Shown: positions 1 through 64,000 of the stretch, piece by piece
How positions within the stretch are numbered: position 1 is the stretch's first letter
Layout of the letters: every line of letters begins with the position of its first letter
Source of the DNA: Chryseobacterium capnotolerans
GTDB taxonomy: Bacteria; Bacteroidota; Bacteroidia; Flavobacteriales; Weeksellaceae
Length of the DNA: 64,000 bases
Direction: 5' to 3'
Assembly (NCBI RefSeq): GCF_021278965.1
Contig: NZ_CP065589.1
Location: forward strand, 5,213,001 to 5,277,000
Notes under the pieces: model-generated
The model's input: the letters and a program-made list of their open reading frames with translations, nothing else
Told to the model about the DNA's origin: nothing
Databases searched by the model: none
Translations under genes and position numbers: made by a program

Positions 1-9
1 TGATTAGAT

Positions 10-498
10 ATGAAAATTGAAGAATCAAACGTTGTAGAAACAAACGATTACAGAGTTATTATATATCCGGCATCAAGACCATTTGAAACCAAAGAAGCAA
101 AGATAATCACAGAAAAGCTGTTTGATTTTCTGGCAACCTGGGCTGCGCATGGAAAACCCCTTTCGTCATCATTTAAAATTGAAAAAAATCAATTCATTAT
201 CGTATGTGTGGATGAAGAGAAGGAAGCTGCTTCAGGGTGCAGTATTGATGCTTTGGGTAAGATCATGAGAGAGATTGATGAGGAGTACCAATTAGGCTTG
301 TTTGACAGAATGAAAGCGAGTTTTGTAGAAAACGGAGAAGTAAAAACATTGAAACTTCTTGACTTTAAGAACAAGCTAAGAAACGGTGAATTATCAAAAG
401 ATATTCAGGTTTTTGATTTTTCTAAAAATACTTATCTTGATTTTCTAAGCCATTTTCTATTACCATTTGAAAAAAGCTGGGCTTCTTCTATAAAATAA
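10..498 (+). CDS. Conserved hypothetical protein, 162 aa
   Basis: A soluble, charged protein with no signal peptide and no membrane segment. Similar flavobacterial proteins are, as I recall, often labelled ABC transporter ATPase, but I see no Walker A or B motif, so that name is not supported. Recognisable features are a conserved-looking N-terminal stretch (VIIYPASRPF near residue 17) and a C-terminal LPFEKSWAS. It ends 6 nt before the glycosyltransferase start, so the two are probably co-transcribed. Function unknown. Confidence 0.75.
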   Translation: MKIEESNVVETNDYRVIIYPASRPFETKEAKIITEKLFDFLATWAAHGKPLSSSFKIEKNQFIIVCVDEEKEAASGCSIDALGKIMREIDEEYQLGLFDRMKASFVENGEVKTLKLLDFKNKLRNGELSKDIQVFDFSKNTYLDFLSHFLLPFEKSWASSIK

Positions 499-504
499 TC
501 TCTC

Positions 505-1617
505 TTGAAAATTCTTTTTATATCCTCCTGGTTTCCGAATAGGCAAGAACCTACGAACGGTAATTTTGTACAGCGTCACGCAGAAGCAGTGGCGTTGTTG
601 CATGAGGTGGAAATATTACATGCTATAGGAGATCCTCATCAAGAAGAAGAGCTTATTTTTGAAGATCAGATGATTAACGGAATAAGAACACTTATTGTAT
701 ATTATAGAGGTTCCAGAAACCCGGTTCTGAATTTCAGAAATAGGATGAATGCGTATCAGAAAGGCTTTTCAGAGCTTAAAAAACCAGATCTGGTACATGC
801 AAATATACTGCACAATTCTATGTTTTTTGCAGTATATTTAAAGGAAAAATTCAGAATTCCTTTTGTTGTATCAGAACATTGGTCTGGTTTCCTTCCTGTC
901 AATAGGTTCAAACTATCTGTAATAAATATTCTTACGGCTAGGTATATTGGAGGTAAGGCATCTTATATTTTTCCTGTAAGCAAAGTTCTGATGAATAATT
1001 TAAAAGACCTTAAAATAGGGAAGAACTCTAAAGTTGTAGGAAATGTTGTGGATACTGAACTTTTTGTACCGCAAAAGCTTAAAAATAATATCTTTACTTT
1101 TCTTCATATCTCTAATCTTATTGCTCTTAAAAATCCAGATGCCATAATTAATGCAGCTGTTAGGCTTAGAAAAGAATTTGAAAATTTTGAACTTCACATT
1201 GGAGGTGATGGAGATGTAGAAAGGTTAGATAGCCTGATCTTGAAGTACAATGGAAAAGAATATATTAAAACTTTTGCTGAAATAGCCTATCAGGAAGTTG
1301 CTGAAAAAATGAGACAAAGTGATTGTTTTGTTCTTTTCAGTGATTATGAAAGCTTTTCATGTGTTCTTCTGGAATCCCTTTCTTCCGGTGTTCCGGTAAT
1401 TGCTACCAGAGTAGGGGCTATCCCCGAAATTATCAATGAAAATCAGGGGATCATTATTGATAAGTCTGAAGAAGAGCTCTATATGGCAATGAAAAATATG
1501 TTATGTGGAAATCATAAAACAGATTCCCCGGAAGCACTTCACCAGTATGTTGTAGATAATTTTTCTATACCAGCTATTGCTAAGCAATTTAGTGAAGTTT
1601 ATAAAAGCATTGTTTAA
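505..1617 (+). CDS. Glycosyltransferase family 4 (GT-B fold)
   Basis: Transfers a sugar from a nucleotide donor during surface polysaccharide or glycan assembly at the cytoplasmic face of the membrane; donor and acceptor are unknown. The N-terminus (KILFISSWFP, then NGNFVQRHAEA) is the usual start of this family. The C-terminal donor-binding half carries SDYESFSCVLLESLSSG and PVIATRVGAIPEII (about residues 275-310), the E-x7-E type region of GT4 enzymes. The start is TTG, chosen because the family alignment begins at KILFISSW and no nearby ATG fits. It follows a small gene by 6 nt and precedes a flippase, which fits a polysaccharide export context. Confidence 0.85.
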   Translation: MKILFISSWFPNRQEPTNGNFVQRHAEAVALLHEVEILHAIGDPHQEEELIFEDQMINGIRTLIVYYRGSRNPVLNFRNRMNAYQKGFSELKKPDLVHANILHNSMFFAVYLKEKFRIPFVVSEHWSGFLPVNRFKLSVINILTARYIGGKASYIFPVSKVLMNNLKDLKIGKNSKVVGNVVDTELFVPQKLKNNIFTFLHISNLIALKNPDAIINAAVRLRKEFENFELHIGGDGDVERLDSLILKYNGKEYIKTFAEIAYQEVAEKMRQSDCFVLFSDYESFSCVLLESLSSGVPVIATRVGAIPEIINENQGIIIDKSEEELYMAMKNMLCGNHKTDSPEALHQYVVDNFSIPAIAKQFSEVYKSIV

Positions 1618-1662
1618 AGCAGTAAATTTGGTGTTTCTTTATTTCCTGTTGACTATACTGAA

Positions 1663-2912
1663 ATGAAAAGCTTAAAAGATTTTATTAATGCATTTCTTGC
1701 TAACAAAGGGCAGCATGTATTTTTTTCCTTGCTTATAATGAAAATATGTGCATTTTCAGGGTCTCTATTCATGATCAGGATATTGTCGGAAAAAGATTTT
1801 GGACTGCTAAGCATTGTAGCCTCTGTTTTTGCTGTTTTTGCTCCATTTAGTGGTTTTGGAAGCCCTCAAAGCCTTGTTAGATTTGGTTCTCTCAGTAATT
1901 CGGAAAAAGATAAAAAAGAATTATCTGCCTATTTGTTTAAAAAAGGATTTTACTATCAACTGATTTTAAGTCTTGTATTTTTTTTTATTGGCTTTTTTTT
2001 TATGTAACTCATTACTACTACATATTTTATATTTTCTTTTTCTTTACGATCCGACTCATTGGAGTTTACTTTCTTAGCCATATTCAGGCTGAACGCCGTG
2101 TATATCTTGACAACAGACAATTTGCAATGATAAGTAATGTTGTCAATATCTCAGGGCTATTGATGATGATTGTGTTCTCAACCCTTTGGGGATTGTATGG
2201 GTATTTAATTGCGAACGCTATAGCTCCGTTTCTTTCTCTTTTTTGGTTTAAAAAATCATCATGGAAAACTCATAATTCGTACCTGAAACTTAATAAAAAA
2301 GGGATATGGAGTTTTGCAGTACATGCTTCTATAACGGCTCTTTTATCCGATGCTTTTTTCTCTGCAGATATTCTACTGCTCAGTTTCTTTAAGGATGAGA
2401 GTGTGGTTGCTAATTACAAAGTAGCTTTGCTGATTCCAGCCAATATTACTTTTTTAGCACTTTCTTTTATGCAGAGTGATTATCCAACAATTGCTAAAAA
2501 TCATCTTGATAAATCTTTTCTCACGAGTTATATTATCAATTATTATAAACTCTTCATCCCAATTTGTATTTTAATATGGATAGGCGGAAGTCTTTTGAGT
2601 CATTATATTATCAGATTATTTTTTGGGGAGCAATATACAGATAATGCCTTTGCATTTTCTGTTTTGTTAGGAGTTTTTTGTGGAAGCATGCTGTTGAGAA
2701 ATCTATATGGGAATTTATTGGCAGCCGTTGGGTTGATGAAAAGAAATACCTTTTTTTCAATTCTTTCATTGGTTGTATTAAGTATTTTTTCTTACTTTTT
2801 AGTTCCATCTTCAGGAGTATTGGGGATGGCTGCTTCATTGGGGTTAACAATGACGCTTGTGGGGTTTTTAATGATGTTTTCATTCTACTCTTATCTTAGA
2901 AAGTTGAAATAA
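1663..2912 (+). CDS. Polysaccharide flippase (MATE/Wzx-like), frameshifted in a T run
   Basis: An integral membrane protein likely to flip lipid-linked glycans across the inner membrane. Two reading frames together give about 416 aa with many hydrophobic segments, the usual length of a Wzx/MOP flippase. The first frame (1663-2007) ends just after a run of nine T at 1993-2001. The second continues from about 2001 without a stop to 2912, and restoring one T joins GFFF to YVTHYYY. The N-terminal FSLLIMKICAFSGSLFMIRILSEKDFG is typical of the family (motif spans residues 21-47). It follows a glycosyltransferase. The break may be a sequencing error or a slippage-prone tract; see findings. Confidence 0.75.
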
Positions 2913-2914
2913 AT

Positions 2915-2922
2915 TATCTTTG
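2915..2922 (+). promoter_or_regulatory. Bacteroidota -7 box (TATCTTTG)
   Basis: Matches TAnnTTTG exactly and ends 4 nt before the ATG of the next lipoprotein gene. Transcription would begin at or almost at the start codon. No clear TTTG/TTG lies 19-21 bp upstream, so this is a half-supported promoter. Confidence 0.45.
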
Positions 2923-2926
2923 CGTT

Positions 2927-3430
2927 ATGAGAAACATTGTTTTTGGAATCATGGTCATTCTTTTTGCCCTGACAAGTTGTAGTCAGGATGAAGAATCTTT
3001 GCAGAGAATTGATCAAATTATGAATATCTATATGAGATCTGATACCAACCCGGATTTATTGAATGCTAAAAAGAGCGGATCTTTTACAAGCTTTTCAGTG
3101 AATGATATGTTGGGAGACAAAGACAATTCTCCAGTAACCACCATCCCTCTTAGAATGAGGCAGGATTCTGTTTTTTATATAGAATATTTGGCAGGAGCCA
3201 AAAGGAAAAAGTTTGATTCTTCAGGAGTAAATTATTATTCAAAGATGAGAATTACCTTAAATAGGACTGTTAATAATGCTACTGAGTCGGATACTGATAC
3301 TCTTGAAATTCATTACCGAAATACGCCGGAATTATTTCAGGTTTCAGAGGTTTTATATAATTCAGAATCCGTATTTTCAAAAGAATCGGGTGCTCCTAAT
3401 TCGATAAATAACGTAACTATCACAAAATAG
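2927..3430 (+). CDS. Putative lipoprotein, 167 aa
   Basis: A secreted lipid-anchored protein of unknown function. The N-terminus is a signal peptide ending in a lipobox (ALTSC, Cys at residue 18), followed by a polar region. The remaining 150 residues show no known domain that I recognise; predicted beta-type stretches such as MRITLNRTV and DTLEIHYRN suggest a small beta-rich fold. It lies between a flippase and serS on the same strand, and carries its own -7 box immediately upstream. Confidence 0.7.
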   Translation: MRNIVFGIMVILFALTSCSQDEESLQRIDQIMNIYMRSDTNPDLLNAKKSGSFTSFSVNDMLGDKDNSPVTTIPLRMRQDSVFYIEYLAGAKRKKFDSSGVNYYSKMRITLNRTVNNATESDTDTLEIHYRNTPELFQVSEVLYNSESVFSKESGAPNSINNVTITK

Positions 3431-3433
3431 TTT

Positions 3434-3441
3434 TAAATTTG
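3434..3441 (+). promoter_or_regulatory. -7 box TAAATTTG, probable serS promoter
   Basis: Exact match to TAnnTTTG, 52 nt upstream of the serS ATG. No convincing -33 element seen. Confidence 0.35.
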
Positions 3442-3493
3442 TAAAATTGTTAGCTTATATTAGGCTAAATTTAATATTTAACATCTAAATAAA

Positions 3494-4761
3494 ATGTTAC
3501 AAGTCAATTTTTTACGCGACAACAAAGAACGCGTTTTAGAAGGTCTTAAAAAAGACAATTCAAGAATCTTGAGTTGGTAGACGAAGCTATTGCTACTGAC
3601 GACGAAAGAAAAAGAATCCAATTTGAATTAGATTCCCAGCTTTCCGAGATCAATAAAATCTCCAAGGAAATTGGACTTTTAATGAAGGAAGGAAAGAAAG
3701 AAGAAGCGGAATCAGCAAAATCTAAAACAGCACAGTACAAAGAGTCGAGTTCAGAATTGAAATCTCAACTGGAAGTAAAAGAAACAGAATTATTAAACAT
3801 TTTGTACCAACTTCCAAACATTCCAAATGAATTGGTAAAAAGCGGTGTTTCTGCAGATGACAACGAAATTATTTTCCAGTCTCATACCGTAGAAGGTCTT
3901 GGTGAAGGAGCGATCCCTCATTGGGAACTCGCTAAAAAATATAACCTTATTGATTTTGAATTAGGAGTAAAAATCGCTGGAGCAGGATTCCCTGTTTATT
4001 TAGGAAAAGGAGCAAGACTACAAAGAGCCTTGGTTCAGTATTTTCTAGATAAGAACGTAGAGAAGGGATATACAGAAGTTAATCCACCTCACGTTGTGAA
4101 CGAAGCTTCAGGTTACGGAACCGGACAGTTACCTGATAAAGAAGGACAGATGTATTATATCAATGAAGATAATTTATATCTGATCCCTACAGCAGAAGTT
4201 CCGGTAACAAATCTTTACCGTGATGTATTATTGGATGAAAGAGATCTTCCTATTAAAAATACAGCTTTCTCTCAATGTTACAGAAGAGAAGCAGGCAGCT
4301 ACGGTGCTCATGTAAGAGGATTGAACCGCCTTCACCAATTTGAAAAGGTAGAGATTGTAAGAATTGAAAAGCCTGAAAACTCTTATGCTGTTTTAGAGGA
4401 AATGGTAGAGCATATTAAAGAAATCCTTACAGATCTTGAACTTCCATTCAGGGTCTTAAGACTTTGTGGTGGAGATACAGGTTTTGCGTCTGCGATGACG
4501 TATGACTTTGAGGTATGGAGTGCTGCACAGGAAATGTGGCTAGAGGTAAGTTCTGTTTCCAACTTTGAAACGTTCCAGGCTAACAGACTGAAATGCCGTT
4601 ATAAAGCAGATGGTAAATCTCAATTGGTACACACACTGAATGGTTCTGCAATGGCATTGCCAAGAATTATGGCAGCTTTGTTGGAGAATAATCAGACTTT
4701 AGAAGGAATTAAACTTCCTAAAAAAATTGCTGAATACGCAAGATTCGATGTGATTAACTAA
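3494..4761 (+). CDS. serS: Serine--tRNA ligase (frameshifted in an A run)
   Basis: Charges tRNA-Ser (and tRNA-Sec) with serine in the cytoplasm. The true start is the ATG at 3494 (MLQVNFLRDNKERV); the frame is lost in the six-A run 3548-3553, where a seventh A would give KKRQFKNLELVDE and join the 395-residue remainder. The N-terminal coiled coil covers about residues 30-105. Class II catalytic motifs are visible: motif 2 region FSQCYRREAGSYG, then HQFEKVE, the serine-pocket region around SSVSNFETFQANR, and motif 3 HTLNGSAMALPRIMAALLE. Total about 423 aa, the normal SerRS length. Because the gene is normally essential, the break is most likely a sequencing error. Confidence 0.93.
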
Positions 4762-4775
4762 ACTATTGTAATAAT

Positions 4776-4811
4776 AAAAATCCCCTTTCAATTTTTGAAA
4801 GGGGATTTTGT
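4776..4811. terminator. Bidirectional terminator between serS and the cysteine-synthase-like gene
   Basis: A stem of AAAATCCCCTTTCA and TTGAAAGGGGATTTT with a short AT loop, flanked by A and T tracts, between two convergent genes. Confidence 0.8.
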
Positions 4812-4830
4812 ATTTCCTTATCTCTGTAAA

Positions 4831-5910
4831 TTAGAGACCTAATAATGGCTTTTCAAGTCGTGAAATAGTTGAAAAGCCTGTAAAGGTCAGCTCTTTAGAA
4901 ATATAATCATTCTTCATCGGTTCTTCTTTCATCAAATCGGTACTTAAATATTTTTTATTATCATCAGGAAGCAATGTTACAGTAGTAGCATCATCTCCCA
5001 TTTGTTCTTTTAATTTTATAGCCCCAATAATATTGGCTCCTGAAGAAATTCCTACAGCTAATCCAAGTTGTTTTGCCAGCTTTTGAGCTACAATGATAGA
5101 GTCTCCATCTGCCGCACATATAACATGATCCAATTCATTCAATTTTACAATCGCAGGGATAAACTCATCTGAAATCCCTTGTATACGATGAGATCCTATT
5201 TTGTATCCGGTCGTTAAGGTAGGACTTTCCAATGGCTCTAAAGGATGAATTTTAATATTGGGATGGTGATTTCTTAATTGTTTTCCTATTCCCATTACTG
5301 TTCCTCCGGTACCCACTCCAGCGACGAATGCATCAGGTGTCAGCCCTTTAGAAGAAAGCTGTAGTAGAATTTCTTTTCCTGTTGTCATCTCATGAGCTTC
5401 GGCATTATATTGATTTTCAAATTGACGTGGCAAAAACACACCACCTTTAGCTGCCAGTTTTTCACTTAATTGAATACTCCCTAAAAAGCCTCCTTCTTCC
5501 TTGGATATGAGTTCAATCTCAGCTCCCATGCTTTTTATAATATCTATACGCTCTTTGCTTAGCCAATTAGGCATAATAATTTTAACCTGATGGCCTAAAG
5601 CTTTTCCGATAGCAGAAAAGGCAATTCCTGTATTGCCACTGGTGGCTTCAATGATGGTATCTTCGGGACGGATATGACAGTTCATATAGGCCTTGTATAA
5701 AATATATAAGGCCATACGGTCTTTAATACTACCCGTAAGATTATAGTTTTCACATTTTACATATATTTTTCCAGGCTTACCTTTATAAATATATTGTAAT
5801 TCGAGCATGGGAGTGTTGCCGATTAGGTGCCATAAGTGTTTGAATCTGCTTTCTAATTCAGGAGACAGACATTTTTTGTTAAACTCGTTTTTTTCAATTT
5901 TTGACATCAT
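4831..5910 (-). CDS. PLP-dependent cysteine synthase family protein
   Basis: A fold-type II pyridoxal-phosphate enzyme of the cysteine synthase / cystathionine beta-synthase family, acting in the cytosol. The PLP lysine lies in TGSIKDR (about residue 60), with SGNTG (substrate loop) and GTGGT (phosphate-binding loop). The C-terminal extension ([24 protein letters not shown] in part) goes beyond a plain CysK, so the exact substrate is uncertain. The ATG at 5910 is chosen because the upstream TTG at 5934 lies inside a -7 box. It is divergent from an Lrp/AsnC regulator, which suggests amino-acid-responsive control. Alternative names: cysteine synthase A/B-like, or a diaminopropionate/siderophore-type synthase. 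Confidence 0.82.
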
Positions 5911-5931
5911 GTGTTTGATATTAATATGATG

Positions 5932-5939
5932 CAAAACTA
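5932..5939 (-). promoter_or_regulatory. -7 box TAGTTTTG on the minus strand
   Basis: Matches TAnnTTTG in front of the cysteine-synthase-like gene. It overlaps the most upstream TTG, so translation must begin at the ATG pair 18-25 nt downstream. Confidence 0.45.
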
Positions 5940-6063
5940 GTAGTACTCCATCTTTTATTCAAAAGGGTACAAGAAATTCAAGAAATTTTCTGGTATATAA
6001 TGAGAAAACAAAAAAAATACGATTTTTTTAATAAATTAGTATGACCACCAAAATAAATTCAAA

Positions 6064-6528
6064 ATGAAATTGGATGCTATTGACATAAAGCTGCTAAGGC
6101 TGTTGCAGGAAGATGCTACTTTGAATAATAAACAACTTTCTCTAGAACTGCATTTATCAATTGCTGCTATACATGAACGTGTTAAAAAACTTAGAGCTAA
6201 CGAATATATTAAAAAGACAGTAGTGCTATTAGATAGACATAAATTGGGACTAGGATTAATCTCTTTTTCCCAGGTTTTTTTGAAAGCCCATACTTTTGAA
6301 GTTCTTCAGGAATTTGAAAAGGAAGTTGTTAAGCTTCCGGAAGTGATGGAGTGCTACCAGATCGCAGGCTCGTATGATTTTTTGCTTCGCGTTGTTACAG
6401 AAGATATGGACGCTTATAATCTGTTCCTGCGGTATAAACTATCCTTACTTCCGCATGTGAATACAGTTCATACATATTTTGCATTATCTGAGGTGAAAAG
6501 TGTTACAGCGTTTCCTCTGAAATTATAA
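6064..6528 (+). CDS. Lrp/AsnC family transcriptional regulator
   Basis: A DNA-binding regulator of the leucine-responsive family, usually responding to an amino acid. The N-terminal 55 residues form the winged helix-turn-helix (LDAIDIKLLRLLQEDA, then LSIAAIHERVKKLR). The C-terminal RAM ligand/oligomerisation domain includes VMECYQIAGSYDFLLRVV, as in family members. Length 154 aa is typical. It is transcribed away from the PLP enzyme with a 153-bp shared upstream region, the usual layout of an Lrp-type regulator and its target. Confidence 0.9.
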   Translation: MKLDAIDIKLLRLLQEDATLNNKQLSLELHLSIAAIHERVKKLRANEYIKKTVVLLDRHKLGLGLISFSQVFLKAHTFEVLQEFEKEVVKLPEVMECYQIAGSYDFLLRVVTEDMDAYNLFLRYKLSLLPHVNTVHTYFALSEVKSVTAFPLKL

Positions 6529-6591
6529 TCTTTTTATTTTTTAAAAAGGGAAATTCAGTTTTTGATAATTAATAAAGCATGGCTATTTTGT

Positions 6592-7332
6592 TTATTCTGT
6601 TACAATGATAATCTTTTGATCTGAATTTTTAAATGTTGTTTCCTGCTCATATAAGGCTTTAAGATCATAAGTGATTTTTAACGTATAATCATCGATCTGT
6701 TTCAGCCAGTCATGCTTTCCTGTAATTGATTTTATTTTATTCTCAAACTTCAGGGTAGTGCCGATATTCTTAAAGTACATCATCATCATTCCTTCTATTT
6801 TTTGAGGATCGTCTTTGGTACGACTTGATGTTATTGACGCCTGAATATTTTTTAGATTAAAATTTTCTGTATTGATGGTGAGCACTTTTCCATCCCAGGG
6901 GTTAAAAATATTCTGTTCAACAGGTAATTTTTCTGCTTTGAGATAGTTGCTGAGAATAGTGTAATCATCCTGGTTGAAATGTTCTGTTTTCAAGGAAACA
7001 CCTGTAGGGGCCTCATTTTCCCTGTTGGTCTTCATGAAGATCTTATTCATGATTCTAATGTGATCCGGATTGGTGTCCTTTACTTCTCTGCTCTTTTGTT
7101 CCAGTTCCTGAAGGTTTGTCCAGGCAGCAGGATATTTATTCAGGTCACTGTATTCATCTTTATCTTTCAAAGAATCTGGTGTGGCGGCTCTTACTTCTGC
7201 CAAAAATCTTCTCATATCAATATCAGTTACGGAAGTGGAAGTGGCATCCTTATGATAGACAATTTCGGAACTTACATTGCATGATTGTAATATAAAAAGA
7301 CATATTGACAATAAAAAAAATATTTTCTTCAT
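6592..7332 (-). CDS. Putative lipoprotein, 246 aa
   Basis: A secreted, lipid-anchored protein. The first 18 residues are a signal peptide ending in lipobox LQSC. I recognise no domain in the mature part; it is polar with predicted beta-strands near the C-terminus (DYTLKITYDLKAL). It lies 27 nt upstream of the SafE-like gene on the same strand end-to-start in the opposite order of the cco genes, so it may be the last gene of the cco transcript. Function unknown. Confidence 0.7.
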   Translation of the reverse strand: MKKIFFLLSICLFILQSCNVSSEIVYHKDATSTSVTDIDMRRFLAEVRAATPDSLKDKDEYSDLNKYPAAWTNLQELEQKSREVKDTNPDHIRIMNKIFMKTNRENEAPTGVSLKTEHFNQDDYTILSNYLKAEKLPVEQNIFNPWDGKVLTINTENFNLKNIQASITSSRTKDDPQKIEGMMMMYFKNIGTTLKFENKIKSITGKHDWLKQIDDYTLKITYDLKALYEQETTFKNSDQKIIIVTE

Positions 7333-7359
7333 GAAAATGAAATAAATGAAAAAGCAGAT

Positions 7360-8117
7360 TTAATGGCAGTTAGTAGAGGAGTGGTCGTGCCCTTCAATAT
7401 GACAATTGGCTCCATTATGATCTTTAGAGATGGTCATAGCTTCAGCTCTTGGCGAAACATAAGGAATACCCAATTCTAAGCCTCTAAGTATGAAAAGCCC
7501 CCCCAGAATAATCATAATGACAGGTACAGCTTTTAAAACTTTCGCTCTGAAGGCCTGATTCATGAGGTTTCCGGCCAGAACAACGGCAAACATGAACGGA
7601 AGGGTTCCCAAACCAAATAAAGCCATATATAAAGCTCCCTGCCATATTCCCCCCCAGCAAGACTTGCTGTAAGTGCCATATAAACCATTCCACATGGTAA
7701 GAAGCCATTAAGAACCCCAGTTGTAAATCTTGAACGGTAGTCTGCTTTTTGTAGTACCCGCCCTAGGTTTGACTTTACAGAGTATAAAAATTTGGACAGA
7801 AAAGGAATTCTTGAAGCAAAGTCTTTTCCACCAAATGAAAATAAAGCCATAACAATAAGCAGAATACCGGCCGTGATGGTCAGGTATTTCTGAAATCCTG
7901 CCATTTCAAATCCTTGCCCTATGATACCCAGAAGTGCACCTAGTAAAGAATAGGTGAAAATTCTTCCAAACTGATAGGTAAGATTTTGAAGATAAAAATT
8001 GGTTGCTTGCTTTTTTGTTAATCCCATGGATAAAGCAATAGGACCACACATTCCGATACAGTGAAAACCGGAAGCAAAGCCTAAAGCAATAGCCGATATA
8101 ACAAGTCCTATTTCCAT
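7360..8117 (-). CDS. SafE/TauE-like (DsbD_2-type) membrane protein, frameshifted in a G run
   Basis: A six-helix inner membrane protein of the type found next to ccoH in Bacteroidota, often annotated as sulfite exporter TauE/SafE; in this position a copper-handling role for the cbb3 oxidase is more likely (inference). The N-terminus has the family motif GFHCIGMCGPIALS. The frame breaks in seven C (plus strand) at 7649-7655: restoring one G links SLAGG to GIWQGALYMALFG. The C-terminal tail is rich in His and Cys (HIEGHDHSSTNCH), suggesting metal binding. It overlaps ccoH by 10 nt. Total about 252 aa. Confidence 0.8.
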
Positions 8118-8560
8118 ATCACATCATAGTCCATTCGGTAGTCTGTTTTGTCTTTTGTCCAGCTCAGTCTTAAGGTATAATTCCCCATTTTCAATACCTG
8201 TGCAGGTATTATGAATGATTGGTTGCCATCAAGCTCTACAGATTTTTTGATATCTAAATTCTGATCGTCGGTTCTGTTTAAAACAAATTTTACCGTAGTG
8301 TTTGTAGAAGTATAATCTTTTGGAAAAACGATTTTAATTCCATTAGCGTCTTGGCTGTATGCAGGTTTTTCCTGTAGTTCATCGGCCCTTTTTTTGGCAT
8401 CAATTACATCCTGGTATTGTAATTCTTCCTCATAATAATTATCAGTAACCATTTCAGAATTCTTTTGCCCGTTCGGGAAAAGAAACATCATCGATAATAT
8501 AAAAATAATAAATGCTAATAATGCAACTACAACACCGTGTCCCCAACTAAAGTTCTTCAT
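8108..8560 (-). CDS. ccoH: CcoH/FixH-like cbb3 oxidase assembly protein
   Basis: A single-pass membrane protein required for maturation or stability of cbb3 oxidase. One N-terminal transmembrane helix (residues about 9-29) is followed by a helical linker with NYYEEELQYQDVIDA, a FixH hallmark, and a periplasmic beta-domain. Length 150 aa is normal. It sits 9 nt downstream of ccoG and overlaps the SafE-like gene by 10 nt, indicating one transcript. Confidence 0.88.
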   Translation of the reverse strand: MKNFSWGHGVVVALLAFIIFILSMMFLFPNGQKNSEMVTDNYYEEELQYQDVIDAKKRADELQEKPAYSQDANGIKIVFPKDYTSTNTTVKFVLNRTDDQNLDIKKSVELDGNQSFIIPAQVLKMGNYTLRLSWTKDKTDYRMDYDVIWK

Positions 8561-8569
8561 TTTGTCTAA

Positions 8570-10024
8570 TTAAAATTGTAATTTAAATGGTCCTTCAAAA
8601 TAAGTTTGATAAGAATCGATAAGTTTACCCTTCATGTCATAAACCCCGATTGTAATATTCTGTTTGGAAAGTTTCATTTCATCTTCCGGGAAACTGATAT
8701 TGATGGTCCCCTTAGAAATTTTATCTCTGTCTACAGGAATTTTACTTGATGCACTATAAGTGATTTCACCATGTGCAGGATCTATTACTTTGATGGTAAC
8801 GATTTTTTTCTCATTGGTCTTATTCAGGAAAGTATAATTATAAGTATTGATAATTTTTCCTTCTTTCACAAAGAATGTACTCCCTGCTGGTTTAATGAAT
8901 TTAGCTTCCATTTCTCCACGGCTGTACAATAGGTATCCTAAGAACCCTACCAGTAGTAATAAGAATATACTGAATCCTTTCATTCTTCCTGTAAATTTGA
9001 ACTGAGTTTCTTTCTCAATTTCATTTTCGGAAGCATATCTTACCAGTCCTTTTGGTAGGCCTACTTTTTCCATCACTTCATCACAGGCATCAATACAGGC
9101 TGTACAGTTGATACACTCCAGCTGCTGTCCGTCTCTGATGTCAATTCCGGTAGGACATACCACTACACACTGGTGACAATCGATACAATCTCCTTTTCCA
9201 GCTGCTTTTCGATCTTCACCTTTTCTCCATTTTGATCTGTTTTCCCCTCTCTTGAAGTCGTAGAAAACGTTGATTGTATCTTTATCAATCAATACTCCTT
9301 GTAGTCGGCCGTATGGACAAACTAATGTACATACCTGTTCTCTGAACCATGCAAATACAAAGTAAAATGCAGCGGTAAGGAGAATCATTACAATAAAATT
9401 GGTAGGATGGGCAAATGGTCCTTCAGAAACAATTTTGAATACCTCTTCATATCCAACAATATACATAAACATAAAGTGGGTGATGATGAGTGAAATAACG
9501 ATATAAACAGACCATTTTAAAGTTCTTTTCCAAATCTTTTCGCTATCCCACTCCTGTCTGTCCAGCTTCATTTGCTTGTTTCGGTCACCTTCAATCAGAT
9601 ATTCGATTTTACGGAAGATCGATTCCATAAAAATTGTCTGAGGGCAAATCCACCCGCAGAAAATTCTTCCGAATGCAATCGTAAAAACGATAATAAAGAT
9701 TAAGGATGCGATGGCACCTAAAGTCAGGATAAAAAAGTCTTGTGGATAGAAAGGCTGTCCAAAGATGAAAAATTCCCTGTCTATAACATTGAACATCAAC
9801 AATGGGTTACCATTGATTTTGATGAACGGTAATGAAAAATAAATGATTAATAGTAGATAGCTTACAATGTTTCTATAGTTGGTGTATTTCCCTTTTGGTT
9901 TCCTTGGAAAAACCCATCTTCTTTTACCGGATTGCTCCATTGTCCCTATAGAATCTCTGTAAGTTTCAGGGTCCAGAACCTGTCCCTGTCCGCCTCGTAC
10001 TTCTATTTCTTCTATGTCTGACAT
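8570..10024 (-). CDS. ccoG: CcoG/RdxA cytochrome c oxidase accessory protein
   Basis: A membrane iron-sulfur protein believed to act as a copper reductase in cbb3 oxidase assembly. Several transmembrane helices occupy residues 50-240. Cysteine motifs are CGWICPQTIF and CTLVCPYGR in the membrane part, then a ferredoxin-like pair CIDCHQCVVVCP and CINCTACIDAC (about residues 278-310). The C-terminus carries one more helix and an Ig-like CcoG domain. Length 484 aa is typical. It is separated from ccoP by a hairpin that could end part of the upstream transcript. Confidence 0.94.
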   Translation of the reverse strand: MSDIEEIEVRGGQGQVLDPETYRDSIGTMEQSGKRRWVFPRKPKGKYTNYRNIVSYLLLIIYFSLPFIKINGNPLLMFNVIDREFFIFGQPFYPQDFFILTLGAIASLIFIIVFTIAFGRIFCGWICPQTIFMESIFRKIEYLIEGDRNKQMKLDRQEWDSEKIWKRTLKWSVYIVISLIITHFMFMYIVGYEEVFKIVSEGPFAHPTNFIVMILLTAAFYFVFAWFREQVCTLVCPYGRLQGVLIDKDTINVFYDFKRGENRSKWRKGEDRKAAGKGDCIDCHQCVVVCPTGIDIRDGQQLECINCTACIDACDEVMEKVGLPKGLVRYASENEIEKETQFKFTGRMKGFSIFLLLLVGFLGYLLYSRGEMEAKFIKPAGSTFFVKEGKIINTYNYTFLNKTNEKKIVTIKVIDPAHGEITYSASSKIPVDRDKISKGTINISFPEDEMKLSKQNITIGVYDMKGKLIDSYQTYFEGPFKLQF

Positions 10025-10045
10025 ATTGTAATGTGTTTAAAAAAG

Positions 10046-10096
10046 AAAAAACATAATTCGTTACTATTTTTAAGGTAATAACAAATTATGTTTTTT
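10046..10096 (-). terminator. Intra-operon hairpin between ccoP and ccoG
   Basis: A 13-bp perfect stem (10046-10058 with 10084-10096, AATTATGTTTTTT on the minus strand) extended by 4 bp after one mismatch, followed by more T on the minus strand. It may be a partial terminator or an RNA processing/stability element dividing ccoNOQP from ccoGH. Confidence 0.6.
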
Positions 10097-10120
10097 TCAT
10101 ATGTTTCTAATTTTTCTAAA

Positions 10121-11002
10121 TTATTCTTTTTCCCAATGTGCTTCAGTTCCTTGAGGAGCTGCTCCTCCTTGAGCCTGAGTCACTGGTGGTAATTCCTGGT
10201 TAATGTGATATACATAAGCTGCAATCTTTTCAATTTCAGCTCCAGAAACTTCTCCATTTTTACCGAATGCTCTCATCGCAGGGTTAGTAGGAGAACCATT
10301 CCAGTCCATGTGGAATACGTTTTTGAATAACGTCTTCTCAGGCTGATTGATCCAGAAGTTATCAGTCAGGTTTGGACCGATACCACCACTACCGTCTTCT
10401 TTGTGACAAGATGCACAGTTTGTTTTGAATAATTCTTTACCTTCTGCGATATTATCAGCTGAATATTTAGCTGTTTCAATCGTTACAGGAGGCTGGCTTG
10501 CTTCATAAGCTGCAATGCTTGCCAATTGCTCTTTGTATTCTTTTTCATATTCGCTTAACGGGTGAGCGAAATCTGTGAAAGAGTAAGCTGCAATATATAC
10601 AATACAAAAAGCAGTCCCAAAATAGAATAAACCTACCCACCATTTTGGTAATTGGTTATCCAACTCCATGATTCCGTCGAAACCGTGGTCAATAAGGATA
10701 TCTTTTTCTTCTGTATCAGATTGCTTTTTAAAGGCAGCTGCATACATTCTTTTGAAGAAAGGAATTTTCTTTTCAGCTAAATAAGCCGCTTTCTCTTCCG
10801 GAGATAATTTTTTGAATTTGTTGTTTTCAATTAAATCTCCAATAGCACTGTGGATAAAGGCAAGGATACCAGCTATCACAACAGTTCCCCAGAAGTAAGG
10901 CGAAGCTAGGAACGCGTAGCTCTGCACAAACAAATAATAAAAAACTATTAAAAGTCCAATTATTATCAAGATGTTTACAACAACAGGTGTTCTTTGTTTC
11001 AT
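10121..11002 (-). CDS. ccoP: cbb3-type cytochrome c oxidase subunit III, one heme
   Basis: Periplasm-facing cytochrome c subunit that feeds electrons to CcoNO. Two hydrophobic segments lie near the N-terminus and a further one at about residue 120-145. A single c-type heme motif CASCH is present (about residue 197) with a downstream axial Met region (NPAMRAFG). Proteobacterial CcoP usually has two CxxCH motifs; only one is visible here, as in other Bacteroidota. The N-terminal 100 residues include a cytoplasmic helical insertion. The C-terminal tail is Gly/Ala/Gln rich. It lies 10 nt after ccoQ. Confidence 0.93.
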   Translation of the reverse strand: MKQRTPVVVNILIIIGLLIVFYYLFVQSYAFLASPYFWGTVVIAGILAFIHSAIGDLIENNKFKKLSPEEKAAYLAEKKIPFFKRMYAAAFKKQSDTEEKDILIDHGFDGIMELDNQLPKWWVGLFYFGTAFCIVYIAAYSFTDFAHPLSEYEKEYKEQLASIAAYEASQPPVTIETAKYSADNIAEGKELFKTNCASCHKEDGSGGIGPNLTDNFWINQPEKTLFKNVFHMDWNGSPTNPAMRAFGKNGEVSGAEIEKIAAYVYHINQELPPVTQAQGGAAPQGTEAHWEKE

Positions 11003-11012
11003 AAAAAATAGT

Positions 11013-11213
11013 TTAATTTTTTAAATTAAAATCGTCGTCTTCATCCTCTCCTAAAGGAGCTTCTTCTTCCTCTTTGTAATATTTCTTAGGCTTGCTAAAA
11101 ACATAGATTACCAGAGCTACGAAGAACAGCATAAAGAAAATCAGAGCCAGTGTCTGGTAGAAGCCAGCATTTTCTGTATTGGATAATATATCTTTAAAGT
11201 TCTGAGGAATCAT
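11013..11213 (-). CDS. ccoQ: CcoQ-like small subunit of cbb3 oxidase
   Basis: A 66-residue single-pass membrane protein with one helix (about residues 20-42) followed by a basic then strongly acidic tail (EEEEAPLGEDEDDD). CcoQ stabilises the cbb3 complex. Size, topology and position between ccoNO and ccoP identify it; sequence itself is weakly conserved. Confidence 0.85.
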   Translation of the reverse strand: MIPQNFKDILSNTENAGFYQTLALIFFMLFFVALVIYVFSKPKKYYKEEEEAPLGEDEDDDFNLKN

Positions 11214-11231
11214 ACTAACCTTTTAATGTTT

Positions 11232-13493
11232 TTAGTTATTACTTGCTGTTTTAATTTCAGTTGTTTTAATATCTGTTCCTAATCTCTGAAGATAAGAAAT
11301 AAGAGCAATGATTTCTTTTTTCTCTAATTCTCCCTGAGGTCTCTTAGCATAAGCTTCTTTCAAGTCATTTGCTTCAGAGAAGATATCTTTTACAATTTTT
11401 GCCGATTGGTTGTTTGCCCACTTATCTGCAGAATCAATTTCAGCTTTTGTGTAAGGAACATCAAATGTGTTCTTCATAAGCTTCATTTTATCTACCATTT
11501 TAGATCTGTCTAAGTTCGTAGCAATTAACCAAGGGTAACGAGGCATGATAGAACCTGCAGAAGTAGATCTTGGGTTATACATGTGCTTGTAGTGCCAAGA
11601 ACTTGGGTTTTTACCACCTTCTCTATGTAAATCTGGTCCAGTTCTCTTAGATCCCCAAAGGAATGGTCTGTCATAGATGAACTCTCCAGCTTTAGAATAC
11701 TGTCCGTTTTTACCGTTAAATCTTGTAATCTCATCTCTGAACGGTCTGATCATCTGAGAGTGACAAGCATTACATCCTTCACGGATATAAATATCTCTAC
11801 CTTCAAGCTCAAGCGGTGAATAAGGTTTTACCGCAGAAATTGTAGGGACACTTTTCTTAAGAGTAAGAGTAGGAATAATTTCTACCATACTTCCGATGGA
11901 AATAGTAAATAATGATAATACTGTTAAAAGTAATGGCATTCTTTCCAACCAAAGGTGGAATCCTTCTCCTTCTTTACGTTTGTTACCAATATTTGCTAAT
12001 GCCGGTGCTTCAGCAGGAACTTCTTTCTGGAATGATCCTTTTCTTACGGTAGCAATTACGTTAACAATCATTAGGATAGCTCCAGAAATATAGAATAACC
12101 CTCCTAAGAATCTCATTTTGAAGTAAGGAATAATTGCAGTTACTGTATCCAACCAGTTTTTCCATAATAATGTTCCGTCCGGGTTGAATTGCTTCCACAT
12201 TAATCCTTGTGTGAATCCAGAAATATACATGGGTACTGCATAGAAAATGATTCCTAAAGTACCTAACCAGAAATGCCAGTTAGCTAATTTTACAGACCAG
12301 ATTTTTGTTCTCCACATAATTGGTACCAGGTAATAGATAACCCCGAATGCCATGAAACCATTCCATCCAAGAGCTCCTAAGTGTACGTGACCGATAACCC
12401 AGTCTGTAAAGTGACCAATTTTGTTGATGTTTTTAGTTGCTAAAAGCGGTCCTTCAAACGTTGCCATACCATAACAAGTAACTGCAACTACGAAGAACTT
12501 AAGAATAGGATTTTCTCTTACTTTATCCCAAGCTCCTCTCAAGGTAAGAAGACCATTTAACATTCCTCCCCAAGATGGTGCGATAAGCATAATAGAGAAA
12601 CCTGTTCCCACTGCCTGTGCCCATGCTGGAAGAGCGGTATACTGAAGGTGGTGAGGACCAGCCCAGATATATACGAAGATTAGTGACCAAAAGTGAATAA
12701 TAGACAGTTTGTATGAGAATACAGGTCTGTCTGCAGCTTTTGGTAAGAAGTAATACATTAGACCTAGAACTGGAGTTGTCAATACGAATGCTACTGCATT
12801 GTGACCATACCACCATTGTACGATGGCATCTTTTGCTCCTGCATATGCAGAATAAGACTTCCAGCCAGAGAAAGATAATGGAACCTCAAGGTTGTTGAAA
12901 ATGTGAAGCATTGCTACTGCTACCCAAGTTCCAAGATAGAACCAAATAGCAACATAAAGGTGCCTTACTCTTCTCTTTGAAATAGTGAGAATCATATTAG
13001 CCCCGAAAATAATCCATGAGAATGCAATCAGGATGTCTATCGGCCACTCATGTTCAGCATATTCTTTAGAAGTGTTAATACCCATAAAGAAGGTAATGAA
13101 CGTAGCAACAATCATAAACTGCCATGTCCAGAAGTGAATCCAAGATAATGTATCACTATACATTCTTGTCTTCAATAATCTTTGCGTAGAGTAGTATACC
13201 CCTACATAAACAATATTACACACGAACGCAAAGATCACGGTATTGGTGTGCAACATTCTGATTCTACCAAAACCAAACGCTCCATGAGTGTTTATTAACC
13301 CTTGAATATTACCCGATGCCAAACTTTTAATGGTTGTATCATCTGTACCGAATAAGAATTCAGGTAATTCAGGGTAGAAAAGCATTAATGCCGCCGTAAG
13401 CCCGAACGTAAATCCTATGAAACCAAAGATAATGGTCGCATAGAGGAACGCACGGACAATACTATTGTCATAACTAAACTTTTGTGTTTCCAT
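11232..13493 (-). CDS. ccoN: cbb3-type cytochrome c oxidase, fused subunits I and II (CcoNO)
   Basis: Catalytic core of the high-affinity terminal oxidase; reduces O2 and pumps protons. Residues 1 to about 490 are the 12-helix CcoN with heme/copper ligand regions (GHNAVAF, GPHHLQY, GHVHLGALGWNG). From about 530 on is CcoO, with an anchor helix and one c-type heme motif CNACHSQMIRPF (about residue 574). The two subunits, separate in proteobacteria, are one 753-residue protein, as is usual in Bacteroidota. It is 21 nt downstream of ccoS. Confidence 0.96.
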   Translation of the reverse strand: METQKFSYDNSIVRAFLYATIIFGFIGFTFGLTAALMLFYPELPEFLFGTDDTTIKSLASGNIQGLINTHGAFGFGRIRMLHTNTVIFAFVCNIVYVGVYYSTQRLLKTRMYSDTLSWIHFWTWQFMIVATFITFFMGINTSKEYAEHEWPIDILIAFSWIIFGANMILTISKRRVRHLYVAIWFYLGTWVAVAMLHIFNNLEVPLSFSGWKSYSAYAGAKDAIVQWWYGHNAVAFVLTTPVLGLMYYFLPKAADRPVFSYKLSIIHFWSLIFVYIWAGPHHLQYTALPAWAQAVGTGFSIMLIAPSWGGMLNGLLTLRGAWDKVRENPILKFFVVAVTCYGMATFEGPLLATKNINKIGHFTDWVIGHVHLGALGWNGFMAFGVIYYLVPIMWRTKIWSVKLANWHFWLGTLGIIFYAVPMYISGFTQGLMWKQFNPDGTLLWKNWLDTVTAIIPYFKMRFLGGLFYISGAILMIVNVIATVRKGSFQKEVPAEAPALANIGNKRKEGEGFHLWLERMPLLLTVLSLFTISIGSMVEIIPTLTLKKSVPTISAVKPYSPLELEGRDIYIREGCNACHSQMIRPFRDEITRFNGKNGQYSKAGEFIYDRPFLWGSKRTGPDLHREGGKNPSSWHYKHMYNPRSTSAGSIMPRYPWLIATNLDRSKMVDKMKLMKNTFDVPYTKAEIDSADKWANNQSAKIVKDIFSEANDLKEAYAKRPQGELEKKEIIALISYLQRLGTDIKTTEIKTASNN

Positions 13494-13514
13494 ATCAACT
13501 ATTCACTATTTTTC

Positions 13515-13724
13515 TCAATTTTTATTATTTTCTCCTATTTCTTTCTCGTCTTTATTTTTGTCGCCAGTTTCATCTTTTTCCTTGACTTCATCATCGAAAA
13601 GGATTCTGACAGCAGGAGATTCATCATCTTCAAACTGCCCTTTTCTGGCATACACTATAAATACGACCAGGAAGATCGCAGCTAAAGAAACACTGCAGAC
13701 GATCATTAAATATAGAATATCCAT
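13515..13724 (-). CDS. ccoS: CcoS cbb3 oxidase assembly protein
   Basis: A 69-residue membrane protein with one N-terminal helix followed by a YARKGQFEDDESPA motif, the hallmark of CcoS. It is needed for insertion of cofactors into cbb3 oxidase. The acidic/lysine tail (EVKEKDETGDKNKDEKE) is low complexity. It is the first gene of the cco operon; its ATG lies 7 nt after a TAATTTTG box. Confidence 0.9.
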   Translation of the reverse strand: MDILYLMIVCSVSLAAIFLVVFIVYARKGQFEDDESPAVRILFDDEVKEKDETGDKNKDEKEIGENNKN

Positions 13725-13731
13725 TGGACAA

Positions 13732-13739
13732 CAAAATTA
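13732..13739 (-). promoter_or_regulatory. -7 box TAATTTTG, candidate cco operon promoter
   Basis: Exact TAnnTTTG match on the minus strand, 7 nt before the ccoS ATG. A second match, TAAATTTG, lies at 13756-13763 minus. Which is used cannot be told from sequence. Confidence 0.45.
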
Positions 13740-13774
13740 ACCTATTTTCGGGGTTCAAATTTAGTGAAAAATAA

Positions 13775-13786
13775 TGACATTCATCA
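13775..13786. promoter_or_regulatory. Imperfect Crp/Fnr-type dyad TGAC-N4-ATCA upstream of ccoS
   Basis: One base differs from TGAT-N4-ATCA. The centre is about 30 or 54 bp upstream of the start sites implied by the two nearby -7 boxes. It resembles the perfect dyad at the Crp/Fnr gene at 16.3 kb, so the regulator may act here (inference). Confidence 0.35.
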
Positions 13787-13833
13787 CGAAATGCCGATTT
13801 CAGCTAATTTAAAATCAGTCTAAATAAGCGGGT

Positions 13834-16213
13834 TTAAGCCCGGTTTTTGAAGTATTTTCGACCTAGTATCCAAGTTGAAACTGTAGTAAAAGTAACTACT
13901 GTAATGGAACTTACAGGCATGATAATTGCAGCGAAAAGCGGATGCATGTGGCCTGTAACAGCGTAACTTAACCCAACAATGTTATAAAGAAAACTGATTA
14001 TAAATGTCATTTTCACAATAGTAATCGAACCTTTGCAGACGTTTAGGTAGTCATCCAAAGTAACCACTTTTTCACCGTTCATAATGACATCAGAAGAGGG
14101 GGTAAAGCTATTGGTGTCATCAGCGATGGCAATCCCTACGTTACTTTGTTTTAGCGCTCCTGCGTCATTCAGTCCATCCCCTAGCATAGCCACTTTCATG
14201 TGCTGATCCTGAAGGTTTTTGATGTAGTTCAATTTATCTTCCGGACTCTGGTTGAAAGCCATTCCTTTGTAATTTGGAATAAGCTCTTTAAGCTGTGTTT
14301 CTTCTGAGGAATTATCCCCACTCAGAATAAATATTTTGTATTGGGTGAGTTTTTTGAATAAGTCTTTAAGTTTAGGTCTGTATTCATTTTTGAAGATAAA
14401 TTTTCCTAAAAATTCGTCATTTTTGCTGATGTAAACTGCGGTTTCAAGGTTCTTAGGTTCTTGATTGTTGTAGCGGGCAGAACCAATTTTATAATTATTT
14501 CCCCTTATGCTGGCTACATAGCCTTTTCCTGAAATCTCCTGGAAGTTTTCAACTGGGAAATAGTTGTCATTAAGCTCTATGTATTCATAAAGAGACTTGG
14601 ACAGTGGATGGTTGGAATTTTTTAATAATGTTTTGATATTCAGTTGGTCGAACTCATTCATCTCAGATCCTTCATACTTGATGTTGGATTTTTTTCTGTG
14701 GGTAATGGTTCCTGTTTTATCAAAAACGATAGTGTCTAATTTGGCGATTTTTTCAATCGTTAAAGTATCTTTTACATAAAACTTATTTCGGCCTAAAATT
14801 CTCATAATGTGACCGAAAGTGAACGGTGCGGATAGTGCAAGGGCACAAGGACATGCTATAATAAGAATGGCAGAAATAACCTGGAACATCTTCTCTAAAT
14901 CGATGAATGCCCAATAAATTCCGGAAATCAATGCAATACCTAAAATGATAAAGGTGAAATATTTACTGATATTGTTAGTCAGGGTATCTAGGCCGGTCTC
15001 GTGTTTCTTGAATGCTTCTTTATTCCAAAGCTGCGTCAGATAACTTTGGTCTACATCTTTAATCACTTCAAGTTCCAAAGATGATCCTACCTGCTTACCA
15101 CCTGCAAAGATTTTGTCTCCCGGTTGTTTGCTGATGCTTTCACTTTCTCCTGTGATAAAACTGTTGTCAATATTTCCTTCTCCGTTGATCAGGATAGCGT
15201 CTACAGGGATGATTTCCTGGTTTCTAACTAGAATTCTGTCTCCCACTTTTATTTCAGAAAGAAGGATGTTTTCCTGTTTCCCTTCAAAGTCTACTTTCGT
15301 TACAGCAATAGGATAAAATGACTTATAATCTCTGTCATAAGAAAGAGCGCTATAAGTTCTTTTCTGGAACAGTTTTCCCATCAACATGAAGAAAAGAAGA
15401 CCACATAAAGTATCAAAATATCCTGGGCCGTAATCTGTTGCCACTTCATAAATACTTCTTCCGAAGAGAACGAATATTCCTAATACAATTGGAACATCAA
15501 TGTTAACGATTTTATTTTTTTAAACCATACCAGGCGGATTTATAATAATCGGAAGCAGAATAAAATACTACCGGGCATGCCAGTAAGAACATCAGAACTC
15601 TGAAAAGTCCTTTATAATGTTCCATCCAGTAATCTTCACCTCCTACATATTCCGGGAACGCTAAAAACATTCCGTTTCCGAAAGCAAAACCTGCAATCGC
15701 AAATTTTACAAGAAGTGATTTATCAAGATGGTCAACATTTTTTTCTGCAGTTTCAAGACTGATAACAGGTTTGTATCCTAAATTTGTTAAAAAATTAGCT
15801 AGATCGCTTAATTTTAGATCGTTATGATTGAATGAAATCTGTAAGGTTTTTCTGGTAAAGTTAACCTGTGAATATTTAATATAAGGATTCAGGGTATGAA
15901 GGCTTTCCAATAACCAGATACAGGAAGAGCAGTGAATTACAGGGATTTTAAAGGTAACAAGGCTGGTGTTTCCTTCAGAAAAATCTGTGATCTTTTCAAA
16001 AATTTCCGGAGTGTCTAAATAAGCGAATTGAGTAGAACTTTCATCGCTCGGACGAATTCCTGCCCCTTTATTAAGTTCATAGAAATTACTTAAATTGTTT
16101 GTATTCAGAATTTCATAAACAGACTTACAGCCATTGCAACAGAAAGTCTTTTCATCAAACAAAATTCTCTCTTTTTCTATCCCTTGACCACAATGAAAAC
16201 AGTTCTCGCTCAC
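13834..16213 (-). CDS. ccoI: CcoI/FixI copper-transporting P-type ATPase, frameshifted in an A run
   Basis: Copper-exporting P1B ATPase that supplies copper to cbb3 oxidase. The N-terminus has a cysteine-rich metal finger (Cys 5, 8, 25, 26, 29) and a heavy-metal-binding domain with CSSC (95-98). The membrane part has the CPCALALSAP ion motif, followed by DKTGT phosphorylation site (about residue 497) and GDGLNDAGAL hinge. The frame breaks at 15515-15521 (seven T on plus); removing one base gives SAWYGLKNKIVNIDVPIVLG and a continuous protein of about 793 aa. It is divergent from the Crp/Fnr regulator and upstream of the cco operon. Confidence 0.92.
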
Positions 16214-16252
16214 CTCCCTAAATTATTGAACTACAAAATTATAACAATTTTT

Positions 16253-16284
16253 TTTGTTTATCGAGTTAAAAAGTTCTATTTTTG
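16253..16284 (+). promoter_or_regulatory. Promoter of the Crp/Fnr gene
   Basis: A full Bacteroidota promoter: TTTG at 16253-16256, 20 bp spacer, TATTTTTG at 16277-16284. It is one of the best promoter matches in the window. Confidence 0.65.
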
Positions 16285-16296
16285 TGATAAATATCA
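16285..16296. promoter_or_regulatory. Perfect TGAT-N4-ATCA dyad over the Crp/Fnr start site
   Basis: The sequence TGATAAATATCA immediately follows the -7 box, so a bound protein would cover the transcription start. TTGAT-N4-ATCAA is the classic Fnr-family operator. Autorepression is the natural inference. Confidence 0.5.
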
Positions 16297-16302
16297 TATA
16301 AA

Positions 16303-17016
16303 ATGCCGCAGGAACAACAGATAGCCATTGAAGAGAGGTTCGCCAGAGTTTTTAATGATAAATCATTTAAGGAAAGACTTTCTAGCGCAGATTTTGAAAA
16401 ATATATTAACGGTAAAAAAAGATTGAGTTTTCAGAAACACGATACTATTTTCGAGGATGGGGAAACGCCAAAAGGGGTGTTCGTACTTGAAAAAGGAGCC
16501 GCTAAACTTTCAAAATCAGGAGCATTTGGGAAAGATCAGATTTTAAGATTTATCAAAGAAGGGGATATTATCGGCTATCGTTCTTTGCTTTGCGGGGAAA
16601 ATTTCCAAGCCAAAGCAGAAGCTATGACAGACATTGAATGTGTTTTCTTACCAGCAGATATCTTTATGTATCTTCTGGAAGTAGATCCGCAATTGTCTTT
16701 CGTAATGCTTCAGAAAATTTCTTACGAATTAGGAGAATCTTCCAATACCATCACGTTCCTTGCCCAGAAAACGGTGAGAGAAAGGCTGGCTGAAATATTG
16801 CTGCTTTTGGAACAGAAATTAGGAGTAGACCCGGAAGGTTTTATCAAGATCTCGTTAACCAGAGAAGAAATTGCCAACATCATTGGTACTGCTACTGAAA
16901 GTGCCATCCGTCTGATCTCAGAATTCAAACAGGATAACCTGATAGAAGTTGACGGACGAAACATCAAGATTCTAAATCACGATAAACTCATGAAACTCGG
17001 TCACGTAGTTTTATAA
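16303..17016 (+). CDS. Crp/Fnr family transcriptional regulator
   Basis: A cytoplasmic regulator with an N-terminal cyclic-nucleotide-binding beta-roll (residues about 35-150, DTIFEDGETPKGVFVLEKG) and a C-terminal winged helix (about 160-230, LTREEIANIIGTATESAIRLISEF). It lacks the N-terminal four-cysteine cluster of E. coli Fnr; only two cysteines are present, so direct oxygen sensing through a canonical Fe-S cluster is unlikely. It is divergent from ccoI and the cco genes, which suggests control of microaerobic respiration (inference). Confidence 0.92.
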   Translation: MPQEQQIAIEERFARVFNDKSFKERLSSADFEKYINGKKRLSFQKHDTIFEDGETPKGVFVLEKGAAKLSKSGAFGKDQILRFIKEGDIIGYRSLLCGENFQAKAEAMTDIECVFLPADIFMYLLEVDPQLSFVMLQKISYELGESSNTITFLAQKTVRERLAEILLLLEQKLGVDPEGFIKISLTREEIANIIGTATESAIRLISEFKQDNLIEVDGRNIKILNHDKLMKLGHVVL

Positions 17017-17031
17017 AAATCATAAAAACTT

Positions 17032-17056
17032 AAGTCGGCTAAATGGCCGACTTTTT
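17032..17056 (+). terminator. Rho-independent terminator after the Crp/Fnr gene
   Basis: AAGTCGGC and GCCGACTT form a stem around a short loop, followed by five T. Confidence 0.85.
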
Positions 17057-17079
17057 AACTTTTAAAAAATAGATAAATT

Positions 17080-17895
17080 ATGTCTGTTCACTCTGAAATT
17101 AAAAAAGTTACAACTGAAACCTTGCGTAAAATGAAATTCGACAAGGAAAAAATAACAATGCTTACTGCTTATGACTTTACCACGGCAAAAATGGTAGATG
17201 CTGGTGGAGTAGATGCTATTTTGATTGGAGACTCTGCAGCTAATGTAATGGCAGGTTTTGAAACTACATTACCTATTACATTAGACCAAATGATCTACCA
17301 TGCACAAAGTGTGGTAAGAGGAACGGACAGAGCTTTAGTGGTAGCTGATCTGCCTTTCGGAACGTATCAGAGTAATCCTGAAAAAGCATTAGAGTCTGCA
17401 GTAAGAATGATGAAAGAAGGAGGTGCTCATGCCGTTAAAATTGAAGGTGGAAAAGAGATTTCAAAATCTATTAAAAAAATCATCAATGCAGGAATTCCTG
17501 TAATGGGACACTTAGGATTAACACCACAGTCTATTTATAAATTCGGAACGTATAAAGTAAGAGCAAAAGAAGAGGCAGAAGCTGAAAAACTGATTGCTGA
17601 TGCTCAGCTTTTAGAAGAATTAGGATGCTTTTCTGTTGTATTGGAAAAAATTCCTGCTGAACTTGCTAAAAAAGTGACTGAGAGCATTTCTATTCCTACT
17701 ATCGGAATTGGAGCCGGAGCTGATTGTGACGGTCAGGTTTTGGTATATCATGATATGGTGGGAATGAATAAGGGTTTCAGTCCTAAATTTTTAAGAAGAT
17801 ACCTTGATCTTTACACAGAGATTACAGGAGCTGTGTCTCAATATGTAAAGGATGTAAAGAACGTAGAATTCCCTAACCAAAACGAAAGTTATTAA
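17080..17895 (+). CDS. panB: 3-methyl-2-oxobutanoate hydroxymethyltransferase
   Basis: First committed enzyme of pantothenate synthesis: transfers a hydroxymethyl group from methylene-tetrahydrofolate to 2-oxoisovalerate to give ketopantoate. A TIM-barrel protein of 271 aa, the normal length. Visible motifs are [27 protein letters not shown] (metal and substrate binding), VKIEGG, and [14 protein letters not shown], ending with [15 protein letters not shown]. No other pan genes are in the window. A 3-nt gap to the next gene suggests co-transcription. Confidence 0.96.
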
Positions 17896-17898
17896 TTC

Positions 17899-18222
17899 AT
17901 GCAAAATCAACAACAATCTATTCAGGGAATATTATCTATTGCTGCATTAATCTGTCTTGCTATAGGCTGGTTCAATTTATTTTCACCTGAGATCAATCAT
18001 TTACTTTCCAGAAAAGTCTTCTATGTTCTGATAGGGGCAAGTTTCTTTATTCAGGCACCGATGCTGACCAATAAAAACTTTATGTATGCGATGTATGCAG
18101 CAGCAGCAGTTTGTGTGGTTGGAGCTTTGTTGCCGGATAGTTCAATGATTTCGGGACTTAAAACAATTGGTCTTTTGGCAGGGATTATTCTTTCAATGTC
18201 CAATAGAAACAGAAACAGATAG
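17899..18222 (+). CDS. Small membrane protein of unknown function, 107 aa
   Basis: Four hydrophobic segments (about residues 9-28, 38-55, 60-78, 83-100) make this an inner membrane protein; the C-terminal tail is SNRNRNR. I recognise no family. It lies 3 nt after panB and 5 nt before the pseudouridine synthase gene, so it is probably part of that operon. Confidence 0.7.
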   Translation: MQNQQQSIQGILSIAALICLAIGWFNLFSPEINHLLSRKVFYVLIGASFFIQAPMLTNKNFMYAMYAAAAVCVVGALLPDSSMISGLKTIGLLAGIILSMSNRNRNR

Positions 18223-18227
18223 ACTGA

Positions 18228-18905
18228 ATGAAGGAGCAGATTGTATATGAAGACAACCATCTTCTGGTAGTGAACAAAAAAGTTGGTCAGCTTGTACAAG
18301 GTGATAAGACGGGTGATGAATCACTATTAGAATCTATCAAAAACTTTATAAAAATAAGAGATGCTAAGCCGGGAAATGTTTTTCTCGGCTTGGTTCATCG
18401 TATAGACCGTCCCACTTCAGGGCTGGTTATTTATGCTAAAACCTCAAAAGCGCTTTCCCGTCTTACTCAGATGGTGAAGAATCGTGAAGTTAAAAAGACC
18501 TATTGGGCAGTAGTGGGGAAAGAATTAATTCCACAAAGCCAAAGACTTGTTCATTATTTAAAGAAAAACGAAAAGAATAACAAGGCGATTGTTTTTCCAA
18601 AAGCTACAGAAGGAGCTAAAGAGGCTATTCTTACCTATAATATTATCAAAACTTTAGATAATTATCTGCTTCTTGAAATAGATCTTGAAACCGGAAGGCA
18701 TCACCAGATCAGAGCCCAGCTATCTAAAACAGGTGTTCCGATTAAAGGAGATTTAAAATATGGTTCGCCACGTTCCAATCCGGATGGAGGAATTAATCTT
18801 CATGCCAGAAAATTAGAGTTTATTCATCCTGTTACCAAGGAAAAGATTGAAATTATAGCTCCTGTTCCGCAGAATGATGCGATCTGGAGAGCTTGCGAAG
18901 AATAA
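18228..18905 (+). CDS. RluA family pseudouridine synthase
   Basis: Isomerises uridine to pseudouridine in rRNA or tRNA. The catalytic motif HRIDRPTSGLVIYAKT (Asp in HRIDRP, about residue 63) is intact, and the later ETGRHHQIRAQL and GDLKYGSP are family signatures. There is no N-terminal S4 domain; at 225 aa this is a short, RluA/TruC-like form. Exact target base cannot be told. Confidence 0.92.
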   Translation: MKEQIVYEDNHLLVVNKKVGQLVQGDKTGDESLLESIKNFIKIRDAKPGNVFLGLVHRIDRPTSGLVIYAKTSKALSRLTQMVKNREVKKTYWAVVGKELIPQSQRLVHYLKKNEKNNKAIVFPKATEGAKEAILTYNIIKTLDNYLLLEIDLETGRHHQIRAQLSKTGVPIKGDLKYGSPRSNPDGGINLHARKLEFIHPVTKEKIEIIAPVPQNDAIWRACEE

Positions 18906-18924
18906 CCATATCATAAACTATAAC

Positions 18925-19767
18925 ATGAAATTCAAATCACTTTTATTAGCCACATTGCTGGTTATGGCATCTTGTTCAGACAATGATGAAATACCTATTG
19001 ATAATTCACAACAGACGGTTACTGAAAGTACTAGCAAAATCTCGTGGAATTATCCTGTTTTATCACCTGTGTTTAATGAATTGGAACAAAATTATATTTT
19101 CGAATATGATTCTCAGGGAAGAGTTAGTAAAAAAGTAGGGGGGAAGTTGGAACTTTCTGGAAGTACGGGGTTTTCTTATGCTTATTCAAAATCAGTGTAT
19201 ACAATGATAACGTATACAGGAAATACAGCAATTATGAAAAATTATAGCTCTGACCCTAGTTTCAATGTTCAATTGAAGGAAAGAAGGTTTGAATTTGATC
19301 ATCAAGGTAGAGTTATTAAATTAGTTATTCCAGAGGTTAATAATTCATACATGGATAAGTCTTTGACCTATACTTATGACGCTTCAGGAAAGTTAATTGA
19401 GATCTTAACTCAATATCCTAACGCTCCATACGATCCAACTGACGCACAAGATTATATTTTGACGTACGTAGAAAAGTTTATTTATAATAATTCAGGAAAT
19501 TTAGAAAAGGCAACTAAAACTGAAAAGCATAATAATGTTGATGCATACATTACGAACGAAATTACATTTGATAATTTTGATTCTGCACAAAATCCATTTA
19601 AGAATTTGGGAATTTTTGAAGATTATTTTTACCTTTCATTATCAAAAAATAATCCTCAGAGAAGAATTTCAAAAGAGTATAAACCTTATAGCTCCGAATT
19701 TTTTCTGAATCAATCAAATTGGACTAATCAATATAATACCAATGGCAGCTTAAAGCTTTTCTATTAA
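18925..19767 (+). CDS. Putative lipoprotein with YD-like repeats
   Basis: A secreted, lipid-anchored protein. The ATG at 18925 is chosen because it gives a proper signal peptide with lipobox VMASC (Cys at residue 14); the longer frame would overlap rluA and bury the signal. Four short repeats of the type Y/FDxxGRVxK (EYDSQGRVSKK, EFDHQGRVIK, TYDASGKLIE, IYNNSGNLEK) resemble RHS/YD repeats as found in many Bacteroidota lipoproteins of this size. Function unknown. Confidence 0.75.
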   Translation: MKFKSLLLATLLVMASCSDNDEIPIDNSQQTVTESTSKISWNYPVLSPVFNELEQNYIFEYDSQGRVSKKVGGKLELSGSTGFSYAYSKSVYTMITYTGNTAIMKNYSSDPSFNVQLKERRFEFDHQGRVIKLVIPEVNNSYMDKSLTYTYDASGKLIEILTQYPNAPYDPTDAQDYILTYVEKFIYNNSGNLEKATKTEKHNNVDAYITNEITFDNFDSAQNPFKNLGIFEDYFYLSLSKNNPQRRISKEYKPYSSEFFLNQSNWTNQYNTNGSLKLFY

Positions 19768-19790
19768 AGCATTTTGAATAAATATCAATA

Positions 19791-19822
19791 AGATCCATCT
19801 CCAAAGTTGAGATGGATTTCTT
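19791..19822 (+). terminator. Terminator after the YD-repeat lipoprotein gene
   Basis: AGATCCATCTC and GAGATGGATTT form an 11-base stem around a 7-nt loop, followed by a T-rich stretch. Confidence 0.7.
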
Positions 19823-19840
19823 GTTTCTGTAAAATTTGAT

Positions 19841-19871
19841 TTTGCCCATTCTCAAAAAATAACTAACTTCG
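19841..19871 (+). promoter_or_regulatory. Candidate promoter of the thi operon
   Basis: TTTG at 19841-19844, 19 bp spacer, TAACTTCG at 19864-19871, one base off TAnnTTTG. The implied start lies about 5 nt upstream of the riboswitch aptamer. Confidence 0.5.
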
Positions 19872-19881
19872 TCCCACACTT

Positions 19882-19955
19882 TAGGGGTGTCTGTTTTTAC
19901 AGACTGAGACTTTACCCTTTGAACCTGATCTGGATCATACCAGCGTAGGGAAAAG
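19882..19955 (+). ncRNA. TPP riboswitch upstream of the thi operon
   Basis: The THI-box aptamer is easily recognised: GGGGTGTCTG..., then ACTGAGA, ACCCTTTGAACCTGATCTGG and CAGCGTAGGGAA. It binds thiamin pyrophosphate and turns down the biosynthetic operon that begins with thiS 70 nt downstream. No T-rich terminator is seen; a start-codon-sequestering hairpin follows instead. Confidence 0.95.
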
Positions 19956-19994
19956 TAGATGACTTTTGCTGTACATTCTATTGTACAATAATGG

Positions 19995-20029
19995 CCATTC
20001 CTAAAGTATATGTAAATCATTAGGAATGG
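19995..20029 (+). promoter_or_regulatory. Hairpin burying the thiS start codon (riboswitch expression platform)
   Basis: A perfect 10-bp stem, CCATTCCTAA (19995-20004) with TTAGGAATGG (20020-20029), contains the thiS ATG (20026-20028) in its 3' strand. This fits translational control by the upstream TPP aptamer. Confidence 0.65.
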
Positions 20030-20231
20030 AACTTATAATCAACCACACCCGAAAAACATTTGATATACTTCCTGAGAGTCTGGAAGCATTATTGGCTATG
20101 GAATTACCCGGAAAAAGAAAGGTATTGCCGTAGCCCTCAACAATCGCATTATTCCGCTGTCTGCCTGGGCGGAAACATCCCTTAATAACAACGATTCTAT
20201 TTTAATCATTACTGCCACTCAGGGCGGATAA
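20026..20231 (+). CDS. thiS: Sulfur carrier protein ThiS (frameshifted in an A run)
   Basis: Small ubiquitin-like protein that carries sulfur as a C-terminal thiocarboxylate for thiazole formation. The frame is lost in the five-A run 20112-20116; a sixth A restores GKKKGIAVALNNRIIP and a 68-residue protein ending in the required Gly-Gly (ITATQGG). It is the first gene after the TPP riboswitch and its start codon lies in a hairpin. The protein is activated by the ThiF homologue at the end of the operon. Confidence 0.88.
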
Positions 20232-22651
<2,420 letters not shown>

Positions 22652-22743
22652 AGTCTGGAAACCGGTTGTATAAAAGGAGAATTATATAGAGAATAATTTT
22701 AAAAAAGCAATCCCTCTTTATTGGGAACACATTCATAGTCTAT

Positions 22744-23364
22744 ATGGAAAAATTACAATACATCTCACAGGGAAGTACAAAACAGGAACAGGAGCAGAAT
22801 ATCCGAAAAGCTTTAGATAACGGAATAAAATGGGTGCAGATTCGTTGGAAAAATGCGCCTGAAAATGAATTAATGAGTCTTTGTGAAGTGTCAAAGCAGC
22901 TTTGTTCAGAATATCAGTCAATTTGTATCATCAATGATAATGTTCAATTAGCGAAAATTATAGATGCTGATGGGGTTCACTTAGGATTAAGTGATGGTTC
23001 TACTGAAGAAGCAAGAATTATTTTAGGTGAGAGTAAAATCATTGGCGGAACAGCTAATACGATTTCAGATGTAATTCAAAGAATGAACGAATCATGTGAC
23101 TATATTGGCTTAGGGCCATTAAGATTTACCTCTACAAAAGAAAAGCTCAGCCCTATTCTTGGATTTGAAGGCTATCAGGAAATTATAGATCAGATTCTTG
23201 GAAAAGGAATGACGATTCCTAAAATATTTGCCATTGGTGGAGTGGATCTTGAAGACATTCAGGCATTACAGCAGATCGGAATTTATGGAGTAGCGGTTTC
23301 AGGCCAGATTACCAACCAGCCAGCCATCATTAATGAATTTAAAAAAGCAATGATATATGCATAA
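22744..23364 (+). CDS. thiE: Thiamin phosphate synthase
   Basis: Joins HMP-pyrophosphate and thiazole phosphate to give thiamin phosphate. It has the canonical motifs [50 protein letters not shown] and AIGGV. Length 206 aa is usual. It starts 92 nt after the TenI-like gene, a gap without a clear gene where related clusters often carry thiD, and overlaps thiG by 8 nt. Confidence 0.95.
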
Positions 23365-24133
23365 CCAAAAATTAATAATAGCAGACAGAACCTTTGAATC
23401 GAGATTGTTTTTAGGAACAGGAAAATTCGGAAGTCTTGAAGATATGGCAGCCTCTGTTGTTGCTTCAGAATCCAATATGGTGACGATGGCTTTAAAGAGA
23501 ATTGATGCTCAATCAGCCGAAGACGACTTACTGGATTCATTAAAAGGAACGAATGTTCATCTTTTACCCAATACTTCGGGGGCTAGAACAGCAAAAGAGG
23601 CGGTATTGGCAGCACAATTAGCCAGAGAAGCCTTGGAAACCAACTGGGTAAAGCTTGAAATTCATCCGGATCCTAAATATTTATTACCCGATCCTATTGA
23701 AACGCTGTATGCCACGGAAGAACTGGCAAAATTAGGTTTTGTGGTGATGCCTTACATCCATGCCGATCCGGTTTTATGCAAACGTCTTGAAGATGCAGGG
23801 ACAGCAGTAGTAATGCCTTTAGGAGCGCCTATCGGAACTAATAAAGGGTTGAGAACATTAGATTTCTTAGAAATTATCATCAGTCAAAGTAACGTTCCAG
23901 TGGTTGTAGATGCAGGAATAGGAGCACCGTCAGATGCTGCAAAAGCAATGGAGATGGGAGCAGATGCCGTTTTGGTGAATACTGCGATTGCTGTTGCCAG
24001 AAACCCGGTGAATATGGCTGTTGCTTTTAAAGAAGGGGTGATTGCCGGAAGAAGAGCTTTTGAATCAGGTTTGGGAGCCATAGCCAACCATGCTGAAGCA
24101 TCAAGCCCGCTAACTTCGTTTTTGTTTGAATAA
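23357..24133 (+). CDS. thiG: Thiazole synthase
   Basis: Builds the thiazole phosphate ring from deoxyxylulose phosphate, dehydroglycine and ThiS-thiocarboxylate. A TIM-barrel of 258 aa; the Schiff-base lysine lies in [11 protein letters not shown], and phosphate-binding segments [30 protein letters not shown] (spanning about residues 178-208) are intact. Overlaps thiE by 8 nt, 11 nt before thiH. Confidence 0.97.
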
Positions 24134-24144
24134 AAATCAGAATC

Positions 24145-25263
24145 ATGAATAGTTTTAAGGAGGTTTTCGAGCAATATCAATGGGATGAAGTAAAAACCAG
24201 ACTTGAAAAAGTAACCCTATCTGAAGTTCGAAACAGTCTCCAAAAGAGAAACAGAACATTGGATGACTTTCTGAATCTGCTTTCACCAGCGGCTTCACAG
24301 GAGCTGGAATTGATGGCTAATATGACAAGAGCACTCACCCAGAAACGTTTCGGGAAGACCATTCAACTGTATGCTCCACTGTATCTTAGTAATGAATGCC
24401 AGAATATCTGTACTTACTGCGGGTTCAGTCTTGATAATAACCTTAGGAGAAAAACACTTTCAGACTCTGAATTGATGATTGAAAGTACTGTTTTAAAATC
24501 AATGGGAGTCAATCATGTTCTACTGGTGAGTGGTGAGGCCAATAAAATAGTAGGAGTTCCTTATTTTCAGAATGCCGTTCGTTTACTGAGGTCTAATTTC
24601 TCTAATATTTCCATTGAAGTACAGCCCTTAGAAGAGGATGAGTATAAACTTCTCCATGAAGAAGGTGTACATTCGGTATTGGTATATCAGGAAACTTATC
24701 ATCAGGAGGTATATAAAGAATATCACCCGAAAGGTAAAAAATCCAATTTCCATTTCCGCTTGGATACACCTGACAGAATTGGCAGGGCTGGAATTCATAA
24801 AATGGGACTGGGAGTACTGCTTGGGCTGGAAGATTGGCGTATAGACAGCTTTTTCAATGCTCTTCACATCGATTATCTACAAAAACAGTACTGGAAAAGC
24901 AAATTTTCAGTGTCATTTCCACGACTGAGGCCGGCAGAAGGGATCATTGAACCTAATTTTATCATGGAAGATAAAGATTTGCTGCAACTGATCTGTGCTT
25001 ATAGAATCTGGAACGAAGATCTTGAAATATCAATTTCCACAAGAGAAAATGAAAATTTCAGAAATCATATTGTAGCGCTGGGAGCCACAACAATGAGTGC
25101 AGGTTCAAAAACCAATCCGGGTGGATATGCTGTAGATAAAGAGTCCCTGGAACAGTTTGAAACGAGTGATGAAAGAAGCATGGAGGATATTAAAACTATG
25201 ATTAAACAATCAGGATATGATCCGGTAATGAAGGATTGGGATTCTGTTTATAGTGGTGCTTAA
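24145..25263 (+). CDS. thiH: 2-iminoacetate synthase
   Basis: Radical SAM tyrosine lyase that yields dehydroglycine for the thiazole. The cluster motif C-x3-C-x2-C is present as CQNICTYCGFS (about residues 84-94). Length 372 aa is normal. Partner of ThiG, as in anaerobic-type thiazole synthesis (no ThiO is present in the window). Later segments RIGRAGIHKMGLGVLLGL and SFPRLRPAEG are typical. Confidence 0.97.
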   Translation: MNSFKEVFEQYQWDEVKTRLEKVTLSEVRNSLQKRNRTLDDFLNLLSPAASQELELMANMTRALTQKRFGKTIQLYAPLYLSNECQNICTYCGFSLDNNLRRKTLSDSELMIESTVLKSMGVNHVLLVSGEANKIVGVPYFQNAVRLLRSNFSNISIEVQPLEEDEYKLLHEEGVHSVLVYQETYHQEVYKEYHPKGKKSNFHFRLDTPDRIGRAGIHKMGLGVLLGLEDWRIDSFFNALHIDYLQKQYWKSKFSVSFPRLRPAEGIIEPNFIMEDKDLLQLICAYRIWNEDLEISISTRENENFRNHIVALGATTMSAGSKTNPGGYAVDKESLEQFETSDERSMEDIKTMIKQSGYDPVMKDWDSVYSGA

Positions 25264-25278
25264 ATAATATAGTTCAGA

Positions 25279-25986
25279 ATGAAAGAGGATATCTTTAAAA
25301 GATACAGCCGCCAGATCTTTATTGATGAAATAGGACTGGAAGGACAAAAAAAGATAATGGCTTCGAAAGTGCTTGTTATAGGTGCTGGAGGGTTAGGAAG
25401 TCCTGTGATTCAGTATTTGGCAGCTGCAGGAGTTGGCACTATAGGTATTGCCGATTTTGATCATGTAGAGCTTCATAATCTGAACCGCCAGATTATTCAT
25501 AACGAAAATGAAGTGGGAACATTGAAAACCAAAAGTGCTGAAAAGTTTGTGAATAGCCTTAATCATCAGGTAAACGTAATGGGAATTGAGCAAAAAATTG
25601 ATGCCTCCAATATTTCGGAAATCCTTTCCCAATATGATATTATTGTAGATGGTTCAGATAATTTCTCGACAAGATATCTGGTGAATGATACCTGTGTAGC
25701 ATTAGGCAAGACCTTGGTTTATGGAAGTATTTTAGGATTTTCAGGGCAGGTGGCTATATTCAATCATCATGGAAGTAAAAATCTACGGGGTATATTCCCT
25801 GAAGCTCCTTTTGATGAAGAGATGCCAGATTGTGATAGTTTAGGTGTTCTAGGCGCTTTGCCAGGGATTGTAGGAAGTATGATGGCGCTTCAAACCTTAA
25901 AAATCATAGCAGAGCTGCCTGTAAATCTTAATCAGTTAACATTAATTGATACACTGAGCTGGAGATTTCAAACGTTAGATTTCTAA
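25279..25986 (+). CDS. thiF: ThiF/MoeB family adenylyltransferase
   Basis: Adenylates the C-terminus of ThiS before sulfur transfer. The E1-like fold is shown by GAGGLGSPVIQYLAAAGVG (nucleotide binding), DFDHVELHNLNRQ and DGSDNFSTRYLVND. At 235 aa it lacks a rhodanese domain. The only odd point is the acidic CDSLGVLGALPG in place of the zinc CxxC pattern, which is common in ThiF. Given its operon position a ThiS role is more likely than MoaD. Confidence 0.92.
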   Translation: MKEDIFKRYSRQIFIDEIGLEGQKKIMASKVLVIGAGGLGSPVIQYLAAAGVGTIGIADFDHVELHNLNRQIIHNENEVGTLKTKSAEKFVNSLNHQVNVMGIEQKIDASNISEILSQYDIIVDGSDNFSTRYLVNDTCVALGKTLVYGSILGFSGQVAIFNHHGSKNLRGIFPEAPFDEEMPDCDSLGVLGALPGIVGSMMALQTLKIIAELPVNLNQLTLIDTLSWRFQTLDF

Positions 25987-26001
25987 AGGGGTTAGATCTT
26001 T

Positions 26002-26096
26002 TCTCGCAGATCACACAGATTTCACAGATCTTAATGGGGATATGCTATCATTCTATGACGAAAAAAATCTGCATTATCAGCTAAATCTGCGTGAGA
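26002..26096. repeat. Intergenic palindromic repeat, CGCAGAT family (copy 1)
   Basis: A long imperfect hairpin with ends TCTCGCAGAT and ATCTGCGTGAGA and an internal CACAGATTTCACAGAT tandem. It shares the CGCAGAT/ATCTGCG and CACAGAT words with two elements at 48.6 kb. Confidence 0.6.
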
Positions 26097-26128
26097 TATA
26101 ATTTTCATTATTATAAATCAATAGAAAT

Positions 26129-26166
26129 AAAAATGAGGCAGTGATAGAATTACTGCCTCATTTTTG
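26129..26166. terminator. Bidirectional terminator between thiF and the TonB receptor
   Basis: AAATGAGGCAGT and ACTGCCTCATTT form a stem around a short loop, with A and T tracts outside, between convergent genes. Confidence 0.85.
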
Positions 26167-26184
26167 GTTATTAATCATTTAAAT

Positions 26185-28413
26185 CTATTGCTGTCCTTGC
26201 TGCATAACTCCGCCGTTATCTTCTTTCTTGGTTTGGTTTAGGATATTTGGATCCTCTTTCGCCAATTTATTCTTGGTAGGAATTTTATAATTGATAGAGA
26301 TTCCAAAGTTTCTTGTGTCATATTTACTGCTGATCATTACCGGTGTTCCAGATGGTGGATTAGAACGTACCTGCATCATCTGTCCGTTGAAAATATCATT
26401 GGCAAAAACTGAAAGCGTAAGACGGTTGTTCATAAATTTCTTTGTGAGCGTCAGATCAAGCGAATTGTTGAATGGCTTCTCTGCAGTAAAGTAGAAATAT
26501 CCTGCTTTTGGGGTCAGATAACTATAATTAGCCGTTAGTTTGATATCTTTAGGTAAAATAATCTGAGTCATAATATTGAAGATCCAGAATCCTTTATTGT
26601 TCAGGTTGTCAATGTCATGTTTCTGATATCCTGCATAAATGTACATAAAATTCATTTTGTCAGGATTGAAGTTCGACTTCATAATCTCACCTATAGACTT
26701 GGTAAAAATCTGAAACGGAACAGGAAGTCCAATATTGAAATTATGGATTCTCATATTAGAGATATTAATCTGCTCATTGAAGAGTTTTCTTCCGTCTTTT
26801 CTGATAATCTGAGCTACCTGGTTGCTTGCTGAACTTACACTATACCCGATAAATGCATAATCAAATGCCGATACTTTTATTTCATAGTTATCAAAGATCG
26901 TAGGCTGTAGATTCGGGTTACCGTTTACTTCTGTACTGGGTCCGGAGAACGTTACATTATTCGGGTTCAGGGCAGAAATACTAGGTAAGCTGATTTTTCG
27001 GTTATAGTTTGCGGCAATATAAACCTGATTCATCATGCTGTATTGTACACTGGCATTCGGGAAGAATTTAAACTTATTGAAAGGAAGTAAATTATCCTCT
27101 ATCAGTTTTTTATCTTTAATATACCTTGTTACTCCTGAAATATCATAGTTTTCAGCACGGGTTCCCAATGTGAAATCAAATTTTTTCAGTTTTGCCTGAA
27201 ATTCAAGATAAGTAGAAGCGGTTTGTCTCTGGTATTCAAGATTGGTTAAACCAAAACTTTCTGTATCATAATTCTGTTTCTCATACAATCCCCCAAAGCT
27301 TACTTTTCCACCATCCAGAAGCTTGATGGGCTGTGCATAGTCTACTTTGAAATTGGCGATATTCATTACCGATTTATTATTCAGAATATCTTTTAAACCA
27401 TTAGTAGGGCTATCAAGAGGTACAGTAGGTTCAGTTACAAATATTCCATCCTGAAAGTAATTATCCTGAGAAAACTTGTTGTCTGATCTGGTGTAGCCAA
27501 ATTGGAAATCAAGTTTTTGAGATTTGTCCCCAAAACGTTTCTGATAGGTTACCACTGCCTCCTGTCTCAAAGTATTGGTATGGGCAACATCTGAAGAGGT
27601 ATAAAACGCTTCTTTTAAATCCGCCGGATTTCTCTTGAAAGGTAAATCTCCATGTCCATCACTTAAAGTGTAATTGTCATTATTATTGTGATATATATCG
27701 TAGTTTAATAATAATCTGTCCTGACCTAAATCAAAACTTAATCCTGATTTTGCAAAATATCCACGTGCATACCTGTCTGTATGACTTGTTAAAAGCTCAT
27801 CTTGCTGACCATTCAGCATGCTTTCACGGTAATTTTGCCCTACGTTCAATTGCCAACCGAAATATTTATTTCTAGCATTTAAATTCACGGAATTAGTCGT
27901 TCTGCTTCTATATTGATCATAATTCGTGAAGGAATAATTTCCCGAATAGGTGGCCGTTAAATATTTATTAGCGTTTTTGTTGGTGATGATATTCATGATT
28001 GCACCTCCCGAAGTCGCAGGAAATTCAGCTCCCGGTTGGGTAATGATTTCAATTCTTTCTACAGAATTGGCAGGCATCCCCTCCAGGAAAGCTGTCAGAT
28101 CATTAGAAGTAATGTTTAAAGGTCTTCCGTTAAGAAATACTTCCAGCATTTTTCCCTGGTACATCATTCCGGCAATGTCTGTAGCGACAAGTCCCGGAAG
28201 CTTTTTAACTCCTTCCAGAACATTTCCGTTATTAAGCTGAGGTTGTTCAGAAAAATCAAAAACAGTACGGTCTGCTTTTTGTTCAACGGCTTTTTTAGTT
28301 TTGGTGATAACAATGCCGTCAATTTGTTTTTCTTTGGTGCTGTTATTATTTTTTTCCTGAGAAAAAGCAAATACAGAGCTTACCAGCGATATAGCGAATA
28401 GAGTTTTTTTCAT
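26185..28413 (-). CDS. TonB-dependent receptor / outer membrane beta-barrel protein
   Basis: Outer membrane protein, 742 aa, with signal peptide (cleavage near VFAFSQ). No N-terminal carboxypeptidase-like domain precedes the plug; the plug starts about residue 35 (VVITKTKK..., then VLEGVKKLPGL and NGRPLNITSNDLTAFLEGMP, spaced over residues 60-120). IEIITQPGAEFPATSGGAIMNI marks the end of the plug. The rest is a beta-barrel with a conserved end. Family: the outer membrane beta-barrel group often placed with TonB receptors. Substrate unknown. C-terminus is Gln-rich (MQQGQQ). Confidence 0.85.
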   Translation of the reverse strand: MKKTLFAISLVSSVFAFSQEKNNNSTKEKQIDGIVITKTKKAVEQKADRTVFDFSEQPQLNNGNVLEGVKKLPGLVATDIAGMMYQGKMLEVFLNGRPLNITSNDLTAFLEGMPANSVERIEIITQPGAEFPATSGGAIMNIITNKNANKYLTATYSGNYSFTNYDQYRSRTTNSVNLNARNKYFGWQLNVGQNYRESMLNGQQDELLTSHTDRYARGYFAKSGLSFDLGQDRLLLNYDIYHNNNDNYTLSDGHGDLPFKRNPADLKEAFYTSSDVAHTNTLRQEAVVTYQKRFGDKSQKLDFQFGYTRSDNKFSQDNYFQDGIFVTEPTVPLDSPTNGLKDILNNKSVMNIANFKVDYAQPIKLLDGGKVSFGGLYEKQNYDTESFGLTNLEYQRQTASTYLEFQAKLKKFDFTLGTRAENYDISGVTRYIKDKKLIEDNLLPFNKFKFFPNASVQYSMMNQVYIAANYNRKISLPSISALNPNNVTFSGPSTEVNGNPNLQPTIFDNYEIKVSAFDYAFIGYSVSSASNQVAQIIRKDGRKLFNEQINISNMRIHNFNIGLPVPFQIFTKSIGEIMKSNFNPDKMNFMYIYAGYQKHDIDNLNNKGFWIFNIMTQIILPKDIKLTANYSYLTPKAGYFYFTAEKPFNNSLDLTLTKKFMNNRLTLSVFANDIFNGQMMQVRSNPPSGTPVMISSKYDTRNFGISINYKIPTKNKLAKEDPNILNQTKKEDNGGVMQQGQQ

Positions 28414-28481
28414 AATGTTTTTACTACTATCCGGTTAGACGCTAAAAAAGAAATTTTGTTACAGGTACCCAGAAGATTTTA

Positions 28482-29321
28482 TTATTTCAAAGATGAGAAC
28501 TCTACGAAATCATATTCCGCTGAATAGGTGAAAAATTGTCGTAATACTGCGGCATGGCCATTTCCGGCAATGACAAGGATTCTGTCTTCCGCAGCGTGAG
28601 AAATATTCTGGATATTGCGGAACATTCTTAGATTTCGGTCATACCAATACAGCGCAAGCATATCTGCACCATCATGGGCTCTTAGCTTAAAATCTCCGCT
28701 CAGATAAGCTCCATATCCGTAAAGATGACTTTCCTTACTGTTCATATACTGAAATGTTTTCAGTAGTGAAGAGAAGTTCTTACGATCAGAATTTTTAAAG
28801 AAGGTAACAAATTGCTGTGCAACCGGGTCTTCATTTTTAAAATCGTAATCCTGCGAGATTTTTTTGAAAAATGAAGAATCTGTTTTACCAAATCTTTCCT
28901 GAAGTTCCTCCCAAATAGATCCCGCATCAATACTGGAAATTTCATTGATCTTCATTTCACTGGCAATACGGATAGCCAGTTGATAACGCTCATCCCTTTG
29001 ATCCCTGTATTTTCCTTTATTGTACTCTTTCAGCTTCTCATTGGCATTCCATTCCGGCCATGCCTCAATAGCAATTTTTGTGGGTTTGAATTTTTTGATG
29101 TATTCTACGAGCTCCGTCACTTCCTGAGCTGTTTTAGGAGATAGAACATCAATTTGGTCTTCTTTTTTTATTTTGATAGCATCCAGATTGGGATAATCGA
29201 AATGAAAAGACCCTACCACCAATACCTTAGTTTTGGGATTTTTGAAATACTCTGAAGGTTGTTTTTGTGCTAAAATAAAAATTGGAAGGCAAAGCAAGAA
29301 AATATAAATAATGGTTTTCAT
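28482..29321 (-). CDS. DUF5694-like secreted protein
   Basis: A 279-residue protein with a signal peptide (cleaved near ILAQ). It has the features of the DUF5694 family: VVGSFHFDYPN near the start of the mature protein, IAIEAWPEW, and near the C-terminus VIAGNGHAAVLRQFF. The conserved His/Glu pattern recalls TraB-like proteins, so an enzyme is possible, but no activity is established. It lies 68 nt upstream of the TonB receptor on the same strand. Confidence 0.7.
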   Translation of the reverse strand: MKTIIYIFLLCLPIFILAQKQPSEYFKNPKTKVLVVGSFHFDYPNLDAIKIKKEDQIDVLSPKTAQEVTELVEYIKKFKPTKIAIEAWPEWNANEKLKEYNKGKYRDQRDERYQLAIRIASEMKINEISSIDAGSIWEELQERFGKTDSSFFKKISQDYDFKNEDPVAQQFVTFFKNSDRKNFSSLLKTFQYMNSKESHLYGYGAYLSGDFKLRAHDGADMLALYWYDRNLRMFRNIQNISHAAEDRILVIAGNGHAAVLRQFFTYSAEYDFVEFSSLK

Positions 29322-29502
29322 GGTTTTTGTTTTTTAATGAATAATTATAATGATCGAGTTCTTTTCTTAAGCAAAGGTATTGTTGGTAGCTTTCTCTCAA
29401 AATAGTCTTTAGACAAAGCGGATCATTTATCCTTTGAATTTATTTTCATCGATAAAATTGCCGGGTTTATCGAAAATAAGGTACTGGATACGTCAGAAAA
29501 AT

Positions 29503-29510
29503 TATTTTTG
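29503..29510 (+). promoter_or_regulatory. -7 box TATTTTTG
   Basis: Exact TAnnTTTG match ending 4 nt before the ATG of the histidine kinase. No clear -33 element. Confidence 0.4.
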
Positions 29511-29514
29511 TGTT

Positions 29515-30520
29515 ATGAAACAAAGACAACTGATTTTTCTCCATATTTTTTATTGGGCTATGTTTTTGGTAGGGACAATTATTGTTCCTTATTTTGTGTA
29601 TGATATACAACATATTGAGTTTAAATTCACTTATCTGCTGACCAGCTTAATTTGCTTTTACTTTAACTTTTTCATTATTGTTCCCCAATTTTTTGATATT
29701 AAAAAACTTTATAAAACCATTATAGGTTTTTCCATAAGTGTTACCTGTTTTGTGGTGATACGATATTTTACAGATGAGGTTTTGCTGCCTTATTTTGGAG
29801 GAATAAGCAACTATCCTGAAGGAACTAATTTTGGATATTATTTTTTTGATAATATTTATAATAGTGTAACGTCTATATTTATCAGTACCGTTTTCTGTTT
29901 ATTTAAAATATATTCCTCGCTTGATGCAGAAAGACTTCAGCTTATGGAAGAAAAGAAAAATGCAGAACTGAAAGCTTTAAAAACCCAGATCAATCCCCAT
30001 TTTATCTTCAATACATTAAATAATATTTATTCATTGGTGTATCAGAAGTCGGAGAAAGCATTACCTGCCATTGAAGAACTTGGACAATTATTGAGATACA
30101 GTACAAAAGATCTTGAAAAAGATTGTATTTCTCTGGATAAAGAGATTGGCTACATCGATAGTTTAATTGAGCTGGAAAAGTTGAGACTCAGAAATCCGGA
30201 ACTTATTCTTGTGGAAAAAAATATTCAGTATCCTCATCTGAATATTTCCCCCATGCTTTTGGTGCCATTTGTTGAAAATACCTTTAAACATGGAGATCTT
30301 CGGGGCAAAGGATTTGAACTGAAAATTTCCGATCAGAATAAAGTATTACATTTTTACCTTTTAAATTTTAAAAAGATAAAATGAAAGACTCAGGTTCGGG
30401 AATTGGTATTCAGAATGTGAAAAAAGGCTGGAAATACTTTATCCTAAGCACGAGCTGAAGATCATAGAGTCAGAAATTGAGTTTGTTGTAGATTTAAAAA
30501 TTGATTTACGGGATGAATAA
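29515..30520 (+). CDS. LytS-like sensor histidine kinase (two frameshifts near the C-terminus)
   Basis: Membrane histidine kinase of the LytTR-associated His_kinase type. The ATG at 29515 is chosen by the hydrophobic start (QLIFLHIFYWAMF); four membrane segments cover residues about 10-135. The phosphoacceptor lies in INPHFIFNTLNNIY (His at about residue 161), and LVPFVENTFKHG is the N box. The frame is lost at an A run 30378-30381 and again at 30420-30425; adding one A to each restores KDSGSGIGIQNVKKRLEIL (G box) and an end overlapping the regulator start by 8 nt. Total about 335 aa. Confidence 0.85.
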
Positions 30521-31187
30521 GATAAAATGTATCATCGTTGATGACGAACCTTTGGCTATTTCGCTTCTTGAACAGTATGTACAGAAAATTCCTTTTCTTG
30601 AACTGGTTTTTTCCATAGAAAACCCAATTGAGGCATTAGAATATATTCAGAACAATGATTCAGATCTTATCTTTCTGGATATTCAGATGCCTGAACTTAC
30701 AGGAATCAATTTTATGAAGATTGTAGGGGCCAAACAAAAATATATTTTAACAACGGCCTATTCAGAATATGCATTGGAAGGATATGAGCATAATATTGTT
30801 GATTATCTTCTGAAACCCATATCCTTTGAACGGTTTCTGAAAAGTACACTAAAGGCACAGGAAAGGTTTTCTTTCCAGGAAGAAGATGCTCATTTCTTCG
30901 TTAAATCATCAGGGCAGCAGCATCGCATCAATTTTAATGAAATCCTTTATATTGAAAGTATCAAAGACTATGTGAATATCCGGACTTCCGAAGAAGAATA
31001 TATCGTTCTGGATACACTTAAGTCTATGGAAAATCAGCTATCTGAAAAGTTTGTAAGAATTCATAAATCTTTTATCGTTAATCTGGATAAGGTCAAAAGT
31101 ATCGGAGCTAAAAAGCTGGTGCTGCCAGAGTATGAAATCCCAATAGGAGATAGCTATAGAGCTAATTTACTGGATAGGCTGAAATAA
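30513..31187 (+). CDS. LytTR family response regulator
   Basis: A 224-residue response regulator. Receiver domain: acidic pair DDEP, phosphoacceptor Asp in LIFLDIQMPELTG (about residue 55), and Lys in LLKPI. C-terminal LytTR DNA-binding domain: EILYIESIKDYVNIRT and FVRIHKSFIVNLDKV. The start at 30513 is used because it overlaps the stop of the restored kinase, a typical arrangement. Target genes are unknown. Confidence 0.93.
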   Translation: MNKIKCIIVDDEPLAISLLEQYVQKIPFLELVFSIENPIEALEYIQNNDSDLIFLDIQMPELTGINFMKIVGAKQKYILTTAYSEYALEGYEHNIVDYLLKPISFERFLKSTLKAQERFSFQEEDAHFFVKSSGQQHRINFNEILYIESIKDYVNIRTSEEEYIVLDTLKSMENQLSEKFVRIHKSFIVNLDKVKSIGAKKLVLPEYEIPIGDSYRANLLDRLK

Positions 31188-31209
31188 AAGAACAGGATTC
31201 AATGAAACC

Positions 31210-31242
31210 AAACCTTATAAGTTTTTAAAGCCTATAAGGTTT
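31210..31242. terminator. Hairpin between convergent genes
   Basis: AAACCTTATA and TATAAGGTTT form a perfect 10-bp stem between the response regulator and the NTF2-like gene. The T tract is weak. Confidence 0.5.
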
Positions 31243-31278
31243 AAATGCCTTGAAATTACTCTCTTTAAACATTTCACA

Positions 31279-31707
31279 TCAAATCTCTTTTCTCGTCGAA
31301 ATTTTATCAACAATGTACCATCTGCCTTCTGTATACATGAGGTTAAAATAATCTGTGAAAATATATTTCGCTGTTTTTATCTCACATTTTGCAGCGGCTA
31401 TATTTCCGGTGATATCAAGGCTCAATATTTTAGACTCTATTTTTTCGAAGGTGGTTTTAGGCTTAAATCCGCTTAAATAGGTTTTCCTGTCAAAGACAAT
31501 TACTTTATCTTCTTTTAGGTTTTTAAGTTTGCATGTACTGTGCATTGCTTTTCCCACCTTCAGGGTGTCTCCTTTTTTCCAGCCGTCAAAGTACATTTCT
31601 ATCGTTTCTCTTATTGAGTTTTGAGCATTGTTTTGAGCATTGTTTTGAGCATAAAGATTCATAAAGCAAAAAAGCGTTAATACGAAAATCAGGTTTTGTT
31701 TTTTCAT
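31279..31707 (-). CDS. Secreted NTF2-like (lumazine-binding-type) protein
   Basis: A 142-residue periplasmic protein with a signal peptide ending YAQ. The mature domain (IRETIEMYFDGWKKGD, then HSTCKLKNL, ITGNIAAAKCEIK, DYFNLMYTEGRWYIVDKI) follows the SnoaL/NTF2-like pattern used for the putative lumazine-binding family in Bacteroidota. Just after the signal it has a tandem repeat encoded by a 12-bp repeat, giving QNNAQNNAQN. Function unknown. Confidence 0.75.
   Translation of the reverse strand: MKKQNLIFVLTLFCFMNLYAQNNAQNNAQNSIRETIEMYFDGWKKGDTLKVGKAMHSTCKLKNLKEDKVIVFDRKTYLSGFKPKTTFEKIESKILSLDITGNIAAAKCEIKTAKYIFTDYFNLMYTEGRWYIVDKISTRKEI
31617..31652. repeat. 12-bp tandem repeat in the signal/mature junction
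   Basis: About three copies of TTTTGAGCATTG (plus strand) encode the AQNN repeat. In frame, so copy number change would not break the gene. Confidence 0.7.
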
Positions 31708-31986
31708 TTTTATTTAATTTTTAGAGTTTGTTTACATCTTATTGAAATTCTAAATTGAGCATGAGATTATCCTTTTTTACAAAAAAATATCTAGACTATA
31801 GACTTTGGAGATGGATCTATGTGATAAACAAAAAATAAATTATGAATTTTAGACAAGCTCGCTAACCTCATAAATTAATTTTTATGAAGCCAAAAGTATA
31901 AGACAATTACATAAAAAAGGTCCTGAAATTGAAATTCAGAAGTGCAGAATTATAAAATAAGACTTATTGGAAACCGGAATATAGCA

Positions 31987-33054
31987 TTATGATAGTTTAC
32001 AATGAATCTCCTCATTTCCCTGAAAAGCCTCACGGTACAGGAGAGGTGTTGTATTTTTTATTTTTTTGAAAGTAGTGAAAAAAGTAGATTTGGAATTGAA
32101 CCCAACTTCATACCCTATCTCTTCAATTTTAAGATTAGTGCTGTTGAGTATTCTTTCACAAGCTTCATTGATCCTATACTCATTAATATATACAGAAAAG
32201 CTTTTTCCCAGGTTGTCGTTGAGCAGCTGAGAAAGTTGGTGGGAGGAGATATTCATTTTAGATGCCAGATTACTCAGTTTTAGATCTGGATCCTTATAAA
32301 GCTCTTCGGCTTCCATTAAATTTGCCAGTTTTGAAACAAAATTATCTGCCTGTGCTTTTGGGATTTTTTTATTAGCATATTTATTTATTTTTTCATTTTT
32401 CGCTGTAACTTCATTTTTCCTATTGAAAAAGAATAAAAAGTTGAGATACAATAAAAATGAAAAAGTAATACTTCCTGCAATATATGCTCCTTTTATCCAA
32501 CCTATTAAAAAAAACAGATAGGCCAAAAAAATAATTACATTACTGAAATATATAGAAGAGATATTGGTTTGAGATGCCCATTGTTTATTTTTAATATATT
32601 TTACATATTCATATCCTGCCCATATAATGAACAATGCCCATACAATATAAATGAGTTGTACTATATAATGGTTCCATAAATAAGGAAATTCAGCATATGA
32701 AATAAAATATCCACCTATAACGATTATTCCTGTAAGAATTCCGAATACATATTTCCAGCTCTGTAGATCAGACTTGTTGGGAATTTCCAATGAGCGGATA
32801 TAATAATATAATGCAGGACCTATCAGAAGACATGCTGACAAACCTATTTGAAGGTAGATTTTCGGAAGATCACGATCAAAATATATAAAAACTGATTTTC
32901 CGATCCGAATACTCAGCATAAGTAAAAGCAGCCCTAAAAACAAATGAGACAGATCTTTCTGCTTTTTTACAAACAATAGATAAACCCCTAACAGAAGCCC
33001 GTTGAAAGCTCCTAACGCACTAAAGAAGAATAATAATTGTTGTCCGAAGGTCAT
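31987..33054 (-). CDS. Membrane-anchored AraC family regulator
   Basis: A 355-residue protein with an N-terminal membrane domain of about seven helices (residues 5-215) and a C-terminal AraC/XylS DNA-binding domain (about 250-345). The HTH contains LKLSNLASKMNISSHQLSQLLND and IGYEVGFNSKSTFFTTFKKI, with ITPLLYR-like ending TTPLLYREAF. Seven-helix plus AraC architecture is frequent in Bacteroidota; ligand unknown. It is on the minus strand upstream of the NTF2-like gene. Confidence 0.88.
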   Translation of the reverse strand: MTFGQQLLFFFSALGAFNGLLLGVYLLFVKKQKDLSHLFLGLLLLMLSIRIGKSVFIYFDRDLPKIYLQIGLSACLLIGPALYYYIRSLEIPNKSDLQSWKYVFGILTGIIVIGGYFISYAEFPYLWNHYIVQLIYIVWALFIIWAGYEYVKYIKNKQWASQTNISSIYFSNVIIFLAYLFFLIGWIKGAYIAGSITFSFLLYLNFLFFFNRKNEVTAKNEKINKYANKKIPKAQADNFVSKLANLMEAEELYKDPDLKLSNLASKMNISSHQLSQLLNDNLGKSFSVYINEYRINEACERILNSTNLKIEEIGYEVGFNSKSTFFTTFKKIKNTTPLLYREAFQGNEEIHCKLS

Positions 33055-33189
33055 TTGTTTATAAATTTATTACTTAGCGTAAAAATACTAATTTCTGGTT
33101 TCCATTTTTATAGGTTCATTTTTATTAAATTTTTTTTTCAGTACCATCAAGACAGCAGTATTATGGATTAGTATTAAAAACTATTGGGA

Positions 33190-33240
33190 ATAGAGCCGTA
33201 TCAGAAGGATATATTGTTCTGGATAACCTAAAATAGTATA
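33190..33240 (+). pseudogene. Possible remnant of a LytTR-type domain
   Basis: A short reading frame encodes SEGYIVLDNLK followed by stop, which resembles SEEEYIVLDTLK in the intact LytTR regulator at about 30.99 kb. Only about 15 codons are alike, so chance is possible. Confidence 0.25.
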
Positions 33241-33384
33241 GAACAGAGTATTCAAACCCTATTGATTTTGAAAGCGGACTAAAATCCGATCCTATTGGTT
33301 TTTTATAGCAATTTTATTAATAAATTCTGTTGATTATAAAATATATAAACTAAATGGTTATTACAATTTTATGGTAATGAAAAC

Positions 33385-33416
33385 AAAAAGACGACTTCAA
33401 GAGAAGCCGTCTTTTT
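33385..33416 (-). terminator. Terminator of acnA
   Basis: AAAAAGACGACTTC and GAAGCCGTCTTTTT form a 14-base stem with one mismatch. Confidence 0.8.
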
Positions 33417-33443
33417 ATAATTAATAGAGTTAAGAATCAATTC

Positions 33444-35711
33444 TTATTTCTCTTGTTGTTTAATCAAGTTCAGGGCAGAACCAGCTTTGAACCAATCAAT
33501 CTGTTGATCGTTATAAGTATGGTTGGCCATGATGATATCTTTAGTTCCGTCTTTGTGAACGAACTCTAAAGTCAGTTGTTTTCCTGAAGCAAACTGATCA
33601 AGATCTAAGAAATTAACCGTATCATCTTCCTGAATTTTGTCATAATCAGCCTCATTAGCGAAAGTGATTCCTAACATTCCTTGTTTTTTAAGGTTGGTTT
33701 CGTGGATTCTCGCGAATGATTTTACCAATACCGCTTTTACACCAAGGTGTCTAGGCTCCATAGCAGCGTGCTCTCTTGAAGAACCTTCCCCATAGTTTTG
33801 GTCTCCTACAACAATGGTTGGAACGCCTGCAGCTTTATAAGCTCTCTGTACAGCCGGAACTTCACCATATTCACCCGTTAATTCATTCTTAACGTGGTTG
33901 GTTTCCATGTTATAAGCGTTTACAGCTCCAATTAACATGTTGTTGGAAATATTGTCTAAGTGGCCTCTGTATTTCAACCATGGTCCTGCCATAGAAATGT
34001 GGTCAGTAGTACATTTTCCAAAAGCTTTGATCAATACTTTCGCTCCTGTAATATTTTTACCGTCCCAAGCCGGGAATTCTTCTAATAACTGAAGTCTGTC
34101 TGAAGTAGGGCTTACATTAACAACCACTTTAGATCCATCCTCAGAAGGAGCCTGATAACCGTTGTCATCTACAGCAAATCCTTTTGCAGGAAGTTCATAT
34201 CCTTTAGGCTCGTCAAGTCTTACCTGTTCACCAGCTTCGTTCGTTAAAGTATCTGTAATCGGGTTGAAGTCTAATCTACCTGAAATAGCCACAGCAGCTA
34301 CCATTTCCGGAGAAGCTACGAATGCATGGGTATTAGGGTTACCGTCAGCTCTTTTTGCAAAGTTTCTGTTGAAAGAGTGAATGATAGAGTTTTTCTCTCC
34401 TTTTTCAGCTCCTTCTCTGTCCCATTGCCCGATACAAGGTCCACAAGCATTGGTAAAGATTCTTGCGTTTTCAAACTTTCTGAATGAATCTAAGAAACCG
34501 TCTCTTTCTGCTGTGAATTTTACCTGCTCAGAACCTGGGTTAATTCCTAAAATAGCTTTAGGTTTCACTCCTTTGGATACGGCATCCTCTACAATTGAAG
34601 CTGCTCTTGATAAATCTTCATACGAAGAGTTGGTACAAGAACCAATCAGGGCCCATTCTACTTCTAGAGGCCATCCATTTGCTTCAGCTTTAGCTCTGAA
34701 TTCAGCGACTGGAGTCGCTAAATCCGGAGTGAAAGGTCCGTTTAAGTGCGGAGTCAGTTCAGAAAGATTGATTTCGATTAATTGGTCGAAATATTGTTCA
34801 GGGTTGGCATATACCTCAGCATCACCCGTTAAGTGTTCAGCAATTTTATCAGCTGCATCTACTACATCCTGTCTTCCTGTAGCAGCCAGGTATCTTCTCA
34901 TTGAATCATCATAACCAAAAGTAGAAGTCGTAGCTCCGATTTCAGCACCCATGTTACAGATAGTACCTTTACCTGTAGCAGAAAGAGATTCAGCACCCTC
35001 ACCGAAGTATTCTACGATACATCCTGTTCCTCCTTTTACAGTAAGAATTCCTGCCACTTTTAGGATAACGTCTTTAGCAGAAGTCCATCCGTTCATTTTA
35101 CCGGTTAATTTAACCCCGATAAGCTTAGGCATTTTAAGCTCCCAAGCCATTCCTGCCATTACATCTACTGCATCCGCACCTCCTACACCAATGGCAACCA
35201 TTCCTAGTCCGCCAGCGTTTACGGTGTGAGAGTCAGTACCAATCATCATACCTCCAGGGAAAGCATAGTTTTCCAATACAACCTGGTGAATGATCCCTGC
35301 TCCGGGTTTCCAGAATCCGATCCCGTATTTATCACATACAGAACTTAAGAAGTTGAACACCTCAGAGTTTTTGTTAATACCTTCCTGTAAATCTTTATCA
35401 GCACCTACTTTCGCCTGAATCAGGTGATCCGCGTGAGCTGTTGAAGGAACAGCTACTTTAGTTTTTCCTGCCTGCATGAACTGTAAAAGCGCCATTTGCG
35501 CTGTGGCATCCTGCATAGCTACTCTGTCCGGTGCAAAATCTACATAAGAGTTTCCTCTTTCATGTGCTTGTGTAGCATTTCCTTCCCAAAGGTGGGTGTA
35601 AAGAATTTTTTCTGAAAGGGTAAGAGGTTTTCCCACGATTTGTCTTGCCGCAGCAATTCTTTCAGGGTAACGCTCATACACTTTTTTGATCATATCAATA
35701 TCAAAAGTCAT
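33444..35711 (-). CDS. acnA: Aconitate hydratase (AcnA/mitochondrial type)
   Basis: TCA cycle enzyme interconverting citrate and isocitrate. A 755-residue protein with the three Fe-S cluster cysteines in [12 protein letters not shown] and [12 protein letters not shown], and the C-terminal swivel domain with [14 protein letters not shown]. Length matches the mitochondrial/AcnA-like group. It lies downstream of an AcnB-type aconitase on the same strand; the 316-bp gap holds a terminator for the upstream gene, so the two may be regulated separately. Confidence 0.95.
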
Positions 35712-36027
35712 ATCGTATTTAGTTTTGTTCTTTTTCCGTTATTGTTTCTTTCTCTGATATTTTAAAAGAGAAAAATCGTTTTTTATACATCAAAAAACAT
35801 TCCTATAATCCATTAATAGGGCTGTTTTGATTCTAAAATCAAGAGATTTTATAACTTTCAATTTAAGAAAAAATAGATTCTATTTTCTTCATTTTCTCAG
35901 AAAAAAATCGTATTTAAAGTAAAATAGAACGATTCTAAACAAAAAATGGAAGATTTTAGTCCGTTGGGATCTAAAATCTTCCATTGATATGATTTTCAAT
36001 AATCTTACGACTTATTGATGAATGCTA
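35712..36027. other. Intergenic region between the two aconitase genes, 316 bp
   Basis: AT-rich; contains the acnB terminator near 35.96 kb and presumably the acnA promoter nearer to 35.75 kb. No ORF or conserved RNA recognised. Confidence 0.6.
35945..35985 (-). terminator. Terminator of acnB
   Basis: A perfect 15-bp stem, AATGGAAGATTTTAG with CTAAAATCTTCCATT, followed on the minus strand by a T run. Confidence 0.85.
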
Positions 36028-38811
36028 TTAGTGAGCACTTGTACTTGTTAATTCCTTGATAGAAGGTACAAAAGTTGTCAGGTCAATTCCTTCAACAGCT
36101 GCTTTATATTCTTCAATGCTTGGAATTCTTCCGATGATTGCAGAAAGAACAACAACCGGAGTTGAAGCCAATAGAGATTCTCCTTTTTTACGTTCAGAAT
36201 CTTCTACAACTCTTCCTTGGAAAAGACGAGTAGAAGTAGCTAAAACAGTATCTCCTTTAGCTGCTTTTTCCTGGTTACCCATACAAAGGTTACATCCAGG
36301 ACGCTCAAGATACATTACATTTTCGTATTCTGTACGAGCTTCACCTTTTGGAGCATTGTCATTAAATTCAAAACCTGAATATTTCTCTAATAATTCCCAG
36401 TCACCTTCAGCTTTTAACTCATCAATGATGTTATAAGTAGGAGCAGCTACAACCAGAGGAGCGCTGAATTCTACTTTACCATTTTGTTTTTCAAGGTTTC
36501 TCAGCATCTGAGAAACGATCTTAAGGTCTCCTTTGTGAACCATACAAGATCCTACGAAACCAAGATCTACTTTTTTCTCACCACCATAGTAAGAAAGATC
36601 TCTGATGGTATCGTGAGTATATCGCTTAGATACATCATCATTGTTTACATCCGGGTCAGCAATCATAGGTTCTACGATGACATCAAGATCTACAACAACT
36701 TCAGCGTAATATTTAGCATTTGCATCAGGAGTCAGTGCTGGTTTTTCACCTGATCTGATTTCCTCAATTCTCTTGTTCGCTTTGTCAATTAATCCCTGAA
36801 GAACTTTATTATGGTTATCCATTCCTTTATCAATCATGATCTGGATTCTGCCTTTAGCAATTTCCAATGATTCGATTAGAGTATTGTCTTCAGAAATGTT
36901 GATAGACGCTTTAGCCTTCATTTCAGCAGTCCAGTCTGTAAATGTGAATGCCTGGTCAGCAGGAAGCGTTCCAATGTGAACCTCAATGATTCTTCCCTGG
37001 AATACGTTCTCTCCTCCAAATTGCTTCAACATCTGAGCCTGAGTGGCATGTACCACATCACGGAAATCCATGTGAGGCTTCATTTCACCTTTGAAAGTTA
37101 CTTTTACAGATTCAGGAATTGGCATAGATGCCTCACCTGTAGCTAATGCAAGAGCAACGGTTCCTGAGTCAGCTCCGAAAGCAACTCCTTTAGACATTCT
37201 AGTGTGAGAGTCACCCCCAATGATGATTGCCCATTCGTCTACAGTGATATCGTTAAGAACTTTGTGAATAACGTCGGTCATTGAGTGGTATTCACCTTTC
37301 GGGTCACGTGCAGTGATTAATCCGAAATCGTTCATGAATTTCATTAGCTTAGGAATATTCGCCTGAGCTTTTTTATCCCAAACTGAAGCGGTGTGACACC
37401 CTGATTGGTATGCACCATCAACTGTTGGAGAAATTACAGTCGCGGCCATTGATTCAAGCTCCTGAGAAGTCATAAGACCTGTCGTATCCTGAGATCCAAC
37501 GATATTCACTTTTACACGTACATCAGAACCAGCATGTAATACTTTTCCTGGTGTTGTTCCTACAGCATTTCTGTTGAAGATTTTTTCAACAGCGGTAAGA
37601 CCTTGTCCTTCGTGAGAGATTTCTTTTGATGGAGCGAAAACAACCGGAGCTTCAATGCCTAAAGTCTGCGCTGCAAATGTCTGTAACTTCTTACCAAATA
37701 CGATTGCGTAAGATCCTCCTGCTTTGATGAATTCCATCTTTTGTGGAGTGAAAGACTTCGTAAGGTCAATCAGTTCCTGATCTCCGTTATATAATTTCTT
37801 TTCTTTTGTATTAATCGTTAAAACAGTTCCTGTAGCTACTGAATATGCTTCTTCAAGAACGATATCACCATTTTCGTTACGAACAGGGTTTCCGTTTTCG
37901 TCTACTTTTTTCACCCAGTTCTTAAGGTCAACACCAATACCTCCGGTAACATCAACTGTAGTAAGGAAGATTGGGGAAATACCGTTTGTTCCTCCTACGA
38001 TTGGAGCAATGTTTACGAATGGTACATAAGGACTTGCTTGTTTACCAGTCCATAAAGCCACATTATTTACCCCTGACATTCTGGATGAACCTACACCCAT
38101 TGTTCCTTTTTCAGCGATAAGCATAACGCTTGCGTCAGGATGTTGTGCCTGTAAAGCTTTGATTTCTTCCTGTGCTTCAGGAGTGATCATACATTTACCG
38201 TGAAGCTCACGGTCTGATCTTGAGTGTGCCTGATTACCCGGAGAAAGTAAATCGGTAGAAATGTCTCCTTCACCAGCGATATAAGTAACTACTTTGATTT
38301 CTTCAGCTACTTCAGGCAGCTTAGTGAAGAATTCAGCTTTTGCGTAGCTTTCTAAAATTTCTTTAGCAATTGCATTTCCGCTGTTGTATGCCTCTTTTAA
38401 ACGGTTCGTATCCGCTTCATAAAGGAAAACCTGAGTTTTAAGAACGTCTGCAGCCTGTTGAGCAATTGCAGCATCGTTACCTAAAGCTAAGTCTAATAAT
38501 ACTTCAATGGATTTACCTCCTTTCATGTGAGATAATAGTTCGAAAGCAAAAGCCTGAGAGATTTCTTCTACTACGGATTCACCTAGAATGATCTCTTTTA
38601 AAAATTTAGCCTTTACACCAGCGGCACTTGTTGTACCTGGCAGGGTGTTGTAGATGAAAAACTTAAGAGAGTCTGCTCGATCTGCATTACCAGAGTCTTT
38701 GATTTGTGCGATGATTTCGCTTAGTAATTCAGCACCATCAATTGGCTTTGGATGAAGCCCCTGGTCTTTTCTTTCTTCAATCTCTTTAATGTAATCCTTA
38801 TAAATATTCAT
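36028..38811 (-). CDS. acnB: Bifunctional aconitate hydratase 2 / 2-methylisocitrate dehydratase
   Basis: AcnB-type aconitase, 927 aa: N-terminal helical (HEAT-like) domain of about 160 residues (LGNDAAIAQQAADVLK), swivel domain moved in front of the catalytic core, and cluster cysteines in VGSCMVHKG and RPGCNLCMGNQEKA at the C-terminus. It also dehydrates 2-methylisocitrate in organisms with the methylcitrate cycle. The length is slightly longer than E. coli AcnB. Confidence 0.95.
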   Translation of the reverse strand: MNIYKDYIKEIEERKDQGLHPKPIDGAELLSEIIAQIKDSGNADRADSLKFFIYNTLPGTTSAAGVKAKFLKEIILGESVVEEISQAFAFELLSHMKGGKSIEVLLDLALGNDAAIAQQAADVLKTQVFLYEADTNRLKEAYNSGNAIAKEILESYAKAEFFTKLPEVAEEIKVVTYIAGEGDISTDLLSPGNQAHSRSDRELHGKCMITPEAQEEIKALQAQHPDASVMLIAEKGTMGVGSSRMSGVNNVALWTGKQASPYVPFVNIAPIVGGTNGISPIFLTTVDVTGGIGVDLKNWVKKVDENGNPVRNENGDIVLEEAYSVATGTVLTINTKEKKLYNGDQELIDLTKSFTPQKMEFIKAGGSYAIVFGKKLQTFAAQTLGIEAPVVFAPSKEISHEGQGLTAVEKIFNRNAVGTTPGKVLHAGSDVRVKVNIVGSQDTTGLMTSQELESMAATVISPTVDGAYQSGCHTASVWDKKAQANIPKLMKFMNDFGLITARDPKGEYHSMTDVIHKVLNDITVDEWAIIIGGDSHTRMSKGVAFGADSGTVALALATGEASMPIPESVKVTFKGEMKPHMDFRDVVHATQAQMLKQFGGENVFQGRIIEVHIGTLPADQAFTFTDWTAEMKAKASINISEDNTLIESLEIAKGRIQIMIDKGMDNHNKVLQGLIDKANKRIEEIRSGEKPALTPDANAKYYAEVVVDLDVIVEPMIADPDVNNDDVSKRYTHDTIRDLSYYGGEKKVDLGFVGSCMVHKGDLKIVSQMLRNLEKQNGKVEFSAPLVVAAPTYNIIDELKAEGDWELLEKYSGFEFNDNAPKGEARTEYENVMYLERPGCNLCMGNQEKAAKGDTVLATSTRLFQGRVVEDSERKKGESLLASTPVVVLSAIIGRIPSIEEYKAAVEGIDLTTFVPSIKELTSTSAH

Positions 38812-39091
38812 AATAGAAGGTCTTTCAATATTAAAGGTAGACTATTTCGCTGCTTCTTTACTAGTCTGTATAAAATACAGTTAATGACATTTTGGGGTTT
38901 TGCATGTGATGCAACATTAACCAAAGAAGGTCAGCATAATCTACTTTTTTTAAAAGTTTTTTAAATTATTAAACAATTCAAAATGTTCCCAAAATTACGA
39001 AATTTTACGATTTTATGAGAATGAATTTATTTAGATTCTTTATAAATATGAATTTGATAATTTCTATTTTTGGTCGTAATTTTGCAGACAA
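38812..39091. other. Divergent intergenic region acnB / WG-repeat gene
   Basis: 280 bp, AT-rich, holding promoters for both genes. A TAATTTTG box lies at its right end. Nothing else recognised. Confidence 0.5.
39077..39084 (+). promoter_or_regulatory. -7 box TAATTTTG
   Basis: Exact TAnnTTTG match, 7 nt before the first ATG of the WG-repeat-like gene. Confidence 0.4.
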
Positions 39092-39873
39092 ATGATGAAT
39101 ATGAAAAATATCCTGAATCTTTTGTGCGTTTTTATTTCGATTTCTGTTTTCTCACAGACTAAATTTGTGAAAAAACCGGCTGTGAAAAACACTACGAAAA
39201 CTACCGTGAAAAAGAGAAGAATGCCGTCGTCAGGCATAATCCCGACCTGGTAGTTCATAACAAAGATCTTCCACTTTTGATTCCCAAAAAGAAAGGAGAT
39301 AGCTTCGGGTATGTTAACCAAAACGGAAAGTACATCATTCAGCCAGAATATCATATCGCCGTTTTCTTTTATGAAGACTGCAATCTTTTGAATTCACCGA
39401 ATGAAAAAGTAAGAAAATTTGGAACAAAAGATTTTGCGACTGTAGAAAAGAATATGATTTCTTATAGGATAGACCATGCCGGAAAAAGAGTTTATCAATT
39501 TAAAGATTCAGATTTAGGAAAATGTAAGTTTGAAGAATATAAGCAACAGCTTTTCCAGGCCTATGTTCTCAATGGGTTCTATGGAATAATTGAAAAATCA
39601 AAATTCGTTAACGCAGCAGACTACCGCCAATACCAGATTTATCCGCAATATCAGTACCTTTATATCATGGAAGGGGATGATGTTGCAGATCCAATGATTG
39701 TTGCATCAAACAATGATAAATTTGGAGTCATAGATGTTAATAACAAAATTATTGTTCCTTTCGAATATTCAAATATTAAAAGAAACTTCAGCTGGAAGCT
39801 TGGGAAAATGTTTGAAGTGACAAAAGATGGCAAAAACTACTATTACATTGACGCGAATAATAAAACATACTAG
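39092..39873 (+). CDS. WG-repeat-like secreted protein (frameshifted in an A run)
   Basis: A secreted protein of about 260 aa. The N-terminus (NILNLLCVFISISVFSQ) is a signal peptide. The frame breaks in five A at 39185-39189; a sixth restores VKKHYENYREKEKN and the second frame. The mature part has WG/KWG-like repeats typical of Bacteroidota: FGYVNQNGKYIIQPEYH, and FGVIDVNNKIIVPFEYSNIK, then YYIDANNK. Function unknown. Confidence 0.72.
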
Positions 39874-40034
39874 AGCATCAATAATGGGTGTTTATTACTA
39901 ATGGAGTGTTTTATAACTCTAATTTTTATGCCATCATTCTTTTTTCTCAATATCCTTACTGCGAGTCTGTAGCCCAATATCTCGAATCCCATACCTTCAA
40001 ATACGAATCTCATTCCCATCTCATATATTTTTAG

Positions 40035-40042
40035 TAATTTCG
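40035..40042 (+). promoter_or_regulatory. Candidate -7 box TAATTTCG before the second TPP riboswitch
   Basis: One base from TAnnTTTG and similar to TAACTTCG before the first TPP riboswitch. No -33 element seen. Confidence 0.35.
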
Positions 40043-40055
40043 CGGCTGAAATAAA

Positions 40056-40119
40056 GGGGTGCTTTAACAGGCTGAGATTATACCCACTGAACCTGGAACA
40101 GGTAATGCTGTTTAGGGAC
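40056..40119 (+). ncRNA. TPP riboswitch upstream of a TonB-dependent receptor
   Basis: THI-box features: GGGGTGCTTTAACAGGCTGAGA, ATACCCACTGAACCTGGAAC and TAATGCTGTTTAGGGA. It lies 60 nt upstream of the receptor start. A segment ATCCCCTTTT (40161-40170) just before the gene is complementary to the AAAGGGG at the 5' side of the aptamer, a possible alternative pairing that would free or block initiation. Confidence 0.9.
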
Positions 40120-40179
40120 ATCAACTCTACTGAGGGCTGAATTTGTATAATATCTTATCGATCCCCTTTTATTCATTAA

Positions 40180-42316
40180 ATGTTAAAGATTTATAGAATG
40201 AAAGGATTATTTTTTTTAGGGCTTAGTGTAGGCTCTGTGGCCTTTATTCAGGCTCAAAAAACAGATTCTCTGAAGATCAGAGAAATAGAAGCGGTCAGCT
40301 TTACGAAAAGACTTCCTGTTGCTAAGGAAATTATTAATGTTCAGAAAGATTTGGACGGTAAAAATCTGGGACAGGATCTTCCTATTCTTTTGAAAAATCA
40401 AACTTCAATTATTTCGACCTCGGACGCCGGAAACGGAGTAGGATATACTGGTTTTAGAATTCGTGGGGTCTCGGGAACGGCCATCAATGTGATGATGAAC
40501 GGAGTTCCTTATAATGATTCTGAAAGCCAGGGAACCTTTTTTGTGAATGTTCCGGATTTAACGAGCTCTGCCTCACAGATTGTAATTCAAAGAGGGGTTG
40601 GAACATCCAATAACGGAGTGTCTGCTTTTGGGGCAAGTATCAATGTGATCTCAAAGGAACCAGAAGAGAAGTTTTACTTTAAAACCGATGATAGCTACGG
40701 TTCTTTTAATACCTATAAATACTCAGCTGAGGTAGGTTCCGGAAAATTCTGGAAAAATCGGCTTTCTGTAATGGGAAGATACACAAATATTCATTCTGAT
40801 GGCTATATAGACAGAGCTTCTTCTGATCTGCATTCGTATAATTTTACCGCATTGTTTGAAGAAGGAAAAACCAAATTGCGTTTAATGGCTTTCGGTGGAA
40901 AAGAAAAAAACCTATCAGGCTTGGAACGGAATCAGCAGGGGAATGTGGGAGACGAATCCAACATTTAATATTTCCGGTGCCCTTAAGGACACTAATGGAA
41001 ATATTACAGGATTTTATGATAATGAAACGGATAACTACAGACAGAATCATTATCAGTTACTTTGGGAACAAAAATTCAATGACCGTTGGAATCTTGAAAC
41101 AACTTTCCACTACACGAAAGGAAAGGGATATTACGAAAACTATAAGCAAGCAAGCTCTTTCTCTAAATATCAGCTGCCTAATATTATTGAGAATGGGGTA
41201 ACGATTACGAAATCAGATTTTATCCGAAAAAAATGGTTAAATAATGATTTCTATGGAGTTGTTTCTACATTGTATGGAAAGTTTGAAAATCTTGACCTGA
41301 ACTTTGGAGCAGTAGCCAATCAGTACTATGGAAGACATTACGGAAATGTTACCGGAGTTTTTTATCCACAGATCCATGAAAGTGAATATTACAGAAATCG
41401 TTCTGTAAAGAATGAAGTTTCTGGTTTTGCAAAGGCCTTATACAGAATGGATAATTTTGAGTTCTTTGGAGATTTGCAGCTTAGAAGTATCAACTACAAT
41501 ACTAAGGTCATCATGGCTGGAGATGATGACGGTGCTGACCTGGATAAAAACTGGCTGTTCTTCAATCCTAAAGCAGGGGTGAATTATAAGTTAGAGGGTG
41601 GAAAGATATTCTTGTCTTATGCCCATGCTCATAGAGAACCAAGCAGAGCAGATATTATGGCCAACAATGATGTGAAGCCTGAAAAACTGCATGATTTTGA
41701 AGCAGGTTTGGAAAAACAGTTTGGGTTTCTATCTTTAACAGCGAACGTATATTATATGTATTATGTGAATCAGTTGGTTTTGAATGGACAGCTTAACAGT
41801 GTTGGAGCGTTTATCAGAACCAATTCAGGAAAAAGTTACAGACGTGGAGTAGAGATTGGTGCATTAGCCAAACTTTCAAAACAATGGGAAGTTTCCGGAA
41901 ACTTTACAGTAAGCCAAAATAGAAATCAGGATTTTAATATAGAAGTCGGAAAAGTACCGGTAAGTTTGGGGAATACTCAGATTTCATTTTCTCCGAATAT
42001 GATTGCCAACTTAGGGGTAAGATTTAATCCAAATAAAAATTTCCAGTTTGCCTTAATGAACCAATATGTTGGAAAGCAGTATCTGGATAATACGGAAGAT
42101 AAAAACTTAGAACTTAAAGATTATTTATTGACAGATTTTAATGCACAATACCAGTTTAAAATTGGAAACAATGATATAGCATTAAAACTATTGGTAAATA
42201 ACCTGTTCAACAAAAAATATGTGAACAATGGTTCTGTGAGTGAAGATGGAAGTCCACTTTACTTTGCCCAGGCAGGTACGAACTTCATGTTTGGAATCAG
42301 TTGGAAAATTCAATAG
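40180..42316 (+). CDS. TonB-dependent receptor, probable thiamin transporter (frameshifted in an A run)
   Basis: Outer membrane receptor of about 711 aa. The start ATG 40180 (or 40198, RMKGLFFLGLSVG) gives a signal peptide. The plug domain is complete: KNQTSIISTSDAGNGVGYTG, FRIRGVSGTAINVMMNGVPYNDSES and QRGVGTSNNGVSAFGASINV (spread over residues 65-155). The frame breaks at the seven-A run 40904-40910; removing one A restores GGKEKTYQAWNGISRGMWETNPTFN in overlapping segments. The C-terminus is a beta-barrel ending FMFGISWKIQ. A TPP riboswitch in the leader makes thiamin or a precursor its likely substrate. Confidence 0.88.
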
Positions 42317-42415
42317 ATTGAAAGAAAGTAATTGCTGTAAATAAGTGAATTGCAAATTTATCCCGAAAGAGACCAGAGATCATGAATTGTGAACGTGTTT
42401 TAATATGAAATACAC

Positions 42416-42441
42416 AAAAGGCTGCCTCAGCAGTCTTTTTT
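42416..42441 (+). terminator. Terminator after the TonB receptor
   Basis: GGCTGC and GCAGTC form a six-base stem (one G-U) with CTCA loop, followed by seven T. Confidence 0.65.
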
Positions 42442-42481
42442 TATATCCGTTAAATATCTTCAAAAAGTCATGAAAAAGTTA

Positions 42482-42489
42482 TAAATTTG
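42482..42489 (+). promoter_or_regulatory. -7 box TAAATTTG
   Basis: Exact TAnnTTTG match, 7 nt before the ATG of the HU/CCDC81-like gene. Confidence 0.4.
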
Positions 42490-42496
42490 CTGCCAA

Positions 42497-43249
42497 ATGA
42501 ATATTTCAGCATACATTTTAGAATATTTAAAACAATATGGAACTGTCACGGTTCCAGGCTTTGGGGTGTTTTCTCTGAAAAATTCTAAGGCTATTATCAA
42601 TTCCGAAAACGGAAGTATCCTGCCTCCTGCAAGTCAGATTGAATTCGCAATTGACTATGAAGTACAGAATGAAGATCTTACTGTTTTCATTGCCCGTGAA
42701 AAGCAAATGTCTGTAGAGGCTTCCAGAAGTGATCTGAAGATACAAACTGATTTTTGGAAGAAAAAACTTCAGGCAGAGCAGGTTCTTGAAATTCAAAATC
42801 TGGGAACTGTCTTTATTGAAGAGGGACATACTCATTTCAAAGGGAAAAGAGTGGAAGCAGGACGTCCGGATTTCTTCGGGTTGGAAGAAATCAGATTCTC
42901 TGATATTAATAATGGTGAGAAGGTAAATACTTTCGAAAACCGCGAAAAAGACTATAAATTCAAGAAGACTATTCTCTGGTTCTTCCTGTTGATTATTCCA
43001 ATTCTCGGTATTCTATACTTTGCATATACTCAACAGGAACTTCTCTTCGGTAAAAAGTCTTTTAATAAAGTATCAGTACAGACTTCTACCCACAGGATTG
43101 TAAAAGATACAGTAAAAGTTATGGTACATGCTCCTGAAACTCCGGTTTCAGATTCACTGAAGAAAGATTCATTGGTAAAACCTGTCGGAAAAGCCACGAA
43201 ACCAGTTCCGGCTGCTCCAAAAAACACTAAGAATAAATGGCAAAAATAA
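42497..43249 (+). CDS. HU/CCDC81-domain membrane protein
   Basis: A 250-residue protein. The N-terminus (YILEYLKQYGTVTVPGFGVFSL, residues 6-27) is the start of the HU-CCDC81-bacterial domain pair seen in Bacteroidota, here covering about 1-130. One transmembrane helix follows (TILWFFLLIIPILGILYFAY, about 163-182), then a Pro/Lys/Val-rich periplasmic tail (PVGKATKPVPAAPKN). No SPOR domain is evident at the end, although related proteins carry one. Overlaps the thioesterase by 13 nt. Confidence 0.7.
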   Translation: MNISAYILEYLKQYGTVTVPGFGVFSLKNSKAIINSENGSILPPASQIEFAIDYEVQNEDLTVFIAREKQMSVEASRSDLKIQTDFWKKKLQAEQVLEIQNLGTVFIEEGHTHFKGKRVEAGRPDFFGLEEIRFSDINNGEKVNTFENREKDYKFKKTILWFFLLIIPILGILYFAYTQQELLFGKKSFNKVSVQTSTHRIVKDTVKVMVHAPETPVSDSLKKDSLVKPVGKATKPVPAAPKNTKNKWQK

Positions 43250-43787
43250 AAACAGCGTCAGAATCCCTGACTATTATGACCAATATCGTTCTTCCGAACG
43301 AGACCAACTCTCTAAGAAACCTTTTTGGTGGTGAACTTTTAGCAAAAATGGACAGATGTGCTTCCATTTCTGCGGCAAGACATTGCGAAAGGAGAGTAGT
43401 AACAGCATCTGTGAACCATGTTTCATTCAATCATCCGATTCCTGAAGGAGGAGTTGTTGTTCTGGAATCTAAAGTTTCCAGAGCATTCTCTACTTCTATG
43501 GAGGTGTATGTAGATGTATGGTCAGATGATCCTATCAATCAGAAAAAATTCATACCAATTCAGGAATCTATACCTTTGTTGCGGTAGATGAATTCAACCG
43601 CCCGATTCCCATTCCGGATATGGTTCCGGAAACAGAAGATGAAAAAGAAAGATATGCAGCTGCCTTCCGTAGAAAAGAACTTTCACTAATTCTTTCCGGG
43701 AGAATGAAGCCTTTGGAATCTGTAGAACTTAAGAAATTATTCCAGGAGCCTGAAGAGCCTCAAACTTCTAAGAAGGATAAAAAATAA
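43237..43787 (+). CDS. Acyl-CoA thioesterase, hotdog fold (frameshifted in an A run)
   Basis: Hydrolyses acyl-CoA. The N-terminal part has the hotdog signature NLFGGELLAKMDRCASISAARH and HVSFNHPIPEG, as in YciA/BFIT-type enzymes. The frame is lost in six A at 43543-43548; a seventh restores QKKIHTNSGIYTFVAVDEFNRPIPIPDM. Total about 183 aa, normal for the family, with a Lys-rich tail. It shares 13 nt with the previous gene. Confidence 0.85.
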
Positions 43788-43808
43788 AACAACTGTTTTT
43801 ATAAGAAA

Positions 43809-43862
43809 AAATGCTTTTAAACTTTGCTGAGTGCCAACGCCTTTGCGAGCTTAAAAGCATTT
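43809..43862. repeat. Intergenic palindrome with TTTGCG words
   Basis: A perfect 12-bp inverted repeat (AAATGCTTTTAA / TTAAAAGCATTT) around a 30-nt loop with GCCTTTGCGAGC; it is followed by CTTAGCGTGACTCTGCGTTAAA. Such words recur between genes in related genomes. It may also serve as a terminator. Confidence 0.55.
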
Positions 43863-43943
43863 GTTGTTTATATATCTTAGCGTGACTCTGCGTTAAAATA
43901 ATAACTATAGACGAATGTCTTAATTTTTAAATTCTTTATTAAT

Positions 43944-44873
43944 ATGAAAATTCTCCTTTTAGATAAAAATCACCCGCTTATTACTGAACAGCTTTTAGCT
44001 AAAAACTTTATGTTGGAAGAAGACTTTACGTCCACTTACGATGAGGTTTGTGATAAGATCAAAAACTATGATGGTATTATCATCAGAAGCCGTATTCCTT
44101 TAGATAAAAACTTTCTTGAAAAAGCGCAGAACCTGAAGTTTATTGCAAGAGTAGGGGCCGGCATGGAGAACATTGATATTCCTGTTGCTGAAAAATTAGG
44201 TATCCAATTAATCAACTCGCCGGAAGGAAACAGAGATTCAGTTGCAGAACATGTTGTAGGAATGCTTCTGGTATTGATGAACAGACTTTTCATTGCTTCT
44301 CAGGAAGTGAAAAATGGAATCTGGAAACGTGAAGAAAACAGAGGAGATGAACTGCTGGGGAAAACGGTAGGATTAATAGGATATGGAAATATGGGAAAAG
44401 CTACAGCCAAAAGACTTTCCGGTTTTGGGTGTAAAGTGATATTCCATGATATTCTTCCAGGTCTTTCCGATGAATTTGCCACTCAGGTTACATTGGATGA
44501 ATTAAAACAGTCTGCAGAAGTATTAAGTCTGCATATTCCCCTGACTTCAGAAACTCACTATCTTGTTGATGAAACATTCATTTCTGAAATGGAAAATGAC
44601 TTCTATTTTGTGAATACAGCGAGAGGAAAAAATGTAAAAACTAAAAGTTTAGTAGAAGGATTGAAATTAGGGAAAGTAAAAGGAGCTTGCCTGGATGTAT
44701 TAGAATACGAAAAATCCTCTTTTGAGCACCTTGAAACAGAAAATGAAGACTTAAAATATCTTCTGGAATCAGAAAAAGCAATGGTAACTCCACATATTGC
44801 CGGGTGGACTCACCAGAGTAAAGAAAAACTGGCTCAATTTATTGTTGATAAGATTGTTGCCTCGCATTGTTAA
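43944..44873 (+). CDS. D-isomer 2-hydroxyacid dehydrogenase (phosphoglycerate-dehydrogenase-like)
   Basis: NAD-dependent oxidoreductase of 309 aa. ARVGAGMENIDIPVAEKLG and the Rossmann motif GLIGYGNMGKATAKRL (about residue 143) are present, followed by VNTARGKNV (catalytic Arg) and PHIAGWTHQS (catalytic His). It resembles 3-phosphoglycerate dehydrogenase without the ACT domain; serine synthesis is plausible but the gene is not beside serC. Confidence 0.9.
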   Translation: MKILLLDKNHPLITEQLLAKNFMLEEDFTSTYDEVCDKIKNYDGIIIRSRIPLDKNFLEKAQNLKFIARVGAGMENIDIPVAEKLGIQLINSPEGNRDSVAEHVVGMLLVLMNRLFIASQEVKNGIWKREENRGDELLGKTVGLIGYGNMGKATAKRLSGFGCKVIFHDILPGLSDEFATQVTLDELKQSAEVLSLHIPLTSETHYLVDETFISEMENDFYFVNTARGKNVKTKSLVEGLKLGKVKGACLDVLEYEKSSFEHLETENEDLKYLLESEKAMVTPHIAGWTHQSKEKLAQFIVDKIVASHC

Positions 44874-44896
44874 GCGATAAATAATTTTACTGAGAT

Positions 44897-44949
44897 GGCT
44901 GGGGAAGTAGTAATAATAGATACTTTTTCAGCCTTTTTTATGATCGTTA
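44897..44949 (+). terminator. Terminator after the dehydrogenase gene
   Basis: GGCTG...CAGCC enclosing AAGTA...TACTT, followed by a T run. Confidence 0.6.
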
Positions 44950-45052
44950 CTTTTTGTTTTTTTCTCATTTATGTTAAATTATTCATAATGTCACCTTCAT
45001 ATTTATAATTTAATTTCGACTTTTATTAAATTGCCGCTCATTTTTGAATCTT

Positions 45053-46315
45053 ATGAAGATGCGTAATCTAGTACTTGCTGTAACTGTTGCTTTATCCCTT
45101 TTTTCTTGTAAAAATAAATCTGAATCTAAAGAAGCTTCAGTTGAGAATACAACCAACCTTCCGAACTATGGGAATGTAGATTTGGGAAATGTGTTTACAA
45201 AAGCTGATGGACAGCTTTCGAATAAGGAATCGTTGACAGGTTATATAGACCAGTACTATAAAAAAATCTGGGAAGGCGGAGATCTTAGTGGTGGGATTCT
45301 AGTAGCTAAAGGTGACGAAATTTTATACGAAAACTATAGAGGTTTCGGGAGAGAAGGCAATCAGATGCCTATTGATAAAAATACACCTTTACACGTAGCT
45401 TCCGTTTCAAAAACATTGACGGCAATGGCCATGATGAAGCTTGTAGAAGCTGGGAAAATAAAACTTACCGATCATCTTACCCAATTCTTCCCAGGGTTTC
45501 CTTATCCTAATGTAACAGTCCAAACTTTATTAGACCAAAGAAGCGGATTACCCAAATACGAATACTTCATTACCAAAATACAACCTGCACCGGCAGAACT
45601 TTCCAAACAATTTATTACCAATCAGGATGTATTGAATATGATTATTAAATATAAACCGGACCTGGCAAGAGATACCGATACCGGATTTATGTATTGCAAT
45701 ACAAACTTTGCTTTATTGGCTTTATTGATCGAAAAAGTAACTCAAACTCCTTTTCCGCAGGCCATGAAAGAAATGGTATTCACACCATTGAAAATGACGA
45801 ATACTTACATCTTTCAGGAAAAAGATATACCTACAGCTTCACAATCTTTCTACTATGGTGGAAATAAATTATATCCATTGGATAGATTAGATCTGATCTA
45901 CGGTGACAAAAATGTCTATACCACACCGAGAGACCTGCTTAATTTTTCAAAAGCAATGTATTCAAAGGATTTTTTGAAGCCTGAACTGATGCAGATGGTA
46001 TTTACCCCTTACAGCAATGAAAAAGCTGGAATGAACAATTATGGACTTGGCTTTAGGATGAAAATATTTGATAATGGTGAAAAACTGACGTATCATAACG
46101 GATGGTGGCATGGAACAAATTCAGTATTTGCCCATCTTTTAAAATCTAAAGTTACCATCGTAGCGATTGGAAATAAATATTCAGGTAAAGTTTATACAGC
46201 ACTTGCTTTGTCAGGATTATTTGAGAATTTTCCTTTACAGCAGGAGAAACTTCAGACGGTAATGAACGATAGCAAAGATAGTTTGAACAGCGGACACGAA
46301 GTTTTTGGAGAATAA
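45053..46315 (+). CDS. Beta-lactamase-like serine hydrolase, lipoprotein
   Basis: A class C beta-lactamase/penicillin-binding fold protein of 420 aa. The start at 45053 gives a signal peptide with lipobox LFSC (Cys at residue 18). The catalytic SxxK is SVSK (in HVASVSKTLTAMAM, about residue 120), the YxN-like site is YCNTN, and a later HNGWWHGTN matches the third motif region (HxG). Likely a cell-wall peptidase, esterase or hydrolase rather than an antibiotic resistance enzyme. Confidence 0.86.
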   Translation: MKMRNLVLAVTVALSLFSCKNKSESKEASVENTTNLPNYGNVDLGNVFTKADGQLSNKESLTGYIDQYYKKIWEGGDLSGGILVAKGDEILYENYRGFGREGNQMPIDKNTPLHVASVSKTLTAMAMMKLVEAGKIKLTDHLTQFFPGFPYPNVTVQTLLDQRSGLPKYEYFITKIQPAPAELSKQFITNQDVLNMIIKYKPDLARDTDTGFMYCNTNFALLALLIEKVTQTPFPQAMKEMVFTPLKMTNTYIFQEKDIPTASQSFYYGGNKLYPLDRLDLIYGDKNVYTTPRDLLNFSKAMYSKDFLKPELMQMVFTPYSNEKAGMNNYGLGFRMKIFDNGEKLTYHNGWWHGTNSVFAHLLKSKVTIVAIGNKYSGKVYTALALSGLFENFPLQQEKLQTVMNDSKDSLNSGHEVFGE

Positions 46316-46319
46316 TGTT

Positions 46320-46327
46320 TACTTTTG
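46320..46327 (+). promoter_or_regulatory. -7 box TACTTTTG
   Basis: Exact TAnnTTTG match, 13 nt before the next lipoprotein start. -33 spacing is poor. Confidence 0.3.
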
Positions 46328-46340
46328 CTTAAACATTTTC

Positions 46341-48116
46341 ATGAAAAGGTTTCTTTTATTATTTGTTATCAGTTTTCTTGTACATTCATGTGCAAGGGTA
46401 GGATCTCCTGTGGGAGGCCCTAAAGATACACTGGCCCCAAAATTTTTAAGTTCAAATATTGATACAACAAGGATTAATGTAAAAAGAGATATCCACGAAC
46501 TTCGCCTGGATTTTGATGAATACGTAACCTTAAAGGACATCAATAAAAATCTTATTATTTCTCCGCCTATCAAGAATATCAAACGAATTCTTCCATCGAA
46601 TATCGCAAATAAATTTGTTCTTATCCAATGGACTGATACGCTTCAGGCTAATACCACTTACAATTTCAATTTTGGAAATTCTATTGCGGATAATAATGAG
46701 GCCAATATTCTCAGGTATTTTAATTTCGCATTTTCTACAGGTGATAAACTGGATGATCTGTACATCAGTGGGGAAGTAAAAGATGCCATGCAGATCAAAA
46801 AGAAGACCGGTACTAATGAAAATAAGCTCGTAGTTGGGCTGTATCAGGTAAAAGATACCATGAACTACAAACAAAAACCTTATTATATTACCAAGGTAGA
46901 TGACGATGGATATTACGAGCTGAATTACCTTTCTCCGGGAAAATATAAGATCATTGCTTTCGAAGATGAAAACGGAAACTCAATCTATGATCCTGGAAAG
47001 GAGAAAATTGGATTTAAGAAAGAAGTGGTTGATTTTGAGAAATCAATTTCGGGTTTAAATTTAAGTATTTATCCATCAAAGAAGCCTTTAAAGTATTTGG
47101 ATATGAAAGAGATTTCTGGTGGGGTACTTATGACGTTTGAAGGACATCCTGAAGAAGTAAATGTTCAATCACTCAATGACAAACTTAAAGATATAAAAGT
47201 AACCCATACACCAAAATCAGATTCGGTGAGAATCTGGTTTGACGCGGTAAAGAGTAATGTAGGACAGGAAACTACTGAGAAGTTGTCATTTAGCCACAAT
47301 ATTGGTCCGAAAAAAGATACCGTATATTCTGTTTCTTTATTCTATAAATACAATAAGAAAAATACAATGGATGTTTTCAGCGATAATGGAGGTGGATCAT
47401 TACCCCCAAAAACTGATTTTAAAATTTCATCCAATTACTTTATTGATAAGATTGATCCTTCAAAATGGAAATTGGCGGTGAAAGGAGATTCTTTGAATAC
47501 TATTCCATTTACAGCTAAGATTTCAGAGACCAATCCTTATCAGATTCAGGTGAATTCTGATTTTATCAGTGGGAAAGATTATCAGCTTACAATTCCTAAA
47601 GAAACAGTTTCTTCTTTCTATGCAAAGAATGCCCAATCTAAACGTTTTGATTTCACCGTTGATAAAGTAGAGCAGTTTGGAAGCCTGGAGTTTACCCTTA
47701 CTAATGCTCCCGCTTCTAACTATTGGATTCAGTTACTGGATTCTTCAGATAAAGTGGTATATCAGAAATATACCAAAGGAGATAAAGTAAAATTTGATCT
47801 TCTGAAACCTGAAGAATATGTTGTCAGAATATTAGTAGATAACAATAATGACAAGTATTGGGATGAAGCAGATTTTTCCACAGAAACTTTTGCAGAAGAT
47901 GCCTATGTTTACTATAAAAAAGCTTTGGTAAAAGCATTATGGGAAACAAGAGAAGAATGGGATCTGAAAGATACCAGAACACTAGATAATCCTAAAGGAA
48001 CAGCTCCAACGACTCCGGTCTCACCTCCTGTTTCTGACGAAAAAGAAAAAGCTGTAATACAGGAAAATAAAAAAGAGCTTAAATCTGCCAATGCAGTGAT
48101 AACTCCGGTAAAATAG
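46341..48116 (+). CDS. Ig-like domain lipoprotein
   Basis: A 591-residue surface or outer-membrane lipoprotein. The ATG at 46341 gives a signal peptide with lipobox VHSC. The mature start GSPVGGPKDTLAPKFL is typical of Bacteroidota Ig-like (Big_5) lipoproteins, where the N-terminal domain (about 30-130, with NTTYNFNFGNSIAD) is an SbsA-like Ig fold. A middle carboxypeptidase-like domain may lie around YYELNYLSPGKYKIIAFEDENG (residues spread 190-215). The C-terminus is Lys/Pro rich. Function unknown; it precedes the heme-binding protein by 4 nt. Confidence 0.82.
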   Translation: MKRFLLLFVISFLVHSCARVGSPVGGPKDTLAPKFLSSNIDTTRINVKRDIHELRLDFDEYVTLKDINKNLIISPPIKNIKRILPSNIANKFVLIQWTDTLQANTTYNFNFGNSIADNNEANILRYFNFAFSTGDKLDDLYISGEVKDAMQIKKKTGTNENKLVVGLYQVKDTMNYKQKPYYITKVDDDGYYELNYLSPGKYKIIAFEDENGNSIYDPGKEKIGFKKEVVDFEKSISGLNLSIYPSKKPLKYLDMKEISGGVLMTFEGHPEEVNVQSLNDKLKDIKVTHTPKSDSVRIWFDAVKSNVGQETTEKLSFSHNIGPKKDTVYSVSLFYKYNKKNTMDVFSDNGGGSLPPKTDFKISSNYFIDKIDPSKWKLAVKGDSLNTIPFTAKISETNPYQIQVNSDFISGKDYQLTIPKETVSSFYAKNAQSKRFDFTVDKVEQFGSLEFTLTNAPASNYWIQLLDSSDKVVYQKYTKGDKVKFDLLKPEEYVVRILVDNNNDKYWDEADFSTETFAEDAYVYYKKALVKALWETREEWDLKDTRTLDNPKGTAPTTPVSPPVSDEKEKAVIQENKKELKSANAVITPVK

Positions 48117-48120
48117 ATTT

Positions 48121-48579
48121 ATGAAGACGGCAAAAAAAATAGTCTTATGGACTTTGGTAATATTTGCGCTTATCCAGCTTATCCCCATTGATAGGGTGAA
48201 TAAACCGGTTGATGCTAAGGTGAATTTTGTTCAGATGAAGCATACTCCGGAAAAGATAAGTACGCTTCTTAAAAATGCCTGCTATGACTGTCATTCAGAT
48301 GAAACGGTATATCCTAACTATGCTTATGTGGCTCCTATTTCTTGGTCTGTAAAAAGCCATGTGAATGATGGGCGTCAACGACTTAATTTTTCTGTATGGG
48401 GAACCTATAATAAAGAATTAAAAGAGAATATGCTCGATAGGTCTATGGAGGCTCTTAAGCATAAAACAATGCCGCTTCCTGGTTATATTGTTTATCATAA
48501 AGAAGCTAAGCTTTCAGAAGCAGAAAGAACTCTGCTTAGCCAGTATTTTGAGGAAATGCTGAAATCTAAAACATACTGA
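48121..48579 (+). CDS. Heme-binding domain protein (CxxCH)
   Basis: A 152-residue membrane-anchored protein with one N-terminal helix (residues 5-22) and one c-type heme motif CYDCH (about residue 57) followed by PISWSVKSHVNDGRQRLNFS, the signature of the haem_bd family. It probably faces the periplasm and carries one covalent heme; partner unknown. It directly follows the Ig-like lipoprotein. Confidence 0.86.
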   Translation: MKTAKKIVLWTLVIFALIQLIPIDRVNKPVDAKVNFVQMKHTPEKISTLLKNACYDCHSDETVYPNYAYVAPISWSVKSHVNDGRQRLNFSVWGTYNKELKENMLDRSMEALKHKTMPLPGYIVYHKEAKLSEAERTLLSQYFEEMLKSKTY

Positions 48580-48594
48580 TTTAAAATATAATAA

Positions 48595-48658
48595 TTCCCA
48601 CAGATTACACAGATCATCACAGAGTTTATATCTGTGTAATTCGTGAAATCTGTGGGAA
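48595..48658. repeat. Intergenic palindromic repeat, CGCAGAT/CACAGAT family (copy 2)
   Basis: A nested hairpin: a perfect 12-bp outer stem (TTCCCACAGATT / AATCTGTGGGAA) around a perfect 11-bp inner one (ATTACACAGAT / ATCTGTGTAAT). Confidence 0.8.
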
Positions 48659-48681
48659 AATTATTTTCTTACCATAAAAAA

Positions 48682-48755
48682 GCTCCCGCAGATTTTACAA
48701 AATAAGCAGTGGATAAAACCCAATAATCTGCCGTATCTGCAAAATCTGCGAGAGC
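48682..48755. repeat. Intergenic palindromic repeat, CGCAGAT family (copy 3)
   Basis: A 15-bp stem with one mismatch (GCTCCCGCAGATTTT / AAAATCTGCGAGAGC), only 24 bp from copy 2 and resembling copy 1 at 26.0 kb. Confidence 0.75.
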
Positions 48756-48769
48756 CTATATTACAAAAA

Positions 48770-49282
48770 TTATTTCTTCAGGTAATCCTCAAAGAATCTC
48801 TTCTGAGAATCAAATGCAATCTCATCAAGGCTCAGTTCCTGTAAAGGAATCCATACCGCTTCAGAGATCTCTGAAAGTTCAAGATTTGCCTCAAACTTCT
48901 CCGAAACAGTATATTCATAAAAGAGATCAATGGTATTGTAATCAATTTCTTTATACTGATAGACGTTCGGAAGGCTGGTAAGGTATTTCAGATTAGAAAT
49001 ATTGATATCAAGCTGAAGTTCTTCAAAAAGCTCTCTTTTACAGGTTTCCTCTGCACTTTCTTTAGGGTCAACGAAACCTCCGGCCAGATCCAATTTCCCT
49101 CTTTTAGGGTCTCTGTTTCTTCGGGTAAGATAAATTTCGTCACCACATCTGATCACAACCGCTACTGCGCCTGCTACATTGTTATACAGTGTAAAACCAC
49201 ATTCGGGACAGCTCCATTTCTTTTCACCATCCCAATGTAAGGTCTCTTTGCCACAGCTTGGGCAATATTTCAATACTTTCAT
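48770..49282 (-). CDS. NUDIX hydrolase with zinc ribbon
   Basis: Hydrolyses a nucleoside diphosphate linked to another moiety. A zinc ribbon comes first (CPSCGKETLHWDGEKKWSCPECG; four Cys, residues 7-28), as in NudC-type NADH pyrophosphatases. The NUDIX box is complete: GGFVDPKESAEETCKRELFEEL. The Met at 49282 (KVLKYCPSCG) is preferred; a longer start at 49303 adds only seven residues. Confidence 0.88.
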   Translation of the reverse strand: MKVLKYCPSCGKETLHWDGEKKWSCPECGFTLYNNVAGAVAVVIRCGDEIYLTRRNRDPKRGKLDLAGGFVDPKESAEETCKRELFEELQLDINISNLKYLTSLPNVYQYKEIDYNTIDLFYEYTVSEKFEANLELSEISEAVWIPLQELSLDEIAFDSQKRFFEDYLKK

Positions 49283-49323
49283 CTGTCTATAATTATTCTT
49301 CAAAGGTCAAAAGACCTTTAGCA

Positions 49324-50239
49324 TCACTGAGCGATATTAATGTTTCTCGGGTGATAACTTAAGATAACATCCCTTAGTTCTTCTGTTTTCAGGTGAGTGT
49401 AAATCTCAGTGGTAGTAATGCTGGAGTGTCCCAGCATTTCCTGAATATAACGGAGATCTGCTCCATTCTGCAGCAAATGTGTTGCAAAAGAATGTCTGAA
49501 GGTGTGAGGAGAAATTTTCTTGTTCACTCCTGCTTTATCCGTAAGTTCTTTAATAATAAGGAATACGATAACTCTTGACATGGAAGTACCACTGGCTGTT
49601 CAAAAACAGAGTATCTTCATATTTCTTATTGATTTTTCCTTTTGAACGTACCTCTTTGATATAACTTTCCAGAAGTTCAGCTGTATAATCAGCTAAAGGC
49701 ACAAAACGGGTTTTATTTCCCTTTCCGTTTACCTTAATATATTGTTCTTTAAAGTTAATATTGGAGATCTTAAGATCAATAAGTTCAGACACACGGAGTC
49801 CACAACCATAAAGTACCTCAATGATACACTGGTTTCTTTTTCCAAGATCTGTATTGACCTCAATGGCAGCAATGATTTTATTAATATCTGGCAGGCTTAA
49901 CGTGTCCGGCAGATATAGTCCCAGTTTAGGACCTTCAAGTAACGCCGCAGGATTGTCTTCACGATATTCATCTTCCAGTAGAAATTTGAAGAAGGCTTTG
50001 ATGGAAGATATCCACCTTGCCTGTGATCTCTCACTGAATTTCTGTTTAGAAAGATTGAAAATGTATTCCTGCAGGTTTTCGTAACCGATAGAATCTGGAC
50101 CGACGTTTTCCAGATCTTCTTCTGCGTAATCTTTTAGTTTTTTAATGTCTCGAACATAGGCGTCGAGCGTGTTGTCTGAAAAATTTCTTTCGAAGCGAAG
50201 AAATATTTCAAAATCTTTGATCTTTTCATCCCAAGTCAT
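49324..50239 (-). CDS. xerD: Tyrosine recombinase XerD-like (frameshifted)
   Basis: Site-specific recombinase that resolves chromosome dimers at dif with a partner. The N-terminal SAM-like domain covers residues 1-100; catalytic residues are Arg in CGLRVSEL, His-x2-Arg in [10 protein letters not shown], His in LGHSS and Tyr in IYTHLK. The frame changes near 49593: deleting one base there turns LFLNSQW into LFLNSRGTSMSRV and gives about 304 aa. The indel is not in a long homopolymer. The gene is not next to any integrated element, so it is a housekeeping Xer rather than an integrase. Confidence 0.9.
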
Positions 50240-50245
50240 TTGTGC

Positions 50246-50668
50246 TTATTTTTTTAGTTCACAGTCCGATATTTGTTCTATTTCAATGTTATGGCCTCTT
50301 AAAAACGATATCCCATCGTCATCCGAATACTCATTAATATACACCAGTCTTGCAATACCTGCCTGCAGGATTAGTTTACTGCATTCCTTGCAAGGCGACA
50401 ATGTTAAATATAACGTTGCTCCTTTTGCTGATTGGGTAGAAGCCGCCAGCTTTAAAATAGCGTTGGCTTCTGCATGCAATACATACCAGTGCGTTTTACC
50501 TTCTCCATCTTCACAGCAGTTTTCGAATCCCATAGGAGTCCCGTTGTAACCATCTGAAATAATCATCCTATCTTTTACGATAAGAGCTCCTACCTGTTTT
50601 CTCTTACAGTAGGAGAGTTGCGCCCATTCCTGAGCCATTTTTAGATAAGCTTTATCAAACTTATTCAT
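50246..50668 (-). CDS. dCMP deaminase family protein
   Basis: Zinc-dependent deoxycytidylate deaminase, supplying dUMP for thymidylate synthesis. Zinc ligands are visible in HAEANAI and PCKECSKL, with the catalytic Glu in HAE; the N-terminal CKRKQVGALIVKDR and YNGTPMGFENCCEDGEG are typical. 140 aa, slightly short but complete. It lies 6 nt upstream of xerD. Confidence 0.92.
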   Translation of the reverse strand: MNKFDKAYLKMAQEWAQLSYCKRKQVGALIVKDRMIISDGYNGTPMGFENCCEDGEGKTHWYVLHAEANAILKLAASTQSAKGATLYLTLSPCKECSKLILQAGIARLVYINEYSDDDGISFLRGHNIEIEQISDCELKK

Positions 50669-50719
50669 ACCGCAGCATTAGTTTTTTCGAAATAATTTGG
50701 ATTAAAATCTTTTGAAAGA

Positions 50720-51487
50720 TTAGAAGTTCGGCTTTCTTTTCTCTAGGAAAGCAGTCACTCCTTCTTTCTTATCTGCCATTTCGAAAAGTTCTCCGAAATA
50801 TTTAATTTCAGTTTCAAAACCTTTCTCCGTATCAGATAAATTTACGGCGTTTATAGCCTTGGATATTGCCATTGGTGAATTATGGGCAATAGTGTTCGCT
50901 AATTCTTTCGTTTTGGTTAATAATTCTTCAATAGGGTATACTTCATTTACCAGTCCGATCTCTTTTGCTTTTTGAGCAGGGATCATTTTGGCAGAGAAGA
51001 TCATTTCGTTAGCAATACCTTTTCCGACAAGTTTGGGAAGCCTTTGAGTTCCTCCGTATCCAGGAATTAATCCCAGTGTTACTTCAGGAAGCCCTAATCT
51101 GGCGTTTTCCGATGCATATCTGATATGGCATGCCATGGCAAGCTCTAATCCTCCTCCTAATGCAAAACCGTTTATCGCAGCAATCACAGGTTTGGATAGA
51201 TTTTCAATTTTGTTGAACAAAAAATTTTGTCCGTTTTTTGCAAGTTCCTCAGCTTTTTCCTGTCCGAAGTCGCTGAATTCCTTGATGTCAGCTCCAGCTA
51301 CAAATGATTTTTCTCCACTGCCTGTAAGGATAATTACCCTGCAGGAAGTATCAGAATTAAGCTCATCTAAAGCAGTGCTGATCTCCTGAATAGTCTTTGC
51401 ATTCAATGCATTTAAACTCTCAGGTCTGTTTATTGTAATGATAGATAATTTATCTTCCTTTTTTAATAATATATTTTCGTAACTCAT
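50720..51487 (-). CDS. Enoyl-CoA hydratase/isomerase family protein
   Basis: Crotonase-fold enzyme of 255 aa, hydrating enoyl-CoA in fatty acid or butyryl-type degradation. The oxyanion hole lies in SFVAGADIKEF and the catalytic Glu region in LGLPEVTLGLIPGYGGTQRLPKLVG. The usual crotonase start ENILLKKEDKLSIITINRPESLNALN (spread over 4-29) is intact. No other beta-oxidation genes are adjacent. Confidence 0.94.
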   Translation of the reverse strand: MSYENILLKKEDKLSIITINRPESLNALNAKTIQEISTALDELNSDTSCRVIILTGSGEKSFVAGADIKEFSDFGQEKAEELAKNGQNFLFNKIENLSKPVIAAINGFALGGGLELAMACHIRYASENARLGLPEVTLGLIPGYGGTQRLPKLVGKGIANEMIFSAKMIPAQKAKEIGLVNEVYPIEELLTKTKELANTIAHNSPMAISKAINAVNLSDTEKGFETEIKYFGELFEMADKKEGVTAFLEKRKPNF

Positions 51488-51533
51488 TTTTCCACTTTAA
51501 AATATCATCCCTTGCAAATTATGAATTTTTTGC

Positions 51534-51572
51534 AAAAAAAAGGAAAAAATATTATTTTTTTTTCCTTTTTTT
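51534..51572 (-). terminator. Terminator of the catalase gene
   Basis: An A/T-rich hairpin AAAAAAAGGAAAAAAT / ATTTTTTTTCCTTTTTTT between catalase and enoyl-CoA hydratase genes. Confidence 0.6.
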
Positions 51573-51591
51573 AATTTATTGTTCAATATGA

Positions 51592-53079
51592 TTATTTTGA
51601 ATGATTCATCATATTTGCATCAATATTTATATTTAGTTGTGAAGCTACTTTCATGCCAAGCTCAATATTGGCACGGAAAAAGTGACATAATTGTCTGTTG
51701 ATAATCTCCTCTCTTTTAGGTCCGGTGATTCCCTTCATGCTGCCTACAATATTTTGAATTAGATTATTTCTGTCTTCAGCATTCATGGCTTTGGAATAAA
51801 GAAGCCCAGGTTGAGTATAGTGATCGCTGTCGTTATCATTTCTGTTGTAATTGGCAACATGAGCGCTATCTAATTCATATTCATAGTTTTTGTAAGAGAC
51901 ATCCGGTTGGATATCATCAAAACTATTAGGGTGGTAATTCGGCTTATCCTGATATTGGCTGGAATCGGCCATATAACCGTCTCTTTGGTAATTGTTAATG
52001 GCAAAAGGACATCTGTTTACTTCCAATTGATGTGAGTTTACTCCCACTCTGTATCGGTGGGCATCCGGGTAAGAGAATAATCTTCCCTGAAGCATTTTGT
52101 CTGGAGAAAAACTGATTCCGTTGATAAGACTGCTTGGTGAGAATGTAGATTGCTCAACATGGGCAAAATAATTGACAGGAACTTCATTAAGCTCCATTTC
52201 TCCTACTTCAATCAGTGGGAAATCATCGTGGAACCAAACTTTTGTTACATCAAAAGGGTTCCATCTGAAATCTTTTGCTTGCTCTTCGGTCATTACCTGA
52301 ATATACATGGTCCATTTCGGGAAGTCTCCATTTTCGATAGCATTGCAAAGGTCTTCCTGCGCAAAGTCCGGGTTTTCCCCTGCCATTTTTACAGCATCTT
52401 CATCGGTAAAGTTTTTCACTCCCTGTTTTGTTTTGAAGTGGAATTTTACCCATACTCTTTCATTTTGATCATTAATCATGGAGAAAGTATGAGATCCGAA
52501 GCCATGCATATGTCTGTAGCCATAAGGAGTTCCTCTGTCTGACATTAATATAAGAACCTGATGAAGTGATTCTGGGTTTAAGCTCCAGAAGTCCCACATC
52601 ATGGTAGCGCTTTTTAAATTGGTTTTTGGGAGTCTTTTTTGGGTGTGAATAAAATCCGGGAATTTTTTAGCATCCTTAATAAAGAATACTGGAGTATTAT
52701 TTCCTACAAGATCCCAGTTTCCGTCTTCAGTATAAAATTTTAAGGCAAATCCTCTAGGGTCTCTTGCCGTATCTGCACTTCCTTTTTCGCCACCCACTGT
52801 AGAAAAACGGGCAAACATTCTGCAGGAGTTTCCTACTTTTGAGAATAATTTAGCCTTGGTGTATTGGCTAATGTCATGTGTTACTGTAAAAGTTCCGTAT
52901 GCTCCGCTTCCTTTAGCATGTACAATTCTTTCAGGGATCCTTTCCCTAACGAAGTGTGCAAGATTCTCCTGAAGAACAAAATCTTGCAGCAATACCGGGC
53001 CTCTTGGTCCTACCGTCTGGGAATCCTGATGCTCAAAATAAGGTGCACCGTTGCTTAACGTTAATTTTTTAGAATCCAT
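51592..53079 (-). CDS. katA: Monofunctional heme catalase
   Basis: Degrades hydrogen peroxide. The start at 53079 (MDSKKLTLSNGAPYFEHQ) is chosen because it begins with the family's N-terminus; the upstream frame is intergenic. Catalytic His is in RIVHAKGSGAYG, Asn in WDLVGNNTPVFF, and the proximal Tyr ligand in RLFSYPDAHRYRVG. About 495 aa, a small-subunit clade catalase. It is divergent from an OxyR gene with both redox cysteines. Confidence 0.96.
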   Translation of the reverse strand: MDSKKLTLSNGAPYFEHQDSQTVGPRGPVLLQDFVLQENLAHFVRERIPERIVHAKGSGAYGTFTVTHDISQYTKAKLFSKVGNSCRMFARFSTVGGEKGSADTARDPRGFALKFYTEDGNWDLVGNNTPVFFIKDAKKFPDFIHTQKRLPKTNLKSATMMWDFWSLNPESLHQVLILMSDRGTPYGYRHMHGFGSHTFSMINDQNERVWVKFHFKTKQGVKNFTDEDAVKMAGENPDFAQEDLCNAIENGDFPKWTMYIQVMTEEQAKDFRWNPFDVTKVWFHDDFPLIEVGEMELNEVPVNYFAHVEQSTFSPSSLINGISFSPDKMLQGRLFSYPDAHRYRVGVNSHQLEVNRCPFAINNYQRDGYMADSSQYQDKPNYHPNSFDDIQPDVSYKNYEYELDSAHVANYNRNDNDSDHYTQPGLLYSKAMNAEDRNNLIQNIVGSMKGITGPKREEIINRQLCHFFRANIELGMKVASQLNINIDANMMNHSK

Positions 53080-53163
53080 ATGTTGATGATTTGAATAGTT
53101 ATTTTCGTATTTTCTAAATCGAAGTGTAAAGGTACTAATTATCAAATTTACTTGAATTTTTAA

Positions 53164-53192
53164 TTGCTAATAACAAAAACGTTATATCTTTG
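53164..53192 (+). promoter_or_regulatory. Candidate oxyR promoter
   Basis: TTG at 53164-53166, 18-bp spacer, TATCTTTG (TAnnTTTG) at 53185-53192. A minus-strand TAAATTTG at 53143-53150 may serve catalase. Confidence 0.4.
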
Positions 53193-53212
53193 TAATAGAT
53201 AATATTAATCAA

Positions 53213-54163
53213 ATGAACATTCAACAATTGGAGTATCTTATCGCGGTTGATAAGTATAAACATTTTGGTAAAGCAGCTCAGGCATGCTTCATTACCCAGC
53301 CTACCTTAAGTGCCATGATACAGAAATTTGAAGATGAATTGGATGTGAAGGTTTTCGACAGAACTACACACCCGATCCGTACCACAGATGTAGGTCTTCA
53401 GATCATCGATCAGGCGAAGGTGATTATAGAATCTGTCAATGAGTTGAAAAACAAAGCTAACCTGTTGAATAACATTTTAGGAGGAACCATTAATCTCGGA
53501 ATTATTCCTACCGTATCATCATTTATTTTACCTACTGAGATCTTCAAATTCCTTGAGGCGAATCCAAAGATTCAGATGAATGTAAAGGAAATGACTACGG
53601 ATAATATTATTAAAGCTTTAAAAGCAGGAGAACTGGATGCGGGAATTATCTCTACTCCTTATGATACTGCGGATGAGTTTTACCAGGATTTCTTATTCAA
53701 TGAGGAATTAATGATCTACAGCTCCAATACAGAAGCAAACAAAAAAAATTCTTACATTATTCCAGAAGAACTGAATGTAGAGAAGGTATGGTTGCTTGAA
53801 GAAGGAAACTGTTTGAGAAATCAGTTTGAAAATATCTGCCATCTGAAAGAAAATACTTTGAAACCTAAAAACTTAGATTTCTTGGCGTCTAATATCCAGA
53901 CTTTGGTACATATGGTAGATAAAGTAGGGGGAATCAGTATTCTTCCTGAATTAGCATTAAGCCAGCTTTCTGAAGAACAGAAGCAAAATGTGTTCAGATT
54001 CAAAAAGCCTTTCCCATACAGAGAGATCAGCATCATTTATTATAAGCCGACTTTTAAGCAAAAGATTATTGACGAATTATCGCATTCTATCAAAAATTCT
54101 TTGGAACTTAAACTGAATTATCACGAAAGTCCGAAAGAATTTGTAAGCATAAAGCCTCAATAA
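53213..54163 (+). CDS. oxyR: OxyR-type LysR regulator
   Basis: Peroxide-sensing transcription factor, 316 aa. N-terminal LysR HTH (FGKAAQACFITQPTLSAMIQKFEDELDVKVFDR, spread over 19-51) and C-terminal sensory domain. The two redox cysteines of OxyR are present in LLEEGNCLRNQ and ENICHLK, nine residues apart as in E. coli Cys199 and Cys208. Catalase is transcribed in the opposite direction, so it is the likely target. Confidence 0.94.
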   Translation: MNIQQLEYLIAVDKYKHFGKAAQACFITQPTLSAMIQKFEDELDVKVFDRTTHPIRTTDVGLQIIDQAKVIIESVNELKNKANLLNNILGGTINLGIIPTVSSFILPTEIFKFLEANPKIQMNVKEMTTDNIIKALKAGELDAGIISTPYDTADEFYQDFLFNEELMIYSSNTEANKKNSYIIPEELNVEKVWLLEEGNCLRNQFENICHLKENTLKPKNLDFLASNIQTLVHMVDKVGGISILPELALSQLSEEQKQNVFRFKKPFPYREISIIYYKPTFKQKIIDELSHSIKNSLELKLNYHESPKEFVSIKPQ

Positions 54164-54227
54164 TCAAGAGGCTTTACAGTGATATAAATCATTAATTTAA
54201 AGAAAATTATAATTAGTAAACAAAAAT

Positions 54228-54259
54228 TTTGAGTATTACGAAAATAGTGCTTAAATTTG
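54228..54259 (+). promoter_or_regulatory. Promoter of the SAM-II-like leader and metK
   Basis: TTTG at 54228-54231, 20-bp spacer, TAAATTTG at 54252-54259. The start would fall near 54264, about ten bases before the aptamer. Confidence 0.65.
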
Positions 54260-54274
54260 CTGACGTTTACGAAC

Positions 54275-54325
54275 GAGGAAAAATTTGACCTGATTGCAAC
54301 CTCTATAAAAAAATGCTAAAACAGT
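54275..54325 (+). ncRNA. SAM-II-like riboswitch upstream of metK
   Basis: The order and spacing match the SAM-II (SAM-alpha) aptamer: P1 strand GAGG (54275-54278), ATTTGACC, TTGCAA, P1 partner CCTC (54300-54303), then ATAAAAAAATGCTAAAAC. In known SAM-II RNAs, a TTTG-side strand pairs with the AAAT before the conserved GCTAAA to form the pseudoknot; ATTT and AAAT can do so here. Identified by pattern only; a covariance search would settle it. Confidence 0.7.
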
Positions 54326-54384
54326 ATTCTTTTTTCTGGGCAATTGTTATTCTTATTTTTCTTCATAGTTATTTTTTAATCTAA
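54313..54384 (+). CDS. Hydrophobic 23-residue ORF between riboswitch and metK
   Basis: ATG at 54313 begins inside the riboswitch's 3' strand (AAAUGCUAAA) and the stop is 15 nt before metK. It codes for a strongly hydrophobic peptide (MLKQYSFFWAIVILIFL in part) that could form one membrane helix. It could be a leader peptide coupled to metK, or chance. No homologue was checked. Confidence 0.35.
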   Translation: MLKQYSFFWAIVILIFLHSYFLI

Positions 54385-54399
54385 AAAACAAAGAATAAT

Positions 54400-55680
54400 A
54401 TGTCTTATTTATTTACATCTGAATCAGTTTCAGAAGGACATCCGGATAAAATTGCCGACCAAATTTCCGATGCATTAATCGATCATTTCTTAGCATACGA
54501 TAAAAATTCAAAAGTAGCATGTGAAACTCTTGTAACTACCGGACAGGTGGTATTGGCAGGAGAAGTAAAATCTGATGCTTACCTTGATGTTCAGACGATT
54601 GCCAGAGAAGTAATCAACGGAATAGGGTATACAAAAGGTGAATATATGTTCAATGGAGATTCTTGTGGAGTAATCTCTGCAATCCATGAGCAGTCTCCGG
54701 ATATCAACCAGGGTGTTGACAGAGCGGTAAATGATGAGTCTTTCGAAGCTAAAGCAAATGCTCAGGGAGCTGGTGACCAGGGGATGATGTTTGGTTATGC
54801 TACCAATGAGACGGCTAACTATATGCCTCTTGCTTTGGATCTTGCACACACAATCCTTAAAGAACTTTCTGCCATCAGAAGAGAAAATAAAGAGATTGCT
54901 TATTTACGTCCTGATGCAAAAAGCCAGGTAACGATTGAGTATTCTGATGATCACAAACCAATCAGAATTGATTCTATTGTGGTTTCTACCCAACATGATG
55001 ACTTCGGAACAGAAGAAGAAATGCTGAACAAAATCCGTGAAGATATCAAGAACATCCTTGTTCCTAGAGTTGTTGCTCAGCAGACTGAGGAGATCAAAGC
55101 TCTATTCAACGATCAGATCAAATATCACATCAATCCTACAGGTAAATTCGTAATCGGTGGTCCTCACGGAGATACAGGTCTTACAGGTAGAAAAATCATC
55201 GTTGATACTTACGGTGGTAAAGGAGCTCACGGTGGTGGTGCTTTCTCTGGAAAAGATCCTTCAAAAGTAGACAGAAGTGCTGCTTATGCAACAAGACACA
55301 TTGCTAAAAATCTTGTAGCAGCTGGTGTTGCTGATGAAGTTTTAGTACAGGTTTCTTACGCAATCGGAGTAGCTGAACCATGTGGTTTATACATTAATAC
55401 TTACGGAACGGCTAAAGTTGATCTTCACGATGGAGAAATCGCTAAAAAAGTGTCTACAATCTTTGATTTAAGACCTTACGCTATTGAGCAGAACTTAAAA
55501 TTAAGAAACCCTATTTATCAGGAAACAGCTTCTTACGGACACATGGGTAAAGAGCACTATGTAGCTGATAAAACATTCAACAAAGGTCACAAAAATGAGC
55601 TTACGTTGGAAGGTCTTGAGTTCTTTACTTGGGAAAAACTAGATAAAGTAGACGAAATTAAAGCCGCTTTTGGTATTTAA
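54400..55680 (+). CDS. metK: S-adenosylmethionine synthetase
   Basis: Makes SAM from methionine and ATP. 426 aa with [14 protein letters not shown] (ATP binding), [13 protein letters not shown] (loop), [18 protein letters not shown] (phosphate-binding loop) and the C-terminal fold. The length is somewhat above the bacterial average of about 390; the insert [22 protein letters not shown] and nearby residues fit other Bacteroidota enzymes. Its leader bears a SAM-II-like element, consistent with feedback by the product. Confidence 0.97.
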
Positions 55681-55704
55681 TTTTTTCTCTGACTAAATAT
55701 TATG

Positions 55705-55738
55705 AACTGCTTTGCCTTCCGGTAAGGCAGTTTTTTTT
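55705..55738 (+). terminator. Terminator after metK
   Basis: AACTGCTTTGCC and GGTAAGGCAGTT (12-base stem with two G-U pairs), followed by eight T. Confidence 0.85.
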
Positions 55739-55764
55739 AATTTTACACCTTAATAAATTGAAAG

Positions 55765-56256
55765 ATGATGAATTTTCGAACTGCAGTTGCCATTCTATCC
55801 CTGTTTTTACTGAGTACATTGGTGAAAGCCCAATATACCATGCATAAAATGATCAGTGTAGGATATACCTATCAGAACCAAAGCTTTGGGGAAGTGGGCG
55901 GAAAGCTGCTTTTTCTTAAAAATGATGATGTAATTTACAGATTGGGTGGTTCTGCCTTAATGGGCGTAGCAGACTCAAAATTTGCTATTATGCCTAAGCT
56001 GCAGGCAGACGTTTTACTTAATTTTGAGAAGAATGTGGATTTCTATCACTCTTACTATTTGTTAATGGGAGCAGAAGGGACCAACAAATATATTGCTCCC
56101 AAAATAGGGGTTACCTTATTTGGAATGCTTGATCTTACCGGAGGCTATGCTTTCCCTATCGGAGATGCCCGATTAAACGGAAAAGAAATGAAAGGGTTGA
56201 ATATTAATTTTACATTAAATATCCCTACTGTATTCATTCATGACATGTTTAAATGA
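55765..56256 (+). CDS. Secreted hypothetical protein, 163 aa
   Basis: A signal peptide ending VKAQ (about residue 22) is followed by a 140-residue beta-rich domain with aromatic repeats (MISVGYTYQNQSFG, KLQADVLLNFE, YHSYYLLMGAEG) that looks like a small outer membrane barrel or lipocalin-like fold. No family recognised. It follows metK but after a terminator. Confidence 0.65.
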   Translation: MMNFRTAVAILSLFLLSTLVKAQYTMHKMISVGYTYQNQSFGEVGGKLLFLKNDDVIYRLGGSALMGVADSKFAIMPKLQADVLLNFEKNVDFYHSYYLLMGAEGTNKYIAPKIGVTLFGMLDLTGGYAFPIGDARLNGKEMKGLNINFTLNIPTVFIHDMFK

Positions 56257-56451
56257 TTTTTTTTAAATTTTTATAGCGAAAATTTAATAATTGCTTAACA
56301 GTTATTAAAAAATTATTATATTTACGTCATAATATAATTGTACCGCCTATCGAAGAGACTCTACTCTGAAGAACTGCTTTGTATATACAGCAAAAACTGG
56401 ATCTTGTATCTGGGCGATAGCTGGGCTGCAAACATTATATTGAGAAGAGTT

Positions 56452-57042
56452 ATGAAATCAAAATCGGATAGTTTACTAATTTCGCTTTACCAGAAAGGTG
56501 ACGAGGGCGCATTATCAACCCTTATTCACCGCCATCAGAGAGAACTGTTTACATTCATTTTTTACAAAATAAATGATGAAGATTTAGCCAATGATATTTT
56601 TCAGGATACATTCATGAAAATCATTGTAATGCTAAAAGAAGGACGTTACAACGAAGAGGGTAAATTTATCCTTTGGGCCAAAAGAATCTCACACAACCTT
56701 ATCATTGATCATTTCAGAGCAAAAGCAAAGAATATCAAAGTTTCAGAAACAACTTTTGAAACGGATGAATATTCTATTTTTGACCTGATCAGAGAACCTT
56801 CTGAGAATATTGAAGATCAGCTGGTGACCAATCAGATTCAAGAAGATCTGTTGAGAATGCTGCAATTTCTTCCATTAAATCAGCAGGAAGTCATTAAATT
56901 AAGGTTTTTTGACGGATTAAGTTTTAAGGAAATCGCCGATCATACTGATATGAGTATTAACACCACATTAGGCAGAGTAAGATATGCGCTGATCAACCTG
57001 AGAAAAATCATGGATGAAAATAACATAATATTAACCAGATAG
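56452..57042 (+). CDS. RNA polymerase sigma factor, ECF type
   Basis: A 196-residue sigma-70 family factor. The ATG at 56452 (MKSKSDSLL) is chosen because the longer frame adds a poorly conserved leader and the family begins there. Sigma-70 region 2 (HRHQRELFTFIFYKINDEDLANDIFQDTFMKI over residues 24-55), and region 4 (LPLNQQEVIKLRFFDGLSFKEIADHTDMSINTTLGRVRYA in pieces) are intact. No anti-sigma gene with a classic pattern is beside it; a 44-residue basic ORF follows. Confidence 0.92.
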   Translation: MKSKSDSLLISLYQKGDEGALSTLIHRHQRELFTFIFYKINDEDLANDIFQDTFMKIIVMLKEGRYNEEGKFILWAKRISHNLIIDHFRAKAKNIKVSETTFETDEYSIFDLIREPSENIEDQLVTNQIQEDLLRMLQFLPLNQQEVIKLRFFDGLSFKEIADHTDMSINTTLGRVRYALINLRKIMDENNIILTR

Positions 57043-57090
57043 ATAATATTTTGTAAAATTTCACGTTTTTAAGGAAAACATATTACGCTT

Positions 57091-57225
57091 ATGAAAAAAA
57101 ATGACTCCTTAAAAGTGAAAACTTTGAAACCTAAAAAACAAACCATTGATTTTCTGCTCAATTTTTCTAAAAGCCTTGAAATTGTGAAAAGCAAGAGCAA
57201 GAATTATCCTATTACAAAAAATTAA
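57091..57225 (+). CDS. Small basic ORF, 44 aa, after the sigma factor
   Basis: MKKNDSLKVKTLKPKKQTID begins this ORF; it has a high Lys content and no membrane segment. Similar short ORFs after sigma factor genes exist in related genomes to my recollection, but conservation is not verified. It lies 48 nt after the sigma stop. Confidence 0.5.
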   Translation: MKKNDSLKVKTLKPKKQTIDFLLNFSKSLEIVKSKSKNYPITKN

Positions 57226-57231
57226 AATTAT

Positions 57232-57239
57232 TAACTTTG
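57232..57239 (+). promoter_or_regulatory. -7 box TAACTTTG
   Basis: Exact TAnnTTTG match, 6 nt before the ATG of the HAD hydrolase. Confidence 0.4.
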
Positions 57240-57245
57240 TGCTGT

Positions 57246-57941
57246 ATGAAAATGCAGCACGTTTTTTTTGACCTGGACAATACACTCTGGGATCATCGCA
57301 GAAATGCCTATCTGGCCATCAAAGAACTTTTCGAAAAACAGGAAATCCATTCGAAGTATAATATCGACTTTGAAGAGTTTCATGCTGTCTACCATGATAT
57401 CAACGAAGAATTATGGGAAAAGATCAGAGATGGGATTATAGGCAAAGAGTATTTGAGAGAACACCGTTTTTATGACTCCTTCATGCATTTTGGAGTAGAT
57501 AATAAAGAACTTTCGCTTTATTTTGAAGAGAATTTTCTGGATAATATTGTAAGTCATAATGAATTGGTAGAAGGGGCAGAAGATGTCCTTGAATATTTGA
57601 AGTCGAAGAACTATAAACTTCATATTATTTCTAACGGCTTTCAGGAGGTAACCGAAAGAAAATGCACCCTTTCCGGTATTGCCCCTTATTTTGAAACCAT
57701 CACCAGCGCAGATGCTGTAGGAGTAAGGAAGCCAAATCCAAAGATTTTTGAATACTCCCTTGGGCTTTCTGAAGCGAAGAAAGAAGAAAGTATCATGATT
57801 GGTGATGACTGGATTGCTGATGCTCTGGGAGGAAGAGATTTCGGAATGGATGCTATCTTCTTTGATGTATACAAAGAGGATAAAAAAGCGGACGGATTAA
57901 AAGCTATTACCCATCTTCAACAGATTAAGGAATACTTATAA
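57246..57941 (+). CDS. YjjG family noncanonical pyrimidine nucleotidase (HAD)
   Basis: HAD phosphatase of 231 aa. Motif I FDLDNTLWDH (catalytic Asp), motif II ISNGF, motif III Lys in GVRKPNPKIFEYSL and motif IV IGDDWIADALGG. YjjG removes phosphate from non-canonical pyrimidine nucleotides. The ATG at 57246 (MKMQHV) is preferred over an upstream frame because it follows the -7 box. Confidence 0.9.
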   Translation: MKMQHVFFDLDNTLWDHRRNAYLAIKELFEKQEIHSKYNIDFEEFHAVYHDINEELWEKIRDGIIGKEYLREHRFYDSFMHFGVDNKELSLYFEENFLDNIVSHNELVEGAEDVLEYLKSKNYKLHIISNGFQEVTERKCTLSGIAPYFETITSADAVGVRKPNPKIFEYSLGLSEAKKEESIMIGDDWIADALGGRDFGMDAIFFDVYKEDKKADGLKAITHLQQIKEYL

Positions 57942-57971
57942 AATTTGTAAGACTATTTAGTCTCATATGAG

Positions 57972-58002
57972 AGCCATTAAGTTCATCTTAATGGCTTTTT
58001 TG
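57972..58002 (+). terminator. Terminator after the HAD hydrolase
   Basis: AGCCATTAAG and CTTAATGGCT form a stem around TTCAT with a T tract following. Confidence 0.85.
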
Positions 58003-58047
58003 TTTAAAAATATTCAGATAATGCAGAAGAATAGGCATCTGCTAATC

Positions 58048-58078
58048 TGTGGATAAAAATGATACAACATTATCCACA
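58048..58078. other. Inverted pair of DnaA-box-like sequences
   Basis: TGTGGATAA (58048-58056) and TTATCCACA (58070-58078) are perfect DnaA boxes facing each other 13 bp apart, followed by an AT-rich stretch. Two boxes alone do not define an origin. Confidence 0.5.
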
Positions 58079-58183
58079 AACTTTATTTTACATCCTGATT
58101 TTCTACAAATTAAGTTTTTCCCAATTCTTTCCTAAATTGATTTGGAACTTTGCTCCATAATAATGACAGAAAAATTTAATATT

Positions 58184-58633
58184 ATGAAAAATGTAAAGAA
58201 AATCACAGGAGTATTTATGTTAATCTTCTTATTAATTGGAGGTTTAATTTCAGCACAGGACAGAGCGATTAATCCTAATCATTTACCTAAGACCGCTAAA
58301 ACTTTTCTTGCAGGCCATTTTAAAGGCATTCCGGTTTCATCTGCTATTGAAGATAGAGAAATTTATGGGGTTGATGAATATAAAGTGTATTTCAATAATG
58401 GAATGAAAGCCGAATTTGATAGCAACGGAAATTGGAAAGAAGTAGATGGCAATCACCAAAAGATTCCTTACGGTTTCATTCCTGCTTCTATTAAAAACTA
58501 CAGCAGCAGAAACTTCCCGAATACATATATCGTAAAGGTAGAAAAGAAGAGATGGTCTTATAAAGCAGAGCTTTCCAACGGATTAGAACTGGAGTTCGAT
58601 CGAAACGGGAATTTTAAAAAAATTGATGACTAA
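58184..58633 (+). CDS. PepSY-like secreted protein
   Basis: The Met at 58184 (MKNVKKITGVFMLIFLLIGG) begins a signal peptide ending ISAQ. The mature 120 residues hold two PepSY-like (PF11396/DUF2874-like) repeats: LPKTAKTFLAGHF...YKVYFNNGMKAEFDSNGNWKEVDG and IPASIKNYSSRNF...YKAELSNGLELEFDRNGNFKKID in parts. Such proteins may bind peptide or calcium; role unknown. It is upstream of a similar shorter gene and an OmpR-type two-component system. Confidence 0.8.
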   Translation: MKNVKKITGVFMLIFLLIGGLISAQDRAINPNHLPKTAKTFLAGHFKGIPVSSAIEDREIYGVDEYKVYFNNGMKAEFDSNGNWKEVDGNHQKIPYGFIPASIKNYSSRNFPNTYIVKVEKKRWSYKAELSNGLELEFDRNGNFKKIDD

Positions 58634-58667
58634 ACTTATTTAAGATTAACAATAAAATTTTAAGGTT

Positions 58668-58874
58668 ATGGTAAACTGGAATTTAATAAACAGTGATGGA
58701 AGAAAAACTTCTTCCGCTAAGATTAGAAAGAGTATTGTGTCTTTTATGACAAAGCATCATCCATGTAGTGTGGTTGATTCTATTGAGAAAAAATATAATG
58801 CTTATAAAATTCATCTGATGAATGGCTTATGCCTTATTTTTGATGCAGATGGACGTTACATAAAAACGAATTAA
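58668..58874 (+). CDS. Short PepSY-like protein, 68 aa
   Basis: One PepSY-like repeat (IRKSIVSFMTKHHPCSVVDS, YKIHLMNGLCLIFDADGRYIK) without a signal peptide. It follows the longer PepSY gene by 34 nt and precedes the response regulator. It may be a cytosolic single-domain version or a truncated copy. Confidence 0.6.
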   Translation: MVNWNLINSDGRKTSSAKIRKSIVSFMTKHHPCSVVDSIEKKYNAYKIHLMNGLCLIFDADGRYIKTN

Positions 58875-59066
58875 TGATTGATGAAGAAAAGCTGGAGAGA
58901 AGGGAATAAGGGGTATGTATACATCATTGATATACTTTGCATCATTTATCAACTGGTCCTTATTCTAACAATGTTTGGATATTAATTAACCCTCAGTTCC
59001 TAGACTTTCTCCGTGTTATTCAGTAATTTCCTATATTTGATAGAAGTTATCCAAGCAGAAGAGCCT

Positions 59067-59738
59067 ATGAAGATTTTAATAGTAGAAGATGAACCGGACC
59101 TAAGGGATACTGTGCAGAAATTTTTGGAAGCAGAGCAGTTTATTGTAGAATATGCAGAAAATTACAGTTCCGGGCTGGAAAAGATTATTTCCTATGAATA
59201 TGACTGCATTCTTCTGGATATTATGCTGCCTGACGGAAATGGGATAGATCTCTTGCGTGAAATTAAAAAGATGCATAAAAAAGATCCGGTGATCATTCTT
59301 TCTGCTAAAGACTCTGTGGATGATAAAGTGACCGGACTGGAAATAGGAGCAGATGATTATCTGGCAAAACCTTTTCACCTTGCAGAACTGATGGCTAGGA
59401 TAAGGTCTGTGATCAGAAGGAAAAACCAGGATGGTGAGAATATCATCAGGTATAAAAACATCTGTATTGATCCGGAAAACAGAAATGTTAAGGTAGGAAA
59501 CGAAGAACTGGTGCTTAACCGTAAAGAATATGATCTTTTATACTACTTTGTTATTCATCCGGAAAAAACGTTGCAGAAAACCACTCTTGCAGAGGCTATC
59601 TGGGGAGATTATATCGATCAGGCAGACAGTCTTGATTTTATTTACTCACAAATTAAAAATCTTCGTAAAAAACTGAAAACACTCAATGCAGAAGCTGATT
59701 TTCAGGCGGTTTACGGGATAGGATATAAATTCGTCTGA
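59067..59738 (+). CDS. OmpR family response regulator
   Basis: 223 aa: receiver domain with VEDEPDLRD, phosphoacceptor Asp in ILLDIMLPDGNG and Lys in LAKPF; C-terminal winged helix with NRKEYDLLYYFVIHPEKTLQK and DFIYSQIKNLRKKL. The ATG at 59067 is chosen because KILIVEDE begins the family; the upstream 18 residues are unlikely. Its stop overlaps the kinase ATG (TGATG). Confidence 0.93.
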   Translation: MKILIVEDEPDLRDTVQKFLEAEQFIVEYAENYSSGLEKIISYEYDCILLDIMLPDGNGIDLLREIKKMHKKDPVIILSAKDSVDDKVTGLEIGADDYLAKPFHLAELMARIRSVIRRKNQDGENIIRYKNICIDPENRNVKVGNEELVLNRKEYDLLYYFVIHPEKTLQKTTLAEAIWGDYIDQADSLDFIYSQIKNLRKKLKTLNAEADFQAVYGIGYKFV

Positions 59739-61024
59739 TGAAGGTTTCCCTAAAATATTATACGATAAAATACCTTATCATGATCCTGCTGCTGATTATA
59801 GCGGTTTGGGCTGGGTTATTTTATGCCTATATTCTGGATGAAGTACATGATAATGTAGATGACGGACTAAAGGATAGGAAGATACAGATCATCAAGGCGG
59901 TATATCTTAATCCGCAGCTACTGAAGAATAATGATTTTGGTTTTAACGAGTTTAAGGTCATACCTATTACAGCCGGAGAATATCAAAACAAAAGCAGGCT
60001 CTATAACAAGATGTATTATATGGAGTATGATGATAAAGACCAGCCCTATCGTGTATTGGAGGCGGATTTCATCGATCAGTATAAAAATCATCAGAGACTT
60101 GTGATCAGGACTTCCACGGTGGAAGAAGATGAGCTGATTTATGACCTTACAACAGCTTTAATCGTTCTTTATATTCTTTTGGTGGTAAGTATTGTTGCAG
60201 TTAATAGCTATCTTTTGAATAAGGCAATGCGGCCATTCTATCAGATCCTAAATAAATTGAAGAAATACCAGTTTGGGATTCCTTTTTCTCAGGAAGAGCA
60301 GAATTATTCCATCAAAGAGTTTGAGGAACTGAATGTAGAAATCAACGAGATGATCGATCGTAATGAGCTTGTTTTCTACCAGCAAAAGCAGTTTATTGAA
60401 AATGCTTCTCATGAACTTCAGACACCGCTCGCGATTGTTATTAATAAAATTGACCTTCTGATTCAGAATGAAAACCTTGATAAAAAGAATCTGACCTTTC
60501 TCACGGAAGTTAAAAATGATCTGAGAAGGATGGTAGGTTTGAATAAATCCTTGCTAATGCTTTCCAAGATTGAGAACAGCCAGTTTAATGCATTGTCAGA
60601 AGTTGACTTTAATACAATGATTAATAATCTTGTGCAGAATTATGAAGATTTTATTGCCTTTAAAAATGTAGAAGTCAATGTTATTGAGAAGGGAATATTT
60701 AAAGCAGAATTTAACCAGGATCTTGCAGATATTCTTTTGTCTAATCTTCTTAAAAATGCTGTGAAATACAACAATGAAGAAGGAACTTTAAATATTTTTA
60801 TTGAGAACAACAGAATCATCTTCCAAAATAGCGGGATGAAGGAAGCATTAGATAAATCCAGAATTTTTAACCGTTTTTATAAACAGAGCTCAGACCACGC
60901 CTCTACAGGTTTAGGATTATCTATTATTAAGACGATCATCAAACAGTATTCAGGTTGGGATATTACTTATGAGTTTGAAGATCAAATGCATTATTTCATT
61001 CTTACTAAAAATAAAATATCATAA
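59738..61024 (+). CDS. Sensor histidine kinase
   Basis: 428 aa, two transmembrane helices (about 10-30 and 145-165) flanking a periplasmic domain of about 110 residues. HisKA His in ENASHELQTPLAIV (about residue 224), N box LLSNLLKNAVKYNNEEG, and G box with ASTGLGLSIIKTI. Partner of the preceding regulator; signal unknown, though the adjacent PepSY proteins suggest an envelope cue. Confidence 0.94.
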   Translation: MKVSLKYYTIKYLIMILLLIIAVWAGLFYAYILDEVHDNVDDGLKDRKIQIIKAVYLNPQLLKNNDFGFNEFKVIPITAGEYQNKSRLYNKMYYMEYDDKDQPYRVLEADFIDQYKNHQRLVIRTSTVEEDELIYDLTTALIVLYILLVVSIVAVNSYLLNKAMRPFYQILNKLKKYQFGIPFSQEEQNYSIKEFEELNVEINEMIDRNELVFYQQKQFIENASHELQTPLAIVINKIDLLIQNENLDKKNLTFLTEVKNDLRRMVGLNKSLLMLSKIENSQFNALSEVDFNTMINNLVQNYEDFIAFKNVEVNVIEKGIFKAEFNQDLADILLSNLLKNAVKYNNEEGTLNIFIENNRIIFQNSGMKEALDKSRIFNRFYKQSSDHASTGLGLSIIKTIIKQYSGWDITYEFEDQMHYFILTKNKIS

Positions 61025-61028
61025 AAAT

Positions 61029-61063
61029 AATCGGCTGGCTCAATTCTGAGCCAGCCGATTTCT
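61029..61063. terminator. Bidirectional terminator between the kinase and trpS
   Basis: A perfect 14-bp stem AATCGGCTGGCTCA / TGAGCCAGCCGATT around ATTC, with A and T runs either side. Confidence 0.9.
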
Positions 61064-61081
61064 TATAGATAAAGTTTAGAA

Positions 61082-62050
61082 TTAATATCCTAAGCTTGTT
61101 CTTACTCTTTTAAGCGTTTCCAGAGCAACAGGTCTTGTTTTCGCTGCCCCTTCTTGAAGTTTAGCCTCCAGTTCATCAAGGTTGTTCATATAATAATTGA
61201 ACACTTCTCTTTCTTTCTCAAAACGAACTAAGATAAGGTCTAAAAGCTCTTTTTTAGCATGGCCGTATCCGAAGTTACCTGCCAAATATTTAGCTCTTAA
61301 TTCTTCAGTCTGCTCAGGAGTTGCAATCAGTTCATAAATCTGGAATGTCTTATCAGTTTCCGGGTCTTTAGGCTCTTCTAAGGACTTAGAATCAGATTCA
61401 ATACTCATCACCTGTTTCTTTAATTCCTTTTCAGGTAAGAAGATATTGATAATGTTTCCTCTTGATTTAGACATTTTCTGCCCATCTGTTCCCGGAACAT
61501 ATTTTGTGTCTTCCTGAAGTTCAGATTGTGGCAATACAAAAACTTCACCCATTTGGTTATTAAACCTTGAAGCTACATCTCTTGCGATTTCCAAATGCTG
61601 AAGCTGATCTTTCCCAACAGGAACAATTTCTGCATCGTATAATAAAATATCAGCAGCCATCAAAATAGGGTAGGTAAACAAACCTGCATTTACATCCTGA
61701 AGTCTGTCAGCCTTATCCTTAAATGAATGCGCTAATGTTAATCTTTGATAAGGAAAAAAACATGATAAATGCCAAGATAGTTCACAGGTTTCAGCGATAT
61801 CACTTTGTCTGTAGAAAAATGTTTTTTCGGTATCTAATCCACAAGCAAGCCAAGCCGCAGCAATCTCGTAGGTATTCTGTCTTAAAGTCTGCGCATCCTT
61901 AATCTGTGTAAGCGTATGAAGATTCGCAATAAATAAAAATGATTCATTTCCTTCCTGCTTAGAAAGTTCAATCGCAGGAATAATAGCCCCTAATAAATTT
62001 CCAAGATGGGGTGTTCCGGTGGCTTGAATGCCGGTAAGAATTCTTGACAT
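61082..62050 (-). CDS. trpS: Tryptophan--tRNA ligase
   Basis: Class I aminoacyl-tRNA synthetase, 322 aa. HIGH-like signature GTPHLGNLLGA and KMSKS as KMSKSRGN are present, with YPILMAADILLYDAEIVPVGKDQLQHLE in between (spread over 126-153). Complete and in one frame. The upstream region on the minus strand has two TAnnTTTG boxes (62086-62093 and 62096-62103). Confidence 0.97.
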   Translation of the reverse strand: MSRILTGIQATGTPHLGNLLGAIIPAIELSKQEGNESFLFIANLHTLTQIKDAQTLRQNTYEIAAAWLACGLDTEKTFFYRQSDIAETCELSWHLSCFFPYQRLTLAHSFKDKADRLQDVNAGLFTYPILMAADILLYDAEIVPVGKDQLQHLEIARDVASRFNNQMGEVFVLPQSELQEDTKYVPGTDGQKMSKSRGNIINIFLPEKELKKQVMSIESDSKSLEEPKDPETDKTFQIYELIATPEQTEELRAKYLAGNFGYGHAKKELLDLILVRFEKEREVFNYYMNNLDELEAKLQEGAAKTRPVALETLKRVRTSLGY

Positions 62051-62171
62051 TTGTTTAAAATTTATATTTAAAAATTAATGAATTACAAATTTACGCAAAA
62101 TTACCTTCTAATTGCGTTATCGTATTCGATTCCTACTCTTTTCTTTAATGAAAAATGCTGGATCAATAAAC

Positions 62172-63029
62172 TTAATTTTTTAATTCAATTTTATAGATAA
62201 AAGTAAGAACCTTGAAATGCCATAGGGTTAAAGTCTGTTCTGCTGATATAATATCATTTTCGGAACCAATAATCAGACAATCACGAAAAGGACGTATAAA
62301 TTGTGACCAATACTCACCTTTAGAATCTTTAAGTAAAAAATAAAAGCCAGCATCACCAAATTTTTTTCCTGAAGAATCTAAAATCAGTTCTCCATTTTTA
62401 CCAACACTAGGAGTCATCAATACGGTTGCATTCCCATTGGGTAAAGGAAATACAGCCTTTACGCAAGTTTTTCCTGATGGCAAATTGCTGATGCCGTAAA
62501 CTCCGGAATAGATAACTTGTCCATTCGATTCAACAGAACGAAACCAAAACGTGTATTTTATTTCATTAGTCTTTGGGTCGATGAGGTTGATGATTTCGCT
62601 TTTTAGAGATTCTGAGCTGTGAATGTTTTCTGTAGGAATGTTCAGTTGATTAATTCTATTACTGAATAATTTATTAATTAAAATTCCAAAAAACTTAAAA
62701 TAGGGATTCCATTCTATAGAAAAATTTAAGGTGTGATTGGAGGTGTTTTCATAGAAGTCAATCACATTTTTGGATAAATTTGAGAATTCAGTTTCAGATA
62801 AGTTAAGCTTTAACATTGAAGGAATAATACCTCTTGCTTCTGAGCCTTCATCCACAATTAAATTTTCTTTTTCTGCAAATTGATGAATAAAATCTTTACT
62901 CATTGGATTCAAATTACCAAAAGGCCCCATCAACCAGAGAGAATCTTCAGGCTTAATTTTTCTTCCGCGCAGAATTACCCATTGTTGAGTCAGCCAATCC
63001 TGGAAGTTCTGTATTGGAGCAAATCTCAT
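62172..63029 (-). CDS. Protein of unknown function, coupled to the CrtA-like gene
   Basis: A 285-residue soluble protein with no signal peptide. The start MRFAPIQNFQDWL is chosen because its ATG lies one base after the stop of the upstream CrtA-like gene. I recognise no domain; notable segments are WVILRGRKIKPEDSLWLMGPFG and a C-terminal beta-rich half (YSGVYGISNLPSGKTCVKAVFP). Tight coupling suggests a shared function with the CrtA-like protein. Confidence 0.7.
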   Translation of the reverse strand: MRFAPIQNFQDWLTQQWVILRGRKIKPEDSLWLMGPFGNLNPMSKDFIHQFAEKENLIVDEGSEARGIIPSMLKLNLSETEFSNLSKNVIDFYENTSNHTLNFSIEWNPYFKFFGILINKLFSNRINQLNIPTENIHSSESLKSEIINLIDPKTNEIKYTFWFRSVESNGQVIYSGVYGISNLPSGKTCVKAVFPLPNGNATVLMTPSVGKNGELILDSSGKKFGDAGFYFLLKDSKGEYWSQFIRPFRDCLIIGSENDIISAEQTLTLWHFKVLTFIYKIELKN

Positions 63030-63030
63030 T

Positions 63031-63741
63031 TTAGTTGTTTTTGAGATTTGGAATAATGTTGCGTTGCCCATTCCATTCCCCAAATTCTGAAATAGGTTTA
63101 AAGCGCAACGTTGTAAATTCGAAATGAAAATCTTTTCGATCTCTTTCTTTCATTGCGGCGGTGTGCCTTTCTGGTTTTGGAACTTTGCTGTGTCCATGAA
63201 CCATATCAGTCATTTCTTTTTGATTTTTCCAAATTGAAAAAGTGGAAACGGTATTAGGGAATTTGATGGAAGCCAAAGACAAGGTCGTTGCCGGATGGTC
63301 CCGAACCAATTTTTCAACCGGTCTTCCCCAATGAATAAATCTGGGGATTTGTAAAAATTTCATTCTGGCAATGGTGACTGCAACGACTGGCGAATCCGGA
63401 TTTTCAAATTCTGCGGTTTCATCAGGAATTTCAAACTTGTTGAATTTCCCCCATTTTCTCATAAAAGTTAATCTTGTGTGCCAGCCTTTAGATAAAATTT
63501 TTCCTAAACTGTCTTTAGCTAAAAAATTTTCGATATCATTTTCACTTTCCCATTGTGCGAATACAGCGATTTGTCTTATCAACATTCGAGAGGGTGAAAA
63601 AATAGGAGAGCCTAGCGTCATCACCGTCATAATTTCTGCGTGAATTAACCCTGGGATATTTCTTGAATTTGGTGAAGAAAAAAGGATTCTGAGTGCAGAA
63701 AGGTAATCTGTTTTTACTAAATGATAGGTGAAGACACTCAT
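63031..63741 (-). CDS. CrtA (spheroidene monooxygenase)-like protein
   Basis: A 236-residue protein of the CrtA-like superfamily, with GLIHAEIMTVMTLGSPIFSPSR, QIAVFAQWESENDIENF and GWHTRLTFMRKWG, then IHWGRPVEKLVRDHP. CrtA oxygenates carotenoids in phototrophs; homologues in flavobacteria act on unknown substrates. A SanA/YdcF-type gene lies upstream and an unknown gene one base downstream. Function in a carotenoid or pigment pathway is a guess. Confidence 0.7.
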   Translation of the reverse strand: MSVFTYHLVKTDYLSALRILFSSPNSRNIPGLIHAEIMTVMTLGSPIFSPSRMLIRQIAVFAQWESENDIENFLAKDSLGKILSKGWHTRLTFMRKWGKFNKFEIPDETAEFENPDSPVVAVTIARMKFLQIPRFIHWGRPVEKLVRDHPATTLSLASIKFPNTVSTFSIWKNQKEMTDMVHGHSKVPKPERHTAAMKERDRKDFHFEFTTLRFKPISEFGEWNGQRNIIPNLKNN

Positions 63742-63768
63742 TTTTTATGATTGTATTTGTTTTTAATA

Positions 63769-64000
63769 CTAAGGAATAATAATCTTTTCCCCACCAAATT
63801 TCGGCTCCACTCCTAAAATTAAATCCCAATATACTTTAGCTTTCGCAAGATACTCTCTTAAATTGGTCTTTAACCCTGCATATTTGTTTACATCTTCTGC
63901 ATTATACCCAAAGGCTTGTATTCCATTTTTCTGAGCAAGAAAGACTGCTCTTTCGTTGTGGAACTTCTGAGAGATAATCGTAAGTTGGGTCTGTCCGAAA
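63769..64000 (-). CDS. SanA/YdcF-like membrane protein (partial)
   Basis: Only the C-terminal 76 residues lie in the window; the 5' part continues past the edge. TIISQKFHNERAVFLAQKNGI and FGYNAEDV match the conserved end of SanA-type DUF218 proteins, which affect envelope barrier function (vancomycin tolerance at high temperature in E. coli). The reading frame is on the minus strand with its stop at 63769-63771. Confidence 0.8.
   Translation of the reverse strand, partial: FGQTQLTIISQKFHNERAVFLAQKNGIQAFGYNAEDVNKYAGLKTNLREYLAKAKVYWDLILGVEPKFGGEKIIIP

Follow-up and report, generated by a model that had tools for sequence, protein, structure and literature searches.

A predicted start-codon-masking platform for the SAM-II riboswitch upstream of metK in Chryseobacterium capnotolerans

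The leader of metK in Chryseobacterium capnotolerans contains a SAM-II aptamer, followed by a linker with conserved blocks that are complementary to the aptamer and to the metK start region. Based on folding models and comparison with related leaders, we assign a probability of roughly three in four to the reading that this leader is a translational OFF switch, which would exert feedback on metK by masking its start codon. Without SAM, the 5' half of the aptamer (GAGGAAAAAUUUGACCUGAUUGC) would pair with an anti-aptamer arm in the linker (54338-54364). This pairing would dismantle the aptamer, occupy the anti-start arm, and leave the A-rich metK start, which has no SD sequence, open (ON). At high SAM, the pseudoknotted aptamer would close during transcription, before the arm could compete. 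The freed anti-start part (54338-54354) would then pair with 54391-54405 and cover the metK AUG (OFF). In this scheme the aptamer is predicted to form ahead of the arm, an order well suited to a decision made during transcription, and repression of metK by SAM is the expected sign. Start-codon covering would be a concrete, conserved, and testable answer. All positions (Table 1) refer to the window, the whole stretch of 64,000 nucleotides that was analysed (contig NZ_CP065589.1, positions 5,213,001 to 5,277,000, forward strand).

Table 1. Features of the metK leader and their positions in the window
Feature	Position	Strand	Basis
Promoter-like TTTTG (54227-54231) and TAnnTTTG (54252-54259)	54227..54259	+	Sequence
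SAM-II aptamer (RF01726)	54269..54329	+	Covariance match, 68.1 bits
P1 of aptamer, GAGG / CCUC	54275-54278 / 54300-54303	+	Covariance alignment; enforced in one fold
Aptamer core loop UUUGACCUGAUUGC, then A-rich linker	within 54269-54329	+	
Pseudoknot 3' strand GCUAAA	54315-54320	+	Covariance match
Small hairpin, AAUGCU (54312-54317) with AGUAUU (54323-54328)	54312..54328	+	Folds (SAM-free model)
23-codon ORF MLKQYSFFWAIVILIFLHSYFLI plus stop	54313..54384	+	Sequence; judged incidental
Anti-aptamer 3' arm GGGCAAUUGUUAUUCUUAUUUUUCUUC	54338..54364	+	SAM-free fold, genus consensus fold, hexamers, swap test
GCAAUUG with aptamer UGAUUGC	54340-54346 with 54291-54297	+	SAM-free model
AUUUUUCUUC with GAGGAAAAAU	54355-54364 with 54275-54284	+	SAM-free model
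Anti-start arm GGGCAAUUGUUAUUCUU	54338..54354	+	SAM-bound model fold; swap tests
metK initiation region AAGAAUAAUAUGUCU, including AUG 54400-54402	54391..54405	+	SAM-bound model pairing with anti-start arm
metK, methionine adenosyltransferase, 426 aa	54400..55680	+	TIGR01034

A scan of the window with cmscan returned a plus-strand match to RF01726 (SAM-II) at 54269-54329 (68.1 bits, E = 5.2e-11, gathering threshold 44). The match spans model positions 1 to 60 of 60 and is beyond chance. In the covariance alignment, the P1 stem and the conserved core letters are present, as are the nearly invariant P2 strands of the pseudoknot. P1 reads either GAGG/CCUC or GTGG/CCAC in the leaders printed in the linker survey, which amounts to a compensatory change. 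The gene directly 3' of the aptamer is a TIGR01034 equivalog (506 bits versus a cut-off of 309.4), which places the element in a context of SAM and methionine synthesis. From this sequence evidence, we infer that the leader binds SAM and regulates metK. An earlier, sequence-only reading had proposed a promoter followed by a SAM-II layout in this leader, and both proposals were borne out. The promoter-like TTTTG and TAnnTTTG were found, and TTTGAG plus TAnnTTTG occurred in all 19 genus loci printed, including our own; we take these TTTG/TAnnTTTG boxes upstream of metK to be the Bacteroidetes promoter consensus. The covariance check suggested by that reading was significant under RF01726, while the number it gave, RF00521, belongs to SAM_alpha and had no match in this genome at E <= 0.001. 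The absence of RF00521 is weak evidence, because none of 14 control genomes matched it either. SAM-V, presumably one of the 4227 Rfam families in the window scan, had no match there; the scan returned TPP and SAM-II only.

Using the RF01726 covariance model at E <= 0.001, we detected the aptamer in the C. capnotolerans genome itself (1/1), in 118/118 genomes of the genus, in 185/197 of the family, in 172/246 of the order, and in 22/149 of the class genomes examined. In this genome and in the relatives whose leaders were parsed, metK follows the element. The suggestion that SAM-II before a flavobacterial metK would be unusual was not supported by these counts, and the element is in print: "SAM-II long loops", with the same aptamer model and from the same phylum, is listed for Bacteroidetes (marine) in Table 1 of Weinberg et al. 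2010 (PMC2864571), and SAM-II in Bacteroidetes was reported by Barrick and Breaker 2007 (PMC2258182). Because it has been published, the aptamer itself was already known. The openly available papers searched by title and abstract yielded no description of a flavobacterial SAM-II expression platform, and the terms metK and SAM-II are absent from the main text of a Flavobacterium psychrophilum transcriptome paper (PMC9723704). The riboswitch described here appears to carry an expression platform without an earlier description. Within the family, one genus-level group (g17) had SAM-II in 0/9 genomes (G133, G157, G173, G185, G194, G202, G209, G213, and G217), compared with 185/188 of the other family genomes.

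With one aptamer and one gene shared by 253 distinct leaders, evolution of the platform becomes visible apart from that of the aptamer. For the ORF survey, leaders could be parsed at 190 of 196 loci (all except L135, L156, L162, L167, L184, and L191), and 185 of them were distinct. Leaders L041, L061, L074, L155, L171, and L187 were mis-anchored on the wrong GC[TA]AAA, and ORF counts are given with corrected anchoring. In the accessibility, duplex, swap, and motif figures, 5 of the 253 leaders were anchored 10 nt too early; L076, L155, and L189 had no recognised core in the accessibility run. The further-leader set left L298 (of 38) and 4/21 class-level loci unparsed. Flavobacterium-type metK leaders also occurred in records labelled Chitinophaga, Rokubacteria, and Klebsiella (L266, L277, and L282), contigs that were probably mis-binned.

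The linker between aptamer and gene is conserved in blocks. An alignment of 110 genus leaders revealed AGT-ATTC, GGGCAAT..TTATTCT, TTTTTCTTC, and the start region AAAGAATAATATG, and the anti-aptamer pairs of the genus consensus fold hold in 65-100% of leaders. Across linkers from 43 genera, the top-ranked hexamer was GCAATC (7.8 genera-equivalents versus 0.5 expected), with TGCAAT and CAATCA next in rank. All three are contained in the reverse complement of aptamer segment UGAUUGCA; ATGCTA in the same ranking is an artefact of the mis-anchored leaders. In other lineages the linker carries GUCAAAUC, the reverse complement of aptamer GAUUUGAC. By simple motif definitions, 83/110 genus leaders had the first kind of arm only and 27/110 had neither motif, while outside the genus 59/143 had the first kind only, 22/143 the second only, 4 both, and 58/143 neither. 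Some leaders illustrate matched changes: in L066 and L073, aptamer GAUUUGGC occurs with linker GCCAAAUC, and in the Robiginitalea leaders L244 and L246, GGAUAG..GACUG pairs with CAGUC..CUGUCC.

Complementarity comes easily in linkers that are AU-rich, and we compared it with several controls. Relative to dinucleotide-shuffled linkers, the anti-aptamer duplex had a mean Z of -2.74 in the genus (n = 110), -2.16 in the rest of the family (n = 45), -2.55 in other families (n = 27), and -2.08 in named records (n = 71). A set of 33 further, previously unused leaders gave Z = -2.29. Pairing between each aptamer and its own linker was stronger than with swapped partners (-16.17 versus -14.04 kcal/mol) in 40/40 draws across 113 groups, each named record counting as one group. 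Among the 81 leaders that contain a CAAAT stretch, Watson-Crick pairs numbered 48 versus 28.2 after permutation at column x3 (0/2000), 43 versus 33.9 at x2 (3/2000), and 50 versus 40.7 at z (6/2000); column x1 did not covary (31 versus 35.2). A single-base replacement test was mixed: at column c8 it was negative for A and C, at c7 for T, and at c6 for C. Within the genus, covariation in the free fold was absent, with 0 double changes and slid controls at 0-10 cells. Alternatively, AU-rich sequence and common ancestry might by themselves account for the complementarity, and the aptamer would act in some other way, such as through mRNA decay. The U-rich linkers, the lack of covariation within the genus, and the fact that the swap and permutation tests ignore phylogeny all lean that way. 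Yet the complementarity exceeded chance against dinucleotide shuffles and swapped partners, in new leaders, and at compensatory columns, and we regard this explanation as quite improbable.

The predicted alternative folds share the anti-aptamer arm. With no constraints, the predicted fold of the window leader (-24.3 kcal/mol) is a long hairpin between the 5' half of the aptamer and 54338-54364; with P1 enforced and no pseudoknot term, the fold is at -19.2. For the SAM-bound state, the aptamer was barred from other pairing, leaving out pseudoknot and ligand energies. In that model, the metK AUG is covered through pairing of 54338-54342 with 54401-54405 and of 54345-54354 with 54391-54400. Since their arms overlap, the anti-aptamer and anti-start helices are mutually exclusive. 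The anti-start pairs hold in 82-100% of genus leaders, and the duplex was stronger with its own partner than with swapped ones (-6.63 versus -5.66) in 100/100 draws. With 3 covarying cells for the anti-start helix versus 0-5 in slid controls, the genus pairs of both helices are conserved, not covarying. We had also considered UAUUCUUU, directly 3' of the aptamer, as the start mask, an idea that was dropped because the constrained folds chose 54338-54354.

We then scored start accessibility as how open the 15-nt stretch up to and including the metK AUG is predicted to be, with 0.05 as the threshold for a change. In the SAM-bound model, accessibility dropped by more than 0.05 in 101/110 genus leaders, compared with 38% with shuffled linkers. 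The same drop was predicted in 27/45 leaders from the rest of the family (30% shuffled), 16/27 from other families (26%), and 23/71 named records (20%), leaving 48/71 named records without such a drop. A rise of more than 0.05 was predicted in 0 genus leaders, 2 from the rest of the family, 3 from other families, and 5 named records. The modelled switching signal outside the genus is weak. Because masking is weak in the named records and their anti-aptamer signal is clear, some lineages may use another output. Translational start masking calls for exclusive helices with the aptamer and with the start region, and the pair found here comes from prediction and sequence comparison only.

A rival to start masking is termination of transcription, with SAM binding favoring a terminator. 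A transcriptional mode is described for most SAM-II riboswitches (PMC6061858; PMC2258182 for alpha- and beta-proteobacteria). However, 54150-54460 held 0 terminator-like sites (a GC-rich hairpin plus a U run), and only 1/253 leaders had one, versus about 1.8 expected from shuffling. We dropped the terminator model for the window leader, which has no site; termination appears unlikely as the output, and a transcriptional SAM-II switch here very improbable. Another idea borrows from the Sinorhizobium meliloti metA leader, where the SD of the riboswitch is needed for initiation at AUG2, 74 nt downstream, and AUG1 is unused (PMC9373788). By analogy, the A-rich AUG region of the present riboswitch would recruit ribosomes for the metK start 87 nt downstream, SAM would block this landing, and translation of the intervening ORF would be unneeded. 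Although the spacing is similar, the S. meliloti element is an SD sequence, of which none was seen here, and distant landing would leave the complementarity to both aptamer and start unexplained; we consider it improbable. Given the Sinorhizobium precedent, it is nevertheless plausible that an AUG close to the pseudoknot strand goes unused.

Such an AUG is present in the window leader. As the sequence-only reading had described, an ATG (54313-54315) overlaps the pseudoknot strand and opens an ORF of 23 codons, whose stop (TAA, 54382-54384) is separated by 15 nt from the metK ATG at 54400; those coordinates are exact. The reading had gone on to propose that translation of the ORF or passage of ribosomes through it could be coupled to metK. 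At low SAM, by this account, the small ORF would be translated, and passage or termination 15 nt upstream would couple its translation to that of metK. The start codon is common, being ATG in 101/111 distinct genus leaders and in 60/74 leaders outside the genus, and its context is A-rich. Genus ORFs are also slightly longer than those with shuffled linkers (mean 19.4 versus 17.3 codons), with a lower fraction under 10 codons (0.23 versus 0.33). Against coupling, the start is AAG in 9 and GTG in 1 of the genus leaders, and TTG in 13/74 elsewhere, all 13 from three genera of the same family (the remaining leader, L189, was mis-anchored and counted as CTG). Among the 101 genus ORFs with ATG, lengths range from 4 to 56 codons, and 11 stop after 4 codons; exactly 23 codons were found in 15 genus leaders. 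A CAAT-type linker motif lies in frame 0, 2, or 1 relative to the ATG in 52, 31, and 25 of the 111 genus leaders (missing in 3), and the distance from ATG to metK modulo 3 is 1, 0, or 2 in 40, 37, and 34. Moreover, in the models the AUG lies in a hairpin in the SAM-free state and adjoins or falls within the pseudoknot strand when SAM is bound.

The ORF hardly exceeds chance. ORFs of at least 23 codons arose in 23.0% of 2000 dinucleotide shuffles of the window linker. Its hydrophobicity was 0.70 versus 0.56 +/- 0.08 in shuffled window linkers, and hydrophobic peptides arise anyway because the linker is U-rich. The peptide had no NCBIfam match. Because its frame is lost among relatives, the ORF is not a conserved coding sequence. 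We discarded a regulatory uORF or leader-peptide attenuator on the grounds of frame drift, 4-codon truncations, and start-codon loss in relatives, and coupling through the small ORF seems very unlikely. A shifted or truncated frame in close relatives was the outcome that the sequence-only reading had itself named as refuting its proposal. With its start, length, and frame all unstable among close relatives, the 23-codon ORF looks incidental to the conserved RNA. It would be a by-product of an AUG within the conserved AAUGCUAAA strand with a U-rich linker after it. The case shows how a conserved RNA strand that happens to contain an AUG can mimic a regulatory uORF.

The same AUG would be hidden in the SAM-free model by the small hairpin at 54312-54328. 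Five pairs of this hairpin appear in the genus consensus fold, held in 91-100% of leaders, and in many relatives CUAAAA:UUUUAG replaces AAUGCU:AGUAUU. TTTTAG is enriched in linkers (14.2 versus 5.1). In a shuffle test of the pseudoknot strand against the downstream linker, the genus had no signal (mean Z = -0.03), and elsewhere it was weak (-0.67 and -0.80). Because the genus gave no signal, we treat the CUAAA:UUUAG hairpin as a side feature. The idea that it is confined to leaders with AUG was unsupported: group-weighted counts of ATG leaders were 58.0 with the hairpin and 49.3 without it, and TTG leaders counted 2.9, none with it.

The proposed start-masking switch resembles known systems in part. 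Many TPP switches act on translation, with an anti-sequestor and a sequestor. Mutually exclusive helices are common to such riboswitches and to the leader described here, where what would be sequestered is an A-rich, SD-less start together with its AUG. The SAM-II riboswitches of alpha-proteobacteria (metA/metX/metZ; RF00521) likewise have a pseudoknotted aptamer, SAM and methionine genes, and repression by SAM. The platforms described for them rely on a terminator or on an SD located in or beside the pseudoknot strand (PMC9373788, PMC6061858), whereas in the present leader the start follows GCUAAA at a distance of about 80 nt, no SD is seen, and masking is predicted to involve a separate arm. 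SAM-V, from marine alpha-proteobacteria and Bacteroidetes, shares a SAM-II-like pseudoknot and translational control but differs in that its SD is occluded by a 3' P2a helix (PMC6061858). Flavobacterium johnsoniae works without SD sequences and tunes initiation through structure at the start site (PMC6847099).

A broader reading would make this an order-wide SAM-II switch that masks the metK AUG and the A-rich sequence upstream of it in SD-less flavobacteria. The arm would have been re-placed at least twice (GCAAUC versus GAUUGC; GUCAAAUC versus GAUUUGAC), and the hairpin would silence the spurious AUG in both states. If the arm was re-placed while aptamer and gene stayed unchanged, platforms would turn over beneath a frozen aptamer. 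We offer this extended version tentatively and would sooner bet against it than for it.

Several minor observations concern other SAM-II-like sequences and the rest of the window. In L041, the aptamer core is GCUUGCAA in place of GAUUGCAA, a type of change also seen in class-level loci (e.g., L315, L316, L318, and L320-L322). Second copies of SAM-II in genus genomes were considered and set aside: the candidates were 5 sub-threshold matches (31-36 bits), 4 of which lie inside a 453-codon ORF of one kind that we take to be SRP54/ffh. One genus genome has a SAM-II-like stretch (L336, ~1228-1283; 36.2 bits, sub-threshold) 5' of a 621-codon ORF, and its core UUGCAA is not intact. Elsewhere in the window, a TPP riboswitch (RF00059) lies at 19873-19968 on the plus strand (79.9 bits). 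Directly 5' of the metK leader, at 51592-54163, an OxyR-like LysR regulator (best NCBIfam model PRK11151 OxyR, 208.3 bits, under the cut-off of 329) is divergent from a catalase-like ORF (PRK11249 HPII model, 457.3 bits, under the cut-off of 1102).
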